Below are positions 1-64,000 of a stretch of 64,000 nt of DNA, in pieces. The stretch is from Chelatococcus composti (GTDB lineage: Bacteria > Pseudomonadota > Alphaproteobacteria > Rhizobiales > Beijerinckiaceae). The translations under genes and the position numbers were made by a program. The notes under the pieces were generated by a model. That model was not told where the DNA came from. It saw only the letters and a list, made by a program, of their open reading frames with translations, and did no database searches. Position 1 is the stretch's first letter. Each line of letters opens with the position of its first letter. The stretch spans positions 1 to 64,000 of the forward strand of contig NZ_JACHEH010000003.1 of assembly GCF_014201415.1 (NCBI RefSeq), read 5' to 3'.

Positions 1-129
1 GTCGACGCCAACATGGAAGAGGAGTCCACCAAGCTGCAGGCGCTGCAGGTCCAGCAGCAGCTCGGCATCCAGGCCCTCTCCATCGCCAACTCCTCCATGC
101 AGAACGTCCTGTCGCTGTTCCGCGGCTAA
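1..129 (+). CDS. fliC: Flagellin, C-terminal fragment (5' end outside window)
   Basis: The window opens inside an open frame that encodes 42 residues and stops at TAA 127-129. The peptide contains [15 protein letters not shown] and ends in VLSLFRG. This is the typical C-terminal D0 helix of rhizobial flagellins (LGxQALSIAN...ILSLFR), which packs into the filament core. A strong terminator follows directly, so this is the last gene of its transcript. The flagellar genes downstream support the call. The number of flagellin copies and the N-terminal part cannot be judged from here. Confidence 0.9.
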
Positions 130-154
130 TAGGGACTTTTCCTCGCATGCAAGA

Positions 155-187
155 GGCCGCGCCCGCCGGGCGCGGCCTTTTTGTTTT
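155..187 (+). terminator. Rho-independent terminator after flagellin gene
   Basis: A perfect 10-bp inverted repeat (155-164 with 168-177, three-base loop) is followed directly by a T-rich run (TTTTTGTTTT). It sits 25 bases after the flagellin stop codon and separates the flagellin transcript from the fliF operon. Confidence 0.92.
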
Positions 188-199
188 GCAACCTCCGGA

Positions 200-211
200 C
201 AAGGTTCGAGG
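200..211 (+). promoter_or_regulatory. Candidate CAAGG-type box upstream of fliF
   Basis: The word ACAAGGTTCGAG lies 174 bases before fliF. It resembles GCAAGGTTAACG before flgB and related words before other flagellar and chemotaxis transcripts in this window. It may be a shared regulator site. The core is short and could occur by chance. Confidence 0.25.
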
Positions 212-384
212 GGGAGACTGCGGCCCTACGGTGTGGCGTTGTGCGCCGTGGCCAGGTACCGGGACCCGTTCCCTGACTGCCGTCGCGGCGCGTCCCGCAG
301 CGGCGCGCGCGGCAGGGTGACGAGCGCACCTGCGGCAGGGCTGCGCGCCGCGAGCGCAATTTTGGCAGGAGCAAGAAGCAGTTC

Positions 385-2016
385 ATGAACTCTCGTGCAC
401 AGGCCGAACAGCTCTGGGCCAACATTCGGGATCTCGGGACGCGGCGTCTGATCGCGCTCGGCCTCATCGGCCTTGCCGTCTTCCTCGTCGTCGGGCTCGG
501 CGCGTACTATCTCAGCCGCCCGCAACAGGAACCCCTCTACACCGGCCTCTCGCGCGAGGACGTGTCACGCATGGGCGCCGTCCTCAAGGATGCCGGCATC
601 CCGTTCGACGTCAGTGCTGACGGCACCTCGGTGCTTGTCAATTATGGCAACACGGCGCGCGCGCGCATGCTGCTTGCCGAGAAGGGCCTGCCGCAGAGCG
701 CCAATTCCGGCTACGAGCTGTTCAACGATCTTGGTTCGCTGGGGCTCACCTCCTTCATGCAGGAGGTGACGCGCGTTCGCGCGTTGGAGGGAGAGCTGGC
801 GCGCACGATCCAGACCATGGCCGGCATCAAGGCTGCGCGCGTCCATATTGTGCTGCCGGATCGCGGCTCCTTCCGCCGTGAGGCGCAGCCCGCTTCCGCC
901 TCCGTCGTGATCCGCACAGAGACTGCCGACAGCGTCACGCCGGCCCGCGCCATTCGCCACCTCGTCGCCGCGGCGATCCCGGGCATGAGTGTCGACAAGG
1001 TCACGGTGCTCAACACGGACGGCACGCTGGTTCTGGCCGGGGACGACGCGACGAGCGCCGCGACGGGGCGCATGGCCAGCCTCGAGCGCACGGTCAGCCT
1101 CGAGATTCAGGACAATGTCCGCAAGACTCTCGTCCCCTATCTCGGCCTGAGCAATTTCGAGGTCAGCGTCGCCGCGCGCCTCAATACGGACCGTACCCGC
1201 ACCAACGAGACGATCTACGACCCCGAATCCCGCGTGGAGCGGTCCGTCCGGACCATTCGCGAGACCGAGGTCTCGCAGAACCGCAACAACCAAAACCCGA
1301 CAACAGTGCAGCAGAACCTGCCCGACGAGCAGGTGCAGGCCTCTGGCGGGGAGGTGTCAAGCGAGGACAACCAGCGGCGCGAGGAGGTCACGAACTACGA
1401 GATCTCCAGCAAGACGGTAGAGACCGTGCGTGACGGCTATCGCATCGAGCGGCTGTCGATTGCGGTGCTCGTCAATCGGGAGCGTCTCGCCGCGCTTGCC
1501 GGTCCGAACGCGACCGACGCAGCCATCGACCAGCAGATGCGCGAGATCGAGCAGCTGGTCGCGTCCGCCGCGGGCGCTGTCACGGACCGCGGCGACCAGA
1601 TCAAGGTCTCGGCGGTCAACTTCATCGAGGATTCGCGCAATCTCGAGCCCGTTCCGCCGATCAGCATCGGCGAGCTGCTGGTGCGCCAGTCCGGCAACTT
1701 CATCAATGCCGCCACCATCCTCGTTGTGGCGCTGCTCGTCATCTGGTTCGGTCTGAGGCCAGCCGTCACCGCCATCCTGGCCCGCCCGCCGGCCGAGGAG
1801 GCGAAGGTCGCCGCGGCCGAGGGCGACCCGGCCCTGCCGCCGGGCGCTGAGGCGCCGCAGCTCGCCGGCCCGTCCGAAGGCTCGAACCTCATCGAGGAGC
1901 TCACCATCCGCATGAACCAGTCGCCGGCCCGACGGCTCGAGCAGATGGTGGAGTTCAGTGAGGAGCAGGCGGCGGCCATCCTCAAGCAGTGGCTGTATCA
2001 GGAGGATCCCGCCTGA
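385..2016 (+). CDS. fliF: Flagellar MS-ring protein FliF
   Basis: FliF forms the MS ring in the inner membrane, the base on which the rod, C ring and export gate assemble. The 543-residue product has an N-terminal membrane helix (about residues 20-42). Next come YscJ/FliF ring-building domains, including the stretch TVLNTDGTLVL, and a variable periplasmic region rich in Q and N. A second membrane helix lies at about 435-458. The acidic C-terminal tail (RRLEQMVEFSEEQAAAILKQ) is where FliG binds in the family. An AGGAG at 367-371 precedes the ATG. It begins a long operon, and its TGA overlaps the fliH start by one base. Confidence 0.97.
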   Translation: MNSRAQAEQLWANIRDLGTRRLIALGLIGLAVFLVVGLGAYYLSRPQQEPLYTGLSREDVSRMGAVLKDAGIPFDVSADGTSVLVNYGNTARARMLLAEKGLPQSANSGYELFNDLGSLGLTSFMQEVTRVRALEGELARTIQTMAGIKAARVHIVLPDRGSFRREAQPASASVVIRTETADSVTPARAIRHLVAAAIPGMSVDKVTVLNTDGTLVLAGDDATSAATGRMASLERTVSLEIQDNVRKTLVPYLGLSNFEVSVAARLNTDRTRTNETIYDPESRVERSVRTIRETEVSQNRNNQNPTTVQQNLPDEQVQASGGEVSSEDNQRREEVTNYEISSKTVETVRDGYRIERLSIAVLVNRERLAALAGPNATDAAIDQQMREIEQLVASAAGAVTDRGDQIKVSAVNFIEDSRNLEPVPPISIGELLVRQSGNFINAATILVVALLVIWFGLRPAVTAILARPPAEEAKVAAAEGDPALPPGAEAPQLAGPSEGSNLIEELTIRMNQSPARRLEQMVEFSEEQAAAILKQWLYQEDPA

Positions 2017-2660
2017 TGCCGCGACCGCCGCTGGTCAGCTTGCTCGTCGATTTCAACGCGGAGGAGCGCCGGCTGTCACAGCCGGCGCCCCGGCGTGCGG
2101 GGGCGCCACCGTCCCAGTCGTTGGTGCAGCCGCCGGCGCGCGATGCCGAGGTGCAGATCGCCCAGGCGCTCGAGAAGGGGCGCAACGAGGGCTGGGCGGC
2201 GGCCGAGGCGGCGTGGGAGGAGAAGCTGCGCGTCGAGCGCGAGCAATTCCAGCAACAATTGGCTGCCGCGCGCGCCGAATGGGCACGGAATGAGGGGCAG
2301 GTTCTCGCCGAAGCGATTCACGTTGCCTTCAACGCCATGCAGTCGCGTCTGTCGACGGCACTGGCGCGCACGCTGACACCATTTCTGGAGCAGGCCCAGC
2401 GCGAGCGTGCGCTGGCGGCGCTGGCCGATGCCGTGCGCACGCTCGCCGAGACGACGCAGCACGAGCTCATCGAAATCAGCGCAGCGGATGACCTTGCCGC
2501 GGCGCTCGCGGGCCATCTCGGCGACCTGGCTGCCGCCGTCCGCTTCGTGCCGGGGACGGGGCCGGATGTGCGTGTCGTCGCCGACGATACGGTCATCGAA
2601 ACGCGGCTCGCCGAATGGGCGGCGGAGCTCGCGGCAGTCGTTGGGCAGGACGCGTCATGA
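2016..2660 (+). CDS. fliH: FliH-like flagellar export ATPase regulator
   Basis: FliH is the stator and regulator of the FliI ATPase in the flagellar type III export apparatus. The 214-residue product has a proline-rich N-terminus, then a long charged coiled coil with regularly spaced Ala/Glu (about residues 45-95). The C-terminal domain ends in DVRVVADDTVIETRLAEWAAEL, like the FliH/YscL C-terminus. The ATG at 2016 is chosen because it overlaps the fliF stop and has AGGAGG 11 bases upstream. Position between fliF and motB supports the call, although the family diverges strongly in sequence. Confidence 0.75.
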   Translation: MPRPPLVSLLVDFNAEERRLSQPAPRRAGAPPSQSLVQPPARDAEVQIAQALEKGRNEGWAAAEAAWEEKLRVEREQFQQQLAAARAEWARNEGQVLAEAIHVAFNAMQSRLSTALARTLTPFLEQAQRERALAALADAVRTLAETTQHELIEISAADDLAAALAGHLGDLAAAVRFVPGTGPDVRVVADDTVIETRLAEWAAELAAVVGQDAS

Positions 2661-3892
2661 GCGACAAGAACCCTTCCGAAATCATTCTCGTCCGGCGCGG
2701 GTACGAGGAAGAGGATGCGCACCACGGCGGCGTCTGGAAGATCGCCCATGCCGACTTCATGACGGCGATGATGGCCTTCTTCCTCGTCATGTGGCTGATC
2801 AACGTGACCGATCAGACGACCCGCAGCGAGGTGGCCAAGTATTTCAACCCGCTGAAGCTCGCCGACAGTGTCACCGACCGCAAGGGGTTGCGCGATCCGA
2901 CGATCGGCCATCCCTCGGGCGAGCCGGACAAGCAAGGCCAGCCGCTCAGTGTGCAGCCCGGGCAAGGACAGGGCGGGGGCAGCGGCAAGGATGGCCGCCA
3001 GCCCCGCGACGAGGGCCGGGGCAAGGGCGAGGCGGCGGGTAACCGCAGCGCGCAGTCGCCGCTGGCGAAATACAAGGACAGTGCACTTTTCCAGGATCCC
3101 TATGCCGTTCTGGCGCAGCTCGCCGCCGAGCCGGCCACGGCCAATGACCCGAAGCCGGTGCCGTCGAGCGTCGACCTCGTCATGGGCGAGACGGCCGAGA
3201 TCGGCATCAGCGGCGGTGAGGCCCACCGCGACCCGTTCGACCCGACCTACTGGCGGACGGTGCCGCTCCAGCCGGCACGCCAGCAGCCGCCCGGCGATCC
3301 GGGCACCGTGAACAAGGCTCCGGAAACGGCCAAGCCGGATGCGCTCGCCCGTGCCACGACCGACACCGCCCCGGCAGAAGGCACGGCTGGCGAGATGGCC
3401 GCCGCCACGGCAGCTCCCGGTGGCGAAATGTCGGAAGAGCTGGCGGCCCTCCAGCGGGAGCTGCAGGCAGCTTTCGCGGGCGAGGGCACGGCCGTGCCCC
3501 ATCTGCACGTCGAGAAGTCCGGCGATGGCACGCTCATCAGCCTCACCGACGAGGCCAACTTCAGCATGTTCCCCATCGGCTCGGCCGTCCCGCAGCCGCA
3601 GGTGGTGCGTATCATGCAGCGCATTGCCGAGACACTGGCGAAGCGCCCCGGCAAGATCATTGTGCGCGGACATACCGACGGCCGCCCCTTCCGCTCGGCG
3701 GACTATGACAACTGGCGCCTGTCGACGGCCCGCGCCCATGCGGCGGTCTACATGCTGGTGCGCGGCGGCCTGTCCGACAGCCGGATCGAGCGCGTCGAAG
3801 GTCATGCGGATCACATGCTCAAGGTCCCCGACGATCCGAATGCGGCCGAGAACCGGCGCATCGAGATCCTGCTCAAGGAGGAGAGCCGGTGA
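2657..3892 (+). CDS. motB: Flagellar motor stator protein MotB
   Basis: MotB anchors the stator to peptidoglycan and forms the ion channel with MotA. The 411-residue product has a single N-terminal membrane helix in which Asp33 (in AHADFMTAMMAFF) matches the essential proton-carrying aspartate. A long low-complexity periplasmic linker (about residues 85-265), longer than in enteric MotB, leads to a C-terminal OmpA-like peptidoglycan-binding domain (IIVRGHTDGRPF, then NRRIEILL). The start at 2657 overlaps the fliH stop as ATGA and gives the normal short cytoplasmic tail. motA lies elsewhere, in the leftward operon near 19 kb, as is usual in rhizobia. Confidence 0.95.
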   Translation: MSDKNPSEIILVRRGYEEEDAHHGGVWKIAHADFMTAMMAFFLVMWLINVTDQTTRSEVAKYFNPLKLADSVTDRKGLRDPTIGHPSGEPDKQGQPLSVQPGQGQGGGSGKDGRQPRDEGRGKGEAAGNRSAQSPLAKYKDSALFQDPYAVLAQLAAEPATANDPKPVPSSVDLVMGETAEIGISGGEAHRDPFDPTYWRTVPLQPARQQPPGDPGTVNKAPETAKPDALARATTDTAPAEGTAGEMAAATAAPGGEMSEELAALQRELQAAFAGEGTAVPHLHVEKSGDGTLISLTDEANFSMFPIGSAVPQPQVVRIMQRIAETLAKRPGKIIVRGHTDGRPFRSADYDNWRLSTARAHAAVYMLVRGGLSDSRIERVEGHADHMLKVPDDPNAAENRRIEILLKEESR

Positions 3893-5298
3893 GGGCACTC
3901 GCCGCCACCGTCCTTGCCGGCTTCGTCACGCTCGCCGCTGCGGCCCAGGCTGCCGGCGGGAAGGTGGATGCCCAGCCGTACGAACTCGTGCGTACCCTGC
4001 AGCACATGCAGGACCAGATCGCCGCGGGCTCGACGGCGGCCCATGCCGGCCAGCGCGGGCTCCTCAAGCTGATCGAGGAGCACTTCATGGCGGCGCCCGC
4101 GGAGGTCTGGCAGGAGCCGCGGAATGCTCGCGCCGCCGTGGTCTACCTGCTCAGCGGGGGTCAGCCGAGCGTCATCCGCCACCTTCTCGGTTTCGAGCGC
4201 AAGCCCAATGTCGACGAACGGCTGTTGCTCGGCGCCCTCGCCTATGTCGAGGGGCAGGAGGACGAGGCGCGCAGGCTGCTCCAGCCGGTGTCGCCGCGTG
4301 CGCTTGCGCCGGGGCTCGGCGGGCAGATTGCCCTTGTCAAGGCCGCCTTGCTCGTGCGGGACCAGCCGGCTGCGGCCATGGAGATGCTGGCCCTCGCCCG
4401 CCTGCTGATGCCGGGAACGCTGGTGGAGGAGGCGGCGCTGCGCCGCGAGATCTTCGTCGCGAGCCAGCTCGGCGATCTCGACCGTTTTGAGGCGCTGGCA
4501 GAGCGCTACATGCGGCGCTTCCGGCATTCCGTCTATGCCGGCAATTTCCAGCAGCGTTTCGCCGCGGCGCTCACACGCCTCGATTTCACGAAGGACCCGG
4601 CCCGGTTCGGCCGCCTCGACGGAATGCTCGACAACCTCGACCCGGTGACGCGGCGCGATCTCTATCTGCTCGTGTCGCGCGCCTCGGTCTACGAAGGGCG
4701 CATCGAGGCGGCGATCCACACCGCACGGCAGGCGCTTGCGCTCTCCCGCCCGGGCGAGGCAGCGGCGGAGCGCGCCCGCCTCTACCAGGCCGCGGCGAAG
4801 ATCGTGACCGAAGCCGGCTATGACGAGGCTCGCGCGGAGCTGCGTGCCATCAACCGCTCGCTCCTGTCGCAGGCCGATCTCGAGCTGCTTGAGACCGCAC
4901 AGAGCCTCGCGCGGCACATCCGGCAGTGGCCTGCTGCCCTGCCCGAGCCGCCGGAGGTCGCGGACGAGTCAATTGCAGCTGCGCCGAAGACGGATGCGAA
5001 GCCAGCGGGCGGGCAGAGCCGCACGGCCTCGAAGCCGGCGGCGAGGGCCGGTGCCGAGGCGGCACTCCCGGCGGCGGAGAAGCCGTCCGTTCCCGCACCG
5101 GTCTCCCGCCCGGCAGCACCGTCTGCGGCGGACTGGCAGCCCGCGGTGCAGCAGGCGTCTCCGGTCACGGCCCCGGCGGAGGCAGTGCCCGTCACGCCAT
5201 CTGTCATCCAGCAGCCGACGCCCACGATCATGCGGGCGCAGGAACTCATCGGGGCGGTCGATGCCCTGCTCAAGGGAGCTCAGGGAGACAAAGAATGA
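3889..5298 (+). CDS. motC: Periplasmic motility protein MotC
   Basis: In Sinorhizobium MotC is a periplasmic protein that works with MotB and is needed for flagellar rotation. The 469-residue product begins with a signal peptide (about residues 1-21, ending AAQAAGG), then a mostly helical repeat-like domain with the family segment YELVRTLQHMQDQIAAGS. A proline/alanine-rich tail follows from about residue 360. The GTG start overlaps the motB stop as GTGA. The motB-motC-fliK order matches motB-motC-motD of rhizobia. Confidence 0.9.
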   Translation: MRALAATVLAGFVTLAAAAQAAGGKVDAQPYELVRTLQHMQDQIAAGSTAAHAGQRGLLKLIEEHFMAAPAEVWQEPRNARAAVVYLLSGGQPSVIRHLLGFERKPNVDERLLLGALAYVEGQEDEARRLLQPVSPRALAPGLGGQIALVKAALLVRDQPAAAMEMLALARLLMPGTLVEEAALRREIFVASQLGDLDRFEALAERYMRRFRHSVYAGNFQQRFAAALTRLDFTKDPARFGRLDGMLDNLDPVTRRDLYLLVSRASVYEGRIEAAIHTARQALALSRPGEAAAERARLYQAAAKIVTEAGYDEARAELRAINRSLLSQADLELLETAQSLARHIRQWPAALPEPPEVADESIAAAPKTDAKPAGGQSRTASKPAARAGAEAALPAAEKPSVPAPVSRPAAPSAADWQPAVQQASPVTAPAEAVPVTPSVIQQPTPTIMRAQELIGAVDALLKGAQGDKE

Positions 5299-6635
5299 CG
5301 ATGCTCGATCCGTCGTTCCTGCGCATGCCGGTCCAGCGCGATGTGCCTGCCGACGGGAGCGCCCGGGGGGAGGCGCACGGCAGGCAGGACGGCGACGCCT
5401 TCCGCGCCCTGCTTGAGAAGGTGCAGGGTGTGGGCCGGCGCGGCGAGGCGGCGGGCGAGGAGAGGCGCGCCGAGGCTGCGCCGCCACGCTCCCTGCGCGC
5501 GCTGGTCGAGCGGCTCGGCGAAGTGGTGGGGGCCGGGGAAGAGACCGCCGATGCTTCCGCGCCTGCCGACGGCGAATGGGCCGACGTGCTGCCGGAGGGG
5601 GCGGAGGCAAGGGCTGACGGTGCGGCAGAGGCCGCGGGCCGGCAGCCCCGCGTGAACGCGGACGGCGTCAACCTGCCGGTTTCGGAGCGGCCCGCGAAGC
5701 AGGCCGATGCTGAAGCCGATGTTGCGGCGACCAAGCAACAGGCGGTCGATGAGGAGGGCACAGCCGCGCAGCGTCTGGCGGGCACGAAGCAGGGCTTGGG
5801 CGTCGACACTGCGCCGAGGGAGCGCCCTTTGCCAAAGCTGACGGTGGTGGGGCGGGAGACGCATTTCGAGCCGGTCGGCGTCGTGAAGCCGCAGGCCGGC
5901 GCGGGCGAGGCTGCCGAGGAGCCGCTGCCGCAGGTCAAGGGGCGCGTCGAGAGCTCACCGCCGGCCGGGCTGCGCGAGGCACGGCGCCAGGGCGGGCAGC
6001 CTGCCGAAAAGGCTGCGGCGCTGCGCGCGGTGAAGGTCGAGGCCGAGGCTGCCGGCAGCACCGGCCCGCAGGCCGAGGGCCTTCCGGCCCAGACGCTGCA
6101 GCAGCTTGGCGAGCGGCTCGCCGGCGAGGCACGCGGCCTCGCCTCCAGCCGCACGCAACCTGCCGGCCATGCGGCCGAGATGCAGGCGCAGCCGGGGCAG
6201 CAGCAGGCGGGCGGGCCCGTGCGCGTCCTGCACATCCAGCTCCATCCTGCCGAGCTTGGCAGCGTGAGCGTGCGCATGCGCCTCGTCGGTGACGGCATCG
6301 AGGTCCACATGCGCGCCAGCGATGCTCGCACCGTGCAGATGCTGCAGAACGACAGCGAAGCGCTCACCGGTGTCCTGCGGGCGGCCGGCTACCGGCCCGA
6401 GGTGGTGACGCTTCAGATCGGTTCTGCCGATGCCGGTGGGGGCCAGACACTGCACGGTGGCGGCCAGCAGTCGGCGGCCGGCCAGCAGGCATTCCAGGGA
6501 GAGACTTCGGGTGGCGGGCGAGGCGCCTCGCCCTCGCAGGCGGAGGAGCACGCCCGCAGATCACGGCGAGAGGGAGAAGGCGATGGCCATACGGGCCTGG
6601 CTTCTGGCCGCGATAGCAGCGGCATCTATCTCTAG
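5295..6635 (+). CDS. fliK: Flagellar hook-length control protein (FliK/MotD type)
   Basis: FliK measures hook length and switches export from hook to filament substrates. In Sinorhizobium the gene in this place was first named motD and later shown to be FliK. The 446-residue product is Ala/Glu/Gly-rich and low in complexity over its first three quarters. It has a compact C-terminal hook-length domain (about residues 305-380) containing LHIQLHPAELGSVSVRMRL. The ATG at 5295 overlaps the motC stop as ATGA. Its 3' end overlaps the next gene by 53 bases in another frame. Confidence 0.88.
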   Translation: MTMLDPSFLRMPVQRDVPADGSARGEAHGRQDGDAFRALLEKVQGVGRRGEAAGEERRAEAAPPRSLRALVERLGEVVGAGEETADASAPADGEWADVLPEGAEARADGAAEAAGRQPRVNADGVNLPVSERPAKQADAEADVAATKQQAVDEEGTAAQRLAGTKQGLGVDTAPRERPLPKLTVVGRETHFEPVGVVKPQAGAGEAAEEPLPQVKGRVESSPPAGLREARRQGGQPAEKAAALRAVKVEAEAAGSTGPQAEGLPAQTLQQLGERLAGEARGLASSRTQPAGHAAEMQAQPGQQQAGGPVRVLHIQLHPAELGSVSVRMRLVGDGIEVHMRASDARTVQMLQNDSEALTGVLRAAGYRPEVVTLQIGSADAGGGQTLHGGGQQSAAGQQAFQGETSGGGRGASPSQAEEHARRSRREGEGDGHTGLASGRDSSGIYL

Positions 6636-7158
6636 CGTGGCGACCGCTGCCGATGCTCCTGCCGGCGGCAGCGCCGTCTGCGAAGGCGAGATCACCCGTG
6701 CAGCCGCGAAGTATGGTGTGCCAGTCGGCGTGCTTTATGCCGTCGGCCTGACAGAGACCGGGCGGCGCGGCTCCATGCAGCCCTATGCCATGAACATCCA
6801 GGGCACGGCCTATTTTGCGCCGGATGCGAAGGCCGCCATCCGCCGCTTCCACGAGGCGCGTCGCGATGGCATCAAGCTGATCGACCTGGGCTGCATGCAG
6901 ATCAACCACCACTACCACAGCGACCGTTTTCCCTCGCTGGAGGCCATGCTCGACCCGCGCCACAACGTGGAATATGCGGCCCGCTTCCTGAAAGAGCTGA
7001 AACAGCGCGAGGGCACCTGGACGATGGCTGTCGCGCGCTATCATGCCGGCCCGGACAACGACGCGGCGCAGAAGCGCTATGTCTGCCGCGTCATCGCCAA
7101 TCTGGTGGCCGTCGGCTTCGGCGCATGGACGCCGAACGCGCGCAGCTTCTGCAGCTGA
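6583..7158 (+). CDS. Flagellar-cluster lytic transglycosylase (SLT domain)
   Basis: This is a predicted periplasmic muramidase that would open peptidoglycan for the rod. The 191-residue product has a signal peptide (about residues 1-23) and a compact lysozyme-like SLT domain. Glu in AVGLTETG is the expected catalytic acid, followed by the family blocks YAMNIQG, DLGCMQIN and ARYHAG. The start at 6583 is preferred because GGAGAAGG precedes it and a good signal peptide follows. It overlaps the fliK 3' end. The rod-binding half of a FlgJ-like function is encoded separately at 30966, so this probably supplies the enzymatic half, like SltF of Rhodobacter. Confidence 0.85.
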   Translation: MAIRAWLLAAIAAASISSVATAADAPAGGSAVCEGEITRAAAKYGVPVGVLYAVGLTETGRRGSMQPYAMNIQGTAYFAPDAKAAIRRFHEARRDGIKLIDLGCMQINHHYHSDRFPSLEAMLDPRHNVEYAARFLKELKQREGTWTMAVARYHAGPDNDAAQKRYVCRVIANLVAVGFGAWTPNARSFCS

Positions 7159-7188
7159 GGGGCCGGAGGGGCGACGGGACAGCCTCGT

Positions 7189-7200
7189 GCAAGGTTAACG
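7189..7200 (+). promoter_or_regulatory. Candidate GCAAG-type box upstream of flgB
   Basis: GCAAGGTTAACG lies 44 bases before the flgB start in the gap after the transglycosylase gene. It includes the palindrome GTTAAC. Similar words precede several other transcripts in this window. A GCGATAGT follows at 7221, but no regular spacing to it is seen at the other sites. Confidence 0.3.
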
Positions 7201-7243
7201 AACTACAAACGTCTCGGCATGCGATAGTGCAGGAGGCGTTCTG

Positions 7244-7627
7244 TTGGACCCCGTCTATCTTTTCAAGGTCGCAGCCCGCCAGGCCGACTGGCTCGCGGTC
7301 CGGCAGTCGACGGTCTCGGGCAACATCTCCAACGTCAACACGCCGGGCTACAAGGCGCGGGACGTCGTGCCCTTCGACGAGGTGATGGACAGGACACGCC
7401 TGACCCTCGCCGCCACCAACCCGCGGCACTTCAGCGTCGACGAGGCGGGCGCCAAGACGGCGAAGGTCCGCAAGGGCGACAGCTGGGAAATCGTTCACTC
7501 GGGCAACAGCGTCAGCCTGGAGCAGGAGCTGCTCAAGGCCTCTGAGATCAATCGCGACTATTCGCTGAACACGAACATCGTGCGGTCCTTCCACCGCATG
7601 TACCTGATGAGCGTGAAGGGATCCTGA
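7244..7627 (+). CDS. flgB: Flagellar proximal rod protein FlgB
   Basis: FlgB is a proximal rod subunit just above the MS ring. The 127-residue product has the rod-family N-terminal motif [14 protein letters not shown] and a C-terminal helix. The usual length is about 130 residues. The start is TTG at 7244, supported by AGGAGG at 7231-7236 with good spacing and by the length of the N-terminal helix. The TGA overlaps the flgC ATG by one base, so the two are probably translated together. Confidence 0.95.
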
Positions 7628-8049
7628 TGATCGATCCGCTACAGGCCTCTGCCCGTCTTTCCGCTGCGGGGCTCGAGGCGCAGTCGATGCGTCTGCGCGT
7701 CGTCTCCGAGAACATTGCCAACGCGCAATCGACCGGCTCCACGGCCGGCGCCGACCCCTACACGCGCAAGACCGTCACCTTCAAGAGCGAACTCGACCGC
7801 GCCCTCGGTGCCGCGACAGTCAAGGTCGACCGCATCGGCAGGGACAGGGCGCCCTACCGCATCGAATACGAGCCGGGCAACCCGGCCGCCGATGCGGATG
7901 GCTATGTCAAGTATCCGAACGTCAACATGCTGATCGAAATGGCCGACATGCGCGAGGCCAATCGCTCGTATGAAGCGAACCTGCAGATGATCAAGCAGGC
8001 GCGCTCCATGATCTCCATGACGATTGACTTGCTGAGAAGCTCCTCATGA
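7627..8049 (+). CDS. flgC: Flagellar proximal rod protein FlgC
   Basis: FlgC is a proximal rod subunit. The 140-residue product has the N-terminal rod helix with [12 protein letters not shown], a central [10 protein letters not shown] segment typical of FlgC, and the C-terminal block [20 protein letters not shown] shared by rod and hook proteins. The start overlaps the flgB stop (TGATG) and the end overlaps fliE (ATGA), giving a tight flgB-flgC-fliE block. Confidence 0.96.
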
Positions 8050-8375
8050 TTGACCAGATCTCGTCCCTGACGTCGAACCTTGGCGGCGTGCAATCGATCA
8101 CTCAGGCGCGTCTTTCGGCAATGCAGGCGGTGAGCGCCGCCGCCACGGCGCGCCAGACGGCGAACTTCAGCGAGATCTTGGCCCAGGTCGCCGGCCAGGC
8201 GGTCGAGACGATGCGGCAGGGCGAGGCGGCCGCGCTCTCGGGCATCCAGGGCCAGGCCTCGGTGCAGCAGGTCGTGCAGGCCGTGATGTCCGCGGAGCAG
8301 ACGCTGCAGACGGCCATCGCGATCCGCGACAAGGTTGTGGCCGCATACCAGGAAATCAGCCGCATGGCGATCTGA
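8046..8375 (+). CDS. fliE: Flagellar hook-basal body protein FliE
   Basis: FliE joins the MS ring and export gate to the proximal rod. The 109-residue product is all-helical. Its C-terminal half contains [20 protein letters not shown] and ends [12 protein letters not shown], matching the conserved FliE C-terminus. Length and place after flgC are standard. Confidence 0.95.
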
Positions 8376-8385
8376 GGAGGATCCG

Positions 8386-9174
8386 ATGAGAGCACTCGCC
8401 ATCGCGGCGACGGGCATGAACGCCCAGCAGACCAACGTTGAGGTCATCGCCAACAACATCGCGAACATCAACACCACGGCCTACAAGCGGGCGCGTGCCG
8501 AGTTCGCCGACCTGCTCTACCAGGTCGAGCGCATGCAGGGCATTCCGAACGTCGCCGACACGGCGCCGATCCCGGAAGGGGCGACGCTCGGCCTCGGTGT
8601 GCGGGCGGCGGCGATCCGCTACGTGCACCGCCAGGGGCCGTTGACGCAGACCTCGAACGAACTCGACCTCGCCATCAACGGCCGCGGCTGGTTCCAGGTG
8701 CAGGGGCCGGACGGCGAGCTGCTCTACACGCGAGCCGGCTCCTTCAACAAGAATGCCGACCGGCAGCTCGTCACGATTGAGGGCTACCTCGTCCAGCCCA
8801 TTATCACCATTCCGGAGAACACCATCGAGATCTCCGTCAACGCCACCGGCCAGGTCTTTGCCAAGGTCGCGGGCGAGGATGAGCCGCAGGAGCTCGGCCA
8901 GCTGGTCATCGCGAACTTCGCCAACGACGCCGGTCTCGAGCCGCTCGGCGACAACCTCTACCGCGAGACGACCGCCTCTGGCGAAGCGGTTCTCGGCGTG
9001 GCGGGCGACCCCGGCTACGGCAAGATCCTGCAGGGCTACCTCGAGGCCTCGAACGTCGATCCGGTCAAGGAGATCACCGAGCTCATCAGCGCCCAGCGGG
9101 CCTATGAGATGAACTCAAAGGTCATCCAGGCCGCCGACGAGATGGCGGCGACGGTCTCCAAGGGCATCCGTTGA
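8386..9174 (+). CDS. flgG: Flagellar distal rod protein FlgG
   Basis: FlgG builds the distal rod. The 262-residue product has the N-terminal motif [18 protein letters not shown], the mid-domain signature [14 protein letters not shown], and the C-terminal block [20 protein letters not shown], all typical of FlgG. The start at 8386 has GAGGAGG just upstream and gives the canonical N-terminus [11 protein letters not shown]. Length matches E. coli FlgG (260). The stop overlaps an alternative TTG start of flgA. Confidence 0.97.
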
Positions 9175-9191
9175 TCGGGCGGGTGAACGCC

Positions 9192-9677
9192 ATGGCAAGC
9201 GGCACGGCATCGCGCAAATTCGTCCTGCTCCGGATTCTCGCCGGGCTCGCCGCAACGATGGCGGCGTTCGTGCCGGCCGTCGCGCTGGCCGAGATGCTGC
9301 CGGTGCCCGTCACCACCATCCGGCCGGGCGACATCATCACCGAGAGCATGCTGACGGAGCGTTCGTTTCCGGACGGCTATACGACCCGCTTCGCGAGCGT
9401 GATCGACGCCTCGCAGGTGATCGGCAAGAGCGCGCGGCGCACGCTGCTGCCGGGCAGCCCGATCCCTTACAACGCCGTGAGCTCGCCCGAGGTCGTCAAG
9501 CGCGGCGCTGCGGCCCGGCTCGTGTTCGAGGCCGAAGGCCTCGTCATCACTGCACTTGGGACTCCCCTCCAGTCCGCGGGCGCCGGCGAGCATGTCCGCG
9601 TTCGCAACGTGGACAGCGGGCTCGTCGTCTCGGGTATCGTCCAACCGGATGGATCGATCCGGGTAGGCATCCAATGA
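9192..9677 (+). CDS. flgA: Flagellar P-ring assembly chaperone FlgA
   Basis: FlgA is a periplasmic chaperone for assembly of the FlgI P ring. From ATG 9192 the product is 161 residues with a signal peptide (about residues 1-33, ending AVALA). An SAF-type domain follows, with TTIRPGDIITESML, and then a FlgA C-terminal region ending VRVGIQ. A TTG at 9171, coupled to the flgG stop, is an alternative start giving 168 residues. Neither start has a strong ribosome site. The next gene, flgI, overlaps the stop as ATGA. Confidence 0.93.
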   Translation: MASGTASRKFVLLRILAGLAATMAAFVPAVALAEMLPVPVTTIRPGDIITESMLTERSFPDGYTTRFASVIDASQVIGKSARRTLLPGSPIPYNAVSSPEVVKRGAAARLVFEAEGLVITALGTPLQSAGAGEHVRVRNVDSGLVVSGIVQPDGSIRVGIQ

Positions 9678-10786
9678 AGAGGTTCCTGCTCGCCATCGCC
9701 AGCAGCCTCATCGGCGCACTGTTCCTGAGCGGGCCGGCGACGGCCTCGACACGCATCAAGGACATCGCCAGCATTCAGGGCGTGCGCGACAACCAGCTCA
9801 TTGGCTATGGCCTCGTCACGGGCCTCAACGGCACGGGTGATACGCTGCGCAACTCGCCCTTCACCGAGCAGTCGCTGCAGTCGATGCTCGACTACATGGG
9901 CGTCAACGTGCGCGGCAGCAACCTGCGCACGCGCAATGTCGCTGCCGTCATGGTAACGGCCAACATCCCGGCCTTCGCTGGGGTCGGCTCGCGCATCGAT
10001 GTCACGGTGTCCTCCATGGGCGACGCGACCTCGCTGCGGGGCGGCACGCTGCTCGTGACGCCGCTGACGGGTGGCGACGGCCAGGTCTATGCCGTGGCGC
10101 AGGGGCCCATCATGGTCTCGGGTTTTTCCGCCCAAGGCGAGGCGGAGACGCTGACCCAGGGCGTGCCGACGGTCGGGCGCATTCCCAACGGTGCTCTGGT
10201 GGAGCGTGCCGTGCCAGGCGGGTTGCGCGACATCGGGCGGCTGGTGCTCCTGCTGCATAACCCGGACTTCAGGACGGCGGCGACCATCGCCGACGTCATC
10301 AACACCTATTCCAAACGTCGCTACGGGCGCCGCGTGGCCACCGAGCGCGACTTCCGCAGCGTGGTCCTGGAGCGGCCGGCACACGTCAATCCGGCGCGGT
10401 TCATCGCCGAGATCGGCGAGCTGCGCGTGGCGCCTGACACGCCGGCGCGCGTCGTCATCGACCAGCGCACGGGCACCGTCGTCATCGGCCAGGACGTGCA
10501 GATCTCGACCGTTGCCGTCACGCACGGCAACCTGACGGTGCGCATTACCGAGACGCCCATGGTCTCGCAGCCGGAGCCCTTCAGCGACGGGGCGACGGTG
10601 GTTGTGCCGCGCACGGAGATCCAGGCGCGCGAACAGACCGGGCGTGTAGGCATCATCGAAGGCTCAAACCTGCAGACGCTGGTGCGCGGTCTCAACCAGG
10701 TTGGCCTGAAGCCGAGCGACATCATCTCAATCCTGCAGGCCATCAAGACCTCCGGCGCGTTGCAGGCCGACCTCGTCGTGCAGTGA
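9674..10786 (+). CDS. flgI: Flagellar P-ring protein FlgI
   Basis: FlgI forms the P ring around the rod in the peptidoglycan layer. The 370-residue product has a cleavable signal peptide (about residues 1-24), then the family hallmarks RIKDIASIQGVRDNQLIGYG and GLNGTGDT. The C-terminal segment NQVGLKPSDIISILQAIK is also typical. Length is as expected (about 365-375). It starts inside the flgA stop codon. Confidence 0.98.
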   Translation: MKRFLLAIASSLIGALFLSGPATASTRIKDIASIQGVRDNQLIGYGLVTGLNGTGDTLRNSPFTEQSLQSMLDYMGVNVRGSNLRTRNVAAVMVTANIPAFAGVGSRIDVTVSSMGDATSLRGGTLLVTPLTGGDGQVYAVAQGPIMVSGFSAQGEAETLTQGVPTVGRIPNGALVERAVPGGLRDIGRLVLLLHNPDFRTAATIADVINTYSKRRYGRRVATERDFRSVVLERPAHVNPARFIAEIGELRVAPDTPARVVIDQRTGTVVIGQDVQISTVAVTHGNLTVRITETPMVSQPEPFSDGATVVVPRTEIQAREQTGRVGIIEGSNLQTLVRGLNQVGLKPSDIISILQAIKTSGALQADLVVQ

Positions 10787-10877
10787 GGCCCCCGTGCGGC
10801 AGAGTGAAGAAGCAGGCGGAAAAGGGGAAGCGGGGCGGCAGGGCGCCCCGCGCGTCAGGGCAGAAAGGTCGCTGATC

Positions 10878-11384
10878 ATGCGCAGGTTCGCCACGATCAC
10901 CGTTGCTGCTGCAATTGCCGGCCTCGGCCAGGCGGCCGTGGCGCAGGATGCGGTGCAGACCGCACGCGCCCAGGCGGAGGCGGCCCGCACCAATCCCTAT
11001 TGCGCCAACGTGGCCGATGCGGCCGCGGACGCGCGCTTCGCCTGGCAGATGCAGACGCTGTCCGCGCTCGAGAAGGAGATCGAACAGCGCATCGTCCAGC
11101 TGGAGAAGAAGCGGGCCGAGTACGAGGAATGGCTGCGCCGGCGCAACGAGTTCCTGAAGCAGGCCGACGAGGGGCTGGTCGCCATTTTCAGCCGCATGCG
11201 GCCGGAGGCCGCCGCCCAGCAGCTCGCCAGCCTCAAGGATGAGAAGGCGGCCGCCATCATCGCCCGCCTTAACCCGCGCATCTCGAGCGCCATCCTCAAC
11301 GAGATGGAGCCGGGACGTGCCGCCCAGCTCACGGGCACGCTCATCGACAGTGTCCCGCGCGAGCGGGCGGCGGAGAAATCGTGA
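10878..11384 (+). CDS. motE: MotE-type periplasmic motility protein
   Basis: In Sinorhizobium MotE is a periplasmic chaperone needed for folding and stability of MotC. The 168-residue product has a signal peptide (residues 1-21), a long charged coiled coil (about 55-105) and the C-terminal MgtE_N-like block FSRMRPEAAAQQLASLKDEK...IIARLNPRISSAILNEM seen in MotE. ATG 10878 is preferred over an upstream GTG at 10794 because the signal peptide starts there. Its place between flgI and flgH is the usual one in rhizobia. The stop overlaps flgH. Confidence 0.88.
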   Translation: MRRFATITVAAAIAGLGQAAVAQDAVQTARAQAEAARTNPYCANVADAAADARFAWQMQTLSALEKEIEQRIVQLEKKRAEYEEWLRRRNEFLKQADEGLVAIFSRMRPEAAAQQLASLKDEKAAAIIARLNPRISSAILNEMEPGRAAQLTGTLIDSVPRERAAEKS

Positions 11385-12100
11385 TGAAGACGACCGTTTC
11401 CGGCATGCTCGCCGCGCTCCTCGCCCTTTCTGTCGGCGCCTGTGCCGTCAAGTTGGACGAGATCGGGCGGGAACCGAACATGACGCCCGTGGGCTACGGG
11501 CTCAACGTGCAGCGCGAACCGTTGCCGACGACGGCCTATGCCGCCTACAAGCGCCCGGGCAGTTACCACTCGCTCTGGACCGGCCGCACGCGCGACCTGT
11601 TCGCCGATCCGCGCGCGCGCCAGGTGGGCGACGTCATCACCGTCAACATCCTGATGGACGACAAGGCCCAGTTCGACAACGAGAGCGACCGCTCGCGCAA
11701 CTCGAACGTCAACTTCGGCCTCGACCTCGGCTATGGCAACAGCAGCACGGGGGACTCGATCTTCGGCGCTCTCGCCATCAACTCGCGCACCGCCAGCAAG
11801 GGCAAGGGCCAGATTGACCGCTCCGAGAAGCTGCGGCTGACGGTGGCCGCCGTCGTCACGGAGGTGCTGCCGAACGGCAACCTGGTCATCAGCGGCTCGC
11901 AGGAGGTGCGCGTCAACTACGAGCTCAGGGTGCTCAACATCGCCGGCATCGTGCGGCCCTCCGACATCTCGCGCAACAACACCATCGCCTACGACAAGAT
12001 TGCCGAGGCGAGGGTGTCCTACGGCGGGCGCGGGCGCAGCATGGAGGTGCAGCAGCCGGCGGTTGGCCAGCAGATCTACGATCTCATCGTGCCGTTCTGA
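11384..12100 (+). CDS. flgH: Flagellar L-ring lipoprotein FlgH
   Basis: FlgH forms the L ring in the outer membrane. The product (238 residues from ATG 11384, one more if the preceding GTG is used) has a lipoprotein signal with lipobox SVGAC. Family segments include LWTGRTRDLFADPRA, VGDVITVNI, SEKLRLTVAAVVTEVLPNGNLVI and RPSDI. The last residues (QIYDLIVPF) fit FlgH. The stop of motE overlaps the start. Confidence 0.97.
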   Translation: MKTTVSGMLAALLALSVGACAVKLDEIGREPNMTPVGYGLNVQREPLPTTAYAAYKRPGSYHSLWTGRTRDLFADPRARQVGDVITVNILMDDKAQFDNESDRSRNSNVNFGLDLGYGNSSTGDSIFGALAINSRTASKGKGQIDRSEKLRLTVAAVVTEVLPNGNLVISGSQEVRVNYELRVLNIAGIVRPSDISRNNTIAYDKIAEARVSYGGRGRSMEVQQPAVGQQIYDLIVPF

Positions 12101-12126
12101 GGCGGCAGGCAGGCGAGGAAAGGGAC

Positions 12127-12627
12127 ATGGCGCGAGCGCCGTTATTCAGGAGACGGAAAAAGAAGGAGGAGGGGGGCAGCGACAGCTGGCTGCCCGCGCT
12201 CGTCATGCTGACGCTGATCGCGCTCGGTGTCGGCAGCCTGTCCGGCATACACCTCGCCAACACCGTCAAGCGCCTCGCCAATGCGGAGAAGGAGGCGGCG
12301 CAGAACGCGCCGCGGCCGCTCAAGTACTCGGGCGACACTGTCATCAAGACGCTCGAGCCGGTGGTCTCGAATCTGGCCGAGCCGTCTGGCGTGTGGGTGC
12401 GCCTCGAGACCTCCATCATCTTCGACAACGGCGCCATTGAGAACCCCGATGTCATGGGCGCCGAGATCCGCCAGGACATGATGGCTTACGTGCGGACGCT
12501 GAAGCTCGCCCAGATCGAGGGGCCGAGCGGCCTGCAGCACCTGCGCGAGGATCTCAACGAACGGGCCCGCGTGCGTGCCGACGGGCGCGTGCGCGAGCTG
12601 CTGATCGAAACCATGATCGTGCAGTGA
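12127..12627 (+). CDS. fliL: Flagellar stator-associated protein FliL
   Basis: FliL is a single-pass inner-membrane protein that rings the stator and affects torque. The 166-residue product has a basic cytoplasmic N-terminus (RRRKKKEEGG), one membrane helix (about residues 22-42) and a periplasmic FliL domain with VWVRLETSIIF and the C-terminal VRELLIETMIVQ. A purine-rich ribosome site (GAGGAAAGGG) precedes the ATG. A second FliL-like protein may be encoded at 31936. Confidence 0.95.
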   Translation: MARAPLFRRRKKKEEGGSDSWLPALVMLTLIALGVGSLSGIHLANTVKRLANAEKEAAQNAPRPLKYSGDTVIKTLEPVVSNLAEPSGVWVRLETSIIFDNGAIENPDVMGAEIRQDMMAYVRTLKLAQIEGPSGLQHLREDLNERARVRADGRVRELLIETMIVQ

Positions 12628-12637
12628 GGATCCCGGC

Positions 12638-13408
12638 ATGATCTTGCGCAGCCGCTCCCTCCTCGCCGCCGGGCTCGTCCTGCCGGTCCTCGTCCTGACG
12701 GCAGGAGCGGCCTTTGCCCAGGCGAGCGGCCAGCTTCCCGATCTTGGGCAGCTCCTGCCGAGCGGCGAGGGCGCAATGACCGGCCGCATCGTCCAGATGA
12801 TCGTGCTGCTCACGGTGCTATCGCTGGCGCCGGGGCTGCTGATCATGGTGACAAGCTTCACCCGCTTTGCCATCGCCCTGTCGTTCCTGCGCTCGGGGCT
12901 CGGCCTGCAGAGCACGCCGGCGAACATCGTCATGGTGTCGCTCGCGCTGTTCATGACCTTCTACGTCATGGCGCCGACCTTCGACAAAGCCTGGGAGGAG
13001 GGGCTGAAGCCCCTGACGGAGAACCGCATCTCCCACGAGGAGGCCTATCAGAAGATCACGGCGCCGTTCCGGGAGTTCATGCTGCGCCACGTGCGCGAGA
13101 AGGACCTGCAGCTTTTCGACGATCTCGCCGCCGGCTCCTTCGCGCCGCGTGCCGACGGTGAAGCGATTGATCTGCGCATCATCATTCCGGCCTTCATGAT
13201 CTCCGAGCTGCGGCGTGGCTTCGAGATGGGCTTCCTCATTCTCCTGCCCTTCCTCGTCATCGACATGATCGTGGCGACCCTCGTCATGTCCATGGGCATG
13301 ATGATGATGCCGCCGACAGTGATCGCCCTGCCGTTCAAGGTGCTGTTCTTCATCCTCATCGACGGCTGGAACATGCTGGTGGGCGGGCTGGTGCGGTCAT
13401 TCTTCTGA
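12638..13408 (+). CDS. fliP: Flagellar export gate protein FliP
   Basis: FliP is a core subunit of the FliPQR export gate. The 256-residue product starts with a cleavable signal peptide (about residues 1-28), as is usual for FliP, followed by four membrane helices. The signature blocks are MVTSFTRFAIALSFLRSGLG and, in the C-terminal half, FMISELRRGFEMGFLI. The last flagellar gene of this rightward run, it lies 10 bases after fliL. fliO was not found nearby. Confidence 0.98.
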   Translation: MILRSRSLLAAGLVLPVLVLTAGAAFAQASGQLPDLGQLLPSGEGAMTGRIVQMIVLLTVLSLAPGLLIMVTSFTRFAIALSFLRSGLGLQSTPANIVMVSLALFMTFYVMAPTFDKAWEEGLKPLTENRISHEEAYQKITAPFREFMLRHVREKDLQLFDDLAAGSFAPRADGEAIDLRIIIPAFMISELRRGFEMGFLILLPFLVIDMIVATLVMSMGMMMMPPTVIALPFKVLFFILIDGWNMLVGGLVRSFF

Positions 13409-13510
13409 CGGCCCTGCACTCTCCGACTGTTGATCGGCCGGCCGTTGACCGGCCGCCGTGCCCTCCCTACGGTCTGCTGCCACCCGCAACAGCAGCAGGG
13501 GAGTGCAATC

Positions 13511-13924
13511 ATGGGCTCGCTGCTCTCTGCCGGATCCCTCGCGCGTGTCCTTGCCGTTCGCGCCCTTGCGGTGTCGATGCTCGCGCTTCCCGTCCTTTCC
13601 GGTGCCGTCGCCCATCACGGCTGGTCGTGGGCGGAGGCTGAACAGATTGAGCTTCGGGGCACGATCCGCGACATCTACATCGGCCCGCCGCATCCCACAC
13701 TCGACGTGGAGACCTCCTCCGACGGTGTGTGGCGGGTGGAGCTCGGCAACCCGCGCCAGACGGAGCGGGCGGGCTTCCGCGAAGGCTCGGCCCGCGTTGG
13801 CGATGAGATCGTAGCCATCGGCAACCGCTCGCAGGATCGGAGCGAGAGGCGGATGAAGGCGGTGCGCATTACTGTGGGCGGCAAGACCTACGACATCTAT
13901 CCCGACCGTATCAGGACCAATTGA
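13511..13924 (+). CDS. Small secreted protein, DUF6152-like
   Basis: The function is unknown. The 137-residue product has a signal peptide (about residues 1-35) followed by AHHGWSW and a small beta-rich domain with GTIRDIYIGPPHPTLDV, WRVELGNP and GDEIVAIGNRS. This HHGW...NPH-like layout resembles the DUF6152 family of periplasmic proteins, but that is my recognition only. The start at 13511 has AGGGGA upstream and begins the signal peptide. It is coupled to the following membrane protein (TTGA overlap). Neither has an evident flagellar role, so the pair looks inserted between fliP and flhB. Confidence 0.7.
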   Translation: MGSLLSAGSLARVLAVRALAVSMLALPVLSGAVAHHGWSWAEAEQIELRGTIRDIYIGPPHPTLDVETSSDGVWRVELGNPRQTERAGFREGSARVGDEIVAIGNRSQDRSERRMKAVRITVGGKTYDIYPDRIRTN

Positions 13925-14406
13925 GCAACCTTGCCAACGAAGCCCTGCTGGCGCTCGCCGCCTGGCCTGGGGCGGCGCTGCTGCGGCGCTCGAGCTTCGC
14001 CTATCTTCTTGCCAACGCGACGCATATCCTCTCGGTCGGCCTCGTCGTCGGCGCCATCGTGCCGCTCGACCTGCGGCTGCTCGAGCTCTTCCGGCGCCGT
14101 TCGCTCGCGGTGCTGGCGCCCTTCCTGTCCCGCTGCGCGGCAGTGGGCATGGCGTGTGCACTGATGACGGGCGCGCTCCTTTTTTCGGTGCGGCCGGTCG
14201 AGTACGCCGGCAACCCGGCCTTCCTTGCCAAGCTAGGCCTCATTGCCGTCGGCGTCGCCAATGCCCTGTTGCTGCGCCGCCGGGCGGCGTGGCGGGACGC
14301 CGCGTCGGGCGGGCCGGTCGATGCCGGCGTGCGGCTTGCGGCCGCGCTGTCGCTCGTCGTCTGGACCGGCGCGGTCGTGGCAGGGCGGTGGATCGGCTTT
14401 CTGTAA
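13921..14406 (+). CDS. Four-helix membrane protein, DUF6644-like
   Basis: The function is unknown. The 161-residue product has about four hydrophobic helices (near residues 25-50, 63-88, 98-117 and 136-160). A conserved-looking NATHILSVGLVVGA segment sits in the first and DLRLLELFRRRS in the loop after it. This resembles small DUF6644/DUF2214-type membrane proteins. It starts with TTG, which overlaps the stop of the DUF6152-like gene, so the two are probably made together and may act as a pair in the envelope. It converges with flhB 12 bases later. Confidence 0.65.
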   Translation: MSNLANEALLALAAWPGAALLRRSSFAYLLANATHILSVGLVVGAIVPLDLRLLELFRRRSLAVLAPFLSRCAAVGMACALMTGALLFSVRPVEYAGNPAFLAKLGLIAVGVANALLLRRRAAWRDAASGGPVDAGVRLAAALSLVVWTGAVVAGRWIGFL

Positions 14407-14418
14407 GGAAGCGGCCGC

Positions 14419-15534
14419 CTATTTCAGCAGCGGCCGGTCCATGGTCTGCGGCTGCGGCTGGGCGCCATGGCCGCCCTCGCGGGTGTAGACGTAGTAGAGA
14501 ACCTGCGCCACGGCCTTGAAGAACTCGGGCGGGATCATGCGGTCGACCTCGGTGGCGCTGTAGAGCGCGCGGGCGAGCGGCGGGTCCTCGACGATCGGGA
14601 TGTCGTGCTGGGTTGCAATCTCGCGGATCTTGAGGGCGATGAGATCCTGGCCCTTGGCGACGACGACGGGAGCGCCGCCTTCCTCGCGCACGTAGCGCAG
14701 GGCGACCGCGAAATGAGTGGGGTTGGTGATGACCACGGTGGCCTTCGGCACCGCGGCCATCATGCGCTTGCGCGACTGGTCGAGCGCCAGGGAGCGCAGG
14801 CGCGACTTGACGAGCGGATCGCCCTCGGTCTGCTTGAACTCGTCCTTCACCTCCTGGCGCGTCATGCGCAGCTCGCGGTGCCAGCGAAGCCGCGCCCAGA
14901 CGAGGTCGGCGGCGACGAGCAGGATGGTGGCGACACAGACCGCCGAGACGAGTCTGAGGGCTATGGTCAGCAGGGTTTCCGGCAGAAGGCTCGGATCCGT
15001 GAACATGGCATTTATCGCCCGCGATTGTTCCGAGCCCAGCAGGATGAGGCACGCCAGGCTGACCACGGTGAACTTGAATAGAGACTTGAAAAATTCAACA
15101 AATCCCTGCTTGCCGAAGATCCGCTTGAAGCCCGACCTCGGCGAGATCCGCTGCCACTTGGGGCGGATGCGCTCGAGGACCATGCGCGGCGTGTTCTGGA
15201 AGAGGGATGCGCAGGTGCCCGCAATGGCGATGACGAGGACGATGGGCAGCACGAACCGCCCCGCATCCCAGAAAACGGCCTGCATCAGCAGCGATGCGTC
15301 ATAGCCGTTCGCCAGCGAGAACCCGCCGGGCGTGTCGATGAGGCGTGTCAGGCGCTCGCCGAGCCGGGCGCCGTTCTCACGCGTCAGGAACGAGAAGGCG
15401 ACGAGAATCGCGCCGAGCGATGCGAAGATCGACATCTCGCGCGAATAGGGCACGTTGCCCTTGTCGAGGGCGTCGCGGACCTTCTTCTCGGTCGGCTCTT
15501 CGGTTTTGCTGTCCTGATCGGGCTGCTCGGCCAT
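14419..15534 (-). CDS. flhB: Flagellar export switch protein FlhB
   Basis: FlhB is the export-gate component that cleaves itself to switch substrate specificity. The 371-residue product has an N-terminal cytoplasmic tail (TEEPTEKKVRDALDKGNVPYS), four membrane helices between about residues 35 and 210, and a C-terminal cytoplasmic domain. The autocleavage motif NPTH is present at residues 271-274, followed by FAVALRY. It is the last gene of the leftward motA-fliM-fliN-fliG-flhB series, 76 bases after fliG. Confidence 0.98.
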   Translation of the reverse strand: MAEQPDQDSKTEEPTEKKVRDALDKGNVPYSREMSIFASLGAILVAFSFLTRENGARLGERLTRLIDTPGGFSLANGYDASLLMQAVFWDAGRFVLPIVLVIAIAGTCASLFQNTPRMVLERIRPKWQRISPRSGFKRIFGKQGFVEFFKSLFKFTVVSLACLILLGSEQSRAINAMFTDPSLLPETLLTIALRLVSAVCVATILLVAADLVWARLRWHRELRMTRQEVKDEFKQTEGDPLVKSRLRSLALDQSRKRMMAAVPKATVVITNPTHFAVALRYVREEGGAPVVVAKGQDLIALKIREIATQHDIPIVEDPPLARALYSATEVDRMIPPEFFKAVAQVLYYVYTREGGHGAQPQPQTMDRPLLK

Positions 15535-15610
15535 GGCGCGCGCCTGACGGCGCCTTCACCCTCCGCCGTCGACGGCCGGCGGCAGGCACGTCCGCGCCTG
15601 CCGGTCCGGC

Positions 15611-16660
15611 TCAGCGAATGAAGGCGTCGTCTCCTCCTTCGGGGTTGAGGTCGATCTCGCCACGCCCGGCGAGTTCCAGCGCCAGATCGGTGATGCTGCG
15701 CCGCGCCTCCAGCACGTCGCGCTGGGCGGCGGGCTCGCGGCCGTTGAGCTCGTGCTCGACCATACGGCGCACGCGCGAGGCCAGCGAGGACAGGATGACC
15801 TCGCGGAACGATGGGTCGGTGCCCTTGAGGGCCAGCACGATCTTGTCGGTGGGGATCTGGTCGAACAGCAGCGTGCGCGCCGCCGGCGTGAGGTTGACGA
15901 TGTCGTCGAAGGTGAAAAGCAGCCCCTTGAGGATCTCCGCCGACTTCGGCCGCGTAACGCTGAGCGAGTTCAGCACGTCCTCCATATGGTCGCGCTCCAT
16001 CTTGTTGATGATGTCGGCCATCTTGGCGTGCGTGTCCGCCCCCGCGTTGCGGGAGAAGTTCAGCATGAAGTCTTCATGGATCGTGCGCTCGATGATGCGC
16101 ATCGTCTCGTCGACGATGGGCTTGAAGGTCAGCATGCGCCGCATGATGTTGTTGCGCAGATCCTGCGGCAGCTGGCTCATGGTCTTGGCTGCGCAGGCGG
16201 GCTTGACCTTGGAGAGGATGAGCGCGGCGGTCTGGGGGTGCTCCTTGAGCAGGTAGCTCGCCAGGACGTTCTCGGAGACGTTCGAGATGCGGTCCCAGAT
16301 CGAGCGGTTGGAGTTGCCCAGGAGGCCGGACATGATCTCGGCGATCTGCTCCGGCGGCAGCACTCCCTGCAGCAGCTTCTCGACCTCGCTCGCCGTGCCG
16401 AACAGGTTCTTGCCGGTGGCGAACTGGGCCGCGAACTCCTCAACGAGGGCCTCGATCTGTGAAGCGGGAATGGGGCCGAGTTCGGCCGCCGTCCGCGTGA
16501 TCTCCTTGATCTCCTCGGACGTGAAATGCGTGAGCAGCCGGCCGGCGGTCGGCTTTTCCATGGCGAGCAGCAGCGCCGCCACCTTCTCGACACCCCGCGT
16601 CAGCGTCGCGCGCGGCACGATGGGCTGTGGCGCTTTCGAGGGGATTGCAGTCGTAGCCAT
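15611..16660 (-). CDS. fliG: Flagellar motor switch protein FliG
   Basis: FliG is the C-ring protein that receives torque from MotA and joins the MS ring to FliM. The 349-residue product shows three armadillo-like parts. The N-terminal part has AALLLAMEKPTAGRLL, the middle carries the EHPQTAALILS block (the EHPQ motif that binds FliM), and the C-terminal part has a charged torque helix with DIVNLTPAARTLLFDQI. The start overlaps the fliN stop by one base (TGATG). Confidence 0.97.
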   Translation of the reverse strand: MATTAIPSKAPQPIVPRATLTRGVEKVAALLLAMEKPTAGRLLTHFTSEEIKEITRTAAELGPIPASQIEALVEEFAAQFATGKNLFGTASEVEKLLQGVLPPEQIAEIMSGLLGNSNRSIWDRISNVSENVLASYLLKEHPQTAALILSKVKPACAAKTMSQLPQDLRNNIMRRMLTFKPIVDETMRIIERTIHEDFMLNFSRNAGADTHAKMADIINKMERDHMEDVLNSLSVTRPKSAEILKGLLFTFDDIVNLTPAARTLLFDQIPTDKIVLALKGTDPSFREVILSSLASRVRRMVEHELNGREPAAQRDVLEARRSITDLALELAGRGEIDLNPEGGDDAFIR

Positions 16661-17049
16661 CAGCTACCGAGCTCGGATCCAGGCGGGCCGACGATTTCCG
16701 TCAGCGACACGCCGAAACGGGAGTTGTCGTCTTCCACCACCACCACCTCGCCGCGGGCGATGACGCGGCCGTTCACCACGACATCGACCGGCTCGCCCAC
16801 CCGATGGTCGAGCGGCACGATGGCGCCGCGCCCGAGCTTCATGAGGTTGGCCACGGGCATCGTCGCCGAGCCGAGCACCACCTGCATGACGACGGGGATG
16901 CGCAGGATGGTGTCGAGGTTGCGGGGGCTGCCGAGCGTCTCGTCCTTGTCGGCTGCCTTGCGCGGTTCGGTGCCCTGGGCGAACAGGGCCTCGTCGTGGG
17001 TGGCGGTATCGCCGAAACCTTCGAGGTCGTCGTCCGACTTCTGGTTCAT
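16660..17049 (-). CDS. fliN: Flagellar motor switch protein FliN
   Basis: FliN forms the base of the C ring and helps dock export substrates. The 129-residue product has an acidic variable N-terminus (about residues 1-45) and a C-terminal SpoA/SurA-like domain with IPVVMQVVLGSATMPVANLMKLGRGAIV split by typical FliN spacing. GEPVDVVVNGRVIARGEVVVVED and FGVSLTEIV follow. Its start lies 36 bases after the stop of the small bitopic gene, on the same strand. Confidence 0.96.
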   Translation of the reverse strand: MNQKSDDDLEGFGDTATHDEALFAQGTEPRKAADKDETLGSPRNLDTILRIPVVMQVVLGSATMPVANLMKLGRGAIVPLDHRVGEPVDVVVNGRVIARGEVVVVEDDNSRFGVSLTEIVGPPGSELGS

Positions 17050-17085
17050 TCGATCATTTCCTCGTCTTGCGCCCCGGGAAGGGCG

Positions 17086-17451
17086 TCACGCCGTCTTGTC
17101 GTCGCCCACGAGCCGCAGGGCGGCACGTCCACCGGCCTGAGGCTGGGCGGCCTTCTCGAGTTTCGCCAGCGTCTCGCGCGCGGCGGCGATTCCGGCGTCG
17201 AGGCTGGCAAGCGTCTTGCGCGCGTCTTCGATGCGCAGGGAAAGCTCCACCAGCGTCTTCTGGCCGTCGGCGGTGAAGCTGCCCATGGAATGGCCGGCCG
17301 TCTTCAGCGCGTCCGCCGTGGCCTCCAGCGTGCGCTTGTAGTCGTAGTGATTGCGGTCGAAGTTCCGCAGCTTGAGGTAGGTCGCCAGCACACAGGCGCT
17401 CGTCAGGGCGAGGGCGGCGAGAAGGACGTAATCAACGAGAGAGGACGTCAT
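17086..17451 (-). CDS. Small bitopic coiled-coil protein between fliM and fliN
   Basis: The function is unknown. The 121-residue product has a single N-terminal membrane helix (about residues 5-26, VDYVLLAALALTSACVLATY), then a highly charged helical region likely to form a coiled coil (about 28-100, with ELSLRIEDARKTLASLDAGI). A short tail ends DDKTA. It overlaps the fliM 3' end by 20 bases, with CAGGAGCAGG as ribosome site. Its place inside the switch operon suggests a membrane-tethered flagellar accessory factor. It may match the DUF6468 family found near alphaproteobacterial flagellar genes, but I cannot confirm that. Confidence 0.75.
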   Translation of the reverse strand: MTSSLVDYVLLAALALTSACVLATYLKLRNFDRNHYDYKRTLEATADALKTAGHSMGSFTADGQKTLVELSLRIEDARKTLASLDAGIAAARETLAKLEKAAQPQAGGRAALRLVGDDKTA

Positions 17452-18370
17452 CGATAAATTCCTGCTCCTGATCGAAGTAGTCCTCCACGCGCAGCATGTA
17501 GGACCCGTCTGACTGGCCGAGGCGGCACCAGAAGAGCGGCTGGTCGTTGCCTTCGAGCTTGACGCGGCTGCGCGGTGTCGCCTGCAGCTCGATGACCTGC
17601 CCGATTTTGAGATCGGCAATTTCGCCGAGCGTCATCTCCCGCTCTTCGAGGACCGCCCGCAGCTTGACCTCCGTGCGGCTCACCTCGTTGCGGATCTGCT
17701 CCGCCCAGCGTGGGTCGCGGGTGGAGCTGTCGCCGGAGATCACGCGCGCCAGCGTCTGGCGCATGGGGTTGAGGGCCGACTGCGGGATGATGACGAACAT
17801 CTCGCCGCCGCGGTTGAGCGCCTGCAGCAGGAACTTGGAGACGACGGCGAGGTTGTTGCGGCGGCCGATGACGGCGAAGTCCATGCGCGTCTCGAGCCGC
17901 TCGAACTTGAAGCGCGCGTCCGACACCATCGAGAAGGAGGCCTGCAGTGCCTTGCCCACCTGCTCGAAGATGGCCATTGAGATGCGCATCTCGATGTTGG
18001 TGAAGCCGCGCTCCTCATCTTCAGGCGGCTCCGAGCCGTCCGCGCCGAGCAGCACCTCGACCATGGTGAAGACGAAGTCGCGGTCGAAGCCGACGAGTAT
18101 CTCGCTGTCCCACTCCGGCACGTTGAAGACGCCGGCGACGGCGTTCGCCTCGTAGATCTCGAGGATGTCGCTGACACGCCCGCTCTCGATGGTCGAGAGC
18201 GAGAAGTAGGATGGCGAGGCTGAGAGGTGACGCAGATTGTCGGCGCAGTATGTGGCCATGCGATCGAAGATCACATGGAGCATCGGCAACCGGTCGAGCG
18301 ACAGGCCGGCTGCGTCGAGCAGCCTGTCGCGAATGTCGTTGCTGACGGCCTGGTTCATGTTGCTGTCCAT
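17432..18370 (-). CDS. fliM: Flagellar motor switch protein FliM
   Basis: FliM is the C-ring protein that binds CheY-P and sets rotation. The 312-residue product has the middle CheC-like domain with the degenerate rhizobial FliM pattern (LLGADGSEPPEDEERGFTNIE) and a C-terminal SpoA domain (GEIADLKIGQVIELQATPRS). The classical N-terminal CheY-binding peptide LSQxEIDALL is not visible, as in rhizobial FliM, which is more divergent. The start lies 3 bases after the motA stop. Confidence 0.94.
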   Translation of the reverse strand: MDSNMNQAVSNDIRDRLLDAAGLSLDRLPMLHVIFDRMATYCADNLRHLSASPSYFSLSTIESGRVSDILEIYEANAVAGVFNVPEWDSEILVGFDRDFVFTMVEVLLGADGSEPPEDEERGFTNIEMRISMAIFEQVGKALQASFSMVSDARFKFERLETRMDFAVIGRRNNLAVVSKFLLQALNRGGEMFVIIPQSALNPMRQTLARVISGDSSTRDPRWAEQIRNEVSRTEVKLRAVLEEREMTLGEIADLKIGQVIELQATPRSRVKLEGNDQPLFWCRLGQSDGSYMLRVEDYFDQEQEFIDDVLSR

Positions 18371-18373
18371 GGA

Positions 18374-19255
18374 TCAGGCGGCCTCGGCGGCCGGCGCTTC
18401 GCTGCGACCCATGACGGTTTCGTTCTCCACCTCGTCGATGGTCGGCCGCTCGGGTGCGGAGATAGCCTTGCGGCCATGTTCCAGGGCGATCTGCGGGAGA
18501 GCGCCGTTCATGTAGGCGAGCAGCGTCTGCTTGACGATGATGTAGATGCGGGCCTGCTTCTCGCGCGTCACCTTGATCTTCTGTGCCAGCGGCGTGATCA
18601 CGGCATAGGACGTGAAGATGCCGACGAAGGTGCCGATGAGGGCCGCGCCGATGAGGCTGCCGAGGATGGCCGGTGACTGGTCGATGGCGCCCATCGCCTT
18701 CACGATGCCGAGCACCGCCGCGACGATGCCGAGTGCCGGCAGTGCCTCCGCCACCACGGTCAGCGAGTTGTACGGCTTCAGCTTGTGCCGGCGCATGGTG
18801 GTCAGCTCCTCGTCCATGAGGGCCTCGATCTCATGCGGGCGGGCGTTGCCGATGATGAGGAGACGCACGTAGTCGCAGATGAAGTTCGTGAGTTCCGGGT
18901 TCTTCAGCACGCGTGGAAAGGTGGTGAAGATCGGCGAGTTCTGCGGATCGTCGATATGTGCCTCAACCTCGTTGCGGGCCTTGGCGCGCAGCTCGCGCAT
19001 CAGGTTGAAGAGGAGGCCCAGCACGGCGAGGTAGTCCTCGCGCTTGGGCACGTCGCCGGCGATGGCTTCTTTGATCGCCTTGCCCGTGTCCTTCACCGTG
19101 GGCATGGGGTTGGCGATGATGAAGATGCCGAGAGCGATGCCGCCGATGATGACGAATTCGAACGGCTGCCAGATGACGGAAACCTTTCCGCCGAGCGCCA
19201 TGAAACCGCCGAGCATCGAGCCGATGGCGATGATCAGGCCGATGAAGAAACTCAA
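18374..19255 (-). CDS. motA: Flagellar motor stator protein MotA
   Basis: MotA is the membrane part of the stator that couples proton flow to rotation. The 293-residue product has two N-terminal membrane helices, a large cytoplasmic loop with the MotA block RPHEIEALMDEEL near the charged torque residues, and two C-terminal helices (VVAEALPALGIVAAVLGIV and IGAALIGTFVGIFTSY). The start is TTG at 19255, supported by GGAGGAG just upstream and by the N-terminus aligning with other MotA proteins. It begins the leftward operon, while its partner motB is 16 kb away. Confidence 0.96.
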   Translation of the reverse strand: MSFFIGLIIAIGSMLGGFMALGGKVSVIWQPFEFVIIGGIALGIFIIANPMPTVKDTGKAIKEAIAGDVPKREDYLAVLGLLFNLMRELRAKARNEVEAHIDDPQNSPIFTTFPRVLKNPELTNFICDYVRLLIIGNARPHEIEALMDEELTTMRRHKLKPYNSLTVVAEALPALGIVAAVLGIVKAMGAIDQSPAILGSLIGAALIGTFVGIFTSYAVITPLAQKIKVTREKQARIYIIVKQTLLAYMNGALPQIALEHGRKAISAPERPTIDEVENETVMGRSEAPAAEAA

Positions 19256-19328
19256 GTCCGATCTCCTCCGCTTGCCGGCGTTGTGCTGTCCCAGTCCTCC
19301 GGCTGGGGCCTAATGACTGTTCCTATCG

Positions 19329-19340
19329 CGCGAGGCTTGC
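19329..19340 (-). promoter_or_regulatory. Candidate GCAAG-type box upstream of motA
   Basis: On the minus strand the word GCAAGCCTCGCG lies 73 bases before motA and is followed by CGATAGG. A similar word in the opposite direction serves the divergent DUF1217 gene, so this 169-base gap holds one copy facing each way. Confidence 0.3.
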
Positions 19341-19383
19341 GCGGGGCTGAAAAGCGCCGGGCTGGAGGGCAGGTCAGGCTCGG

Positions 19384-19395
19384 GCAAGCTAGCGG
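19384..19395 (+). promoter_or_regulatory. Candidate GCAAG-type box upstream of the DUF1217 gene
   Basis: GCAAGCTAGCGG lies 29 bases before the DUF1217 gene. GCTAGC within it is palindromic. It resembles GCAAGCTACTGC before flgE. Confidence 0.3.
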
Positions 19396-19424
19396 GTTCA
19401 ACCTTCCCGCAGGAGGCTGCCGCC

Positions 19425-20210
19425 ATGATGTCCACCCTCGTCAGCTATCGGATGATCACCAAGGACCTGACGCGCTCCTTGCAGCGCACGGCGTCTTCGC
19501 CGCAGGTCGAGCGCGACAGCAAGTATTATCTGGAGAATATCCAGAAGGTGAAGTCGATCGACGACTTCCTCAGCGATCACCGTGTCTATTCGTTTGCCAT
19601 GAAGGCTTTCGGCCTGGAAGACATGATCTATGCCAAGGCCTACATGCGCAAGGTGCTGACGGAAGGCGTCGACGACAGCAAGAGCTTCGCCAACCGGCTT
19701 GCCGACAAGCGCTTCGCGGAATTTGCCAAGACGTTCAACTTCGCGCGCTACGGCGAGACGACGACAGTCTTCTCCGCGACCCGTGAGGGCACGGTGGAGC
19801 GCTACGTCCGCCAGCTGCTCGAGGAGCAGGCGGGGGCCGAGAACGAGGGCGTCCGCCTCGCCCTCTACTTCCAGCGCAAGGCGCCGGAGCTGAAGTCGGT
19901 CTACGGCATCCTTGCCGACCGGGCGCTGCTGGCGGTGGTTCAGACCGCACTCGGCATTCCGGCGGAGGCCTCGGCCGCGGACATCGAGGTGCAGGCCAAG
20001 ATGATCGAGGCCAAGCTTAACATCGAGGACTTCAAGGATCCGGAGAAGCTCGACAAGTTCCTGCAGCGCTTCGCGGCAGCCTATGATGCCACCAACATGC
20101 CGCTGGCCGTCTCGGCACCCGTGCTCACGCTGTTCGGCAACAGCGCGCAGACGGCGGGTATGGGGGTCGATCTCCTCATGAGCCTGCAGAAGATCAAGAC
20201 GGGACTGTAA
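19425..20210 (+). CDS. DUF1217 flagellar protein
   Basis: This gene belongs to the DUF1217 family, found almost only in alphaproteobacterial flagellar clusters. Its exact role is not known to me. The 261-residue product is mostly helical and soluble, without a signal peptide. Segments are YRMITKDLTRSLQRTASSP, YYLENIQKVKSIDDFLSDHR, and a C-terminal repeat of the family fold ending MSLQKIKTGL. AGGAGG at 19411-19416 precedes the ATG. A second in-frame ATG follows at once. It heads the flgF-fliI run, and flgF starts 2 bases after its stop. Confidence 0.88.
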   Translation: MMSTLVSYRMITKDLTRSLQRTASSPQVERDSKYYLENIQKVKSIDDFLSDHRVYSFAMKAFGLEDMIYAKAYMRKVLTEGVDDSKSFANRLADKRFAEFAKTFNFARYGETTTVFSATREGTVERYVRQLLEEQAGAENEGVRLALYFQRKAPELKSVYGILADRALLAVVQTALGIPAEASAADIEVQAKMIEAKLNIEDFKDPEKLDKFLQRFAAAYDATNMPLAVSAPVLTLFGNSAQTAGMGVDLLMSLQKIKTGL

Positions 20211-20212
20211 GG

Positions 20213-20938
20213 ATGCAAGCAGCGCTCTATGTCGGCCTTTCGGCGCAGGTGGCGCTGGAGCGCCGGCTGAACACCATCGCCCAGAATGTCGCCAATATGT
20301 CGACGGCGGGCTACCGCGCCGAAGAGGTGAAGTTCGAGACCGTGCTGTCCCGCACAGCGAAGGATGCGGTTGCCTTTGCCACGAGCGGCGAGAACTACAT
20401 CTCGCGCCGGCAGGGCGGCATCACCAAGACCGACAATCCGCTCGACCTCGCCATCGACGGCGATGCGTGGTTCGCCATCGCCACGCCGGCCGGCATCGTG
20501 CACAGCCGCGACGGGCGCCTGCAGATCGGCAACGACGGCCTGCTGCGCACGGTGACGGGCTATCCGATCCTCGACATCGCCGGCGCGCCGATCATGCTCG
20601 ACGTGCAGGCCGGCCCGCCGACCATCGCTCGCGACGGCACGCTGATGCAGAACGGGCAGCAGATCGGCGCCATCGGCCTCTTCACCATCGCGCCGGGCGC
20701 CGAACTGGAGCGTTTCGAGGCGTCCGGCGTCATTGCCAGGACCGGCGTCGCGCCCGTACAGGACTTCGTCGCCAACGGCGTGCTGCAGGGCTATGTCGAG
20801 GAGTCGAACGTCAATCCGATCATGGAGATGACGAAGCTCATCGCCGTCTCCCGCGCCTTCGACAACGCCTCGACGGCCGTCAACGACGGCGAATCCTCGC
20901 TGCGGGAGGCGATCCGCAGCCTCGGCCCGTCGACCTGA
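20213..20938 (+). CDS. flgF: Flagellar proximal rod protein FlgF
   Basis: FlgF is a rod subunit between FlgC and FlgG. The 241-residue product has NTIAQNVANMSTAGYRAEEV near the N-terminus, the mid signature PLDLAIDGDAWFAI, and the C-terminal block VEESNVNPIMEMTKLIAVSR. It is shorter than FlgG and placed before fliI as in rhizobia. Confidence 0.95.
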   Translation: MQAALYVGLSAQVALERRLNTIAQNVANMSTAGYRAEEVKFETVLSRTAKDAVAFATSGENYISRRQGGITKTDNPLDLAIDGDAWFAIATPAGIVHSRDGRLQIGNDGLLRTVTGYPILDIAGAPIMLDVQAGPPTIARDGTLMQNGQQIGAIGLFTIAPGAELERFEASGVIARTGVAPVQDFVANGVLQGYVEESNVNPIMEMTKLIAVSRAFDNASTAVNDGESSLREAIRSLGPST

Positions 20939-20945
20939 TCCGGCC

Positions 20946-22268
20946 ATGGACACGCTCGAGCGGCTGGCCGCCGTTGTCACGGCCGGAGCGCAGGAAATGC
21001 CGAGCGTGCGCATTGGCGGCGTCGTTCGCGAGGTGACGCCGACCTATTACCGCGTCGCCGGCCTCTCCCGTTTCCTCAAGCTAGGGGACCGTGTCACGCT
21101 CTGCGCCGGCGGGCGGGAGCATGCGGGTGAGGTGGTGCGTATCGACGATGCGGGGGCGACAGTGAAGCCGTTTGACGGCTCCGTCGACATCGGCATCGGC
21201 GCACGCGCCTACCGTCTCGGCACCATGGCCCTTTATCCCCACGAGGGCTGGAAGGGGCGGGTGATCAACGCGCTGGGCAAGGCGGTCGACGGGCTCGGGC
21301 CCCTCGGCGCGGGCGAGCGGGCCATGCCGGCCGACGCGCCGCCTCCTTCGGCGATGACGCGCGCCCGCGTGAAGAAGCCACTGCGCACGGGCGTGCGCGT
21401 CATCGATCTGTTCATGCCAATCTGCGAAGGCCAGCGCATCGGCATCTTTGCGGGCTCCGGCGTCGGCAAGTCGACGCTCCTGTCCATGCTGGCCCGCGCC
21501 AGCGGCTTCGATACCGTGGTCGTTGCCCTTGTCGGCGAGCGCGGCCGCGAGGTGCGCGAGTTCCTGGAAGGCCCGCTCGCCGCGAGCCGCGAGCGAGCCA
21601 TCACCGTGGTCTCGACGGGCGACGAGAGCCCCATGATGCGCCGCCTCGCGCCGCGGACGGCTCTCAGTATCGCCGAATATTTCCGCGATCGGGGGGAATC
21701 GGTCCTCCTCATCGTCGATTCCGTGACGCGCTTCGCCCACGCGGCGCGCGACGTTGCGCTGTCGGCGGGCGAGCCGGCCGTGGCGCGCGGCTATGCGCCG
21801 AGCGTCTTCAGCGACCTGCCGAAGCTCCTTGAGCGTGCCGGGCCCGGCGAGGAGGGCAGCGGCACCATTACGGGGGTCTTCTCCGTGCTCGTCGACGGCG
21901 ACGATCACAACGATCCCGTTGCCGACAACATCCGCGGCACGCTCGACGGTCACATCGTGCTCGACAGGGCTATCGCCGACCAGGGGCGCTATCCGGCGGT
22001 CAACGTGCTCGCCTCCATCTCGCGTCTCGCCGACCACATCTGGACGAGCGACCAGAAGGAGCTTGCGCTGCGCCTCAAGGGCATGATCGCCCGCTACGAG
22101 GATACACGGGACCTGCGGCTGATGGGGGGCTACCAGGCTGGCTCCGACCCCGCGCTCGATCAGGCGGTGAACCTGGTGCCGCGCATCTACGAGGCGCTGC
22201 GGCAGGATCCGAGCATGCCGCCGAGTGTCGATGCCTTCGCCGAACTGGCGCAGGTTCTGCGCCAGTAG
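20946..22268 (+). CDS. fliI: Flagellum-specific ATPase FliI
   Basis: FliI is the hexameric ATPase of the flagellar export apparatus, related to the F1 beta subunit. The 440-residue product has an N-terminal beta barrel, a P-loop AGSGVGKST at residues 169-177, the VGERGREVREF segment, and a Walker B region VLLIVDSVTRFAHAARD. The C-terminal MGGYQAGSDPALD is typical. FliJ does not follow directly; a FliJ-like gene lies at 30486. Confidence 0.98.
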   Translation: MDTLERLAAVVTAGAQEMPSVRIGGVVREVTPTYYRVAGLSRFLKLGDRVTLCAGGREHAGEVVRIDDAGATVKPFDGSVDIGIGARAYRLGTMALYPHEGWKGRVINALGKAVDGLGPLGAGERAMPADAPPPSAMTRARVKKPLRTGVRVIDLFMPICEGQRIGIFAGSGVGKSTLLSMLARASGFDTVVVALVGERGREVREFLEGPLAASRERAITVVSTGDESPMMRRLAPRTALSIAEYFRDRGESVLLIVDSVTRFAHAARDVALSAGEPAVARGYAPSVFSDLPKLLERAGPGEEGSGTITGVFSVLVDGDDHNDPVADNIRGTLDGHIVLDRAIADQGRYPAVNVLASISRLADHIWTSDQKELALRLKGMIARYEDTRDLRLMGGYQAGSDPALDQAVNLVPRIYEALRQDPSMPPSVDAFAELAQVLRQ

Positions 22269-22321
22269 CGACGAGGAATGGCCGCCGGCCGGGGCCAGGC
22301 GGCGGAAAGGGGCAGCCTCAC

Positions 22322-22333
22322 GCAAGCTACTGC
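22322..22333 (+). promoter_or_regulatory. Candidate GCAAG-type box upstream of flgE
   Basis: GCAAGCTACTGC lies 42 bases before flgE in the 106-base gap after fliI. It suggests that flgE-flgK-flgL and the following genes have their own promoter. Confidence 0.3.
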
Positions 22334-22374
22334 CCGTTTACTGGGGGAACTACGGAAAGCGAGGATAGGGTACC

Positions 22375-23583
22375 ATGAGCCTTTATGGTGTGCTGCGCAC
22401 CGGCGTGTCCGGCATGAACGCCCAGTCGAACAAGCTTGGCACCGTCGCCGACAACATCGCCAATGCCAACACGACGGGCTACAAGCGTGCCTCGACGGAA
22501 TTCTCCTCGCTTGTCCTTTCCTCTGGCAAGGGCAGCTACAACTCGGGCGCTGTCGTCACCAACGTCCGCTATTCCATCAGCCAGCAGGGCCCGCTCGTCT
22601 TCACCACCTCCATGGCCGACCTGGCGGTGCAGGGCAACGGCTTTTTCGTGGTGTCGGACGAAGGCGGCACGCCTTATTTGACGCGTGCCGGCAGCTTCGT
22701 GCCCGACAGCGAGGGCAACCTCGTCAACACCGCCGGCTACTATCTGATGGGCTACCCGCTGGCGAACGGCAATCCCAACGTCACGCTCAACAGCCTCGAC
22801 GGGCTTGAGCGTGTCAACCTCGCCAATCTCGCCATGTCGGCCAACCCGACGACGAGCGCCTCGCTCGGCGGCAATCTGCCGATCGGCGCGGCCATGGGTG
22901 ACACGTTCCAGTCCTCGCTCATCGTCTACGACAACGTCGGCAACAAGGTTCAGTTCAACGTTATTTTCGAGAAGCAGTCGGACTTCGACCCGCTGGCCCC
23001 GGCCAACCAGCAGTGGGAGGTCAGGATCGAAGGCGTCGACCCCACGGGCTGGTCGGCGGGCCCCTTCACCCTGGAGTTCGACACCTCGGGCCAGATCGTC
23101 GCCGGCGCGACCATGACGCCGATCAATATCCCGAACGGCCAGGCGATGACGCTCGACGTCTCGACGATGCAGCAGCTCGCCTCCGATTACGCGCCGCTCG
23201 ATCCGATCGTGAACGGCAACGCGCCGAGCCAGGTCGACAAGATGGAGTTTGGCAAGGACGGCACGGTCTATGCCGTCTACGAGGACGGTACGCGCATCGC
23301 CACCTATCGCATCCCGCTCGCCACCGTGCCGAGCCCGGACAAGATGACGCCGGAGGCCGGCAACGTCTATTCGGCCAGCATCGAGTCCGGCAACGTCCAG
23401 GTTGCGTTCCCCGGCCAGTCGGGGCTCGGCTCCATCCTCTCCGGTGCGCTTGAGCAGTCCAACGTCGACATGGGCGAGGAGCTGACCGCCATGATCGAGG
23501 CCCAGCGCAATTACACGGCCAATTCCAAGGTGTTCCAGACGGGCTCCGAGCTGCTCGACGTCCTCATGAACCTGAAGCGCTGA
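22375..23583 (+). CDS. flgE: Flagellar hook protein FlgE
   Basis: FlgE is the subunit of the hook. The 402-residue product has the N-terminal block GTVADNIANANTTGYKRAS, the hook signature DLAVQGNGFFVVSD, a variable outer domain, and the C-terminal block LEQSNVDMGEELTAMIEAQR ending DVLMNLKR. Length is usual for rhizobial FlgE. AGCGAGGATAGGG precedes the ATG. Confidence 0.98.
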   Translation: MSLYGVLRTGVSGMNAQSNKLGTVADNIANANTTGYKRASTEFSSLVLSSGKGSYNSGAVVTNVRYSISQQGPLVFTTSMADLAVQGNGFFVVSDEGGTPYLTRAGSFVPDSEGNLVNTAGYYLMGYPLANGNPNVTLNSLDGLERVNLANLAMSANPTTSASLGGNLPIGAAMGDTFQSSLIVYDNVGNKVQFNVIFEKQSDFDPLAPANQQWEVRIEGVDPTGWSAGPFTLEFDTSGQIVAGATMTPINIPNGQAMTLDVSTMQQLASDYAPLDPIVNGNAPSQVDKMEFGKDGTVYAVYEDGTRIATYRIPLATVPSPDKMTPEAGNVYSASIESGNVQVAFPGQSGLGSILSGALEQSNVDMGEELTAMIEAQRNYTANSKVFQTGSELLDVLMNLKR

Positions 23584-23620
23584 CGAGAAGGTCTTCTTTA
23601 GTCTTGCCGGAGCCCTTGTC

Positions 23621-25033
23621 ATGAGTCTTTCCGTAGCCCTCAACACGGCTCGCTCGTCGCTTCTGACGACGGCGACGCAGATCGCCGTGTCGGGAGCCAA
23701 TACGTCCGGGGCGCTCGATCCGAGCTACTCGCGCAAGATTGCAAGGTCCGTCACCACCGGCGACGGCAGCGTGCGCATCGTCACCATCTCCCGCGCGGCC
23801 GATGCCCAGCTCTACTACCGCATGCTTGATGCCACCTCGCGCGCGGCAGCGAGCCAGGCCAAGCTCGACGGGCTCGACAGGCTGCACCAGACGGTGGGTG
23901 ACACGGAGGATGCGCGCTCGCCCGCCGCGCGGCTCGGCAAGCTGCTCGACTCGCTCAACCTCTATGCCAATGCGCCGCAGGACAGGGTGCTGGCCGGCCA
24001 GGTGCTGAGCGATGCCAGTGCGCTCGTCACAACGCTGAACGATGCGGCCAACACCGTGGCCGCTACCCGCCAGGAAGCGGATGCTGAGATCGCGCGGTCG
24101 GTGGAGCGGCTCAACGACCTCCTGTCGCAGTTCGAGGAGCTCAACCGTGCCGTGGTGAAGGGTACGGCGACCGGCGCCGACGTCACTGACCTGCTCGACA
24201 AGCGCGACGGCGTGCTGGCGCTGATCTCGGAGGAGATCGGCGTCAACGTCGTCACCCGTGAGAACAACGACATGGTGCTCTATACGGACGGCGGCGTGAC
24301 GCTGTTCGAGACGAGTGCCCGCAAGGTCGAGTTCACGCCCACGCTGGTCTACGGCGCGACCACGATCGGCAGCCAGGTCTTCATCGATGGCGTGCCCGTC
24401 ACCGGCACCACCACGATGCCGCTACGCTCGGGTCGCATCGTCGGCCTGATGGAAGTGCGCGACGTGGTGGCCGTCACGTACCAGAACCAGCTTGACGAAA
24501 TCGCCCGCGCGATCATCGACATCTTCGACACCGGCACGGCGGCTGGCGGTCTCTTCACGCAGGTCGGGCTGCCTCCGGCCGGCACGCTGCGTCCGGGGCT
24601 CGCGGCCGACATTCGCATCAATCCGGCCTACGATCCGGACCAGGGTGGCTCGCTCGACGAGCTGCGCGACGGCGATACCAATCCGACCGGCGACAACAGC
24701 TATTCCGAGCGCCTGTTCCTGCTCATCGACCGGTTCAATGCAAGCCGTACCTTCGATGCCGTGGCCGGCATAGCGGTCACCGGCTCGCTGGCGGACTTCT
24801 CCGCCTCCTCCGTGGGCTGGCTGGAAGCCCGCCGCACCAGCGCCGATACCGACGCTGCCTATCAGGAGACGGTTCTGGCCCGCGCCTCCGACGCGCTGTC
24901 GACCGCGACGGGCGTCAATCTCGACGACGAACTCGCCTTGCAGCTCCAGCTCGAGCGCTCGTATTCGGCGGCCTCGCGCCTCATCGCGGTGATCGACGAG
25001 ATGCTGCGCTCACTCCTCGAGGCAGTGAGGTAA
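23621..25033 (+). CDS. flgK: Flagellar hook-associated protein FlgK
   Basis: FlgK is the first hook-filament junction protein. The 470-residue product begins MSLSVALNTARSSLL and continues with VSGANTSGALDPSYSRKI, the FlgK N-terminal helix motif in its shorter alphaproteobacterial form. The central DVTDLLDKRDGVLALISEEIG and the C-terminal NLDDELALQLQLERSYSAAS are family blocks. It is followed 5 bases later by flgL. Confidence 0.94.
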   Translation: MSLSVALNTARSSLLTTATQIAVSGANTSGALDPSYSRKIARSVTTGDGSVRIVTISRAADAQLYYRMLDATSRAAASQAKLDGLDRLHQTVGDTEDARSPAARLGKLLDSLNLYANAPQDRVLAGQVLSDASALVTTLNDAANTVAATRQEADAEIARSVERLNDLLSQFEELNRAVVKGTATGADVTDLLDKRDGVLALISEEIGVNVVTRENNDMVLYTDGGVTLFETSARKVEFTPTLVYGATTIGSQVFIDGVPVTGTTTMPLRSGRIVGLMEVRDVVAVTYQNQLDEIARAIIDIFDTGTAAGGLFTQVGLPPAGTLRPGLAADIRINPAYDPDQGGSLDELRDGDTNPTGDNSYSERLFLLIDRFNASRTFDAVAGIAVTGSLADFSASSVGWLEARRTSADTDAAYQETVLARASDALSTATGVNLDDELALQLQLERSYSAASRLIAVIDEMLRSLLEAVR

Positions 25034-25038
25034 GCGCC

Positions 25039-26085
25039 ATGAAGACGACGTTCATCTCCACCTACTCGCTGCTCAACTCACCGCGCTCCTCGCTTGTGCG
25101 CATGCAGGCGGACGCGGCGCGTTACAACCAGGAGATCGCCAGCGGCCGCCATGCTGACGTCGGCCTTACGCTGGGTGGCCGGATGAGCCAGGCGGTGTCG
25201 CTGCGGGCCGACTACGACAACCTGACGGCGATGATCGACGCCAACAGCCGCACCAGGACGCGGCTGGACGTGACCGTCGAGGCCCTCGGCACCATCCGCG
25301 CCATGGCGGACGAGTTCCAGGCCGAGCTCCTGTCCGTCCCGCATGCGCAGCGCGGCAGCGAGGTCATCCGCAATGCGGCGCGCGACAAGCTCGCAGCCCT
25401 GATCGGCAGTCTCAACTCCGCCGTCGACGGGCAGTTCCTCTTCGCCGGTATCAACAGCGGTGTGCAGCCCATCAACGAGTATGGTGCCGGCTCGCCCAAC
25501 AAGAACGCGGTCGATGCGGCCTATCTCGCCGCGTTTGGCGTCACGCAGGCTGATCCGGGCGTCTCCGACATCTCGGCGGCGGATATGGCGAACTTCCTGG
25601 ACACCGCCTTCGCCGACCTCTTCTTCAATGATGCCAACTGGAAGGCCAACTGGTCAAACGCCTCGGACGCCGTCCAGCGCAGCCGCATCTCGCGCAGCGA
25701 GACGCTCACCTCCTCCGTCTCGGCCAACGAGATGGCCATCCGCCAGCTCGCGGCGGCCTATACGATGGTGTTCGATCTCGGCAGCGACAAGCTCAACACT
25801 GACGCGCTGCAGGTGGTGATCGACAAGGCGACGGAGCTGATGGGCAATGCCATCGCCCAGATCATCGACCTTGAGGCGCACATGGGCGTCGCCCAGAACC
25901 GGATCGATACGGCCAACACCAACATGGAGGCACAGAAGAAGATCCTCGCCACGCGCGTCGGCGACCTGGAGGATGTCGACCCGGCCGAGGCGAAGGTCCG
26001 GCTCGATGCCGTCCTGACGCAGATCGAGATGTCCTATTCCCTGACGGTTCGCCTGCAGAGCCTCAGCCTGCTCAACTATCTGTAA
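25039..26085 (+). CDS. flgL: Flagellar hook-associated protein FlgL
   Basis: FlgL is the second junction protein, related to flagellin. The 348-residue product has the N-terminal flagellin-like helix (ARYNQEIASGRHADVGLTLG) and a C-terminal helix with AHMGVAQNRIDTANTNMEAQ and DVDPAEAKVRLDAVLTQIE, ending LSLLNYL. The middle contains GQFLFAGINSGVQP, typical of FlgL. Confidence 0.94.
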   Translation: MKTTFISTYSLLNSPRSSLVRMQADAARYNQEIASGRHADVGLTLGGRMSQAVSLRADYDNLTAMIDANSRTRTRLDVTVEALGTIRAMADEFQAELLSVPHAQRGSEVIRNAARDKLAALIGSLNSAVDGQFLFAGINSGVQPINEYGAGSPNKNAVDAAYLAAFGVTQADPGVSDISAADMANFLDTAFADLFFNDANWKANWSNASDAVQRSRISRSETLTSSVSANEMAIRQLAAAYTMVFDLGSDKLNTDALQVVIDKATELMGNAIAQIIDLEAHMGVAQNRIDTANTNMEAQKKILATRVGDLEDVDPAEAKVRLDAVLTQIEMSYSLTVRLQSLSLLNYL

Positions 26086-26104
26086 CCCTGGAAGAGGCGA
26101 ACGG

Positions 26105-26452
26105 ATGTATCGGCATTCCTACGCGGAGATTCTCGACGAGGCCCCTTCCGAGGCCCGGATGCGCGAGCGCATGGCCTTCGACCACGCCATCGAACTCCTG
26201 CAGGCGGCCGAGGCGAAGGGCGCCGGTTCGCGCGAGGCCGTGGAAGCGATTTTCTTCCTCACCCGGCTCTGGAACCTGCTGCTCGAGGATCTCGCCAGCG
26301 ACGAGAACGGCCTGCCGCGGGAGCTGCGCGCCAGCCTCATTTCCATCGGCCTGTGGGTGCTGCGCGAGGCGCAGCGCCTGAGGCAGGAGATGAAGGGTAG
26401 CTTCGGCGCCCTCATCGAAGTCAACACTGCCATCCGGAACGGTCTTGCATGA
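26105..26452 (+). CDS. flaF: Flagellin synthesis regulator FlaF
   Basis: FlaF is an alphaproteobacterial protein required for flagellin synthesis or secretion, working against FlbT. The 115-residue helical product contains DHAIELLQAAEAKG, FFLTRLWNLLLEDLA and LRASLISIGLWVLRE, the core of the FlaF family. The stop overlaps the flbT start as ATGA. The pair flaF-flbT between flgL and flgD is the normal rhizobial order. Confidence 0.95.
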   Translation: MYRHSYAEILDEAPSEARMRERMAFDHAIELLQAAEAKGAGSREAVEAIFFLTRLWNLLLEDLASDENGLPRELRASLISIGLWVLREAQRLRQEMKGSFGALIEVNTAIRNGLA

Positions 26453-26895
26453 AGCGCTCGATGCAACTGTCGCTGCGGGCCGGAGAGCGCCTCTACATCA
26501 ACGGGGCTGTGTTGCGGGTTGACCGCAAGGTCACGATCGAGCTGCTCAACGACGCCACCTTCCTGCTGGAGAACCACGTCCTGCAGATCGAGGATGCGAC
26601 GACGCCGCTCAAGCGTCTCTACTTCGTCCTGCAGACCATGCTGATGGACCCGGCGACGGCCCAGGAGACGTTGAAGCTGTTTCAGCAGATCTTCGACCTC
26701 GTCCCCTGCAGCTACAGCACGAAGCCCGACGAATCCTTCCTCGCCGCGCTCCAGAAGGTGCGGAACCTTGCGGAGGAGGGCCGGCCTTTCGAGGCAATGC
26801 GCATGCTGCGCGGTCTTTATGTCGACGAGCTGCCGCTCCTCGACGAGCACGAGCGGGAGGCCGAGGCGCCGGCCCTGCGCAAGCGGGCGGGCTAG
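26449..26895 (+). CDS. flbT: Flagellin mRNA regulator FlbT
   Basis: In Caulobacter FlbT binds the 5' untranslated region of flagellin mRNA and controls its stability until the hook is finished. The 148-residue product has LRAGERLYINGAVLRVDRK, ENHVLQIEDATTPLKRLYFV and an acidic C-terminus. Coupled to flaF by an ATGA overlap. Confidence 0.95.
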   Translation: MKRSMQLSLRAGERLYINGAVLRVDRKVTIELLNDATFLLENHVLQIEDATTPLKRLYFVLQTMLMDPATAQETLKLFQQIFDLVPCSYSTKPDESFLAALQKVRNLAEEGRPFEAMRMLRGLYVDELPLLDEHEREAEAPALRKRAG

Positions 26896-26931
26896 GAGGG
26901 GCGCCCTGGGTCAGAGATCGGGAGAAGACAC

Positions 26932-27336
26932 ATGACCGTAGCCGCTGTATCGGGTGTGAACAGCAACACCACGGCAGCCACCCGGACGACGGGCGCGTCG
27001 AACGCGTCGGTGGATTATGACACTTTTCTCAAGCTCCTCGTGGCCCAGCTGAAGAACCAGGATCCGACGGAGCCGGTGGATTCCACCCAGTACATGGCGC
27101 AGCTCGCCAGCTTCTCGCAGGTGGAGCAGAGCGTCATCATGAACAAAAAGCTCGACTCCCTGCTCGTCGCCAGCGCCCTGCAGCAGATTGACGGCATCAT
27201 CGGCCGCACGCTGACCACGGCCGACGAGAGCATCTCCGGCACGGTCAAGGCCGTCTGGATCTACGACGAAGGCGCCGTCGCGGAGCTCGAGGACGGCACG
27301 CGCGTGCTGCTCGGTCCCGGCGTCAAGATCAGCTGA
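26932..27336 (+). CDS. flgD: Flagellar hook assembly scaffold FlgD (short form)
   Basis: FlgD caps the growing hook. The 134-residue product keeps the conserved N-terminal core FLKLLVAQLKNQDPTEPVDS...YMAQLASFSQVEQS. After that it has only a short tail with a predicted SH3-like strand pair ending GPGVKIS. E. coli FlgD is about 230 residues, and the short form is usual in rhizobia. A GGAGAAGAC ribosome site precedes the ATG. Confidence 0.95.
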   Translation: MTVAAVSGVNSNTTAATRTTGASNASVDYDTFLKLLVAQLKNQDPTEPVDSTQYMAQLASFSQVEQSVIMNKKLDSLLVASALQQIDGIIGRTLTTADESISGTVKAVWIYDEGAVAELEDGTRVLLGPGVKIS

Positions 27337-27340
27337 GCCG

Positions 27341-27607
27341 ATGAACGAGGCTGATGCACTCGACATCGTCCAGGCCGCGATCTGGACGATCATCATCGGG
27401 GCGGGGCCGGCCGTCGCCGCGGCGATGCTCGTCGGCATCGGCATCGCGCTTCTCCAGGCGCTGACCCAGATCCAGGAAATGACGCTGACCTTCATTCCGA
27501 AGATCCTCGCCATTTTCGTGGTCATCGCGCTCACCGGCTCGTTCACCGGGGCGCAGATCTTCGCCTTCACCGAGCAGGTCTACGGCCGCATCACGACCGG
27601 CTTCTGA
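27341..27607 (+). CDS. fliQ: Flagellar export gate protein FliQ
   Basis: FliQ is a small two-helix subunit of the export gate. The 88-residue product has two hydrophobic helices (about 15-40 and 50-75) with the central signature LLQALTQIQEMTLTFIPKI. It starts 4 bases after flgD. Confidence 0.97.
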   Translation: MNEADALDIVQAAIWTIIIGAGPAVAAAMLVGIGIALLQALTQIQEMTLTFIPKILAIFVVIALTGSFTGAQIFAFTEQVYGRITTGF

Positions 27608-27643
27608 GGCGGCCGGGCGGGGCGGCAAACGAGGGAACAGGCG

Positions 27644-29737
27644 ATGTCGGACGTGACGATGATTCAGGCGGTGACCGGCGGGCGCAGAGGGCTCGATATC
27701 GGCTTTGCCGTCGGCATTGTCGCCATCCTCACCATCCTCTTCCTGCCTGTTCCGACGATCCTCATCGACATGGGCCTTGCCCTGTCGATCGCCTTCTCCG
27801 TGCTGATCCTCATGGTGGCCTTGTGGATCCACAAGCCGCTGGAGTTCTCGGCCTTTCCCCAGGTGCTGCTCATCGCCACGATGCTGCGCCTGGCGCTGTC
27901 CATCGCCACCACCCGCCTCATTCTCGCCCATGGCAACGAGGGCGTGACGGCCGCCGGCCACATCATCAACGGCTTTTCCCAGTTCGTGATGAGCGGCGAC
28001 TTCGTCATCGGTATCGTCGTCTTTCTCATCCTCATCACGGTCAACTTCCTCGTCATCACCAAGGGTGCGACACGTATCGCGGAGGTGGGCGCTCGCTTTA
28101 CTCTCGACGCCATCCCCGGCAAGCAGATGGCCATCGACGCCGACCTGTCGGCTGGCACCATCGACGAGAAGGAGGCGCAGCGGCGCCGGCGCGAGCTGGA
28201 GGAGGAGAGTGCCTTCTTCGGTTCGATGGACGGTGCCTCGAAGTTCGTGCGCGGAGAGGCGGTGGCGAGCCTCATCATCACCGCCGTCAACATCTTCGGC
28301 GGCATCATCATCGGCGTCACGCGGCACGGCATGTCGCTGTCGCAGGCGGCGGACGTCTTCACCAAGCTGTCGGTCGGTGACGGCCTCGTCTCGCAGATCC
28401 CGGCGCTCATCGTCTCGCTGGCCGCCGGTCTCCTCGTCTCCAAGGGCGGCACGCGCGGCTCCGCGGACCAGGCCGTGCTCGGCCAGCTCGGCGGCTATCC
28501 CAAGGCGCTGTTCGTGGCCGCCGGCCTCATGTTCACGATGGCTGTCGTGCCGGGCCTTCCCTTCCTCCCCTTCGTCGCCCTCGGCGGCCTCATGGGCTTT
28601 GTCGGCTACGCCATTCCCCGGCGCATCGCCGAGCAGGAGGCCCTCGCCGCCGCCCAGGCGAAGGAGAAGGAGAAGGAAGAGCAGGCCAAGCGCGAGGCGC
28701 AGGAGTCGGTCAAGGAGTCTCTCAAGACAGCCGAGATCGAGCTGTGCCTCGGCAAGCAGCTGTCCATGAAGCTGCTCAACGCCCACGGGGAGCTCGCCCA
28801 CCGCGTCGCCAAGATGCGGCGCAAGTTCGCCCAGCAGTACGGCTTTGTCGTGCCCGACATCAAGCTGTCGGATTCACTGGCGCTGCCGGGCAAGACCTAC
28901 CAGATCAAGATCCACGGCACGGTGGTGGCCACGCATGAGATGCGCATCGGCGAGATGCTCGTCGTCACTGGTGACGGCCCGCAACCGGACGTGCCGGGCG
29001 AGGTGACGCGCGAGCCGGCCTTCGGCATCAAGGCCATGTGGGTGGCCGAGACCTATGCCAACGAGGTGCGCCGGCAGGGCTTCACCACCGTCGACAACGT
29101 CTCGGTGCTGCTGACGCACCTGAGCGAGATCATCCGCAACAACCTTGCGCAGCTCCTCTCCTACAAGGACATGCGCGCGCTGCTCGACCGGCTCGATCCG
29201 GAATACAAGCGGCTCATCGACGACATCTGCCCGTCGCAGATCTCCTACTCCGGCCTGCAGGCAGTGTTGAAGCTGCTGCTCGCCGAGGGCGTTTCCATTC
29301 GCAACCTGCATCTCATCCTCGAGGCTATCGCCGAGATCGTGCCGCATGCCCGCCGGTCGGAGCAGGTTGCCGAGCATGTGCGCATGCGCATCGCGCCGCA
29401 GATCTGCGGCGACCTTGCCGAAAACGGCGTGCTCAACGTGCTGCGCCTCGGCAACCGTTGGGACCTCGCCTTCCATCAGAGCCTGAAGCGCGACGCGCGC
29501 GGCGACGTCATCGAGTTCGACATCGACCCGCGCCTCGTCGAGCAATTCGGCAACGAGGCTTCGCAGGTCATCCGCCGCCACCTCAACGAGGGCACCAGCT
29601 TCGTCCTCGTCACCGCGCCCGATGCGCGCCCCTACGTGCGCATGATCATCGAGCGGCTGTTCCCGACCCTGCCGGTGCTCTCGCACGTCGAGATCGCGCG
29701 GGGTATCGAGATCAAGTCCCTCGGAACGATCTCGTGA
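27644..29737 (+). CDS. flhA: Flagellar export gate protein FlhA
   Basis: FlhA forms the nonameric ring of the export gate and binds chaperone-substrate complexes. The 697-residue product has eight N-terminal membrane helices over about 330 residues, including the FHIPEP segment with [22 protein letters not shown] linker rich in Lys and Glu (about 330-355) precedes the large cytoplasmic domain with [19 protein letters not shown]. The length is typical. The stop overlaps the GTG of fliR. Confidence 0.98.
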
Positions 29738-30489
29738 GCGCCCAGCTTTCGCAGTCGCTTCTCGCCGTCTTCCTGATCTTCTGTCGCGTCGGCGGCTGCC
29801 TGATGATCGCGCCGGGTTTCTCGAGCGCACGCGTGCCGACGCGCGTGCGCCTCTTCGTTGCTGTCACCGTCTCCCTCGCCCTGATGCCGCTGCTCCTCGG
29901 CCCCGTCGGTGCGCGCGTGGGGGATGCGCAGCCGGCCGACATGCTGGGCCTCATCGGGGCGGAGACTTTCACCGGGCTCGTCATCGGCTTCCTGGCGCGG
30001 CTGTTCTTCATGGCGCTCGAGACGCTCGCGGTGGCCGTCGCCATGGCGATCGGCGTGGGCGGCATGCTCGGCACGCCGGTAGACGACGGCGAGGGCCTGC
30101 CTTCGCTCGCGACGCTGATCACGCTAACCGCGGTGGCACTCGTCTTCTTCGCCGACCTGCACTGGGAGCTGCTGCGCGGGCTGGTCGCCTCCTACCAGCG
30201 GCTGCCGCCGGGGGAAACCTTCGGCACGCGCCTTGCCCTGTCGGAGGTGGTGGACAAGCTGGCCGATGCCTTCCTGATCGCGCTGCGCATCAGCAGCCCC
30301 TTCATCATCTACTCGCTCGTCATCAACTTCGCGATCGGTCTCGCCAACAAGTTGACGCCTCAGTTACCGATCTATTTCATCCTGATGCCGCTCGTGATCG
30401 GTCTTGGGATGTTGATCGTCTACCTCCTCTTCCGCGAATACATGACCCTGTTCATGCTCGGCTTCGCCGAGTGGCTTCGCAACGGATGA
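29734..30489 (+). CDS. fliR: Flagellar export gate protein FliR
   Basis: FliR completes the FliPQR gate. The 251-residue product has about six membrane helices, with [21 protein letters not shown] near the N-terminus and [21 protein letters not shown] in the second half. The GTG start at 29734 overlaps the flhA stop as GTGA. An upstream extension in this frame would overlap flhA and is not coding. The last bases overlap the FliJ-like gene. Confidence 0.97.
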
Positions 30490-30893
30490 CCCCCATGGAC
30501 GCCCGCCGCAGACTCGAGAAGATGCGCCGTCTCATCGACGTGCAGGAGCGCCTGTGCCGCATGGCGGAGGCGAAGCTCGCCGACATCGAGCGGCGGCAGG
30601 CCGAGCTTTCGCGCGCACAGACGGACATCCTGGCGAGCCTCAACGCGGACGAGCCGCTGCACGGCATGTTCGTGGAGACCATGGCCCGCCACCTTCACCG
30701 CCTTGCATGCCACGCCGCCGAACTCGAGGAAGCGCGACGCTCGCAGGCGCAGCTGGTGCTCAACGAGGCGATGAAGCTGAAGCGCGTGGAACGGTACACG
30801 GCGCGGGTGGCGCGCGTCTCGCGCGAGCAGGAGGACAAGCGCAGCCTGGCGGAGATCCTCGACGCTCTTCAGGCGCGCGCGACGCAAGCCTGA
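30486..30893 (+). CDS. fliJ: FliJ-like flagellar protein
   Basis: FliJ is a small coiled-coil export factor that docks on the FliI ring. The 135-residue product is almost entirely charged helix, with LIDVQERLCRMAEAKLADIE and a second arm ELEEARRSQAQLVLNEAMKL. This gives an antiparallel coiled coil as in FliJ. It starts inside the fliR stop (ATGA); another in-frame ATG lies at 30495. Sequence similarity in this family is weak, so the call rests on architecture and context. Confidence 0.7.
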   Translation: MTPMDARRRLEKMRRLIDVQERLCRMAEAKLADIERRQAELSRAQTDILASLNADEPLHGMFVETMARHLHRLACHAAELEEARRSQAQLVLNEAMKLKRVERYTARVARVSREQEDKRSLAEILDALQARATQA

Positions 30894-30903
30894 CATAAGC
30901 CTG

Positions 30904-30950
30904 CGTGGGCAAATTACCCCACGGCGCACGACTCTATCCGTTCTGCGCCG
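30904..30950. repeat. Two adjacent dyads before the rod-binding gene
   Basis: CGTGGG at 30904-30909 pairs with CCCACG at 30918-30923. Next to it CGGCGCA at 30922-30928 pairs with TGCGCCG at 30944-30950. No T-run follows, so an intrinsic terminator is unlikely. The first dyad encloses the GCAAATTACCCC box. They may be operator or mRNA structures in the 72-base gap before the next gene. Confidence 0.4.
30909..30920 (+). promoter_or_regulatory. Candidate GCAAA-type box upstream of the rod-binding gene
   Basis: GCAAATTACCCC lies within the first dyad, 45 bases before the rod-binding gene. It differs from the other copies at the fifth base and is the weakest member of the set. Confidence 0.2.
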
Positions 30951-30965
30951 TGAAAAGGGTAAGCC

Positions 30966-31484
30966 ATGGCCATTCAGCCGCCGTCGGATATCGTGCTTGA
31001 GGTGACGCGGGCCGTCGAGCCGTCGCGCTATCAGGCCGCGCTCGAGCGCCTCAAGAACATGCCGGCGAATCAAGCGGGCGTTGATTTCGCCGACACTTTC
31101 GACGCCGTCCGGCGGCCGGTGCTCGGCTCGACGCACGATATCGAGGGCGCGCTCACGGCGATGCGCAGCCGTGCGGCGTCCGTGCGCCCGAGCGAAGGCG
31201 ACCCCTATCGGAAATTCGAGGCCTTCGTTCTCCAGAACTTCATCGAGGCCATGCTGCCGGAAAACGGCGAGGTCGTCTTCGGAACGGGGACGGCCGGCAA
31301 GATCTGGAAATCGATGCTCGCCGAGAAGATGGGCGAGCAGGTGGCTGCGGCTGGGGGCATCGGCATTGCCGAAATGCTGCGCACGTCCACCGAGCGCTCC
31401 CTGAAGGCAAGACAGCAAGTGGCTGACAGCGACGGCAAGGGAGCCTCCCCGATCGGCGGAACAGGTGAGGAGAACAGAGCATGA
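30966..31484 (+). CDS. flgJ: Rod-binding protein (FlgJ N-terminal type)
   Basis: FlgJ caps the rod during assembly. The 172-residue product corresponds only to the N-terminal rod-binding domain. Its key block is KFEAFVLQNFIEAMLPENGEVVFG followed by GKIWKSMLAEKMGEQVAAAGGIGIAEM. The muramidase domain of enteric FlgJ is absent, and a separate lytic transglycosylase is encoded at 6583. The stop overlaps the next gene as ATGA. Confidence 0.85.
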   Translation: MAIQPPSDIVLEVTRAVEPSRYQAALERLKNMPANQAGVDFADTFDAVRRPVLGSTHDIEGALTAMRSRAASVRPSEGDPYRKFEAFVLQNFIEAMLPENGEVVFGTGTAGKIWKSMLAEKMGEQVAAAGGIGIAEMLRTSTERSLKARQQVADSDGKGASPIGGTGEENRA

Positions 31485-31939
31485 CGTTCGATGAAATGAG
31501 CGGGGCAGGAGCAGGCGGCGGCATCGCCGATGCTGCCGGCAGCGAAGGCAGCATCCTTCCCACCGTGGGGCCGCGGCTGTCCGCGACAGGCTCCGCGTTG
31601 CTGCGCGCCATGGATCGGCTGGAGTTCGTTGTCGACGTCGAGACGCGCGCGCTCGAGACACACCACGACATCGACCTTGAGGAGAGCAACCGGCGCAAGA
31701 GCCAGATCCTGCTCGAGCTGAGCCGGCTCATGAAGGTGGTCGACCAGGAGCCCCTCGAGCGCCAGGTCATCGACCGTCTGAGTAGCGTGCGTCAGAAGCT
31801 TGCCCGTAACCAGGCGGTGCTTGAACTCAACCTGCGCGCCATGAACGAGGTCGCCGAGATTGTGGCCGCGTCCATCCGCGCCGAGGAATCTGACGGCACC
31901 TACCAGCCGTCCGGGCACGTCAGGGGGCCCGCGCGATGA
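31481..31939 (+). CDS. FlgN-like coiled-coil flagellar protein
   Basis: This is probably an export chaperone-type protein. The 152-residue product has a disordered Gly-rich N-terminus (about residues 1-35) and then two long helices. These contain RAMDRLEFVVDVETRALETH and LLELSRLMKVVDQEPLERQV, followed by a third helix RQKLARNQAVLELNLRAMNE. This hairpin and the size resemble FlgN, the chaperone of FlgK and FlgL. Similarity is weak, so the function is an inference from shape and from being coupled between the rod-binding gene and a membrane protein by ATGA overlaps on both sides. Confidence 0.6.
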   Translation: MTFDEMSGAGAGGGIADAAGSEGSILPTVGPRLSATGSALLRAMDRLEFVVDVETRALETHHDIDLEESNRRKSQILLELSRLMKVVDQEPLERQVIDRLSSVRQKLARNQAVLELNLRAMNEVAEIVAASIRAEESDGTYQPSGHVRGPAR

Positions 31940-32388
31940 TGCGTTTGCTGCTGACCGGGTTCTGGGTGGCCGCCATCGCCCTGATGTCGAGCTACGCGAC
32001 CGCCTATTGGGTCGCGGGCGGCAATCCGCTCGGTGGGCAGCAGACCTACCTCGAGGGGCTCGAATACAAAAAGCTGCCGACAATGAACGTGCCGGTCATC
32101 ATCGAGGGTGACCTGCAGGGCTACATTGTCACACAGCTCGTCTACACGGCGGATGCGGCGACGCTGCGCGAGATGTCCGTGCCGCCCGATCCCTTCCTGG
32201 TCGACGAGGCTTTCCGCCGCATCTACGCGGAGGACCGCATCGATTTCCGGAACCTTTCGCGGCAAAACCTGACGGAACTGTTGCAGGTGATCAAGGACAG
32301 GACCAACGAAAGACTTGGCAGTCCGATCATCCACGACGTTCTCATCGAGGAAATTAATTACCTGAGAAAAGAGGACATGGGGTCGTGA
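31936..32388 (+). CDS. Single-pass membrane protein, possibly a second FliL-like protein
   Basis: The function is not established. The 150-residue product has one N-terminal membrane helix (about residues 4-24) and a periplasmic domain of about 120 residues. The order of elements resembles FliL: an early strand VPVIIEGDLQGYIVTQLVYT, a helical part RRIYAEDRIDFRNLSRQNL, then LLQVIKDRTNERLG and a final strand IIHDVLIEEINYL. It is coupled to the FlgN-like gene (ATGA). A canonical FliL is present at 12127, so this would be a divergent paralogue if the resemblance holds. Confidence 0.6.
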   Translation: MMRLLLTGFWVAAIALMSSYATAYWVAGGNPLGGQQTYLEGLEYKKLPTMNVPVIIEGDLQGYIVTQLVYTADAATLREMSVPPDPFLVDEAFRRIYAEDRIDFRNLSRQNLTELLQVIKDRTNERLGSPIIHDVLIEEINYLRKEDMGS

Positions 32389-32445
32389 TCGTCCTCACGT
32401 CAACTTTATAGCTAAGACGTTTTTGCGGCAGGGAAAGCGGCGCGC

Positions 32446-34119
32446 ATGAAGATCTCCGGCAAGATTTATACGATCGTCGCCATCATGGGGGCGGTAACGG
32501 TCATGGTCGCGGCGATGGCCGTCTATGCGCTGCGGCAGTACGACAAGCAGACCAGCCTGCTCAACCAGACCGCCCAGCGCGCCTTCTACGCCGAGCATCT
32601 CAACCGCCTCATCTCGGCGGTCGTCATGGAATCGCGCGGCGTCTACATGTCGGAGACGAGCGACTCTGCGATGCAGTTCGCCGAGGGCATCCGCAAGTAT
32701 CTCGACGAGATGGACAAGACCATCTCGCAGTGGCGTGCGATCGTCCCGCCGGACCGGCTCGCCTCCTTTGACGAACTGGCCAAGCGCGCCGCCGAGTTCC
32801 GGGCCTTCCGCCTCGAGACCGCGCGGCTCGGCGTCGACGTTTCGCCCGCCGCTGCCAGTGAGCAGGGCAACAACGAGAGCAACCGGCGCAACCGCAAGGA
32901 ATTTCAGGATCTGCTCGACAGCCAGGTCGAGGCCATCTTCGGCCAGCTGGCGAGCATCCGCGCCAACATGCAGAATTTCCAGGACCGCATGATGAACCTC
33001 GTCGTGGGCGCTGCGGTCATCGGTCTGGCGTTCGCCGTTGGTCTCGGCGCATGGATCGGGACGTTCCTCCTCAGCCGGCCGCTGCGTCGGGTCTCGGGCG
33101 TCCTGCAGCAGATGGCCGCCGGCAATTACGACATCGAGCTCGAGACGCGCCGCTCGCGCGACGAGGTCGGCGCCATCTGGGATGCCACAGAGCATTTCCG
33201 CGATGCGTTCATCGAGGGCGAGCGGTTGAAGAGCGAGCGGGCGGCAATCGACGCGCGCGCGGAGGAAAGCAAGCGCGCCATGCTGAACGAGCTGGCCGAG
33301 GCCTTCGAGGCGCAGGTCATCGGCGTTGTGCGCTCCGTGTCTGCCGCTGCCGCCCAGCTTGAGAAGCATGCCGCCGCCATGACCGCCGCGGCGGAGGCGA
33401 CCAACTACAAGTCGCTCGCGGTCTCGTCTGCGTCCGACCAGGCAACGAACAACGTGCATACCGTCGCCTCCGCGGCCGAGCAGCTCTCCGCGTCCATCCG
33501 CGAGATCGGCCAGCAGGTCACGAACGCCGCCGCCATTGCCAGCGAGGGTGCGCAGCAGGCCGGTTCCACCGTTCAGGTGGTGCGCGGTCTCGACGAGAGC
33601 GCCCAGCGCATCGGCGAAGTCATCCGCCTCATCAACGACGTCGCGGCGCAGACGAACCTCCTCGCCCTCAACGCCACCATCGAGGCAGCCCGGGCAGGCG
33701 AGGCGGGCAAGGGCTTCGCGGTCGTCGCCATGGAAGTGAAGAACCTCGCGGCGCAAACGGCCAAGGCCACCGAGGAGATCGCGGCTCAGATCAACGCGGT
33801 CCAGGCTGCGACCGGCGACGTCGTGCGCGCCATCGAGGGCATCTCGGAGACGATCGCGCGCATCGACGAGATCTCCGCGACCATCGCCTCCTCCGTCGAG
33901 GAGCAGGGCGCTGCGACGGGCGAGATCGCCCGCAACGTCCAGCAGGCGGCGCAGGGCACGCAGGAGGTTTCGGCGAACATCTCCGATGTGACGCAGGCGG
34001 CGGCCGATACCGGACGCGTGGCGTCCGAGATCGTGTCCGCAGCCAGCGAGCTGACGGATCAGGCCGAGCGGCTGCGTGAGGAGGTCGACCGCTTCATCGC
34101 ACGGGTGCGGGCGGCCTGA
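32446..34119 (+). CDS. Methyl-accepting chemotaxis protein with periplasmic helical domain
   Basis: This is a membrane chemoreceptor. The 557-residue product has two membrane helices (about residues 8-28 and 183-205) around a roughly 150-residue, mainly helical periplasmic domain of the 4-helix-bundle kind. A HAMP domain (about 207-262) follows. The long cytoplasmic coiled coil has the kinase-contact hairpin [35 protein letters not shown]. The signal sensed cannot be told. It lies directly before cheA, so it is probably the receptor most closely tied to this chemotaxis system. Confidence 0.93.
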
Positions 34120-34256
34120 TCGGTAGGGGTTGAGAGGCCGGGGGGAAGGCTTCGGCCGGAACGGAACGGGAAGGAGGGATGCGCGGGCCGTTGGCGGCCG
34201 CGATCCCTCCGGCGCCGGGCGGGCGGGCCGCACGGCGGGCTTTGGGAGTTGGGCGC

Positions 34257-37022
34257 ATGGACGATCTGCTTCGGGAGTTTCTGACCGAGACGAACGAGAA
34301 TATCGACGTCGTTGACGTCGAACTCGTGAAGTTCGAGCGGGATCCCAACAACGCTCAGGTTCTCGACAACATCTTTCGCCTCGTCCACACCATCAAGGGA
34401 ACGTGCGGCTTCCTCGGCCTGCCGCGCCTCGGCGCCCTGGCCCATGCCGCAGAAACCCTCATGGGCAAGTTCCGCGAGGGGGCGCCGGTCACGACGGAGG
34501 CGGTCGGTCTCATCCTGCGCACGATCGACCGCGTGAAGGAGCTGTTGGTCGAGCTGGAGACCAACCTCGGCCAGGAGCCGGAAGGCAACGACGACGACCT
34601 CATCGGCCCGCTTGAGGCGCTCGCCCTCGGCTCGCAAGCCCAGCCCGAACCGGAGCCCGAGCCGGAGCCGGCGCCACAGCGCAAGGTTTCCGTCGGCACG
34701 CTGACCCCCCAGGTGCTGGAGCGCGAGCTGCTGCCCGGCGAGGATTCGCTCGACGACATCGAGCGTGCCTTCCGCGAGGCGCAGGCCGAGGTGCCGGTGC
34801 CGAAGCCGGTCGCCAAGCAGGTTCCCGCGGCGCCGGCTGCCGAGGCCAAGACCGAGACGAAGGCGGAAGCCAAGAGCGAGGCCAAGCCCGCCGCCAAGCC
34901 TGCGGCAAAGCCGGGCAAGGCGGGCGAGGCTGACGAAGGGGCCGGCAAGGGCTCGGTGTCCTCGCAGTCGCTGCGCGTCAATGTCGACACGCTCGAGAAG
35001 CTCATGACGATGGTCTCCGAGCTGGTGCTGACGCGCAATCAGCTCATGGAGATTGCCCGCCGCCAGGGCGACACCGAGTTCAAGGTGCCGCTGCAGCGCC
35101 TCTCCAACGTCACGGCCGAGCTGCAGGAAGGCGTCATGAAGACGCGCATGCAGCCCATCGGCAACGCGTGGCAGAAGCTGCCGCGCATCGTGCGCGATCT
35201 CGCCCAGGAGCTGAACAAGCAGATCGACCTGGAGATGGTCGGCGCCGAGACCGAGCTCGACCGGCAGATCCTTGATCTCATCAAGGATCCGCTGACGCAC
35301 ATGGTGCGCAATTCGGCGGACCATGGCCTCGAGTCGACGGAGCAGCGTCGTGCCGCCGGCAAGCCCGAGCGCGGCAAGATCCGCCTCGCCGCCTATCACG
35401 AAGGCGGGCACATCATCATCGAGATCTCGGACGACGGGCGTGGTCTCGACACGGCGCGCATCCGCGCCAAGGCGCTGGAGAACGGACTGGCCACCGAGGC
35501 CGAGCTCGAGAAGATGAGCGAGGCCCAGATCCACAAGTTCATCTTCCACGCCGGCTTCTCGACTGCCGCCAAGGTCACGAGCGTGTCGGGCCGCGGTGTC
35601 GGCATGGACGTGGTGCGCAACAACATCGAGATTATCGGCGGCACGATCGACGTGCGCTCCGTGCCCGGGCGCGGCACCACCTTCGTCATCAAGATCCCGC
35701 TCACGCTCGCCATCGTCTCGGCGCTGATCGTCGAGGCGGCGGGCGACCGCTTCGCCATCCCGCAGCTGGCGGTGATGGAGCTGGTGCGCGTGCACCACAA
35801 GTCGGGCCACCGCATCGAGCGGATCAAGAACACGCCGGTGCTGCGGCTGCGGAACAAGCTGCTGCCGGTCGTACCGCTCGCGGAGCTGCTCGGCACGGCT
35901 GAGCCCGGCAGCGCCGTCAACGAGACGGAGCAGGGCGAGCAGGGCTTCATCGTCGTCATGCAGGTCGGCAACCAGACCTTCGGCATCGTGGTGGACGCGG
36001 TCTTCCACACCGAGGAAATCGTGGTGAAGCCGATGTCGTCGCTGCTGCGGCACCTGTCGATATTCTCGGGCAATACGATCCTTGGTGACGGCAGCGTCAT
36101 CATGATCATCGACCCGAACGGCATCGCCCAGGCAGTGGCGCATTCCTCGACACTCAGCTCCAGCGACTCCAGCGCGGCCGACGCCGAGCGGGCGTCCGGC
36201 AAGGGCAACGCGGTGGCGCTGTTGCTCTTCCGCGCCGGCGGGCCGGAGCCCAAGGCGGTGCCGCTGTCGCTCGTCACTCGCCTCGAGGAGCTGCCGGTGG
36301 AGAAGATCGAGCGCGCGACGGGTCGGCCGGTCGTCCAGTACCGCGGCACGCTCATGCCGCTCGTGCCGGTCAACGATCGCGTCGAACAGCGCGAGAGCGG
36401 CACGCAGCCGGTGCTCGTGTTCTCGGATTCCGGCCGCTCCGTGGGCCTCATGGTCGACGAGATCATCGACATCGTCGAGGAGCAGTTCGAGATCACTCTC
36501 GCGTCGGATGTGCCGGGCATCCTCGGCTCGGGCGTCGTGCGCGGCCAGACGACGGAGATCATCGACATTGCCCATTACCTGCCGATGGGCTTCAAGGACT
36601 GGTTCCACCGTCGCGCGCAGCAGGGCGAGCCGCAGCGGCGCAGCCTGTTGCTGGTCGATGACAGCGCCTTCTTCCGCAACATGATCGGGCCGGCGCTCAA
36701 GGCCGCCGGCTACGACGTGACGCTGTGCGACTCGGCCGTCACCGCCCTGCAGCTCATCGAGGGCGGCGCCATGTTCGACGTGGTCGTCACCGACATCGAG
36801 ATGCCGCACATGGACGGCTTCGAGTTCGCCAGCCGTCTGCGCAGTGATCCGCGGCTGGAGGGGCTGCCGATCATCGCTCTTTCCGGCCTGTGCACACCCG
36901 AGGCGATTGAGCGGGGCCGTTCCGTCGGCTTCTCCGATTACATCGCCAAGTTCGACAAGCCCGGCCTTCTCGAGGCGCTCAAGGAGTTCGCCGGGGTCCA
37001 ACAGGAGGTGGCAGCAGCATGA
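34257..37022 (+). CDS. cheA: Chemotaxis histidine kinase CheA fused to a receiver domain
   Basis: CheA phosphorylates CheY and CheB under receptor control. The 921-residue product has an HPt domain with phospho-accepting His44 (in LVHTIKGTCGFLG), then an acidic Pro/Ala/Lys-rich linker (about 115-230). A dimerization helix follows (TLEKLMTMVSELVLTRNQLM), then an ATPase domain (MVRNSADHGLES as N-box, SDDGRGLD, SGRGVGMDVV) and two CheW-like regions. A C-terminal receiver runs from about 794 to 921 with phospho-accepting Asp846. ATG 34257 is chosen because GGGAG precedes it and the protein begins like other CheA proteins. The stop overlaps cheW. Confidence 0.96.
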   Translation: MDDLLREFLTETNENIDVVDVELVKFERDPNNAQVLDNIFRLVHTIKGTCGFLGLPRLGALAHAAETLMGKFREGAPVTTEAVGLILRTIDRVKELLVELETNLGQEPEGNDDDLIGPLEALALGSQAQPEPEPEPEPAPQRKVSVGTLTPQVLERELLPGEDSLDDIERAFREAQAEVPVPKPVAKQVPAAPAAEAKTETKAEAKSEAKPAAKPAAKPGKAGEADEGAGKGSVSSQSLRVNVDTLEKLMTMVSELVLTRNQLMEIARRQGDTEFKVPLQRLSNVTAELQEGVMKTRMQPIGNAWQKLPRIVRDLAQELNKQIDLEMVGAETELDRQILDLIKDPLTHMVRNSADHGLESTEQRRAAGKPERGKIRLAAYHEGGHIIIEISDDGRGLDTARIRAKALENGLATEAELEKMSEAQIHKFIFHAGFSTAAKVTSVSGRGVGMDVVRNNIEIIGGTIDVRSVPGRGTTFVIKIPLTLAIVSALIVEAAGDRFAIPQLAVMELVRVHHKSGHRIERIKNTPVLRLRNKLLPVVPLAELLGTAEPGSAVNETEQGEQGFIVVMQVGNQTFGIVVDAVFHTEEIVVKPMSSLLRHLSIFSGNTILGDGSVIMIIDPNGIAQAVAHSSTLSSSDSSAADAERASGKGNAVALLLFRAGGPEPKAVPLSLVTRLEELPVEKIERATGRPVVQYRGTLMPLVPVNDRVEQRESGTQPVLVFSDSGRSVGLMVDEIIDIVEEQFEITLASDVPGILGSGVVRGQTTEIIDIAHYLPMGFKDWFHRRAQQGEPQRRSLLLVDDSAFFRNMIGPALKAAGYDVTLCDSAVTALQLIEGGAMFDVVVTDIEMPHMDGFEFASRLRSDPRLEGLPIIALSGLCTPEAIERGRSVGFSDYIAKFDKPGLLEALKEFAGVQQEVAAA

Positions 37023-37495
37023 CCAAGCCGACCGAGGCGGCGGGCAAGTCCGCCGACACCGTCCAGTATGTCACCGTGCGCATCGCCGGGCAGCTCTTCG
37101 GCCTGCCCATCCTGTCCGTGCACGACGTTTTCATGCCCGAGCGCACGACGCGCGTGCCGCGTGCGCCGCGCGCGGTGGAGGGCGTGCTCAACCTGCGCGG
37201 ACGCATCGTGACGACGATCAACATGCGCCGGCTGCTGGACTTCCCCGATGCGACGGACATCGTGCAGCCGATGGCCGTGGGCATCGACTACAAGGGCGAG
37301 TCCTACGGTCTCATCATCGACACGGTCGGCGAGGTTCTGGCGCTCGACAGTTCGACGCGCGAGCCGAACCCGATGAATCTCGATCCGCGCTGGGCCCAGG
37401 TGGCTGACGGCATCCATAGGCTCGACAACGAGCTGATGGTGATCCTCGACGTCGAGCGTGTCCTGTCCCTGCGACAGGGGGCGATGGCGGCCTGA
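37019..37495 (+). CDS. cheW: Chemotaxis adaptor CheW
   Basis: CheW links receptors to CheA. The 158-residue product has YVTVRIAGQLFGLPILSVHD, the conserved APRAVEGVLNLRGRIVTTIN block and a C-terminal DNELMVILDVERVL. It starts in the cheA stop codon (ATGA), giving coupled production of kinase and adaptor. Confidence 0.97.
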   Translation: MTKPTEAAGKSADTVQYVTVRIAGQLFGLPILSVHDVFMPERTTRVPRAPRAVEGVLNLRGRIVTTINMRRLLDFPDATDIVQPMAVGIDYKGESYGLIIDTVGEVLALDSSTREPNPMNLDPRWAQVADGIHRLDNELMVILDVERVLSLRQGAMAA

Positions 37496-37535
37496 GCCGC
37501 AGCTGTCGAAGCCGGAGAGTAATTAGAGGCGGCGG

Positions 37536-37937
37536 ATGAAAACGTGTCTGGTGGTCGATGATTCCCCCTTCATCCGGAAGGTGGCGCGCAAGATCCTCGA
37601 GGAACTGTCCTTCGAGGTGAGCGAGGCAGGCAACGGGCAGGAGGCGCTCGACCACTGCATGTCCTTCATGCCGGATGCCATCCTGCTCGACTGGAACATG
37701 CCGGTCCTCGACGGCCCACAGTTCCTGGAGGCGGTGCGCGCCATGGAGGGCGGCAACCGCCCCAAGATCGTGTTCTGCACCACGGAGAACGATCCGGGCC
37801 ATATCGCGCGGGCGCTCATCGCGGGGGCCGACGAGTACATCATGAAGCCCTTCGACCGTGAGATCCTGACCTTCAAGTTCCAAGAGGTCGGCCTTATCGA
37901 GGCTGAGGCTCTCGCTGACGCTGGAAAGCCGCTTTAA
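37536..37937 (+). CDS. cheY: Chemotaxis response regulator CheY
   Basis: CheY is a single-domain response regulator that binds the motor switch. The 133-residue product keeps the acidic pair Asp8-Asp9, the phospho-accepting Asp52 in LLDWNMPVLDG, a Thr in FCTTEND and the Lys in YIMKPF. A short C-terminal tail (AEALADAGKPL) is extra. The gap to cheW is 40 bases; the last base overlaps the cheB ATG. Confidence 0.94.
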   Translation: MKTCLVVDDSPFIRKVARKILEELSFEVSEAGNGQEALDHCMSFMPDAILLDWNMPVLDGPQFLEAVRAMEGGNRPKIVFCTTENDPGHIARALIAGADEYIMKPFDREILTFKFQEVGLIEAEALADAGKPL

Positions 37938-39099
37938 TGACCAATGTCACGGGAGCCGCTCCGGCGGGTGACCAGATCCGCGTCATGATCGTGGACGACT
38001 CGGCGGTCGTGCGCGGGCTCGTCTCGCGCTGGCTCGAGGAAGAGCACGACTTCGCCGTCGTCGCCACGCACCGGCATGGCCGCCTCGCGGCGCAGGACAT
38101 GACCCACTCCCGCCCGGACGTGGTCATTCTCGACATCGAGATGCCGGAGATGGACGGGCTCACGGCCCTGCCTCTCCTCCTCAAGGCCAAGCCCGACACC
38201 GTCGTGCTCGTCGCCTCCACGCTGTCCCAGCGCGGGGCGGAGACGAGCCTCAGGGCGCTGGCGCTCGGCGCGGCCGACTATGTGCCGAAGCCCGACCCGA
38301 CGGGCCGCCTCGCCACTTCGGCTGACTTCCGCCGCGAGCTCGTGGAGAAGGTGCGCCACCTTGGGCAGCGGGTGCGCGCCCGTTCCGCCGCGGGCCAGCG
38401 CCTTCCGCTTGAAGCATCGGCCCCGAAGCCGGCGGCACCTGTGGCTGCTGCTCCGGCACCCCAGTCGCGGCCGCATGCGTCGCGGGGCGTGGAAAAGCTG
38501 AGGCCCTACTCCAGCGTGCCGGCGCGTGTCCTCTGCATCGGCAGCTCCACCGGCGGGCCGCAGGCGCTGATGCAGTTCCTGCAGGGGGCCGGCCCGGCGC
38601 TGGCGCGGCTGCCCATCCTCATCGTCCAGCACATGCCACCGACCTTCACAACCATTCTCGCCCAGCATCTCGGCCGTGCCGCGAAGCGGGAGGCTGCTGA
38701 GGGCGTCGATGGCGAGCCGCTGGTGGCCGGGCGCATCTATGTGGCGCCGGGCGGCCGGCACATGCTCGTCGAGAAGGTCGGCGACAAGCCCGTCATCCGT
38801 CTCTCGGACGCGCCACCGGTGCATTTCTGCCGGCCGGCGGTGGACCCGATGTTCGAGTCCGTCGCCCACGTCTTCGGCGCGGCGACGCTCGGCGTCATCC
38901 TGACGGGCATGGGCAGCGATGGTGCCAGGGGTGCGCTCGCCATTGCCGAAGCGGGCGGCAGCGTCATCGCGCAGAACGAGGCCACGAGCGTCGTGTGGGG
39001 GATGCCGGGCGCGGCCTTGGCCGCCGGTGCCTGTGCGGCCGTGCTCCCCATCGAGGAAATCGGGCCTAAGGTCAGCCAGCTGATCGTCGGGGGGAAGGC

Positions 39100-39103
<4 letters not shown>
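37937..39103 (+). CDS. cheB: Chemotaxis methylesterase CheB
   Basis: CheB removes methyl groups from receptors when phosphorylated. The 388-residue product has an N-terminal receiver with the aspartate in VVILDIEMPEMDG, a Pro/Ala-rich linker (about 150-185), and a C-terminal esterase. The catalytic serine is in IGSSTGGPQALM, the histidine in VQHMPPTFT and the aspartate in GMGSDGARG. The stop overlaps the cheR start (ATGA). Confidence 0.97.
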
Positions 39104-39930
<827 letters not shown>

Positions 39931-40023
39931 GGGTTGCTGGATGAGAGTCGTTGGCCTGCCTCCTCCCCCTTTCTCGTTCCCGCCCGGGGCCGCGATGCGC
40001 CGCGGCTTCCGGGATAAGTGCGC

Positions 40024-41373
40024 ATGGTAGGAATGATGTCCGAATCGGTTGACTATCTGAACGAGCGTCTAGCCTTCTACAAAATCGATGCTGCCATGCG
40101 CGGCGAGCTCAAGGTTGCCTGGGAGCTTCTCAAACCGCACATGCCGCGCGTTATTGCCGATTTCTACCGCCACGTCGGGAAGTTCCCGTCGATGGCGAGG
40201 CTCGTCGGCGACCATCAGGAGAGGCTGTCCAAGGCCCAGGCAGTTCATTGGCAGCGGCTATTCAACTCGGGATTCGATGCTGGCTATCTCGAGAGCGTGC
40301 GGGCCGTTGCGAGGGCGCACGTGCGCGTGGGCATCGAGCCGGATTGGTACATCGGCGGCTACAACGTCATCCTCGCCGATCTGACGGCTGCGCTCGTGAA
40401 GGAAACGCGGCTGCGTCCGGGCCGCCTGACGCGGCTCATCAATGCCGTCAACGGCGCGGTCATGTTCGACATGGGCATTGCCGTCTCTGTCTATCACGAG
40501 ACGCTGCTGGCGGCCGGCGAGCAGCGCCGCAAGCGCCTGGCGGGCGAGATCGACGTTTTCGACCACACTTTCTCCGACAGCCTTGCGGCGCTCAATAAGG
40601 CGGCGCACGTCATGCGTGGCGCCTCCGAGCAGCTCGGCGAGGCAACGAGCCGCACGACCAAGCAGGCCGACAGCATGACGAAGACGGCCGAGGAAATGGC
40701 CGGGCGGGCTGCCCGCAGCGCCGCCGCGGCGGGCTCGATGGCGAAGTCCATCGAGACGGTCGAGAATTACGCCGAGCGCGCTTACGAGATTGCCGGCAAG
40801 GCTGCTGAGCAGGCCAAGGCCGCCGATGCCGGCGTGCGCGGCCTCGCCGAGGTGACCGAGCGCATCGGCTCCATCGTGGAACTCATCGGCGGCATCGCGC
40901 GGCAGACGAACCTTCTCGCGCTCAACGCCACCATCGAGGCAGCACGTGCGGGCGAGGCAGGGCTTGGCTTCGCCGTGGTGGCGCGTGAGGTCAAGACGTT
41001 GTCAATGCAAACGGCCAAGGCGACCCAGGAGATCGCCGACCAGATCGCTGCGATCCAGCAGGCCACGCGCGCGACCGTCAGCGATCTCGACGGCATCGGT
41101 GCGGTCATCAGTGAGGTCGTCCAGGCCGCCGAGGCAATCACCGCGGCGGTGGAGAACCAGGCTGCCGCGACGCATTCGATCCTCACTGCGGTCGAGGAGA
41201 TATCGCAGGACGCGCAGGGCGTGGCTGATGCGGTGGCCACGGTGCGCGCCGCTGCGCAGGACATCGGAGGCATCGTCACCACCGTCCAGACGCTCGCGTC
41301 CTCGCTCGACGAGCAGGCGGCGAACATGAACGGCGACGTGCGCCGGTTCTTTGATCGCGTGGCCGCGGCGTGA
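40024..41373 (+). CDS. Cytoplasmic chemoreceptor with globin-coupled sensor domain
   Basis: This is a soluble receptor likely to sense oxygen or another haem ligand, like HemAT. The product has no membrane helix. Its N-terminal 165 residues form a protoglobin-type domain with [19 protein letters not shown], and a candidate proximal haem histidine lies in [19 protein letters not shown]. The rest is a methyl-accepting coiled coil with the hairpin [20 protein letters not shown]. The start is uncertain: GTG 40018 and ATGs at 40033 and 40036 are alternatives. The stop overlaps the GTG of the heparinase-like gene, an unusual partner for a chemoreceptor. Confidence 0.88.
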
Positions 41374-44273
41374 GCGGCGACGACGAACAACCTGATGAGA
41401 AGAAGGGGGCGCGACACGTGCGGCCCGGTCTCGAAGCTCTGTTGAAGCCCGGTCTGACGAAGGCGTCGGACCGGGTGAAGCCGTTTCAGCCGCCGCGCCT
41501 TTCGGTGGTTCAGGGGAAGAAGCGGACACAGCCGGCGAAGGCCGTCGCTGGCCGAACTGCCCCCATCCCGCCGCTTTCGGACGACGGTGCGCCTGCGGCA
41601 CAGGAGGGCGCCGGGCGGGGGCTTCCGGCGGCTGCACGGCCGAGCGCGGAATCCGCCGAACGTACCGGCCACGTCGTGGAGGCACGCAACCGGCGTGCGC
41701 GGGCCCAGTTCTCATTCGGCGCCGTGCCGGCCGGCCGGTGGTGCGAGCTGTCGTTCGCCATCACCTGGGCCGAGGAGGAGAAGGCCGTCGGCGTGCCGGA
41801 TGCGGTGCGGCTCGGCTTCGACTTCCTGACGGCTGACGGCGTGAGCCTCGACCTACCGGTCGTGCCGGGGCTGATGCGCGGGCGCATCGACCCGTTCGTG
41901 ATCGACCTGGCCGGCCCTGTCGCCCCGGGGCACAAGGTCTCCCGGGTGCGTGTCGCCTTCTGGCTGCCGGGCCATGCCGAACGGGTGGAGCTGTCGGTGC
42001 GCAGCTGGCGCAACACGGCGCCGTTCGAGGTGTCGGCGCCCCGGTTGCAGCTTCTGCCCCAGCCAGCTGGGGAGACGGCGGACCCGCCCGGTATGCAGCT
42101 TCTCGATGCAGAGCCGCGCTGGGAGACCTGGGGTGTCGTGCCGGGCGTTGCGCTCACGTTGCGCGGCCAGCTCCTGTGCGCTTCGCCGGCGCCGGACATG
42201 GCCTTCGTGCGTATCGTTTACCGCGACGAAAAGGGCCGTGCCTTGCCGCGCCCCTACGAGGGCACGCTCGAGGCGGAGGGCGTCGGCGCCTTCATTATGC
42301 TTCCGACGGACCGGCGCGCACGGCGCTTCACGCTGCGCCTCGTTCCGCCCGCCGGTGCCAGCTTGGTCGAGATCGGTTTCCAGGCGCGCGGGCGGGCGCA
42401 GATCTGGCGCTGCCTGCCCTATGAGGTCGCGCTCGACGAGCAGGGCTCCGCAGCGGCTGAAGGCGAGCCGCTGGCGGCGCTCGGGCATCTGGCCGAGCGC
42501 TTCGGCATCGCCGAGCGCGACGCGCGCGGGCTGCTCGCCTCCTTCGTCGATGAAACGGCCCTTGCTTCAGCGCCTCTCGTCCAGACCGATCTCGGCGCCT
42601 GGCTCGCCGGCGGCATGGGCGCGGCGGCCGACGGGCGCCTGAGGCTTGCCGGGCGCGAGGAATGGCTCCTTCCGGAAGTCCTCGACTGGCAGGAAGATCC
42701 CTTTGCCTGCGGCCTGTGGCGTGCCCGCTATCACGCGCTCGGCTGGCTGCTCTCGCTCGTGGGGGACGGCGAGCGCAAGAACCTTTCCCAGGCTGTAGCC
42801 CTCGCCCTGTCGTGGGATGCGGCCTTTCCGCGTGCGGACATAGACGACGAGGATCGCTTCAGTCCGCGCACGGCCGCGATCCGTCTCGAGGTGCTGGTGC
42901 AGCTCCTCTCGCGGTCGCTCTCGGCCGGCTTGCCGGCCGGCAGGAGCGTCGCGCTGCTCGCCGCCATCGTGCGGCATGCGCGGTTCTTCGCCGAGGCCCT
43001 GGGCGACAATCTCATCGGCGAGGCGCGCGAGCGGCTGCATGCTGCGGCCGCGCTCGCCACCGCCGCCGCGGCGTTGCCCCGCTTGCCGCTCGCACCCCTG
43101 TGGCGTTTGCTGGCCCTCAATCACATCGACTGGTCGGTGACGCAGCTTTTCGACGAGGCGGCGATGCCGAGCGAGGGCTCGTCGCACCTTCATTTCGAGG
43201 CGCTCGCCGTCGCTCTGGCGGTGCAGGGTGTCCTCGCCGCCCTGCCGGGCACGGAGGGTCTGCGTCGGCGGCTGGCGATGCCGCTCGGTCGGGCCATTGC
43301 CACGAGCGTGGCGCTGACGGACCCTGACGGCTGCCTCGTCCCCTTCGGCGAGACGACGGGCGGGGCGGAGCACCTGCCCATCCTGCGGGATCTCATCGCC
43401 CGCTGCGGCCGCGACGTGATGTCCGAGCCGGCGGTGGCCGAGATGCTGGCCGCGCGGGCCTCCGCCCCGATCGTGCTCGACAGGCAGGCCGGGATCGTGA
43501 CGGCGCGCCACAAGGACGCCAGCGACTGGGCCTATTTCGCCGCGCGCTTCGGAGCGAGCTGCGGCCGCGGGCACGACGACTGCGGCTCCTTCGTCTATGC
43601 CGCGAAGGGCATCCGCTGGGTCGCCGATCCGGGCGGGATCGCCGTCCGCGACGCCGGTGCGCCGGGCCGCCACTTCCGCAGCGGCGCTGCCCACAACATT
43701 CTCAGGCCGGTCGATGCGGCAAGCGTCGGTGGCTGCGGCTGGCTTGTCGCAGACATCGCTCTCGAGGGGGCAAGAGCGCTCCTCGTCGACAGCAACGCAC
43801 ACGGAACGTCCCATCGCCATCGCCGGCTCTTCCTGCTGCTCGACGACCTCTCGGGCATTGCCGTATTCGATCGCCTGGCCAGCCCCGAGACCGACGCGGA
43901 GGTTGTCGCCGAGGGCTTCCTGCATCTCGGGCCGGGCGTTGCCGGCGTGCTGGTGACGGCCGGGGTCGGCCTCGCCCTTGCCGGCAACAGCCGGTTGCAG
44001 ATCGTCGCACAGGTCCGCGAAGGTTCACTGAAGGGCCTGTCCTTCGTTTGCGGACAGGAGGATGGCGCGGGCGGTGCGCTGGGCTTTCTCTCCGGCGCCT
44101 GCGGAGAAAAAGAGCCGGCTAATGTTCTTCGCTATTCGGTCGCAGGCAAGGGGGAGGTGATCGCCGGCCTGCTGATGGCCACGGATGATGCCGCTCGTCG
44201 GCGGCTGGCCGCGGGCCTCGACGATCCCCGCCTCATGCTGCCGTTCCGGATGCCTTTTGAGGCCACACAATGA
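41370..44273 (+). CDS. Large heparinase II/III-like protein coupled to a chemoreceptor gene
   Basis: This is a predicted polysaccharide lyase-fold protein. The 967-residue product has a basic, disordered N-terminus of about 105 residues without a signal peptide. Two beta-rich parts follow (about 105-345), then a helical toroid-like region (about 360-680). The C-terminal beta domain has the heparinase II/III pattern [21 protein letters not shown] and, further on, RSGAAHNIL. In the toroid the usual EGS..YHR-like site reads EGSSHLHF, so a catalytic Tyr may be missing. The GTG start overlaps the receptor stop, and the stop overlaps the lipoprotein start. Substrate and location are unknown. Confidence 0.7.
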
Positions 44274-44989
44274 AGAAGACGCGCGAATTCACCTCCTCGA
44301 GCGCGGAAGCGGGCCGCGTTGCCCGTGCGCCGATGCGGGGGCTTGGCCGCAGCGCGGGACCGCTTCTCGGGCTCGTCTTTCTCGCCGGCTGTCAGTCAGG
44401 CGAGTTCAACAGCTGCGAGCGTTACTACACCAGTCCCTGGAACCCGCCGGTGCGGTGCTATCGGCCGCCGCCGCCCTCCGTCGAGGTCGTGGTGGAGAAC
44501 GTCGTCGTGGCGCCGGCCGCTCCCGCGCGCCCGCGGGCGAGGGCCGTGCGGGAAGAGCCGATGCCGCCTGTTACGGTGGAGCCTCCGCGGCCGCAGCCGG
44601 CCTCTCCGCCTCCTCCCCGGGTGGTGCCTGCCGCTCCCGCCCCGCTGCCGGCGCCGAAGGTGGTCAAGGGCTACGATCCGCCGCCCCAGTCTCGTCAGGT
44701 GAAGCCGCTGCCCCAGCGGTCCCAGCTTTCGGGCCGGTGGCGCGTGACCGAGGCGGGCGGCAAGGCCTGCGAGCTGGTGCTGACCAATGCCGGGCTCCTC
44801 GACCAGTACCGCGCGTCGACGAGCGGCTGCACCAGCGAGGCGCTGCGGAGCATCAACGGCTGGGACCTCAAGGGGGGCGATGTGGTGCTCTATGCACGCG
44901 GCGCGATGGTCGTCCGCCTCGTGGAGGACGGCGGTAGGTACCGCGGCGTCGAGCTCAGCTCGGGGATGCCGGTCACGCTGGCGCGCTGA
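44270..44989 (+). CDS. Proline-rich lipoprotein with C-terminal Inh/Omp19-type domain
   Basis: This is a predicted outer-membrane or periplasmic lipoprotein. The 239-residue product has a long N-terminal region before the lipobox FLAGC (Cys at about residue 41), then a Pro/Val/Ala-rich linker (about 60-150). The C-terminal domain of about 85 residues reads SGRWRVTEAGGKACELVL...INGWDLKGGDVVLYA. That pattern matches the protease-inhibitor Inh/Omp19 fold of Brucella and Pseudomonas proteins. Coupled to the heparinase-like gene by an ATGA overlap. A role in guarding against proteases is possible but not shown. Confidence 0.75.
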   Translation: MKKTREFTSSSAEAGRVARAPMRGLGRSAGPLLGLVFLAGCQSGEFNSCERYYTSPWNPPVRCYRPPPPSVEVVVENVVVAPAAPARPRARAVREEPMPPVTVEPPRPQPASPPPPRVVPAAPAPLPAPKVVKGYDPPPQSRQVKPLPQRSQLSGRWRVTEAGGKACELVLTNAGLLDQYRASTSGCTSEALRSINGWDLKGGDVVLYARGAMVVRLVEDGGRYRGVELSSGMPVTLAR

Positions 44990-45007
44990 GCCGACCTACA
45001 GCTTCGC

Positions 45008-45019
45008 GCAAGGCTCCGC
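45008..45019 (+). promoter_or_regulatory. Candidate GCAAG-type box upstream of the Cache chemoreceptor
   Basis: GCAAGGCTCCGC lies in the 295-base gap between the Inh/Omp19-type lipoprotein and the next chemoreceptor, resembling the words before motA and flgB. Apart from this box I see no gene, terminator or repeat in 44990-45284. Confidence 0.25.
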
Positions 45020-45284
45020 TCCTAGGGTGCCGGCGGTGTTTGGTGGGAAATTGTGTTCCCTCGATTCCGGCGGGTTCTGCTGCGCTCGGCCCAGCCGGAG
45101 AAGTGCCGGCGGCGTCCGCTCTGCGGCACCGCCATGTGGCGTCTATTCCGATACGCGATCGAGCAGGCTGCCCGGCCAATGGCAGCCTGATCGGCGAGGC
45201 AACGCCGCCGACCGGCAACGGGGCGGCATGAAATGAAGGGCGACCGGCTGGCGAGAGCCGGTCTGCGATTGCGGGGTGGCTGGC

Positions 45285-47018
45285 ATGGAAACTGCCAAGG
45301 TTCGAAACGGATTCGGTCGCATTCTAGAAAAGATCGGCCTCAGGACGATCGGTGCGCGGCTCGCGTCGGTCGTCGTACTCTTTGCGGTCAGCATCGCTGC
45401 GGTTGTGGCCATCCTTGCATCGATGGAGGCGGCCTCGATCCGCGAGGCTCGCGTGGAGATGCTCAAGTCGGTGACGGGCGTCGTCATCAAGGCCATCGAC
45501 CAGCAGTTCCAGGAAACCGCGAAGGGCCTCATCGGCGAGGGCTGGGCGCAGCAGCGTGCGCGCGCCGTGGTTCGCGCCATGCGCTACAATGGCGACGAAT
45601 ACTTCTTCATCATCGACGATGAGGGCAACGAGATCGTCAACGGCGGTCACCCGGCCCTCGAGGGCAAGAACCTCATGGACGCCAAGGACGCCAACGGCGT
45701 GGCGTACGTGAAGGAAATGCTCGCCATCAGCAAGGAGAAGGGCTCCGGCTATATCTCCTACAGCTTCCCGCGCGCGGGCGATGACATGTCGCAGGCGGTG
45801 CCCAAGCTCGCCTATGTCGAGCGCTTCGGGCCCTGGAACTGGACCGTCGGCACCTCGCTTTACACCGACGACGTGACGGCGCGCATCCGGGAAGCGTCGC
45901 TCATGGCGGCTGGTGTCGGCTTCGTGTTTTTCCTCCTCATCGGCGGGCTCGCTCTCGTCGTCGCGCGCAAACTGGCGCGTCGCCTGCAGGGTCTGCGCGA
46001 CGTGATGCTGCGTCTTGCCGAGGGTGACAGCAATGTCGAGGTGCCGCCCGCCCTTGGCCGCGATGAGATTGACGAGATGACGGGTGCCGTCGAGGTCTTC
46101 CGCGAGAATGCCATCGAACGGGAGCGTCTCGCCGCCCAGCAGGAGGCCGAGCAGCGCGCCAAGGAAGAGCGTGCGCGCACCATCGAGGCCCTGGTCAACA
46201 AGTTCGAGGCCGAGGCGATGGGCGTTGCCCGGGCCGTGGCTACCGCCGCTGCTCAGCTGCAGCAGAACGCCAACGCCATGAACTCCGCCGCCGAGGAGAC
46301 CAGCCGCCAGTCGACGACGGTGGCCGCCGCTGCGGAGCAGGCGACGAGCAACGTCAACACTGTCGCTTCGGCGGCCGAGGAGCTCACGGCCTCCATCCGT
46401 GAGATCGGGCAGCAGGTCACGACCGCGGCCCGTGTTGCGAGCGCGGCGAACGGCCAGACGAAGCAGGCCGCGGACGTGGTGCGCAGCCTTGCCACCAGCG
46501 CCCAGCGCATCGGCGAGGTGGTGAGCCTCATCACGGACATCGCCTCGCAGACGAGCCTCCTCGCCCTCAACGCCACCATCGAGGCGGCGCGGGCTGGCGA
46601 GGCGGGTCGCGGCTTTGCCGTCGTCGCCACCGAGGTCAAGAACCTCGCCGAGCAGACCGCCAAGGCGACGGACGACATCTCGGCTCAGATTGCCGCTGTC
46701 CAGAACGCCACCAACGACGTCGTGGCGGCCATCGACAGCATCACGGAGACGATCCGCCAGATCGACGAGGTTTCGACCACGATCGCCTCGGCCGTGGACC
46801 AGCAGGGTGCGACCACCAACGAGATCGCCCGCAACGTCTCGCAGGCCGCCCAGGGCACGCAGGAGGTGTCCTCGAACATCGCCGGCGTCAGCCGCGCGGC
46901 GGCCGAGACGGGCGTCGTCTCGAGCCAGATCGTCGAGGCGGCCAACGACCTCGTGCGCCAGTCCGACATCTTGCGCCAGCAGGTGGACGAGTTCCTCGCC
47001 CAGGTGAAGGCTGCCTGA
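45285..47018 (+). CDS. Methyl-accepting chemotaxis protein with single Cache domain
   Basis: This is a membrane chemoreceptor for a small molecule. The 577-residue product has membrane helices at about residues 23-45 and 205-228. The periplasmic single Cache domain between them has [20 protein letters not shown] and [16 protein letters not shown], typical of sCache_2. A HAMP domain and a signalling coiled coil with [20 protein letters not shown] follow. Two sCache_2 hallmarks are clear, but the ligand cannot be read from sequence. ATG 45285 is chosen over an in-frame GTG at 45276. A hairpin terminator follows. Confidence 0.93.
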
Positions 47019-47044
47019 GGAAGGCTGTCGAGCCCGGAAAAGTC

Positions 47045-47078
47045 ATCCGCCGCGCGATGAGCGCGGCGGATTTCGTTT
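47045..47078. terminator. Hairpin terminator between convergent genes
   Basis: A perfect 11-bp stem (47045-47055 with 47061-47071, five-base loop) is followed on the plus strand by TTCGTTT. On the minus strand it is followed by GACTTTTCC. It can serve both the chemoreceptor gene and the leftward ABC operon, better on the plus strand. Confidence 0.75.
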
Positions 47079-47127
47079 GGAATCGTGAAACGGCCTTGGG
47101 GCGAGCCGGGGGCATGCCCCGCGAGCT

Positions 47128-47877
47128 TCACGCACCGCGCTTGAAGCCTTCGCTCGCCACCATCAGTTCGCGCGTGTAGGGCGTCTCGATCCGCCGCGCG
47201 GCCAGGTCGGCCGAGGTGAGAAGCTCCACGGGCTTGCCATGCTGCATGACGAGCAGGCGCTCGCACATGTGCGTGACGACGGCGAGGTCGTGGCTGACGA
47301 GGATGTAGGTGAGGCCGCGCTTGCGCCGCACCTCCTCGAGGAGGTTGAGCACCTCGGCCTGCACCGATGCGTCGAGGGCCGAGGTGGGCTCGTCGAGCAG
47401 CAGGACCTTCGGCTCCAGGATCAGCGCCCGGGCGATAGCGACGCGCTGGCGCTGGCCGCCGGACAGCTGGTGCGGATAGCGGAAGCGAAAGCCCGTGCCG
47501 AGACCCACTTCCTCGAGCGCCTTCACGATACGCTGCTCTGCGTCGCCGATGCCGTGCACCGCCAGTGGCTCGGCCAGCGCCCTGTCGATGGTGTGGCGTG
47601 GATGCAGCGAGCCGTAGGGGTCCTGGAAGACCATCTGCACCCGGCGGTAGAAGTCCTTGCTGCGCGTGCGGCCGAGCGTCTCGCCGCCGACGGCAATCGT
47701 ACCGGCCGTGATCGGAGCGAGGCCGGCCACGGCCCGCAGCACGGTGGATTTGCCGGAGCCCGATTCCCCGACGAGGCCGAAGGACTCACCCTCCCGTACC
47801 GACAGGCTGACGCCGTCCACGGCGCGGAAATCGTCGAACTCGACGACGAGGTCGCTGATCGTAAGCGCGTCGGTCAT
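47128..47877 (-). CDS. Peptide/nickel-type ABC transporter ATPase (DppF/OppF-like)
   Basis: This is one of two ATPases driving a binding-protein-dependent importer. The 249-residue product has a Walker A GESGSGKST at residues 37-45, the Q-loop MVFQDPYGSLHP, the signature LSGGQRQRVAIARAL, and Walker B VLLLDEPTS with SHD. It ends with the oligopeptide-family tail TPYTRELMVA, without the long zinc-binding extension of some OppF proteins. The ATG overlaps the preceding ATPase stop as ATGA. Confidence 0.94.
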   Translation of the reverse strand: MTDALTISDLVVEFDDFRAVDGVSLSVREGESFGLVGESGSGKSTVLRAVAGLAPITAGTIAVGGETLGRTRSKDFYRRVQMVFQDPYGSLHPRHTIDRALAEPLAVHGIGDAEQRIVKALEEVGLGTGFRFRYPHQLSGGQRQRVAIARALILEPKVLLLDEPTSALDASVQAEVLNLLEEVRRKRGLTYILVSHDLAVVTHMCERLLVMQHGKPVELLTSADLAARRIETPYTRELMVASEGFKRGA

Positions 47878-48707
47878 GCTGCCCACTCCGGCTTGCGATC
47901 GAGCACCGGCAGGGGGTGCTGGCTCTGCCCGAGCTTGGGCAGGCAGTTGAGCAGGCCCTGCGTGTAGGGATGCTGCGATTGGTGCAGCCTGTCGGCGGCA
48001 ATCTCCTCCACCACGCGGCCGGCATACATGACGAGCACCCTGTCGCAGAAGGAGGAGACGAGCCTCAGATCATGCGAGACGAAGATCAGGCCCATGCCGC
48101 GCTCGGCCACGAGCTTGTCGAGGATGGACAGCACCTGCAGCTGCACCGTCACGTCGAGGGCTGAGGTCGGCTCGTCGGCGATGAGCAGGTCCGGCTCGGC
48201 CACCAGCATCATGGCGATCATCGCCCGCTGCCCCATGCCGCCGGAGACCTCGTGCGGATAGAGCCTGAAGACGCGCTCCGGGTGGCGGATCTGCACGGCC
48301 TCCAGCATGGCGAGCGTGCGCCGCCGGGCCTCGGCGCCGGTGCCGCGGCCGTGGGCGGCCAGGGTTTCCATGATCTGGTCGCCGATGCGCATGACCGGGT
48401 TCAGCGAGAACTTGGGGTCCTGCAGAACCATGGCGATGCGCTTGCCGCGCAGGGCCCGTCGCTCCTTCGCGCTCACACAGAGTAGGTCGATGCCGTCGAA
48501 GACGAGCCGGTCGGCGGAGACGGTCGCATGCGGCGGTGTGAGGCCGAGGATGGCGCGGCCGGTCTGCGACTTGCCCGAGCCGGATTCCCCGACAATGCCG
48601 AGCCGCTCACGCCCGAGGGTGAACGAGACGCCGCGCACGGCCTCAACCACGCCCGAGCGCGTGGGGAAGCTGACGCGGAGGTTCTCGACTTCGAGAAGCG
48701 CGCTCAT
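47874..48707 (-). CDS. Peptide/nickel-type ABC transporter ATPase (DppD/OppD-like)
   Basis: This is the second ATPase of the importer. The 277-residue product has Walker A GESGSGKS at residues 40-47, the Q-loop MVLQDPKFSLNPVM, a signature in the variant form VSGGMGQRAMIAMML, and Walker B LLIADEPTS. The C-terminus has QHPYTQGLLNCLPKL, found in DppD/OppD. The start at 48707 overlaps the permease stop (ATGA). A longer frame upstream is an overlap with the permease and is not coding. Confidence 0.94.
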   Translation of the reverse strand: MSALLEVENLRVSFPTRSGVVEAVRGVSFTLGRERLGIVGESGSGKSQTGRAILGLTPPHATVSADRLVFDGIDLLCVSAKERRALRGKRIAMVLQDPKFSLNPVMRIGDQIMETLAAHGRGTGAEARRRTLAMLEAVQIRHPERVFRLYPHEVSGGMGQRAMIAMMLVAEPDLLIADEPTSALDVTVQLQVLSILDKLVAERGMGLIFVSHDLRLVSSFCDRVLVMYAGRVVEEIAADRLHQSQHPYTQGLLNCLPKLGQSQHPLPVLDRKPEWAA

Positions 48708-49624
48708 TGGCCGGCCGCCTTCGGATCGAGTGCGTCGCGCAGGCCGTCGCCCAGCAGGTTGAAGCCGAGGCTGACGATGAAGATGGCCACGCCTGGGGCG
48801 GCCGCCACCCACCACTGGTCGAGCACGAAGCGGCGGCCGGAGGCGATCATGGCACCCCATTCTGGTGACGGCGGCTGGGCCCCGAGGCCGAGAAAGCCGA
48901 GGCCCGCCGCCGTGAGGATGATGCCGGCCATGTCCAGCGTCACGCGGATGATGACCGACGACACGCACAGCGGCGTGATGTGGCGCGCGATGATGCGTGC
49001 CGGCGAGGCGCCCATCAGCCGCACGGCATTGATGTAGTCCGCATGGCGCAGCGTCAGGGTCTCGGCGCGGGCGATGCGGGCATAGGGCGGCCATGAGGTG
49101 ATGGCGATGGCGATGACGGCGTTGACGATGCCCGGTCCGAGCGCCGCCACGAAGGCCAGCGCCAGCACGAGGCGCGGAAAGGCGAGGAAGATGTCAGTGA
49201 TGCGCATCAGCACTGCATCAATCCAGCCGCCGGCATAGCCCGAGACCGTGCCGATGAGCAGGCCGACGGGCGCTGCGATCACCGCCACCAGAACGACGAC
49301 GAAGAGCGTGATGCGCGAGCCGTGCACCAGGCGGGCGAAGATGTCGCGTCCCTGGTCGTCGGTGCCGAACCAGTGCTCGGCGCTCGGCGGCAGGAGGCGC
49401 GCCGTGCGCAGGTCTCCGTCCGTCACGGCCGAGTAGGGCGCGATTACGTCGGCGAAGATGGCGACGAGGAGGAGCGCCAGGATGATGAAGAGGCCGGCCA
49501 TGGCGAGCCGGTTGTCGACAAAGCGCGACCAGGCCGCATAGGCGCGCCCGAGGCGGGCCTGCCGGCGCGAGGCCGGCCGCTCGCTCGTCAGCCATTCGCG
49601 CCAGGTTTGAGCGTCGTTCTTCAT
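48704..49624 (-). CDS. Peptide/nickel-type ABC transporter permease (DppC-like)
   Basis: This is a permease subunit. The 306-residue product has a cytoplasmic N-terminus of about 35 residues, an N-terminal helix (LFIILALLLVAIFADVIAPY), the DppC extracellular block EHWFGTDDQGRDIFARLVHG, and five further helices. The coupling loop YINAVRLMGASPARIIARHI carries the EAA-type motif for the ATPase. ATG 49624 is chosen as the only reasonable start before the first helix, though its ribosome site is weak. Confidence 0.93.
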   Translation of the reverse strand: MKNDAQTWREWLTSERPASRRQARLGRAYAAWSRFVDNRLAMAGLFIILALLLVAIFADVIAPYSAVTDGDLRTARLLPPSAEHWFGTDDQGRDIFARLVHGSRITLFVVVLVAVIAAPVGLLIGTVSGYAGGWIDAVLMRITDIFLAFPRLVLALAFVAALGPGIVNAVIAIAITSWPPYARIARAETLTLRHADYINAVRLMGASPARIIARHITPLCVSSVIIRVTLDMAGIILTAAGLGFLGLGAQPPSPEWGAMIASGRRFVLDQWWVAAAPGVAIFIVSLGFNLLGDGLRDALDPKAAGQ

Positions 49625-49638
49625 CTTGCGCGGATCCG

Positions 49639-50703
49639 CTATCGGGCTCGTGTTCTGGGGTCGAGGACGCGGTAGAGCAGGTCGGACAGCAGATTGAGGC
49701 CGATGAACACCGAACCGACGACGATGGTGCCGCCGAGGACGGCGTTCATGTCCGCATTCTGCAGGGAATCGGTGATGTAGAGGCCGAGGCCGGGCCAGGA
49801 GAACACCGTTTCCGTCAGCACCGAGCCCTCGAGCAGCGTGGCGTAGGACAGGGCGATGACGGTGACGAGTGGCACCAGCGCGTTGCGCAGCGCGTGGCGC
49901 CAGATGATCTTGCCCTCGGACAGGCCCTTCGCCCGCGCTGCCACCACATATTCCTGCCCCAGCTCCGTCAGCATGAAGGAGCGCGTCATGCGGCTGATGT
50001 AGGCCATGGAGAAATAGCCGAGCAGCGACGCCGGCAGGATGAGGTGGCCGAAGACGTTGCGGAAGGCCTCCCACTCGCCCTGCATCGCCGTGTCGATGAG
50101 CAGGATGCCGGTGACGGGCGTCACCGTGTATTCGTAGACGACGTCGATGCGTCCCGGTCCCTCCACCCAGCCAAGCCGGGCGTAGAAGACGAGGAGCGCC
50201 ATCAGGCCCAGCCAGAAGATCGGCACCGAATAGCCGACGAGGCCGATGACGCGCACGATCTGGTCGAGGAAGCTGCCGCGCCGCACCGCCGCGAGGACGC
50301 CGAGCGGCACGCCGAGGACGGTGCCGATGAGTGTGCCGAGCGTCGCCAGCTCCAGCGTCGCGGGGAAGACGCGGCGGATGTCGGCCATCACCGGGTTGGA
50401 CGTCAGCACCGAGGTGCCGAAATCGCCGCTCAGCGCCTTGCCGATATAGATAAGGAACTGCTGGTAGAGCGGCAGGTTGAGGCCCAGCTCCTCGCGCACA
50501 CGTTCCACCACGTGCGTTGGGGCCCGGTCTCCCACGATGGCGAGCACCGGGTCGACGGGAATGACGCGGCCGATGAAGAAGGTGACGGCGAGCAGGCCAA
50601 GATAGGTCAGCGCGACGACGACGAGAAAGCGCACAATGGCCATGGCCGTCGCCTGCAGGCGGGCGCGTCTGCGCCCGCCTGCCCTGGCGGTACCGGGTGC
50701 CAT
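49639..50703 (-). CDS. Peptide/nickel-type ABC transporter permease (DppB-like)
   Basis: This is a permease subunit. The 354-residue product has six membrane helices, the DppB N-terminal block RVREELGLNLPLYQQFLIYI after the first helix, and the coupling loop EYVVAARAKGLSEGKIIWRHALRN. The start at 50703 has GAGGG at good distance, but adds a 20-residue basic tail. An in-frame ATG at 50643 gives the more usual N-terminus MAIVRFLVV. It lies 7 bases after the binding-protein gene. Confidence 0.93.
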   Translation of the reverse strand: MAPGTARAGGRRRARLQATAMAIVRFLVVVALTYLGLLAVTFFIGRVIPVDPVLAIVGDRAPTHVVERVREELGLNLPLYQQFLIYIGKALSGDFGTSVLTSNPVMADIRRVFPATLELATLGTLIGTVLGVPLGVLAAVRRGSFLDQIVRVIGLVGYSVPIFWLGLMALLVFYARLGWVEGPGRIDVVYEYTVTPVTGILLIDTAMQGEWEAFRNVFGHLILPASLLGYFSMAYISRMTRSFMLTELGQEYVVAARAKGLSEGKIIWRHALRNALVPLVTVIALSYATLLEGSVLTETVFSWPGLGLYITDSLQNADMNAVLGGTIVVGSVFIGLNLLSDLLYRVLDPRTRAR

Positions 50704-50710
50704 GCGGCCC

Positions 50711-52369
50711 TCAGTTCTTGGAGACCTTGAACACGTAGGTCGAGTCCGAGGTCGCGCCGAGGACGAAGTCCTGCACGTTCTTCCGTACGCCGGCGGTCTC
50801 GACCATCTGGTAGATGATGATGAACGGGCTCGTCTTCAGGAGGTCGCGCTGCAGCTCGGCGTACATCTCGACGCGCTTGGCCTCGTCACGCTCCAGCACC
50901 GCGGCGTCGGCCTTCTTGGTCAGCTCCGGAATGTCCCAGGCGTTGCGCCAGGCGAGCGGCTTGGACGCCGCGTTGTCGGAATTGTCCGGGTTGCGCGCGA
51001 AGGTGTCGGCGTTGGTGTGGGGATCCCAGTAGTCGGCGCCCCACTGGCCGATATAGAGGTCGTGGTTGCGGGCGCGGTACTTGGTGAGCGTCTGCTTGCC
51101 GTCGCCGGGGATGATCTCCATCTTGATGCCGGCCTGGGCGAAGGTGCGCTGCACCGCCTCGGCGATGCCGGCGACAGGCTGGGTCTGGCGCACATCCATG
51201 GTGATGGAGAAGCCGTCCTTCAGCCCCGCCTTCTCCAGCAGCTCCTTGGCCTTGGCGACGTCGAGCTTGTAGGGCTTCTCGTCAATGGCGCCGAGCAGGC
51301 CCATGGGCAGGAAGGTCTGGTGGATCTTGCCGATGCCCTTGATCAGCGTCTCGCCGATGGCGTCGTAGTCCACCAGCCACTTCATCGCCTCGCGCACCTC
51401 GGGCTTGGAGAGGATCGGGTGCTTCTGGTTGAGGCTGATGTAGTAGATCGTGCCCTTGGGCCGGCTGGTGATGGCGATGTCGGCATTTTTCTCGACCGCC
51501 GCCAGATCCTCGGGCGTGAGGTTGCGGGCGATGTCGACGTCGCCCTTCTCGAGCAGCAGGCGCTGCGTCGCGCTCTCCTTCACGTGCCGATAGATGACGC
51601 GCGGCAGCTTGGCCTTTTCGCCGTAGTAGTTGTCGTTGCGCTCAAGCGCCAGGATCTCGTTGGCGCGCCAGTCGCGAATCTTCATCGGGCCGGAGCCGGC
51701 GTAGTTCGTCTTCAGCCAGCCGTTGCCGAGGTCGCCGTCCTTCTCGTGTTCGAGCACGAGCTTCTTGTCGACGATGGCGGCCACGTTCGCTGTGAGGCAG
51801 TTGAGGACGAAGGTCGGCGCATATGCCTTGTCCGTCTCCAGCACCACGGTGAGGTCGTCGATCTTCCTCACTTTCTGCTCGACATTGTCCTTCGACAGGC
51901 CGAACTGGGTGAGGATGAAGGCCGGTGCTAGGTCGAGCTTCACCGCACGCTGCAGCGAGAAGGCGACATCCTCCGCCGTCAGCGGGTTGCCGGAGGCGAA
52001 CTTGAGGCCGGGCTTGAGCTTGAAGGTGTAGGTCTTGCCGTCCTCGGAGACTGTCCAGCTCTCGGCGACGTCGCCGTAGAGCTTGGAGGGATCGGCCACG
52101 TCGAAGCGCACCAGCCGGTCATAGGTGTTGCCCATGATCTCGCCGGCGCTGATCTCGAAAGATTCGGCGGGATCGAGCGTGATGATGTCGTCGATGGCCC
52201 ATGCGAGGACGAGCGTGTCCTTCGGTGTCGCGGCCAGGGCGACGGGACTGGCAGAGGCGATGAGGACGGCAGCGGTGGCGCCGACGAGGCCGCGGGCGAG
52301 CGCCCGTCGGGAGAGGCTGCGGGAGAGGAAGTTTCTTACGGCGTTGATGGGCATGCGTGTGCTCGACAT
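50711..52369 (-). CDS. Peptide/nickel-type ABC transporter substrate-binding protein
   Basis: This is the periplasmic receptor of the importer (SBP family 5). The 552-residue product has a signal sequence with a twin-arginine-like SRRALARGL before a hydrophobic stretch ending PVALA, so Tat export is possible. The mature protein has the family block YDRLVRFDVADPSKLYGDVAESWTVSEDGKTYTFKLKPG split across two strands. NAWDIPELTKKADAAVLERD lies near the C-terminus. The substrate is not evident: family members carry peptides, nickel, sugars or opines. It is first in the leftward operon. Confidence 0.92.
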   Translation of the reverse strand: MSSTRMPINAVRNFLSRSLSRRALARGLVGATAAVLIASASPVALAATPKDTLVLAWAIDDIITLDPAESFEISAGEIMGNTYDRLVRFDVADPSKLYGDVAESWTVSEDGKTYTFKLKPGLKFASGNPLTAEDVAFSLQRAVKLDLAPAFILTQFGLSKDNVEQKVRKIDDLTVVLETDKAYAPTFVLNCLTANVAAIVDKKLVLEHEKDGDLGNGWLKTNYAGSGPMKIRDWRANEILALERNDNYYGEKAKLPRVIYRHVKESATQRLLLEKGDVDIARNLTPEDLAAVEKNADIAITSRPKGTIYYISLNQKHPILSKPEVREAMKWLVDYDAIGETLIKGIGKIHQTFLPMGLLGAIDEKPYKLDVAKAKELLEKAGLKDGFSITMDVRQTQPVAGIAEAVQRTFAQAGIKMEIIPGDGKQTLTKYRARNHDLYIGQWGADYWDPHTNADTFARNPDNSDNAASKPLAWRNAWDIPELTKKADAAVLERDEAKRVEMYAELQRDLLKTSPFIIIYQMVETAGVRKNVQDFVLGATSDSTYVFKVSKN

Positions 52370-52583
52370 GGCTGGTTCCCCGTTTTTGTGCCATACGAGG
52401 GCATGCCGGCGAGCGGTCGTCAAGAGCAACGCGTGGGCAGGCCCGGGCAACGGGAAGGCACGCATGCCCTTGTGGGAGACTGCCCGGAAGGGCCGGTCAT
52501 GCCCGTCTGTGCAAAGGCCACGTCAGCGGTTATGAAACGCTGTCCGCCTCGGTCGCGGACAGGCGAGCGGACGGGCCAGCGAT

Positions 52584-53600
52584 ATGACCATTCTCGTCAC
52601 CGGTGCGGCCGGCTTTATCGGGTATCACACAGCCGAGGCGCTTCTGGCGCGCGGCGAAACCGTGGTCGGCCTCGACATCGTGAACGACTATTACGACCCG
52701 GCGCTGAAGGAGGCGCGGCTGGCGCGCCTTGCCCGACGCTCCGGCTTCGTCGAGATGCGTGTTGACGTGGCCGACAGGCCGGCGCTCGAGGATGTCTTCG
52801 CCCGCCACCGGCCGCGCGGCGTCATCCACCTCGCTGCCCAGGCGGGCGTGCGCTATTCGGTCTCCAATCCGCACGCCTATGCGGGCAGCAATCTCGTTGG
52901 CTTCCTCAACATCCTCGAATGCTCGCGGCAGGCGCGCGTCGAGCACCTGGTCTACGCCTCTACGAGTTCGGTCTACGGCGCCAATGCCGCCCTTCCGTTC
53001 AGCGAGCAGCACGGCGTCGGCCATCCGATGAGCCTCTACGCAGCCACCAAGCGGGCGAATGAGGTCATGGCACATTCCTATGCGCATCTCTACGGACTGC
53101 CGTGCACGGGGCTGCGCTTCTTCACGGTCTACGGCCCGTGGGGGCGACCGGACATGGCGCTGTTCAAGTTCACGCGCGCCATCCTCTCGGGCGAGGCCAT
53201 CGACGTCTACAACAACGGCGACATGCGCCGCGACTTCACCTATATCGACGACATCGTGGAGGGCGTGGTGCGCGTGTTCGACCGGCCGGCACGGCCCGAT
53301 CCCGCCTGGGATGCCGCCTCGCCGCATCCGGACCCCTCGTCGAGCGGCATCGCCCCCTTCCGCATCTACAACATAGGCCGCGGCAGCCCGGTGCCCCTGA
53401 TGGATTTTATCCGCGTGCTCGAGGAGAAGCTGGGCCGCAGGGCGATCTGCAACATGCTGCCGATGCAGCCCGGCGACGTGGCTGCCACCTTCGCTGACAC
53501 GAGTGCCCTCGCGCGCGACACCGGCTATGCGCCGTCCACCCCCGTTGAGACCGGTGTCGGCCGCTTCGTCGACTGGTATCGGGAGTATTACGGTGTCTGA
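52584..53600 (+). CDS. UDP-glucuronate 4-epimerase-type SDR protein
   Basis: This is an NAD-dependent UDP-sugar epimerase for surface polysaccharide precursors. The 338-residue product has the NAD motif GAAGFIG at residues 7-13, the segment NDYYDPALKEARLARL typical of UDP-glucuronate 4-epimerases, and the catalytic Tyr152-xxx-Lys156 pair in SLYAATK. RRDFTYIDDIVEGVVR is also typical. A Pro/Asp/Ser-rich insertion lies at about 235-255. The gene overlaps the next dehydrogenase by 8 bases. Because that partner is of TviB type, the real substrate could be UDP-N-acetylhexosaminuronate. Confidence 0.87.
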   Translation: MTILVTGAAGFIGYHTAEALLARGETVVGLDIVNDYYDPALKEARLARLARRSGFVEMRVDVADRPALEDVFARHRPRGVIHLAAQAGVRYSVSNPHAYAGSNLVGFLNILECSRQARVEHLVYASTSSVYGANAALPFSEQHGVGHPMSLYAATKRANEVMAHSYAHLYGLPCTGLRFFTVYGPWGRPDMALFKFTRAILSGEAIDVYNNGDMRRDFTYIDDIVEGVVRVFDRPARPDPAWDAASPHPDPSSSGIAPFRIYNIGRGSPVPLMDFIRVLEEKLGRRAICNMLPMQPGDVAATFADTSALARDTGYAPSTPVETGVGRFVDWYREYYGV

Positions 53601-54885
53601 CAGGCCGGACCGGACCATTTCGGTCGTCGGTCTCGGCTATGTCGGCCTGCCGGTGGCCTGCGCCTTCGCGGCGGGTGGCTTTCGCGTCATCGCCTTCGAC
53701 ATCGACGCAGGCCGCATCGCGGAGCTGAACGAAGGAATCGACCGCACGGGTGAGGTCGAGCCGCAGGAGCTTGCGGCGCCCACACTGCGGCTGACGAGCG
53801 ATCCCGAGGCGCTGCGCGAGGCGGACTTCCACATCGTCACGGTGCCGACGCCGATCACGCCGGACCGCCTACCCGACCTGCGGCCGCTCCTCGCTGCCTC
53901 CCGTACCGTGGGGCGCGCGCTGAAAAAGGGCGACATCGTCGTCTACGAATCGACCGTCTATCCCGGCGCGACCGAGGAGGATTGCGTGCCTGTGCTGGAG
54001 GCCGAGAGCGGCCTCGTCTTCGGTCGCGACTTCACCGTCGGCTACTCGCCCGAGCGCATCAACCCCGGCGATCGCGCCCACCGCTTCACCACGATCACCA
54101 AGGTCGTCTCCGGATCCGACAAGGCAACGCTCGCGACCGTGGCCGCGGTCTACGGCGCGGTGGTGCGGGCCGGTATCCACGAGGCGCCGTCCATCAAGGT
54201 GGCGGAGGCGGCGAAGGTCATCGAGAACACCCAGCGCGATCTCAACATCGCGTTGATGAACGAGCTCGCCCTCATCTTCGACCGGGTCGGCATCGCCACC
54301 AGCGACGTGCTCGACGCTGCGGCCACGAAGTGGAACTTCCAGCGCTTCTCGCCGGGCCTTGTGGGCGGCCATTGCATCGGGGTCGATCCCTATTACCTGA
54401 CCGCCAAGGCCGAGGCGCTCGGCTACCACCCGCAGATGATCCTCGCCGGGCGGCGCATCAACGACTCCATGGGCCATTTCATCGGCCAGAAGCTGGTGAA
54501 GCTGCTTCTGGGGCGCGGGCGTGACCTGCGCACGGCGCGCGTCGCCATCCTCGGCCTCACCTTCAAGGAGAATGTGCCGGACCTGCGCAACAGCCGCGTG
54601 CCGGACATCATCGCCGAGCTCGGCGAGTATGGCATCCGTCCCCTCGTGCATGACGCGCTCGCCGACGCGCGGGAGGCTGAGCGCGTCTACGGCATCGCCC
54701 TTGCCGACCTCGCAGCCCTGCAGCGGCTCGACGGCTTGGTGCTCGCCGTGCCGCACCGGGCCTATCTGTCTGACGGCGGAGCTTTTCTCGCATCGATGCT
54801 GGCTCCGGACGCGGTGGTGATCGACGTGCGCTCGGCCATCGTGCCGGGGAGCCTGCCCGGCGGCGTCCTGCACTGGCGCCTGTGA
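53593..54885 (+). CDS. tviB: UDP-N-acetylhexosamine 6-dehydrogenase (TviB/WbpO type)
   Basis: The enzyme oxidizes the C6 of a UDP-N-acetylhexosamine to the uronic acid in polysaccharide synthesis. The 430-residue product has the NAD motif GLGYVGLP at residues 13-20 and the family blocks VVYESTVYPGATEEDCVP and VGYSPERINPGD. AEAAKVIENTQRDLNIAL and the catalytic Cys261 in GGHCIGVDPYYL are present. These blocks match TviB of the Vi antigen pathway closely. The GTG start at 53593 has GGGAG upstream; a longer frame extends into the epimerase gene. Confidence 0.9.
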   Translation: MSDRPDRTISVVGLGYVGLPVACAFAAGGFRVIAFDIDAGRIAELNEGIDRTGEVEPQELAAPTLRLTSDPEALREADFHIVTVPTPITPDRLPDLRPLLAASRTVGRALKKGDIVVYESTVYPGATEEDCVPVLEAESGLVFGRDFTVGYSPERINPGDRAHRFTTITKVVSGSDKATLATVAAVYGAVVRAGIHEAPSIKVAEAAKVIENTQRDLNIALMNELALIFDRVGIATSDVLDAAATKWNFQRFSPGLVGGHCIGVDPYYLTAKAEALGYHPQMILAGRRINDSMGHFIGQKLVKLLLGRGRDLRTARVAILGLTFKENVPDLRNSRVPDIIAELGEYGIRPLVHDALADAREAERVYGIALADLAALQRLDGLVLAVPHRAYLSDGGAFLASMLAPDAVVIDVRSAIVPGSLPGGVLHWRL

Positions 54886-54987
54886 GGCCGGCGGCCGTCG
54901 TCGCGGCCGCGTTCCTTTGTCCCCTTGTCTTTCCGGAACGGGACGGCAAGAACACCTTCCCGGTTTGCCAGAACCTGGGGGGTGCTC

Positions 54988-55506
54988 ATGAAATGGACGC
55001 GAATCGCGCTGGCGCTCGCGATGGGCGCGGCGCTCGCAGGCTGCAAGACGACGGAGGAGGCCAGCAGGGCGCTCAGGGGCAAGTGGATCGGCCAGAAGGC
55101 TGACGACTTCTTCATCGAGCACGGCCCGCCGCAGTCGCGCTACGAGCTCGAGGATGGCGGGGCGATCTACACCTGGCGCGGCGGCGAGACGAGCTACGTG
55201 CGGCCGGCGCGGGTGCAGACACAGGGCTTCTCGCAGCCGATCTCCCGCTCCGAGCGCACGGTGACGACCGTGTCCAATCCGGCGCCGGGCACCACGATCA
55301 CCCGCACGCGCAGCACGTCGACCTCCTTCCGCTTCGCCATGCCGACTTCGGTGATCGTGCAGCCGGCGCAGCGTGTCGAGCTGTTCTGCGAGGCGCAGAT
55401 CGTGACGGATGCGCAGGGCATCATCACCTCGGTGCGGATCAACCGGGACACGGAAGGGGCGGGCCTCTCCTTCTCCCGCTGCGCCGAGCTGTTCGGCACC
55501 GAATAG
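54988..55506 (+). CDS. Small lipoprotein of unknown function
   Basis: The function is unknown. The 172-residue product has a lipoprotein signal with lipobox ALAGC (Cys at residue 19) and a SmpA/BamE-like beginning KWIGQKADDFFIEHGPPQ...YTWRGGE. A Ser/Thr-rich segment (about 90-120) follows, then a C-terminal part with VELFCEAQIVTDAQGIITSV. Two further cysteines could form a disulphide. ATG 54988 follows a GGGGGG ribosome site. It lies 102 bases after the dehydrogenase gene and seems independent of it. Confidence 0.8.
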   Translation: MKWTRIALALAMGAALAGCKTTEEASRALRGKWIGQKADDFFIEHGPPQSRYELEDGGAIYTWRGGETSYVRPARVQTQGFSQPISRSERTVTTVSNPAPGTTITRTRSTSTSFRFAMPTSVIVQPAQRVELFCEAQIVTDAQGIITSVRINRDTEGAGLSFSRCAELFGTE

Positions 55507-55585
55507 GGCAGGGCGGCGACGCCGTGGCACATGCCGGCCCGCTCGTCGAGCCGCTACAACGCGAGCGGAAAGGAGAAACGGGCCG

Positions 55586-56269
55586 ATGATCGCGATTGAG
55601 GCCGTCTTTGCCGGCAAGGCGGTGCCCTACGCACGCGAGGGCACCTTCAGCGCCATCGACAAGCGGCGTCTCGACGGGCCGGTCGAGATCCGCGCCACGG
55701 GGCTCGCCGGCGACGAGCAGGCCGACCGCAGGAATCACGGCGGGCTGGACAAGGCGGTGCACCACTACCCGGCGGAGCACTACGACGCCTGGGCGGGCGA
55801 GGGCATCGACATGTCCGTATTCCTGCCGCAGCGGGCCGCCTTCGGCGAGAACCTGCGTACGCGGGGCCTCGTCGAGGCGGACGTGTGCATCGACGACGTC
55901 TTCCGCGTCGGCACCGCGCTGCTCCAGGTCTCGCAGGCGCGCCAGCCCTGCTGGAAGCTGAACCACCGTTTTGACCGTAAGGACATGGCCCGCCGCGTGC
56001 AGCAGAGCGGCCGCACCGGCTGGTACTATCGGGTGCTGGAACCGGGCCTGGTCACGCCGGGCGACCGTATGGAACTCGTTGAGCGGCAGCAGCCGCGCTG
56101 GCCGTTGTCGCGCGTGCTGCACGTTCTCTACGTCGATGTGCTCGACCGCGAGGCGCTCGCCGAGCTGGCGCGCCTGCCGCGCCTGCCAGCGTCGTGGAAG
56201 GCACTGGCGACCCGGCGGCTGGAGCGCGGCGAGGTTGAGGACTGGTCGCGGCGGCTCGGCGAAGGCTGA
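55586..56269 (+). CDS. MOSC-domain protein, YiiM-like
   Basis: This is a predicted molybdenum-cofactor-linked protein. YiiM of E. coli protects against N-hydroxylated base analogues. The 227-residue product has the YiiM pattern: the N-terminal GLAGDEQADRRNHGGLDKAVHHYP, then FGENLRTRGL, and the MOSC cysteine in QARQPCWKLNHRF. A C-terminal helical part follows with WPLSRVLHVLYV. AAAGGAGAAACG precedes the ATG. It converges with the sensor kinase gene, with no gap between stop codons. Confidence 0.9.
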   Translation: MIAIEAVFAGKAVPYAREGTFSAIDKRRLDGPVEIRATGLAGDEQADRRNHGGLDKAVHHYPAEHYDAWAGEGIDMSVFLPQRAAFGENLRTRGLVEADVCIDDVFRVGTALLQVSQARQPCWKLNHRFDRKDMARRVQQSGRTGWYYRVLEPGLVTPGDRMELVERQQPRWPLSRVLHVLYVDVLDREALAELARLPRLPASWKALATRRLERGEVEDWSRRLGEG

Positions 56270-58012
56270 TCAGCCGGCGGCAGGCCTCGGTGCCGGAATG
56301 GCGAGCACGATGCTGCGCTCGCTGGCGCAGTCGGCGTCGAGCGGCCGTGCCGCAAGCTGGCGGATGTAGGCCCGTGTCAGCCGTTCCCGCAGGGGTGGCA
56401 GGGCGCAGACGGGGGCGTCGTCGGCGAAGCGGCAGCTCAGCACGAGCCCGTTCTCCCTCTGCACGGCCGATATGTCGACGCATCGGCCCTTGCGCCGCGC
56501 CTCGTCGAAATAGGCGGGCAGCAGCGCGGCGAGATAAAGGCCGATGCCGATGGCGCGGTCGAGGTCCACCATGATGTCGCGGGCGGTCACCTCGACCCTC
56601 ACCTGGTCCGCCGGCAGGGCGGCTGAGCGGCGCAGGCCGTCCACCACGTCCTCCAGCAGTTCGGCAAGCTGGGCATCCGTGACGTCGCCCAGCGCGTAGC
56701 AGACGCGGTAGGCCACCGCCATGGCCTGTACGTGATCCTCAATGAAGCGGATGTCGTCGCGCCGCTCCGCCGGCAGCGCCTGCTTGTGCAGGCTGAGCAG
56801 GCTGACGATGACCTGGAAGTTGTTCTTGACCCGGTGGTGCAGCTCGCGCAGGAGCTGCGACTTCTCCTCCGCCACCGTTGCCAGCGCCTCGGCGTGCTGG
56901 GCGACCTTCTCGGCCATGTTGTCGAAGGCCTCGCCGAGTTCCGCGAGCTCGCTCGGCGCATGGGCGAGCCGCACGGCGCGGACCGAGAAGCGCCCGCTGC
57001 CGTAGACCCGCGTCAGGCGCTTGAGGTAGTGCAGCCAGCGCAGCACCAGCCTGTCGACAGCGAAGACGATGCCGATTGTCGCGCCTACCAGCATGATGAC
57101 CGGCGGCATGATGGCGCCCCATAGCTGGCGCTGCTCGTTGCTGAAGAAGGATGCCGAGGGATAGCCGGTGAGGACCGTCACCCCCGTGCGCGACGAGCGG
57201 GTGGCGAAGTAGCGGTAGTCCTCGCCGCCGCGGCTCTCGCCCGTGAAGACGTGGGAGCCGCTGCCGAACTGCCGGGCGGAGACGCCGTTCCTCGGCAGCC
57301 AGTCGGCGGGGATGTTCTCGGTACGGTACTCGGCCACCAGCCGGTCCGACGGCGAAAGGACGATCGAGCCGCGCTCCTGCAGCACCCGGGCCGAGCGCAG
57401 GGCAATTTCGAAGACGATGTGCGAGACGGAGAAGATGGCGATCGTATCCTGGTCACGCCCCGAGCCGATGGCGCTCGCTACCAGCACCGGGCCACCGGTG
57501 ACGGGGCTGTCGATCACGGCCGTGAGCCCCTGCGCGAGCTGCGCCGACAGCCGGTCGCGCGTCGTCGCGCTGGCGCGGGCGACGAGGGCCTCGCGCTCGA
57601 AGCCGTAGGCGCAGCGCAGTGCATCGCCGGCAAAGACGGCGACCGCCGTCATTTCGGGGTAGGAGCCGAGAACCGGCGCAGCCGCGCTGCAGGGATCGGC
57701 CGCATCGCGGGTTTTCTCGAGCTGCGCCTCGAGTTCGGCGGCGGCAAGCTGCGCTTCCCTGAGCACCTCGTCGATCTGCGCCGAGACATATGCGTTGGCC
57801 TGGACGGCGGCATCGATCCGCTCCTGCCGCAACTGCCGGTTCTGCGCCACGGTCCAGCCGAGCGCGATCAGCGCCGAAGGCAACAGCACAAGAGCCAGCG
57901 CCGCGACAAGGCGGCCGCGCAAACTGCGGCCGAGACCGCTCACTCCGTCCATGGCATGGATCTGGCGGTCGTCGTTGGGGGCGCTCGCGCCGGTGTTGCG
58001 AAGGATGGTCAT
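56270..58012 (-). CDS. HisKA_2 sensor kinase-like protein with degenerate ATPase region
   Basis: This is a membrane sensor next to the general stress response genes, so it probably acts on PhyR. The 580-residue product has membrane helices at about 35-55 and 298-320 around a periplasmic Cache-like domain, a HAMP region (about 321-370), and a HisKA_2 phospho-acceptor box LLRELHHRVKNNFQVI with His392/His393. The following region lacks a clear N-box (it reads LAALLPAYF) and a clear DxGxG motif, so ATP binding may be lost. It could work as a phosphatase-type regulator, as reported for Sphingomonas PhyP. It lies downstream of nepR on the same strand. Confidence 0.85.
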   Translation of the reverse strand: MTILRNTGASAPNDDRQIHAMDGVSGLGRSLRGRLVAALALVLLPSALIALGWTVAQNRQLRQERIDAAVQANAYVSAQIDEVLREAQLAAAELEAQLEKTRDAADPCSAAAPVLGSYPEMTAVAVFAGDALRCAYGFEREALVARASATTRDRLSAQLAQGLTAVIDSPVTGGPVLVASAIGSGRDQDTIAIFSVSHIVFEIALRSARVLQERGSIVLSPSDRLVAEYRTENIPADWLPRNGVSARQFGSGSHVFTGESRGGEDYRYFATRSSRTGVTVLTGYPSASFFSNEQRQLWGAIMPPVIMLVGATIGIVFAVDRLVLRWLHYLKRLTRVYGSGRFSVRAVRLAHAPSELAELGEAFDNMAEKVAQHAEALATVAEEKSQLLRELHHRVKNNFQVIVSLLSLHKQALPAERRDDIRFIEDHVQAMAVAYRVCYALGDVTDAQLAELLEDVVDGLRRSAALPADQVRVEVTARDIMVDLDRAIGIGLYLAALLPAYFDEARRKGRCVDISAVQRENGLVLSCRFADDAPVCALPPLRERLTRAYIRQLAARPLDADCASERSIVLAIPAPRPAAG

Positions 58013-58142
58013 GATGCGCCGGTCAACTCCATGAGCGTGACCGACGCGCCGGGCACATGCGGGAGGCTACGGGCATCAATGGCGACCGTTCATGCCAACG
58101 CGCTTCCATCGTCGGGGAAACTGCCAGCACCTCGGCCGATCC

Positions 58143-58421
58143 TCATCGCTCTTGCCCGCTCTTGTCCGGCTTTTCCGCGGCAGGAGCAGCCTCGCTTATC
58201 CGGGCGTCGAGCTCGGCGAGCAGCTTCGTGAAACGGTCGGGCACTTCCTGAGTCAGGACATCATCGTAGATCGCCCGCAACTGCTGGCCGATCTGCGCCT
58301 GGATGTCCCTGTCGAGGGTCCGCTGCCTGCCGGGCCCCCTCCCTCCGGAGAGGGGCGAGCCCGTCGCGGGGTCCTGCTGCCGTCGGGTGCGACCACTCTT
58401 TGCGGCCTCGTCAGCGCCCAT
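58143..58421 (-). CDS. nepR: NepR anti-sigma factor (copy next to phyR)
   Basis: NepR holds the stress sigma factor EcfG inactive until phosphorylated PhyR removes it. The 92-residue product has a disordered, basic and Gly-rich N-terminal half. The core two-helix region IGQQLRAIYDDVLTQEVPDR...KLLAELD is the NepR family signature, and a disordered tail follows. It is transcribed away from phyR, the usual arrangement. A second, different NepR is encoded at 60732. Confidence 0.93.
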   Translation of the reverse strand: MGADEAAKSGRTRRQQDPATGSPLSGGRGPGRQRTLDRDIQAQIGQQLRAIYDDVLTQEVPDRFTKLLAELDARISEAAPAAEKPDKSGQER

Positions 58422-58465
58422 ATGCCTGCTCGTGTTCCGTCTGCAATCTTCCCGTTACATCAAAT

Positions 58466-58490
58466 AATGGACGGGATTTTAATTTGTTCC
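58466..58490 (-). promoter_or_regulatory. Probable EcfG promoter of nepR
   Basis: On the minus strand GGAAC (58490-58486) is followed after 16 bases by CATT (58469-58466), a near match to the EcfG consensus GGAAC-N16/17-CGTT. It is back-to-back with the phyR promoter, so both genes are probably under autoregulation. The -10 has one mismatch. Confidence 0.55.
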
Positions 58491-58499
58491 TGCCCCATC

Positions 58500-58524
58500 G
58501 GAACTTTTTTGGATAGACTTAGTT
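58500..58524 (+). promoter_or_regulatory. Probable EcfG promoter of phyR
   Basis: GGAAC at 58500-58504 is followed after 16 bases by AGTT at 58521-58524, a near match to the EcfG consensus. It lies 86 bases before the phyR start and 9 bases from the divergent GGAAC. Confidence 0.7.
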
Positions 58525-58609
58525 TGCTCATGATGGCTGACGCCGCATGAGGCGGGCGGGCCGTCACCGCTGCGGCGGTGTGCTGACGACAACGAAACAG
58601 AGGTTGTTC

Positions 58610-59425
58610 ATGTCCCTGGCCCAAGCGATTGCTCCCCATCTGCCCTATCTGCGCCGGTTCGCGCGTGTGCTCGCGGGCAGCCAGAGCGGCGGTGATGCCT
58701 ATGCCGTTGCGACGTTGGAGGCGATCCTTGCCGATCCCGCTGCGCTCGACCGGCGGATCGACCTGCGCGTCGCTCTTTACCGTGTCTTCCTCAAGGTGTG
58801 GCAGTCGGCCCAGCCGAGGGTGGAAGCGCCCGTTGCGCCCGGGCAGCAGGATGAAGGTTTCGCGCGGCTCGAGCAGCTGACGCCGCGCCCGCGTGTCGCC
58901 TTCCTGCTCGCGGCCGTGGAGGGCTTTTCGACGGCGCACGTGGCCGAGGCGCTCGACTGCTCCGAGGACGAGGCCACCGGCCTCCTCACGGAGGCGGGCC
59001 GGGAACTCTCCCAGCAGCTGGCGACGGACATTCTCATCATCGAGGATGAGCCGATCATCGCCATGGATCTCGAGGCGCTCGTCGAGAGCCTCGGTCACCG
59101 TGTCATCGACGTGGCGCGTACGCACAAGGAAGCGCTCGAGGCGGTGAAGCGCCGCCGGCCGGGGCTTGTTCTCGCCGACATCCAGCTCGCCGACGGCTCG
59201 TCCGGCCTCGATGCGGTGAACGACATCCTCTCCGAGGCGGAAATGCCGGTGATCTTCATCACGGCCTATCCGGAGCGGCTGCTGACGGGCGCACGGCCCG
59301 AGCCGACCTTCCTCGTCACCAAGCCGTTCAACCCGGATGCGGTAAAGGCGGTGATCAGCCAGGCGCTGTTCTTCGACCGGCGCTCGCACCAGGCCGGCGT
59401 CGGCTCCGTCGCCGAGGCGAGCTGA
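58610..59425 (+). CDS. phyR: General stress response anti-anti-sigma regulator PhyR
   Basis: When phosphorylated, PhyR binds NepR through its sigma-like domain and so frees EcfG. The 271-residue product has an N-terminal sigma-like domain (about residues 1-135, with sigma4-like AAVEGFSTAHVAEALDCSED) and a C-terminal receiver. The receiver has phospho-accepting Asp190 (LVLADIQLADG) and the PhyR-type FITAYPERLLTG motif. ATG 58610 has AGAGG upstream. It is separated from nepR by a divergent EcfG promoter region. Confidence 0.96.
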   Translation: MSLAQAIAPHLPYLRRFARVLAGSQSGGDAYAVATLEAILADPAALDRRIDLRVALYRVFLKVWQSAQPRVEAPVAPGQQDEGFARLEQLTPRPRVAFLLAAVEGFSTAHVAEALDCSEDEATGLLTEAGRELSQQLATDILIIEDEPIIAMDLEALVESLGHRVIDVARTHKEALEAVKRRRPGLVLADIQLADGSSGLDAVNDILSEAEMPVIFITAYPERLLTGARPEPTFLVTKPFNPDAVKAVISQALFFDRRSHQAGVGSVAEAS

Positions 59426-59464
59426 CGGACAGAGCGGCCCTGGCCGGAGCCGGGGCCGCCCGAA

Positions 59465-59950
59465 TCAGTCCTGCCGCTTTGCCGGGCCGCGCGTTTCCAG
59501 GAGCCGGCCGGAAACGAAACCGGCGATCAGCGCCACGAGCGCGAGCTGCTTGCCGTCGAGCGACTGCGCAAGCTCGCGCCCGGCGGCGAGCGCCGAGGCT
59601 TCCAGCGCTGTCTGCTTGTCCGACGCGGATGCCGCCGTGGGTGGTGCGCCTGCGGCCGCCGCGCTCGTGCGCGGTGTGCTGACGAGGTGCGGGGGCGCGC
59701 GCTCGGAACGGGACGCCAGAAGGACGATGGCCGCGATGACGACGAAGGTCCCCGCCACGATCAGCGGGGCCACGATCGGCCCGTAGAGCCCTTCCAGCCA
59801 GCGGTGTGCGGCGATCGCCCCGAAGACAAGGCCGATGCCGAGCAGGACGGCCGCCAGCAAGGTGAGGACAACGCTGCGCACGGCGCGCGCAACCGTTTCC
59901 TCCACCTGCCGGCGGGCGACATTGGTGACGAGCGAGAACAGGCCACCCAT
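59465..59950 (-). CDS. YqjE/phage-holin-superfamily-like membrane protein
   Basis: The function is unknown; it is probably an envelope stress protein. The 161-residue product has two adjacent membrane helices (about 25-47 and 57-82), the layout of YqjE-like holin superfamily III proteins. An Ala/Ser/Thr-rich linker follows (about 90-125), then a C-terminal helix with LALVALIAGFVSGRLLETRG that may be membrane-associated. It is coupled to the DUF883 gene (TGATG), as YqjE is next to YqjD in enterobacteria. Confidence 0.75.
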   Translation of the reverse strand: MGGLFSLVTNVARRQVEETVARAVRSVVLTLLAAVLLGIGLVFGAIAAHRWLEGLYGPIVAPLIVAGTFVVIAAIVLLASRSERAPPHLVSTPRTSAAAAGAPPTAASASDKQTALEASALAAGRELAQSLDGKQLALVALIAGFVSGRLLETRGPAKRQD

Positions 59951-60300
59951 CAGCGCCGGCTCATTATGCCGAGGATGAGGCCGATGCCACCGGCGATCAA
60001 CACGGCCGTGAGCGGATTGCGCTCAATGCCGCGCTCGATCTCGGAGCCAGCCGACCGCAGGCGCTGCTCGGCGCCCGCGGCCGCGTCCCGCGTGGCCCGG
60101 GCGATGTCCTCGGCAGTGGACGAGAAGCGGTTCAGCGTCTCGCCCGCCGCCTCGCGTACGCGCTCGCCGGTGTCGGCAATCTCGCGCTGCAGGAGGGCGG
60201 AAACAGCTTCGGTCAGACGGCCGATATCGCCCCGCAGGTTGTCGATCTCCCGTCGCAGCTCAACCGCCTCGGCGGACACGTCCTCTGTCTTGGTGGCCAT
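59950..60300 (-). CDS. DUF883 (YqjD/ElaB-like) membrane-anchored protein
   Basis: This belongs to the DUF883 family of inner-membrane proteins; in E. coli, YqjD and ElaB associate with ribosomes in stationary phase. The 116-residue product is a charged helix (about residues 8-85) with a C-terminal membrane anchor NPLTAVLIAGGIGLILGI preceded by GIER. GGGGAGGAGGAG precedes the ATG. It lies between csbD and the YqjE-like gene, probably in one stress operon driven from the EcfG promoter before csbD. Confidence 0.88.
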   Translation of the reverse strand: MATKTEDVSAEAVELRREIDNLRGDIGRLTEAVSALLQREIADTGERVREAAGETLNRFSSTAEDIARATRDAAAGAEQRLRSAGSEIERGIERNPLTAVLIAGGIGLILGIMSRR

Positions 60301-60336
60301 CCTCTCCTCCTCCCCGTCGATGGGGCTCGGTCCCGC

Positions 60337-60534
60337 TTACTTCCGGTTGAGCCAGCTGTCGATTTCGCGTTCGGCCTCGTCCTTGGCGTAGCCGTAGCGC
60401 TCCTGGAGCCGGCCGACGAGTTCCATCCGCTTGCCCTCGATGACATCGAGGTCGTCGTTGGTGAGCTTGCCCCACTGCTGCTGGGCCATGCCCTTGAACT
60501 TCTTCCAGTTACCTTCGACCTGATCCCAGTTCAT
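60337..60534 (-). CDS. CsbD family stress protein
   Basis: CsbD-like proteins are small, hydrophilic, abundantly made general stress proteins of unknown biochemical role. The 65-residue product reads MNWDQVEGNWKKFKGMAQQQ and has GKLTNDDLDVIEGKRMELVG, the full CsbD signature. The start at 60534 has a strong CAGGAGGTG ribosome site, so a longer upstream frame is not used. A consensus EcfG promoter lies 55 bases upstream. Confidence 0.95.
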   Translation of the reverse strand: MNWDQVEGNWKKFKGMAQQQWGKLTNDDLDVIEGKRMELVGRLQERYGYAKDEAEREIDSWLNRK

Positions 60535-60588
60535 TTTCACCTCCTGAGGAATGTCGCGAAAAGCCGCGGCGGGCGGCTCACCGGAAAG

Positions 60589-60614
60589 AACGTCGCGGCG
60601 ACGAGGTTGGTTCC
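60589..60614 (-). promoter_or_regulatory. EcfG-type promoter of the csbD operon
   Basis: On the minus strand GGAAC (60614-60610) is followed after 17 bases by CGTT (60592-60589), an exact match to the EcfG consensus GGAAC-N16/17-CGTT. It is correctly placed and oriented for csbD and the two downstream membrane protein genes. Confidence 0.85.
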
Positions 60615-60647
60615 GTTCGCTGTTCTTCGCGGGCGCCGGCTTTTCCT

Positions 60648-60672
60648 GGAACTTCTCGGCTCGCGTCACGTT
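60648..60672 (+). promoter_or_regulatory. EcfG-type promoter of the nepR2-ecfG operon
   Basis: GGAAC at 60648-60652 is followed after 16 bases by CGTT at 60669-60672, an exact consensus match. It lies 60 bases before the second nepR and 33 bases from the divergent csbD promoter. It implies that ecfG transcribes its own operon. Confidence 0.85.
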
Positions 60673-60731
60673 AAACGGGGATGGACACAGGACGGACACA
60701 TCATCGTGACAGCATTTACGGAGAAACCGTG

Positions 60732-61040
60732 ATGACCATGGCGAGCGACGGAAGGGCCGGAGACGGCCGCAACCGACGCCGTGATGCTGCCGCCGGCGGC
60801 GGCCGGGCAGCCCCTCAGCTACGCAAGAGAGAAAGCGGGCGCTTCATGGCTGATGACACGAACGGAACGGTTGTTGCGCCGTTTCCTGCCACTCGGCCGG
60901 CGATTCCGCTGCCCGAGCATCTGACGCGCTGCCTGAAGGCAATGTACGACGACATTCTCGACGAGCCGGTGCCGGACCGCTTCTGCCAGCTTCTCGAAGC
61001 GCTCGATCGCCAACAGGGAGCCGCCGATGCAGCCGACTGA
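60732..61040 (+). CDS. nepR: Second NepR-family anti-sigma factor, upstream of ecfG
   Basis: The product is a NepR-type anti-sigma factor for EcfG. From ATG 60732 it is 102 residues, with a basic Gly/Arg-rich N-terminus. The core is LPEHLTRCLKAMYDDILDEP followed by VPDRFCQLLEALD, matching the NepR two-helix core. ATG 60846 is an alternative start giving a 64-residue protein of usual NepR size. The first start is kept because GGAG lies about 10 bases before it. The 3' end overlaps the ecfG start by 14 bases. It differs clearly in sequence from the copy beside phyR. Confidence 0.9.
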   Translation: MTMASDGRAGDGRNRRRDAAAGGGRAAPQLRKRESGRFMADDTNGTVVAPFPATRPAIPLPEHLTRCLKAMYDDILDEPVPDRFCQLLEALDRQQGAADAAD

Positions 61041-61587
61041 GAAGACCAAGCAGGATCTGCTGAAGGCCATCCCGAGCCTGCGGGCCTTTGCGCTGTCCCT
61101 GACGGGTAACCCCGACCGCGCAGATGATCTCGTGCAGGAGGCCCTTATCCGCGCCTGGGCCAACCTCGGATCCTTCACCGAGGGCACCAACATGGTCGCC
61201 TGGCTCTATACGATCCTGCGCAATGCCTTCTACTCCGAGTACCGCAAGCGCAGCCGCGAGGTGGAGGACGTGGACGGCCGGGCCGCCGCCGCCCAGGCCA
61301 TGCCGCCTTCGCAGCTCGACCACATGAACATGTGCGATTTCCGCGCCGCGCTGATGACCCTGCCGGCCGACCAGCGCGAGGCGCTCGTGCTCGTCGGTGC
61401 GGCTGGCATGTCCTACGAGGAAGCGGCGGAGATCTGCGGCTGCGCGCTCGGCACGATCAAGAGCCGCATCAACCGGGCACGCACGCGCCTCGCGCATGTG
61501 CTCTCGGTCGACAACGGCGTTGACTTCAGCGCCGATGCCGAATGGCGGGCCGCGATGGAGCAGCCGGCCACCGCCCGGGCCGGCTGA
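61027..61587 (+). CDS. ecfG: General stress response ECF sigma factor EcfG
   Basis: EcfG (ECF15 group) directs RNA polymerase to general stress promoters. The 186-residue product has a sigma2 domain with NPDRADDLVQEALIRAWANL and NMVAWLYTILRNAFYSEYRK, and a sigma4 domain with LPADQREALVLVGAAGMSYE followed by IKSRINRARTRL. It overlaps nepR2 and converges with the CHAD gene. Confidence 0.96.
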   Translation: MQPTEKTKQDLLKAIPSLRAFALSLTGNPDRADDLVQEALIRAWANLGSFTEGTNMVAWLYTILRNAFYSEYRKRSREVEDVDGRAAAAQAMPPSQLDHMNMCDFRAALMTLPADQREALVLVGAAGMSYEEAAEICGCALGTIKSRINRARTRLAHVLSVDNGVDFSADAEWRAAMEQPATARAG

Positions 61588-61593
61588 GCGTGG

Positions 61594-62496
61594 TCAGTCC
61601 GCCCGCTGGCCGAAATTGGCCTTCAGGGCCTTCGTGAGACGGCGGTTCCTGCCACCGAAGAGGCGGTTGGCCGCGCGGCAGATCTTTTTCTCCAGCCGTC
61701 GCTGCTCCTTCGTGACGAGCCTCTCGATAGCCGCAAGTTCCGTGATGCCGACGAGGCCGGACTCGGTGATGGCGCGGCGGGCATCGTGAAGATCGTGGTG
61801 ACGGCCGAGCAGATCGCGCAGGTCCTGCATGCGCAAGCGGCGCGTCTGCCTGTGCCGCCCCGCAGCGGCGAGGAAGCCGAGATGGTAGCGGTGGCGCACC
61901 ACCCAGCGCCGCGCCGCATGCAGCTCGTCGGCATCGCGGCGAGCGAGGCCCTTCGCGAGGCGCCGTCGCGCCCGGCGCGCCGCGTGTCTTGCGCCATCGA
62001 GCAATGCGGACCAGTTACCCGGCACAGGCCAGCCGCCGATACTTTCGCCGATCTCGTTCAACGCCTCCTCCGCCTGCGCCACGCGCCGGTGCTCGAAAGC
62101 CTCGGCCTCGGCAGCGGTGGCCCGCTCGCCTGCCCAGCGGGCCAGGCGGGCGAGCGGCGCGGCGGCCGCGCCACGCGCACGGGGCGCCAGGGTGCGGAGC
62201 GTTTCGGCGAGGACACGCGCCTCGCGCGCGCCGGCGAGCAGATCGGCACTGCTCCGCAATCGCCTGTCGATCCCGCCCAGCCGCTCGCAGGCCGGGTCGG
62301 CGAGGCGCAGCAGCGCCCTCAGCGCCTTGATGCCCTTGCGCGTCTCATGCGCGGCTGCCGCCGGCGCGGCGCCGAAGGTGGCGAGGGCGTGGGTCATGTC
62401 CGCGAGAAGGGCCCGCGCGAGAACCCGCACCGCCTCGTCTGCGGGCAGGGAGGGATCGAGCGCATGTTCCCCGATTGTTGGCCGGCGAGCGTCCAT
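61594..62496 (-). CDS. CHAD-domain protein
   Basis: CHAD domains are helical, histidine-rich folds that bind inorganic polyphosphate. The 300-residue product has two repeats of the CHAD type. The first is marked by HETRKGIKALRALLRL, the second by ELHAARRWVVRHRYHLGFL and DLRDLLGRHHDLHDARRAI. Arg is very frequent, which fits polyphosphate binding. No CYTH partner domain is attached. ATG 62496 is preferred; a GTG at 62586 would add a 30-residue tail without clear family resemblance. It converges with ecfG. Confidence 0.88.
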   Translation of the reverse strand: MDARRPTIGEHALDPSLPADEAVRVLARALLADMTHALATFGAAPAAAAHETRKGIKALRALLRLADPACERLGGIDRRLRSSADLLAGAREARVLAETLRTLAPRARGAAAAPLARLARWAGERATAAEAEAFEHRRVAQAEEALNEIGESIGGWPVPGNWSALLDGARHAARRARRRLAKGLARRDADELHAARRWVVRHRYHLGFLAAAGRHRQTRRLRMQDLRDLLGRHHDLHDARRAITESGLVGITELAAIERLVTKEQRRLEKKICRAANRLFGGRNRRLTKALKANFGQRAD

Positions 62497-62664
62497 GGCG
62501 CTATTCGCGGCATCGTCGCATCGCCTGTCAACGATGCCGCGCAATCCGGTCGTGGAGCATGCGACGGGGGCGGCTTTTAAATTCACCGTGTCCTGACTAA
62601 TCTGCCGTCAGCGCCGTCATCGGCGAACAGCGGGTGGAGCCCGCATTTCGGGAGGCAACTGATT

Positions 62665-63648
62665 ATGCAGAAACTGTTTTCGCGTCGTGACGTTGCGCGT
62701 CTGGGGCTTGGGCTCGGAGCGGCTGCGCTCGCGGGGCGCGAGGCCTTCGCGCAGGGACCGGCCTTCTTCCGTATCGGCACGGGCGGCACCGCCGGCACCT
62801 ATTATCCGGTTGGCGGTCTCATCGCCAATGTCGTCTCCAATCCGCCCAACCTCATCGTGACGGCGCAGGCGGCCAACGGCTCGGTGGCCAACGTCAACGG
62901 CATCGCCTCCGGCGCCATCGAATCGGGCTTCAGCCAGGCGGACGTTGCCTACTGGGCTTACACCGGCACCGGCCTGTTCGAGGGCAAGGGCAAGGTCGAG
63001 GTCCTGCGGCTCATCGCCAACCTCTATCCCGAGAGCATCCACCTCGTCGCCTCCAAGGCGGCGAACATCAAGTCCGTCGCCGACCTCAAGGGCAAGCGGG
63101 TGTCGCTGGACGAGCCGGGCTCGGGCACGCTCGTCGACGCCAAGATCATCCTCAGCGGCTGGGGCCTGACCGAGAAGGACATCGAGGCGGACTACCTGAA
63201 GCCGAACCAGGCCGCCGAGAAGATGCGCGACGGCGGCATGGACGCCTTCTTCTTCGTCGGCGGCTATCCGACGAGCGCCATCGCGGAGCTTGCGGCCACG
63301 AGCGCATCCGGCATCGACCTCGTGCCGATCAACGGCGAGGGCGCTGCGAAGATCATGAGCGAATACAAGTTCTTCGCTGCCGACAAGATCCCGGCCGACA
63401 CATACAAGGGTGTCGGTGAGGTCGAGACCCTGGCCGTCGGTGCGCAGTGGGTGACCTCGTCCAAGGTGCCGGATGACGTCGTCTACGAGATCACCAAGGC
63501 GCTGTGGAGCGACAAGGCCCGTCAGGCGCTCGACGCGGGCCATGCCAAGGGCAAGCTCATCCGCAAGGAGACGGCACTCGCCGGCGCGGGCATTCCGCTG
63601 CATCCGGGCGCCGAGCGCTACTACAAGGAAGCCGGCCTTTTGAAGTAA
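62665..63648 (+). CDS. TAXI-type TRAP transporter substrate-binding protein
   Basis: This is the periplasmic receptor of a TRAP transporter of the TAXI type. The 327-residue product has a Tat-type signal (FSRRDVARLGLGLG) ending AFAQ. The family blocks are RIGTGGTAGTYYPVGGLIAN, ADLKGKRVSLDEPGSGTL and DGGMDAFFFVGGYP. TAXI proteins often carry glutamate or other dicarboxylates, but the ligand is not evident here. GGGAGGC precedes the ATG. A terminator follows, then the membrane component gene. Confidence 0.94.
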   Translation: MQKLFSRRDVARLGLGLGAAALAGREAFAQGPAFFRIGTGGTAGTYYPVGGLIANVVSNPPNLIVTAQAANGSVANVNGIASGAIESGFSQADVAYWAYTGTGLFEGKGKVEVLRLIANLYPESIHLVASKAANIKSVADLKGKRVSLDEPGSGTLVDAKIILSGWGLTEKDIEADYLKPNQAAEKMRDGGMDAFFFVGGYPTSAIAELAATSASGIDLVPINGEGAAKIMSEYKFFAADKIPADTYKGVGEVETLAVGAQWVTSSKVPDDVVYEITKALWSDKARQALDAGHAKGKLIRKETALAGAGIPLHPGAERYYKEAGLLK

Positions 63649-63668
63649 CAGGGCCGTTCGATCGAGAG

Positions 63669-63724
63669 GCCCTCCGCCGGTTCCGCGGTCAGCGGTGCCT
63701 CGCCCGGCGGAGGGCTTCTTTTTG
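63669..63724 (+). terminator. Terminator or attenuator between the TRAP receptor and permease genes
   Basis: A 12-bp inverted repeat (63669-63680 with 63704-63715) is followed by TTCTTTTTG. It sits 21 bases after the receptor stop and before the permease gene, so it could make the receptor more abundant than the permease, as is common in TRAP operons. Confidence 0.85.
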
Positions 63725-63801
63725 AGGGGCGCTGCCCCCGTCGGGGCGGCGCGCGAAAACACAAGGCGCAGCAAAGCGCCGACGACTGGGATGGTCCGAC
63801 G

Positions 63802-64000
63802 ATGGCCGAAGCAAGCCTCCACGCCGTAACCGAGAGTCGCTCGCTCGAGGAAAAGTTCGATCCGGAGATGCGTTTCCGCCCGCTGCGGCCCGCGGTGGCA
63901 TGGCTGGTGGCGGGACTGCTCTTCGCGCTGTCGTGCTTCCACTACTACACGGCGGGCTTCGGCCTCTTGCGGGAGACGACGCACCGCGGGATCCACATGG
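63802..64000 (+). CDS. TRAP transporter permease, N-terminal fragment (runs off the window)
   Basis: The frame begins at ATG 63802 and continues past the window end; 66 residues are visible. The product starts MAEASLHAVTESRSLEEKFD, then has a first membrane helix PAVAWLVAGLLFALSCFHYY with a YTAGFGLL turn, as in fused DctQM-type TRAP permeases that partner TAXI receptors. The Glu-rich N-terminus and context support the call, but the transport domain itself is not in view. Confidence 0.8.
   Translation, partial: MAEASLHAVTESRSLEEKFDPEMRFRPLRPAVAWLVAGLLFALSCFHYYTAGFGLLRETTHRGIHM

Follow-up and report, generated by a model that had tools for sequence, protein, structure and literature searches.

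Organization of the locus

The window, which is the whole stretch of 64,000 nucleotides of Chelatococcus composti DNA analyzed here, contains genes of a flagellar system, including those for FlgB (7244 - 7627) and FlhA (27644 - 29737), and a run of chemotaxis genes. These and all the other window genes described below are on the forward strand. The run comprises CheA (34179 - 37022), CheW (37019 - 37495), CheY (37536 - 37937), CheB (37937 - 39103) and CheR (39100 - 39930). CheR matches its Pfam family with an E-value of 8.3e-60. CheA was named by reading and by its conservation in related loci, and CheW, CheY and CheB by reading, in each case without a family search. Three overlapping genes form the tail of this run, and 93 bases lie between CheR and the first of them.

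The first gene of the trio (40024 - 41373) encodes a soluble chemoreceptor of 449 residues with a Protoglobin domain (1.7e-34) and an MCP signaling domain (3.4e-27). It is thus a globin-coupled chemoreceptor, and HemAT-type receptors are its closest known counterparts. The window receptor has the same two domains as HemAT-type receptors but, unlike these, it is positioned behind che genes and overlaps a heparinase-fold gene, an arrangement seen only in Chelatococcus. The second gene (41370 - 44273) encodes the 967-residue heparinase-like protein, here called Hep. Its GTG start at 41370 shares the four bases GTGA with the receptor stop codon, TGA 41371 - 41373. The stop codon of Hep, TGA 44271 - 44273, similarly shares ATGA with the third gene, whose ATG is at 44270. 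This gene (44270 - 44989) encodes an Inh/Omp19-like lipoprotein of 239 residues, which matches the Pfam family PF02974 (Inh) at 53.7 bits and has a lipobox-like LAGC, read by eye, at residues 38 - 41. The profiles of Inh and Hep have nothing in common. After a gap of 286 bases the trio is followed by a chemoreceptor of the sCache-HAMP-MCP type (45276 - 47018). A promoter scan of 39800 - 45400 found none. The same region contains eight terminator-like matches against a mean of 2.5 in shuffled sequences, from which nothing is concluded.

The overlaps given in a preliminary description of this DNA were found at the same coordinates, and its naming of the three genes is backed by Pfam, although the heparinase match of the window Hep (PF07940, heparinase II/III C-terminal, 23.7 bits) is just below the cut-off of 24. 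Both overlaps are also present in two other Chelatococcus species carrying the trio, and the pairwise dN/dS ratios of the three genes within Chelatococcus (0.10 - 0.19, 0.22 - 0.24 and 0.30 - 0.38) indicate purifying selection on all of them. The overlaps are therefore not due to chance. Special conservation of the N-terminal extension of Hep was considered and dropped, because amino-acid-changing and silent differences in codons 14 - 44 are about equal (5/5, 6/4 and 3/4).

Fold of Hep

Hep is related to the heparinase II/III superfamily. PF07940 is matched by all 30 Hep members compared (best E-value 1.1e-15) and PF16889 by 13 of them (best 8.5e-9), both at E<=0.1. A search of the Protein Data Bank by sequence gave no match with one or three Hep sequences, and five weak matches with 30, including 4mmh (E 0.0012). 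Likewise, a single-sequence scan of genome contigs with Hep returned no relatives, whereas profile searches later found many. The empty scan thus reflects its insensitivity and not an absence of relatives.

The predicted structure of Hep has a pLDDT of 79 and a pTM of 0.83; an earlier model, computed from three sequences, had a pLDDT of 41 and was set aside. The domain limits are taken from the secondary structure of the model. The N-terminus is predicted to be disordered over residues 1 - 81 and beyond. It is followed by two β-sandwiches (about 100 - 230 and 248 - 355), an α-toroid (about 365 - 700) and a further β-sandwich (about 700 - 950). The toroid and the C-terminal sandwich align, in that order, with those of heparinase III of polysaccharide lyase family PL12 (4mmh and 4mmi from Pedobacter heparinus, and 4fnv) over 541 - 546 residues with Z-scores of 27.8 - 28.8 and 14 - 16% sequence identity. 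The superposition onto 4mmi (Z 28.8) covers 546 residues with an rmsd of 6.8. Part of the model gave a Foldseek match to the CBM22 tandem domains of 4xup (E 2.6e-5 to 9.9e-5), which was rejected as too weak at TM-scores of 0.09 - 0.26.

Hep differs from the PL12 heparinase III in having two extra N-terminal sandwiches, in its flagellar genomic surroundings and in lacking a signal-peptide-like segment. A simple hydropathy scan, with start codons as called, found a hydrophobic N-terminal stretch of this kind in none of the 30 members.

Metal-site and catalytic residues

The metal residues His403, Asp405 and Asp421 of the PL35 glycosaminoglycan lyase GAGase II (8khv) align onto His735, Asp737 and Asp753 of Hep. 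His735 is present in all 79 Hep members, Asp737 in 76, and position 753 is either Asp (34 members) or Glu (45 members). The fourth ligand, His775, is also found in all 79, and was placed by motif, the others having been placed by alignment. Hep thus appears to retain the His, Asp, Asp, His metal ligands of active PL12/PL35-type lyases as a putative metal site.

The catalytic residues are different. The Asn/Tyr/His set of PL12/PL35-type lyases, as listed in Table 4 of PMC12088678, was mapped onto Hep using HMMER alignments without superposed coordinates. The aligned Asn is found in none of the 79 members, Tyr in 13 and His in 22, and the window protein has Arg553, Leu607 and Arg733 at these sites. 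Tyr294, His424 and Asn240 of the PL12 enzyme are mostly lost, and Tyr246, His401 and Asn192 of GAGase II are not preserved as a set. Judged by these alignments, the activity of a classical eliminating lyase is improbable for Hep, or at any rate for the Chelatococcus and Methylobacterium proteins. Tyr and His occur together in five members, all from Microvirga, so some Hep proteins may still be catalytic. Two nearby residues, Asn547 (69 of 79) and His606 (61 of 79), are widely kept, and Asn547 may be the catalytic Asn displaced by six residues.

Genomic surroundings of Hep

The surroundings of Hep were compared at 79 named loci that were fetched by Hep alone. Flagellar or chemotaxis genes are present at every one of these loci, which belong to several genera. 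The nearest such gene is within 1 kb of Hep at 64 loci, within 3 kb at 76 and never further away than 4.3 kb; these figures supersede a looser count (74 and 77, respectively) that also took in receptor, Inh and uncharacterized cluster genes. Flagellar genes proper are found at 77 loci, the other two (L090 and L111) having che genes only. At both Chelatococcus loci, che genes lie between Hep and the closest flagellar gene proper, which is 9.9 kb away. Hep is often on the strand opposite to that of its neighbors, and at 66 of the 79 loci the FlgB orthologue lies upstream of it on the opposite strand. A clustering of the open reading frames around Hep was left out of all counts, as it returned no Hep for five of the 13 loci printed (L071, L072, L075, L133 and L140).

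The receptor, Hep and Inh genes occur together at only two of the 79 loci, both from Chelatococcus. At the 77 loci outside this genus neither a protoglobin domain nor an Inh gene was found near Hep (E<=0.05, flanks of up to 10 kb). Separation of the three genes in related strains, which the preliminary description named as evidence against its unit, is seen between genera but not within Chelatococcus, where their order and overlaps are retained in three of the four genomes searched. Inh-like proteins were also found in 17 of 41 genomes where one Hep search gave no match. Among the Hep loci seen, the trio is confined to Chelatococcus, the one genus in which the receptor and the lipoprotein have been added locally.

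Association with the lateral flagellar system

The FlhA of the window served as a marker of its flagellar system. Of the 111 Methylobacterium-genus genomes compared, 71 have Hep and 70 have window-type FlhA. Both are found in 68 genomes, Hep alone in three, FlhA alone in two and neither in 38. The Fisher p-value of this co-occurrence, 1e-23, is inflated because the species are related and not independent. In one of the three Hep-only genomes (G1159) Hep is in two frames beside remnants of FlhA and FlgB, and in another (G1214) it is broken into about five pieces. The third (G1194), a bin of 70% completeness, in fact has a piece of window-type FlhA, at 86%. Broken copies are not limited to genomes without the system, because the finished genome G472 has window-type FlhA and a Hep split over two frames. 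Another finished genome (G1189) has an intact flagellar cluster and no Hep match.

Hep is therefore tied, by linkage and by co-occurrence, to one of the two flagellar systems of the Methylobacterium genus. Across other genera FlhA also occurs without Hep. Window-type FlhA (68 - 76%) is present in seven genomes of genera where Hep was not found (G006, G008, G012, G016, G019, G020 and G022), and thus the lateral system can run without it. The one Chelatococcus-genus genome without Hep (G003) has an FlhA at only 47%.

The window-type system matches the published lateral system. In PMC6406911, on the lateral and subpolar flagellar systems of Rhizobiales, Methylobacterium is described as having subpolar flagella, with some species also having lateral ones, and Chelatococcus as having lateral flagella only, and the split between flagellar systems seen here corresponds to the lateral/subpolar split of that study. 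Heparinase is unmentioned in its main text, figures apart. No report tying a heparinase to a flagellar gene cluster was found in the open-access library searched. Searches there for heparinase with flagellar, glycosylation or motility terms found only work on Pseudomonas adhesion, those with lateral flagella only a Paenibacillus genome, and those with Microvirga nothing. Papers on Methylobacterium with flagellin glycosylation or heparinase dealt with other subjects, as far as their titles and the beginnings of their abstracts indicate.

Possible function of Hep

The best explanation of Hep, to which a probability of roughly 0.6 is assigned, is that it serves the lateral-type flagellar system of Chelatococcus, Microvirga and Methylobacterium/Methylorubrum as an accessory in the cytoplasm and probably binds or modifies a flagellar glycan. 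Hep would act in the cytoplasm during flagellar assembly, where its toroid and extra sandwiches might form a metal-stabilized cradle that binds or modifies the glycan. The client would be a flagellar subunit that carries a glycan, with not-yet-exported flagellin as the likeliest candidate. In Chelatococcus, Hep would have come to sit behind the che genes and the globin receptor, with the Inh lipoprotein gene following. A shared operon would serve to express these genes together, not to form a dedicated circuit from oxygen to glycan.

The preliminary description proposed instead that the receptor, Hep and the lipoprotein constitute one oxygen-linked sensor-effector system working on an extracellular or flagellar glycan. 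The conserved overlaps and gene order in Chelatococcus and the purifying selection on all three genes would suit such a unit, but Hep has a much wider distribution than the trio, has no signal-peptide-like stretch and is without a protoglobin or Inh partner in the flanks searched at all 77 loci of other genera, and Inh-like proteins are found in genomes lacking a Hep match. The oxygen-linked unit is not supported and seems improbable: the constant partner of Hep is its flagellar and chemotaxis surroundings, not the receptor or Inh. Of that proposal, the hint of a flagellar glycan is the part that agrees best with the new evidence.

Hep is unlikely to be an active cytoplasmic lyase or epimerase of the uronate type that uses rearranged catalytic residues, Asn547 and His606 for instance, to process a polymeric sugar or an oligosaccharide, given how rarely the aligned Asn, Tyr and His are kept, even though these two residues and those of the metal site are retained, five Microvirga members have both Tyr and His, and a uronate epimerase (6hzn, Z 20.2) belongs to the fold family. 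It is rather doubtful, too, that Hep is a passenger at the boundary of the flagellar cluster, co-inherited and with no flagellar role. Its frequently opposite strand, its restriction to certain lineages and absence from many lateral systems, and the frame-split copy in G472, which keeps its flagellar system, would be expected of a passenger. However, flagellar or chemotaxis surroundings persist in several gene arrangements, of which the che run of Chelatococcus is one, Hep is under purifying selection in that genus, and G1159 has a broken Hep together with mere remnants of FlhA and FlgB.

The accessory reading can be taken a step further, tentatively: a polysaccharide-lyase fold may have been turned into a dedicated flagellar part, a cytoplasmic, metal-stabilized glycan handler that prepares or checks the lateral flagellum's glycosylated subunits. 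In Chelatococcus this part would have come under the chemotaxis operon. Hep-bearing genomes number 71 in the Methylobacterium genus, 38 in a second genus, presumably Microvirga, and three in Chelatococcus. In roughly a hundred species, a protein resembling a 'heparinase' is thus linked to one of two flagellar systems. Hep provides an example of a lyase fold in which the catalytic set is largely lost and the metal-site residues are retained, and offers a testable, single-gene entry to the making or decoration of lateral flagella in these bacteria.

The gene trio and its surroundings

Three genes on the forward strand of the window overlap stop to start, encoding a chemoreceptor (40024..41373), the 967-residue protein Hep (41370..44273) and a lipoprotein (44270..44989). 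The three reading frames and both 4-base overlaps noted in the preliminary description are present in the sequence. Family searches identify the first product as a protoglobin-MCP receptor and the third as an Inh lipoprotein. The match of Hep to the heparinase II/III C-terminal domain is marginal (23.7 bits for a cut-off of 24). CheA, CheW, CheY, CheB and CheR are encoded upstream on the same strand, CheR being named by Pfam and the others from sequence reading and conservation. The flagellar cluster occupies approximately 7 to 30 kb of the window; FlgB, FlgC, FlhA (27644..29737, forward strand), FlgL-type, FlgJ-type and FlaF proteins were confirmed by family, and the other flagellar names come from reading and position. 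Two further conserved proteins of the cluster (31481-31939 and 31936-32388), each found in 37 of 79 loci carrying Hep, match nothing in Pfam or NCBIfam at E<=1e-3.

The best-matching named records belong to Chelatococcus sambhunathii (75%) and C. caeni (77%). Both species conserve the two overlaps and the order CheA-W-Y-B-R-receptor-Hep-Inh-sCache MCP, and purifying selection acts on each gene of the trio. Residues 1-90 of Hep (41370-41640) form an extension, mostly disordered by prediction, that is present in the three Chelatococcus proteins and absent from the two Methylobacterium proteins aligned. Special conservation of this extension was considered and rejected, as the codon-level comparison of residues 14-44 gave no sign of it. 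A fourth genome assigned to the genus, G003, lacks the trio; its CheA-W-Y-B-R run is 51-71% identical, and its FlhA only 47% identical, to that of the window. Its locus L029 (G003:C32:35000-51000) carries another flagellar system (FlhA 47%), with CheA at 57-60%. The genus assignment may be doubtful, or the entire motility locus may have been replaced.

Distribution and genomic neighbourhood of Hep

Of 397 genomes from the family, 70 gave a Hep match in a profile search (E<=1e-3); leaving out the short, weak, partial matches in G334, G349 and G404 brings this to 67 genomes in three genera. In the evenly sampled order, which included few genomes from Hep-bearing genera, it was found in 4 of 397 genomes, all of the same family, and in the class sample in 2 of 385, namely the window's own and a partial match in G1051. 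These searches start with a fast first look that distant relatives can escape, as happened with one pattern scan. Scanning of named genomes with Hep alone as the query gave 83 related stretches, corresponding to 79 distinct loci: 2 from Chelatococcus, 31 from Microvirga, 38 from Methylobacterium, 6 from Methylorubrum and 2 from unclassified bins. A tree built by a quick method splits Hep into three groups, one of Chelatococcus, one of Microvirga, and one of Methylobacterium together with Methylorubrum, which is in keeping with vertical descent.

Hep is tied by its location to one flagellar system. All 79 loci contain flagellar or chemotaxis genes, although some CheY and CheA matches may be other response regulators. 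In a count without the receptor, the Inh gene and the uncharacterised genes of the cluster, the distance from Hep to the nearest flagellar or chemotaxis gene is no more than 1 kb in 64 loci, no more than 3 kb in 76 and never more than 4.3 kb. Flagellar genes proper are found in 77 loci, L090 and L111 having che genes only. In 66 loci FlgB lies upstream of Hep on the opposite strand, at a distance of no more than 2.5 kb in 48 of them.

The preliminary description proposed that the receptor, Hep and Inh constitute an oxygen-linked sensor-effector unit. In Chelatococcus, Hep does sit with the globin receptor and the Inh lipoprotein behind the che genes, which separate it from the nearest flagellar gene, 9.9 kb away in both loci. 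However, a protoglobin domain or an Inh gene accompanies Hep only in these two of the 79 loci, even at E<=0.05, in flanks of up to 10 kb (less at contig ends), and such a unit is therefore unlikely. Inh-like proteins are common among the relatives (20 of 41 genomes). The window's genome encodes a second one on another contig (G000:C6:191350-191997), 35% identical to the che-linked Inh.

Co-occurrence with one of two flagellar systems

Within one genus, Hep is tied to the same system also by co-occurrence. All 111 Methylobacterium genomes have an FlhA match at E<=1e-100, and the matches listed are of two kinds, approximately 75-80% identical to the window's FlhA (at least 70 genomes) or approximately 45-47%. 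Hep was found in 71 of the 111. With FlhA taken from the matches listed, 68 genomes have Hep and window-type FlhA, 3 Hep only, 2 FlhA only and 38 neither; these counts span related, non-independent species, and a Fisher p value for them is not a true probability.

In G1159, one of the Hep-only genomes, Hep is in two frames and adjoins small FlhA and FlgB remnants; this locus (L179, G1159:C1:2964000-2983900) is a decayed window-type flagellar locus. Hep of G1214 is in about five pieces, and the genes from FliP to FlgB look whole (L178, G1214:C1:2082000-2101900); its single FlhA match, 64% over 289 residues, is ambiguous in kind. G1194, a 70% complete bin, has a window-type FlhA piece (86%) outside the matches listed and is thus no true exception. 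As for the FlhA-only genomes, the assembly of G1172 is fragmented, with FlhA likewise in pieces, and in the finished genome G1189, which has an intact cluster, Hep was not found in the 39.8 kb read. The finished genome G472 has window-type FlhA and a Hep split across two frames, and several further split matches fall on different or broken contigs.

The survey PMC6406911, in its account of these genera, gives Methylobacterium a subpolar system, with a lateral one in some species, and Chelatococcus a lateral system only. Because the FlhA pattern matches this account, the window's system is probably lateral.

Fold and conserved residues of Hep

The AlphaFold2 model of Hep (30 sequences; pLDDT 79, pTM 0.83) consists of two N-terminal β-sandwiches followed by an α-toroid and a C-terminal sandwich. 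The closest solved structures are PL12 heparinases III (Foldseek 3.3e-16), namely 4mmi (Z 28.8, rmsd 6.8, 546 residues) and 4fnv (Z 27.8, rmsd 3.7, 541 residues). When the catalytic and metal residues of relatives given in PMC12088678, its Table 4 included, are placed on Hep by HMMER alignments, the lyase residue set appears largely lost and the metal-site residues retained. Over the 79 members the catalytic Asn is never kept, Tyr is kept in 13 and His in 22, with both Tyr and His only in 5, all Microvirga. At the metal positions, H735 and H775 are kept in all 79, as is D or E at 753, and D737 in 76. N547 (69 of 79) and H606 (61 of 79) could form an alternative site. A simple hydropathy scan from putative start codons found a hydrophobic, signal-peptide-like N-terminal stretch in none of 30 members.

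Proposed role of Hep

Since window-type FlhA (68-76%) is also present in genera that gave no Hep match (G008, G012, G016, G022, G006, G019 and G020), Hep is a lineage-restricted accessory and not a core flagellar part. It would act in the cytoplasm during flagellar assembly. Carbohydrate-handling proteins have this type of fold, and bacterial flagellin glycosylation is generally cytoplasmic, so its target would most plausibly be a flagellar glycan.
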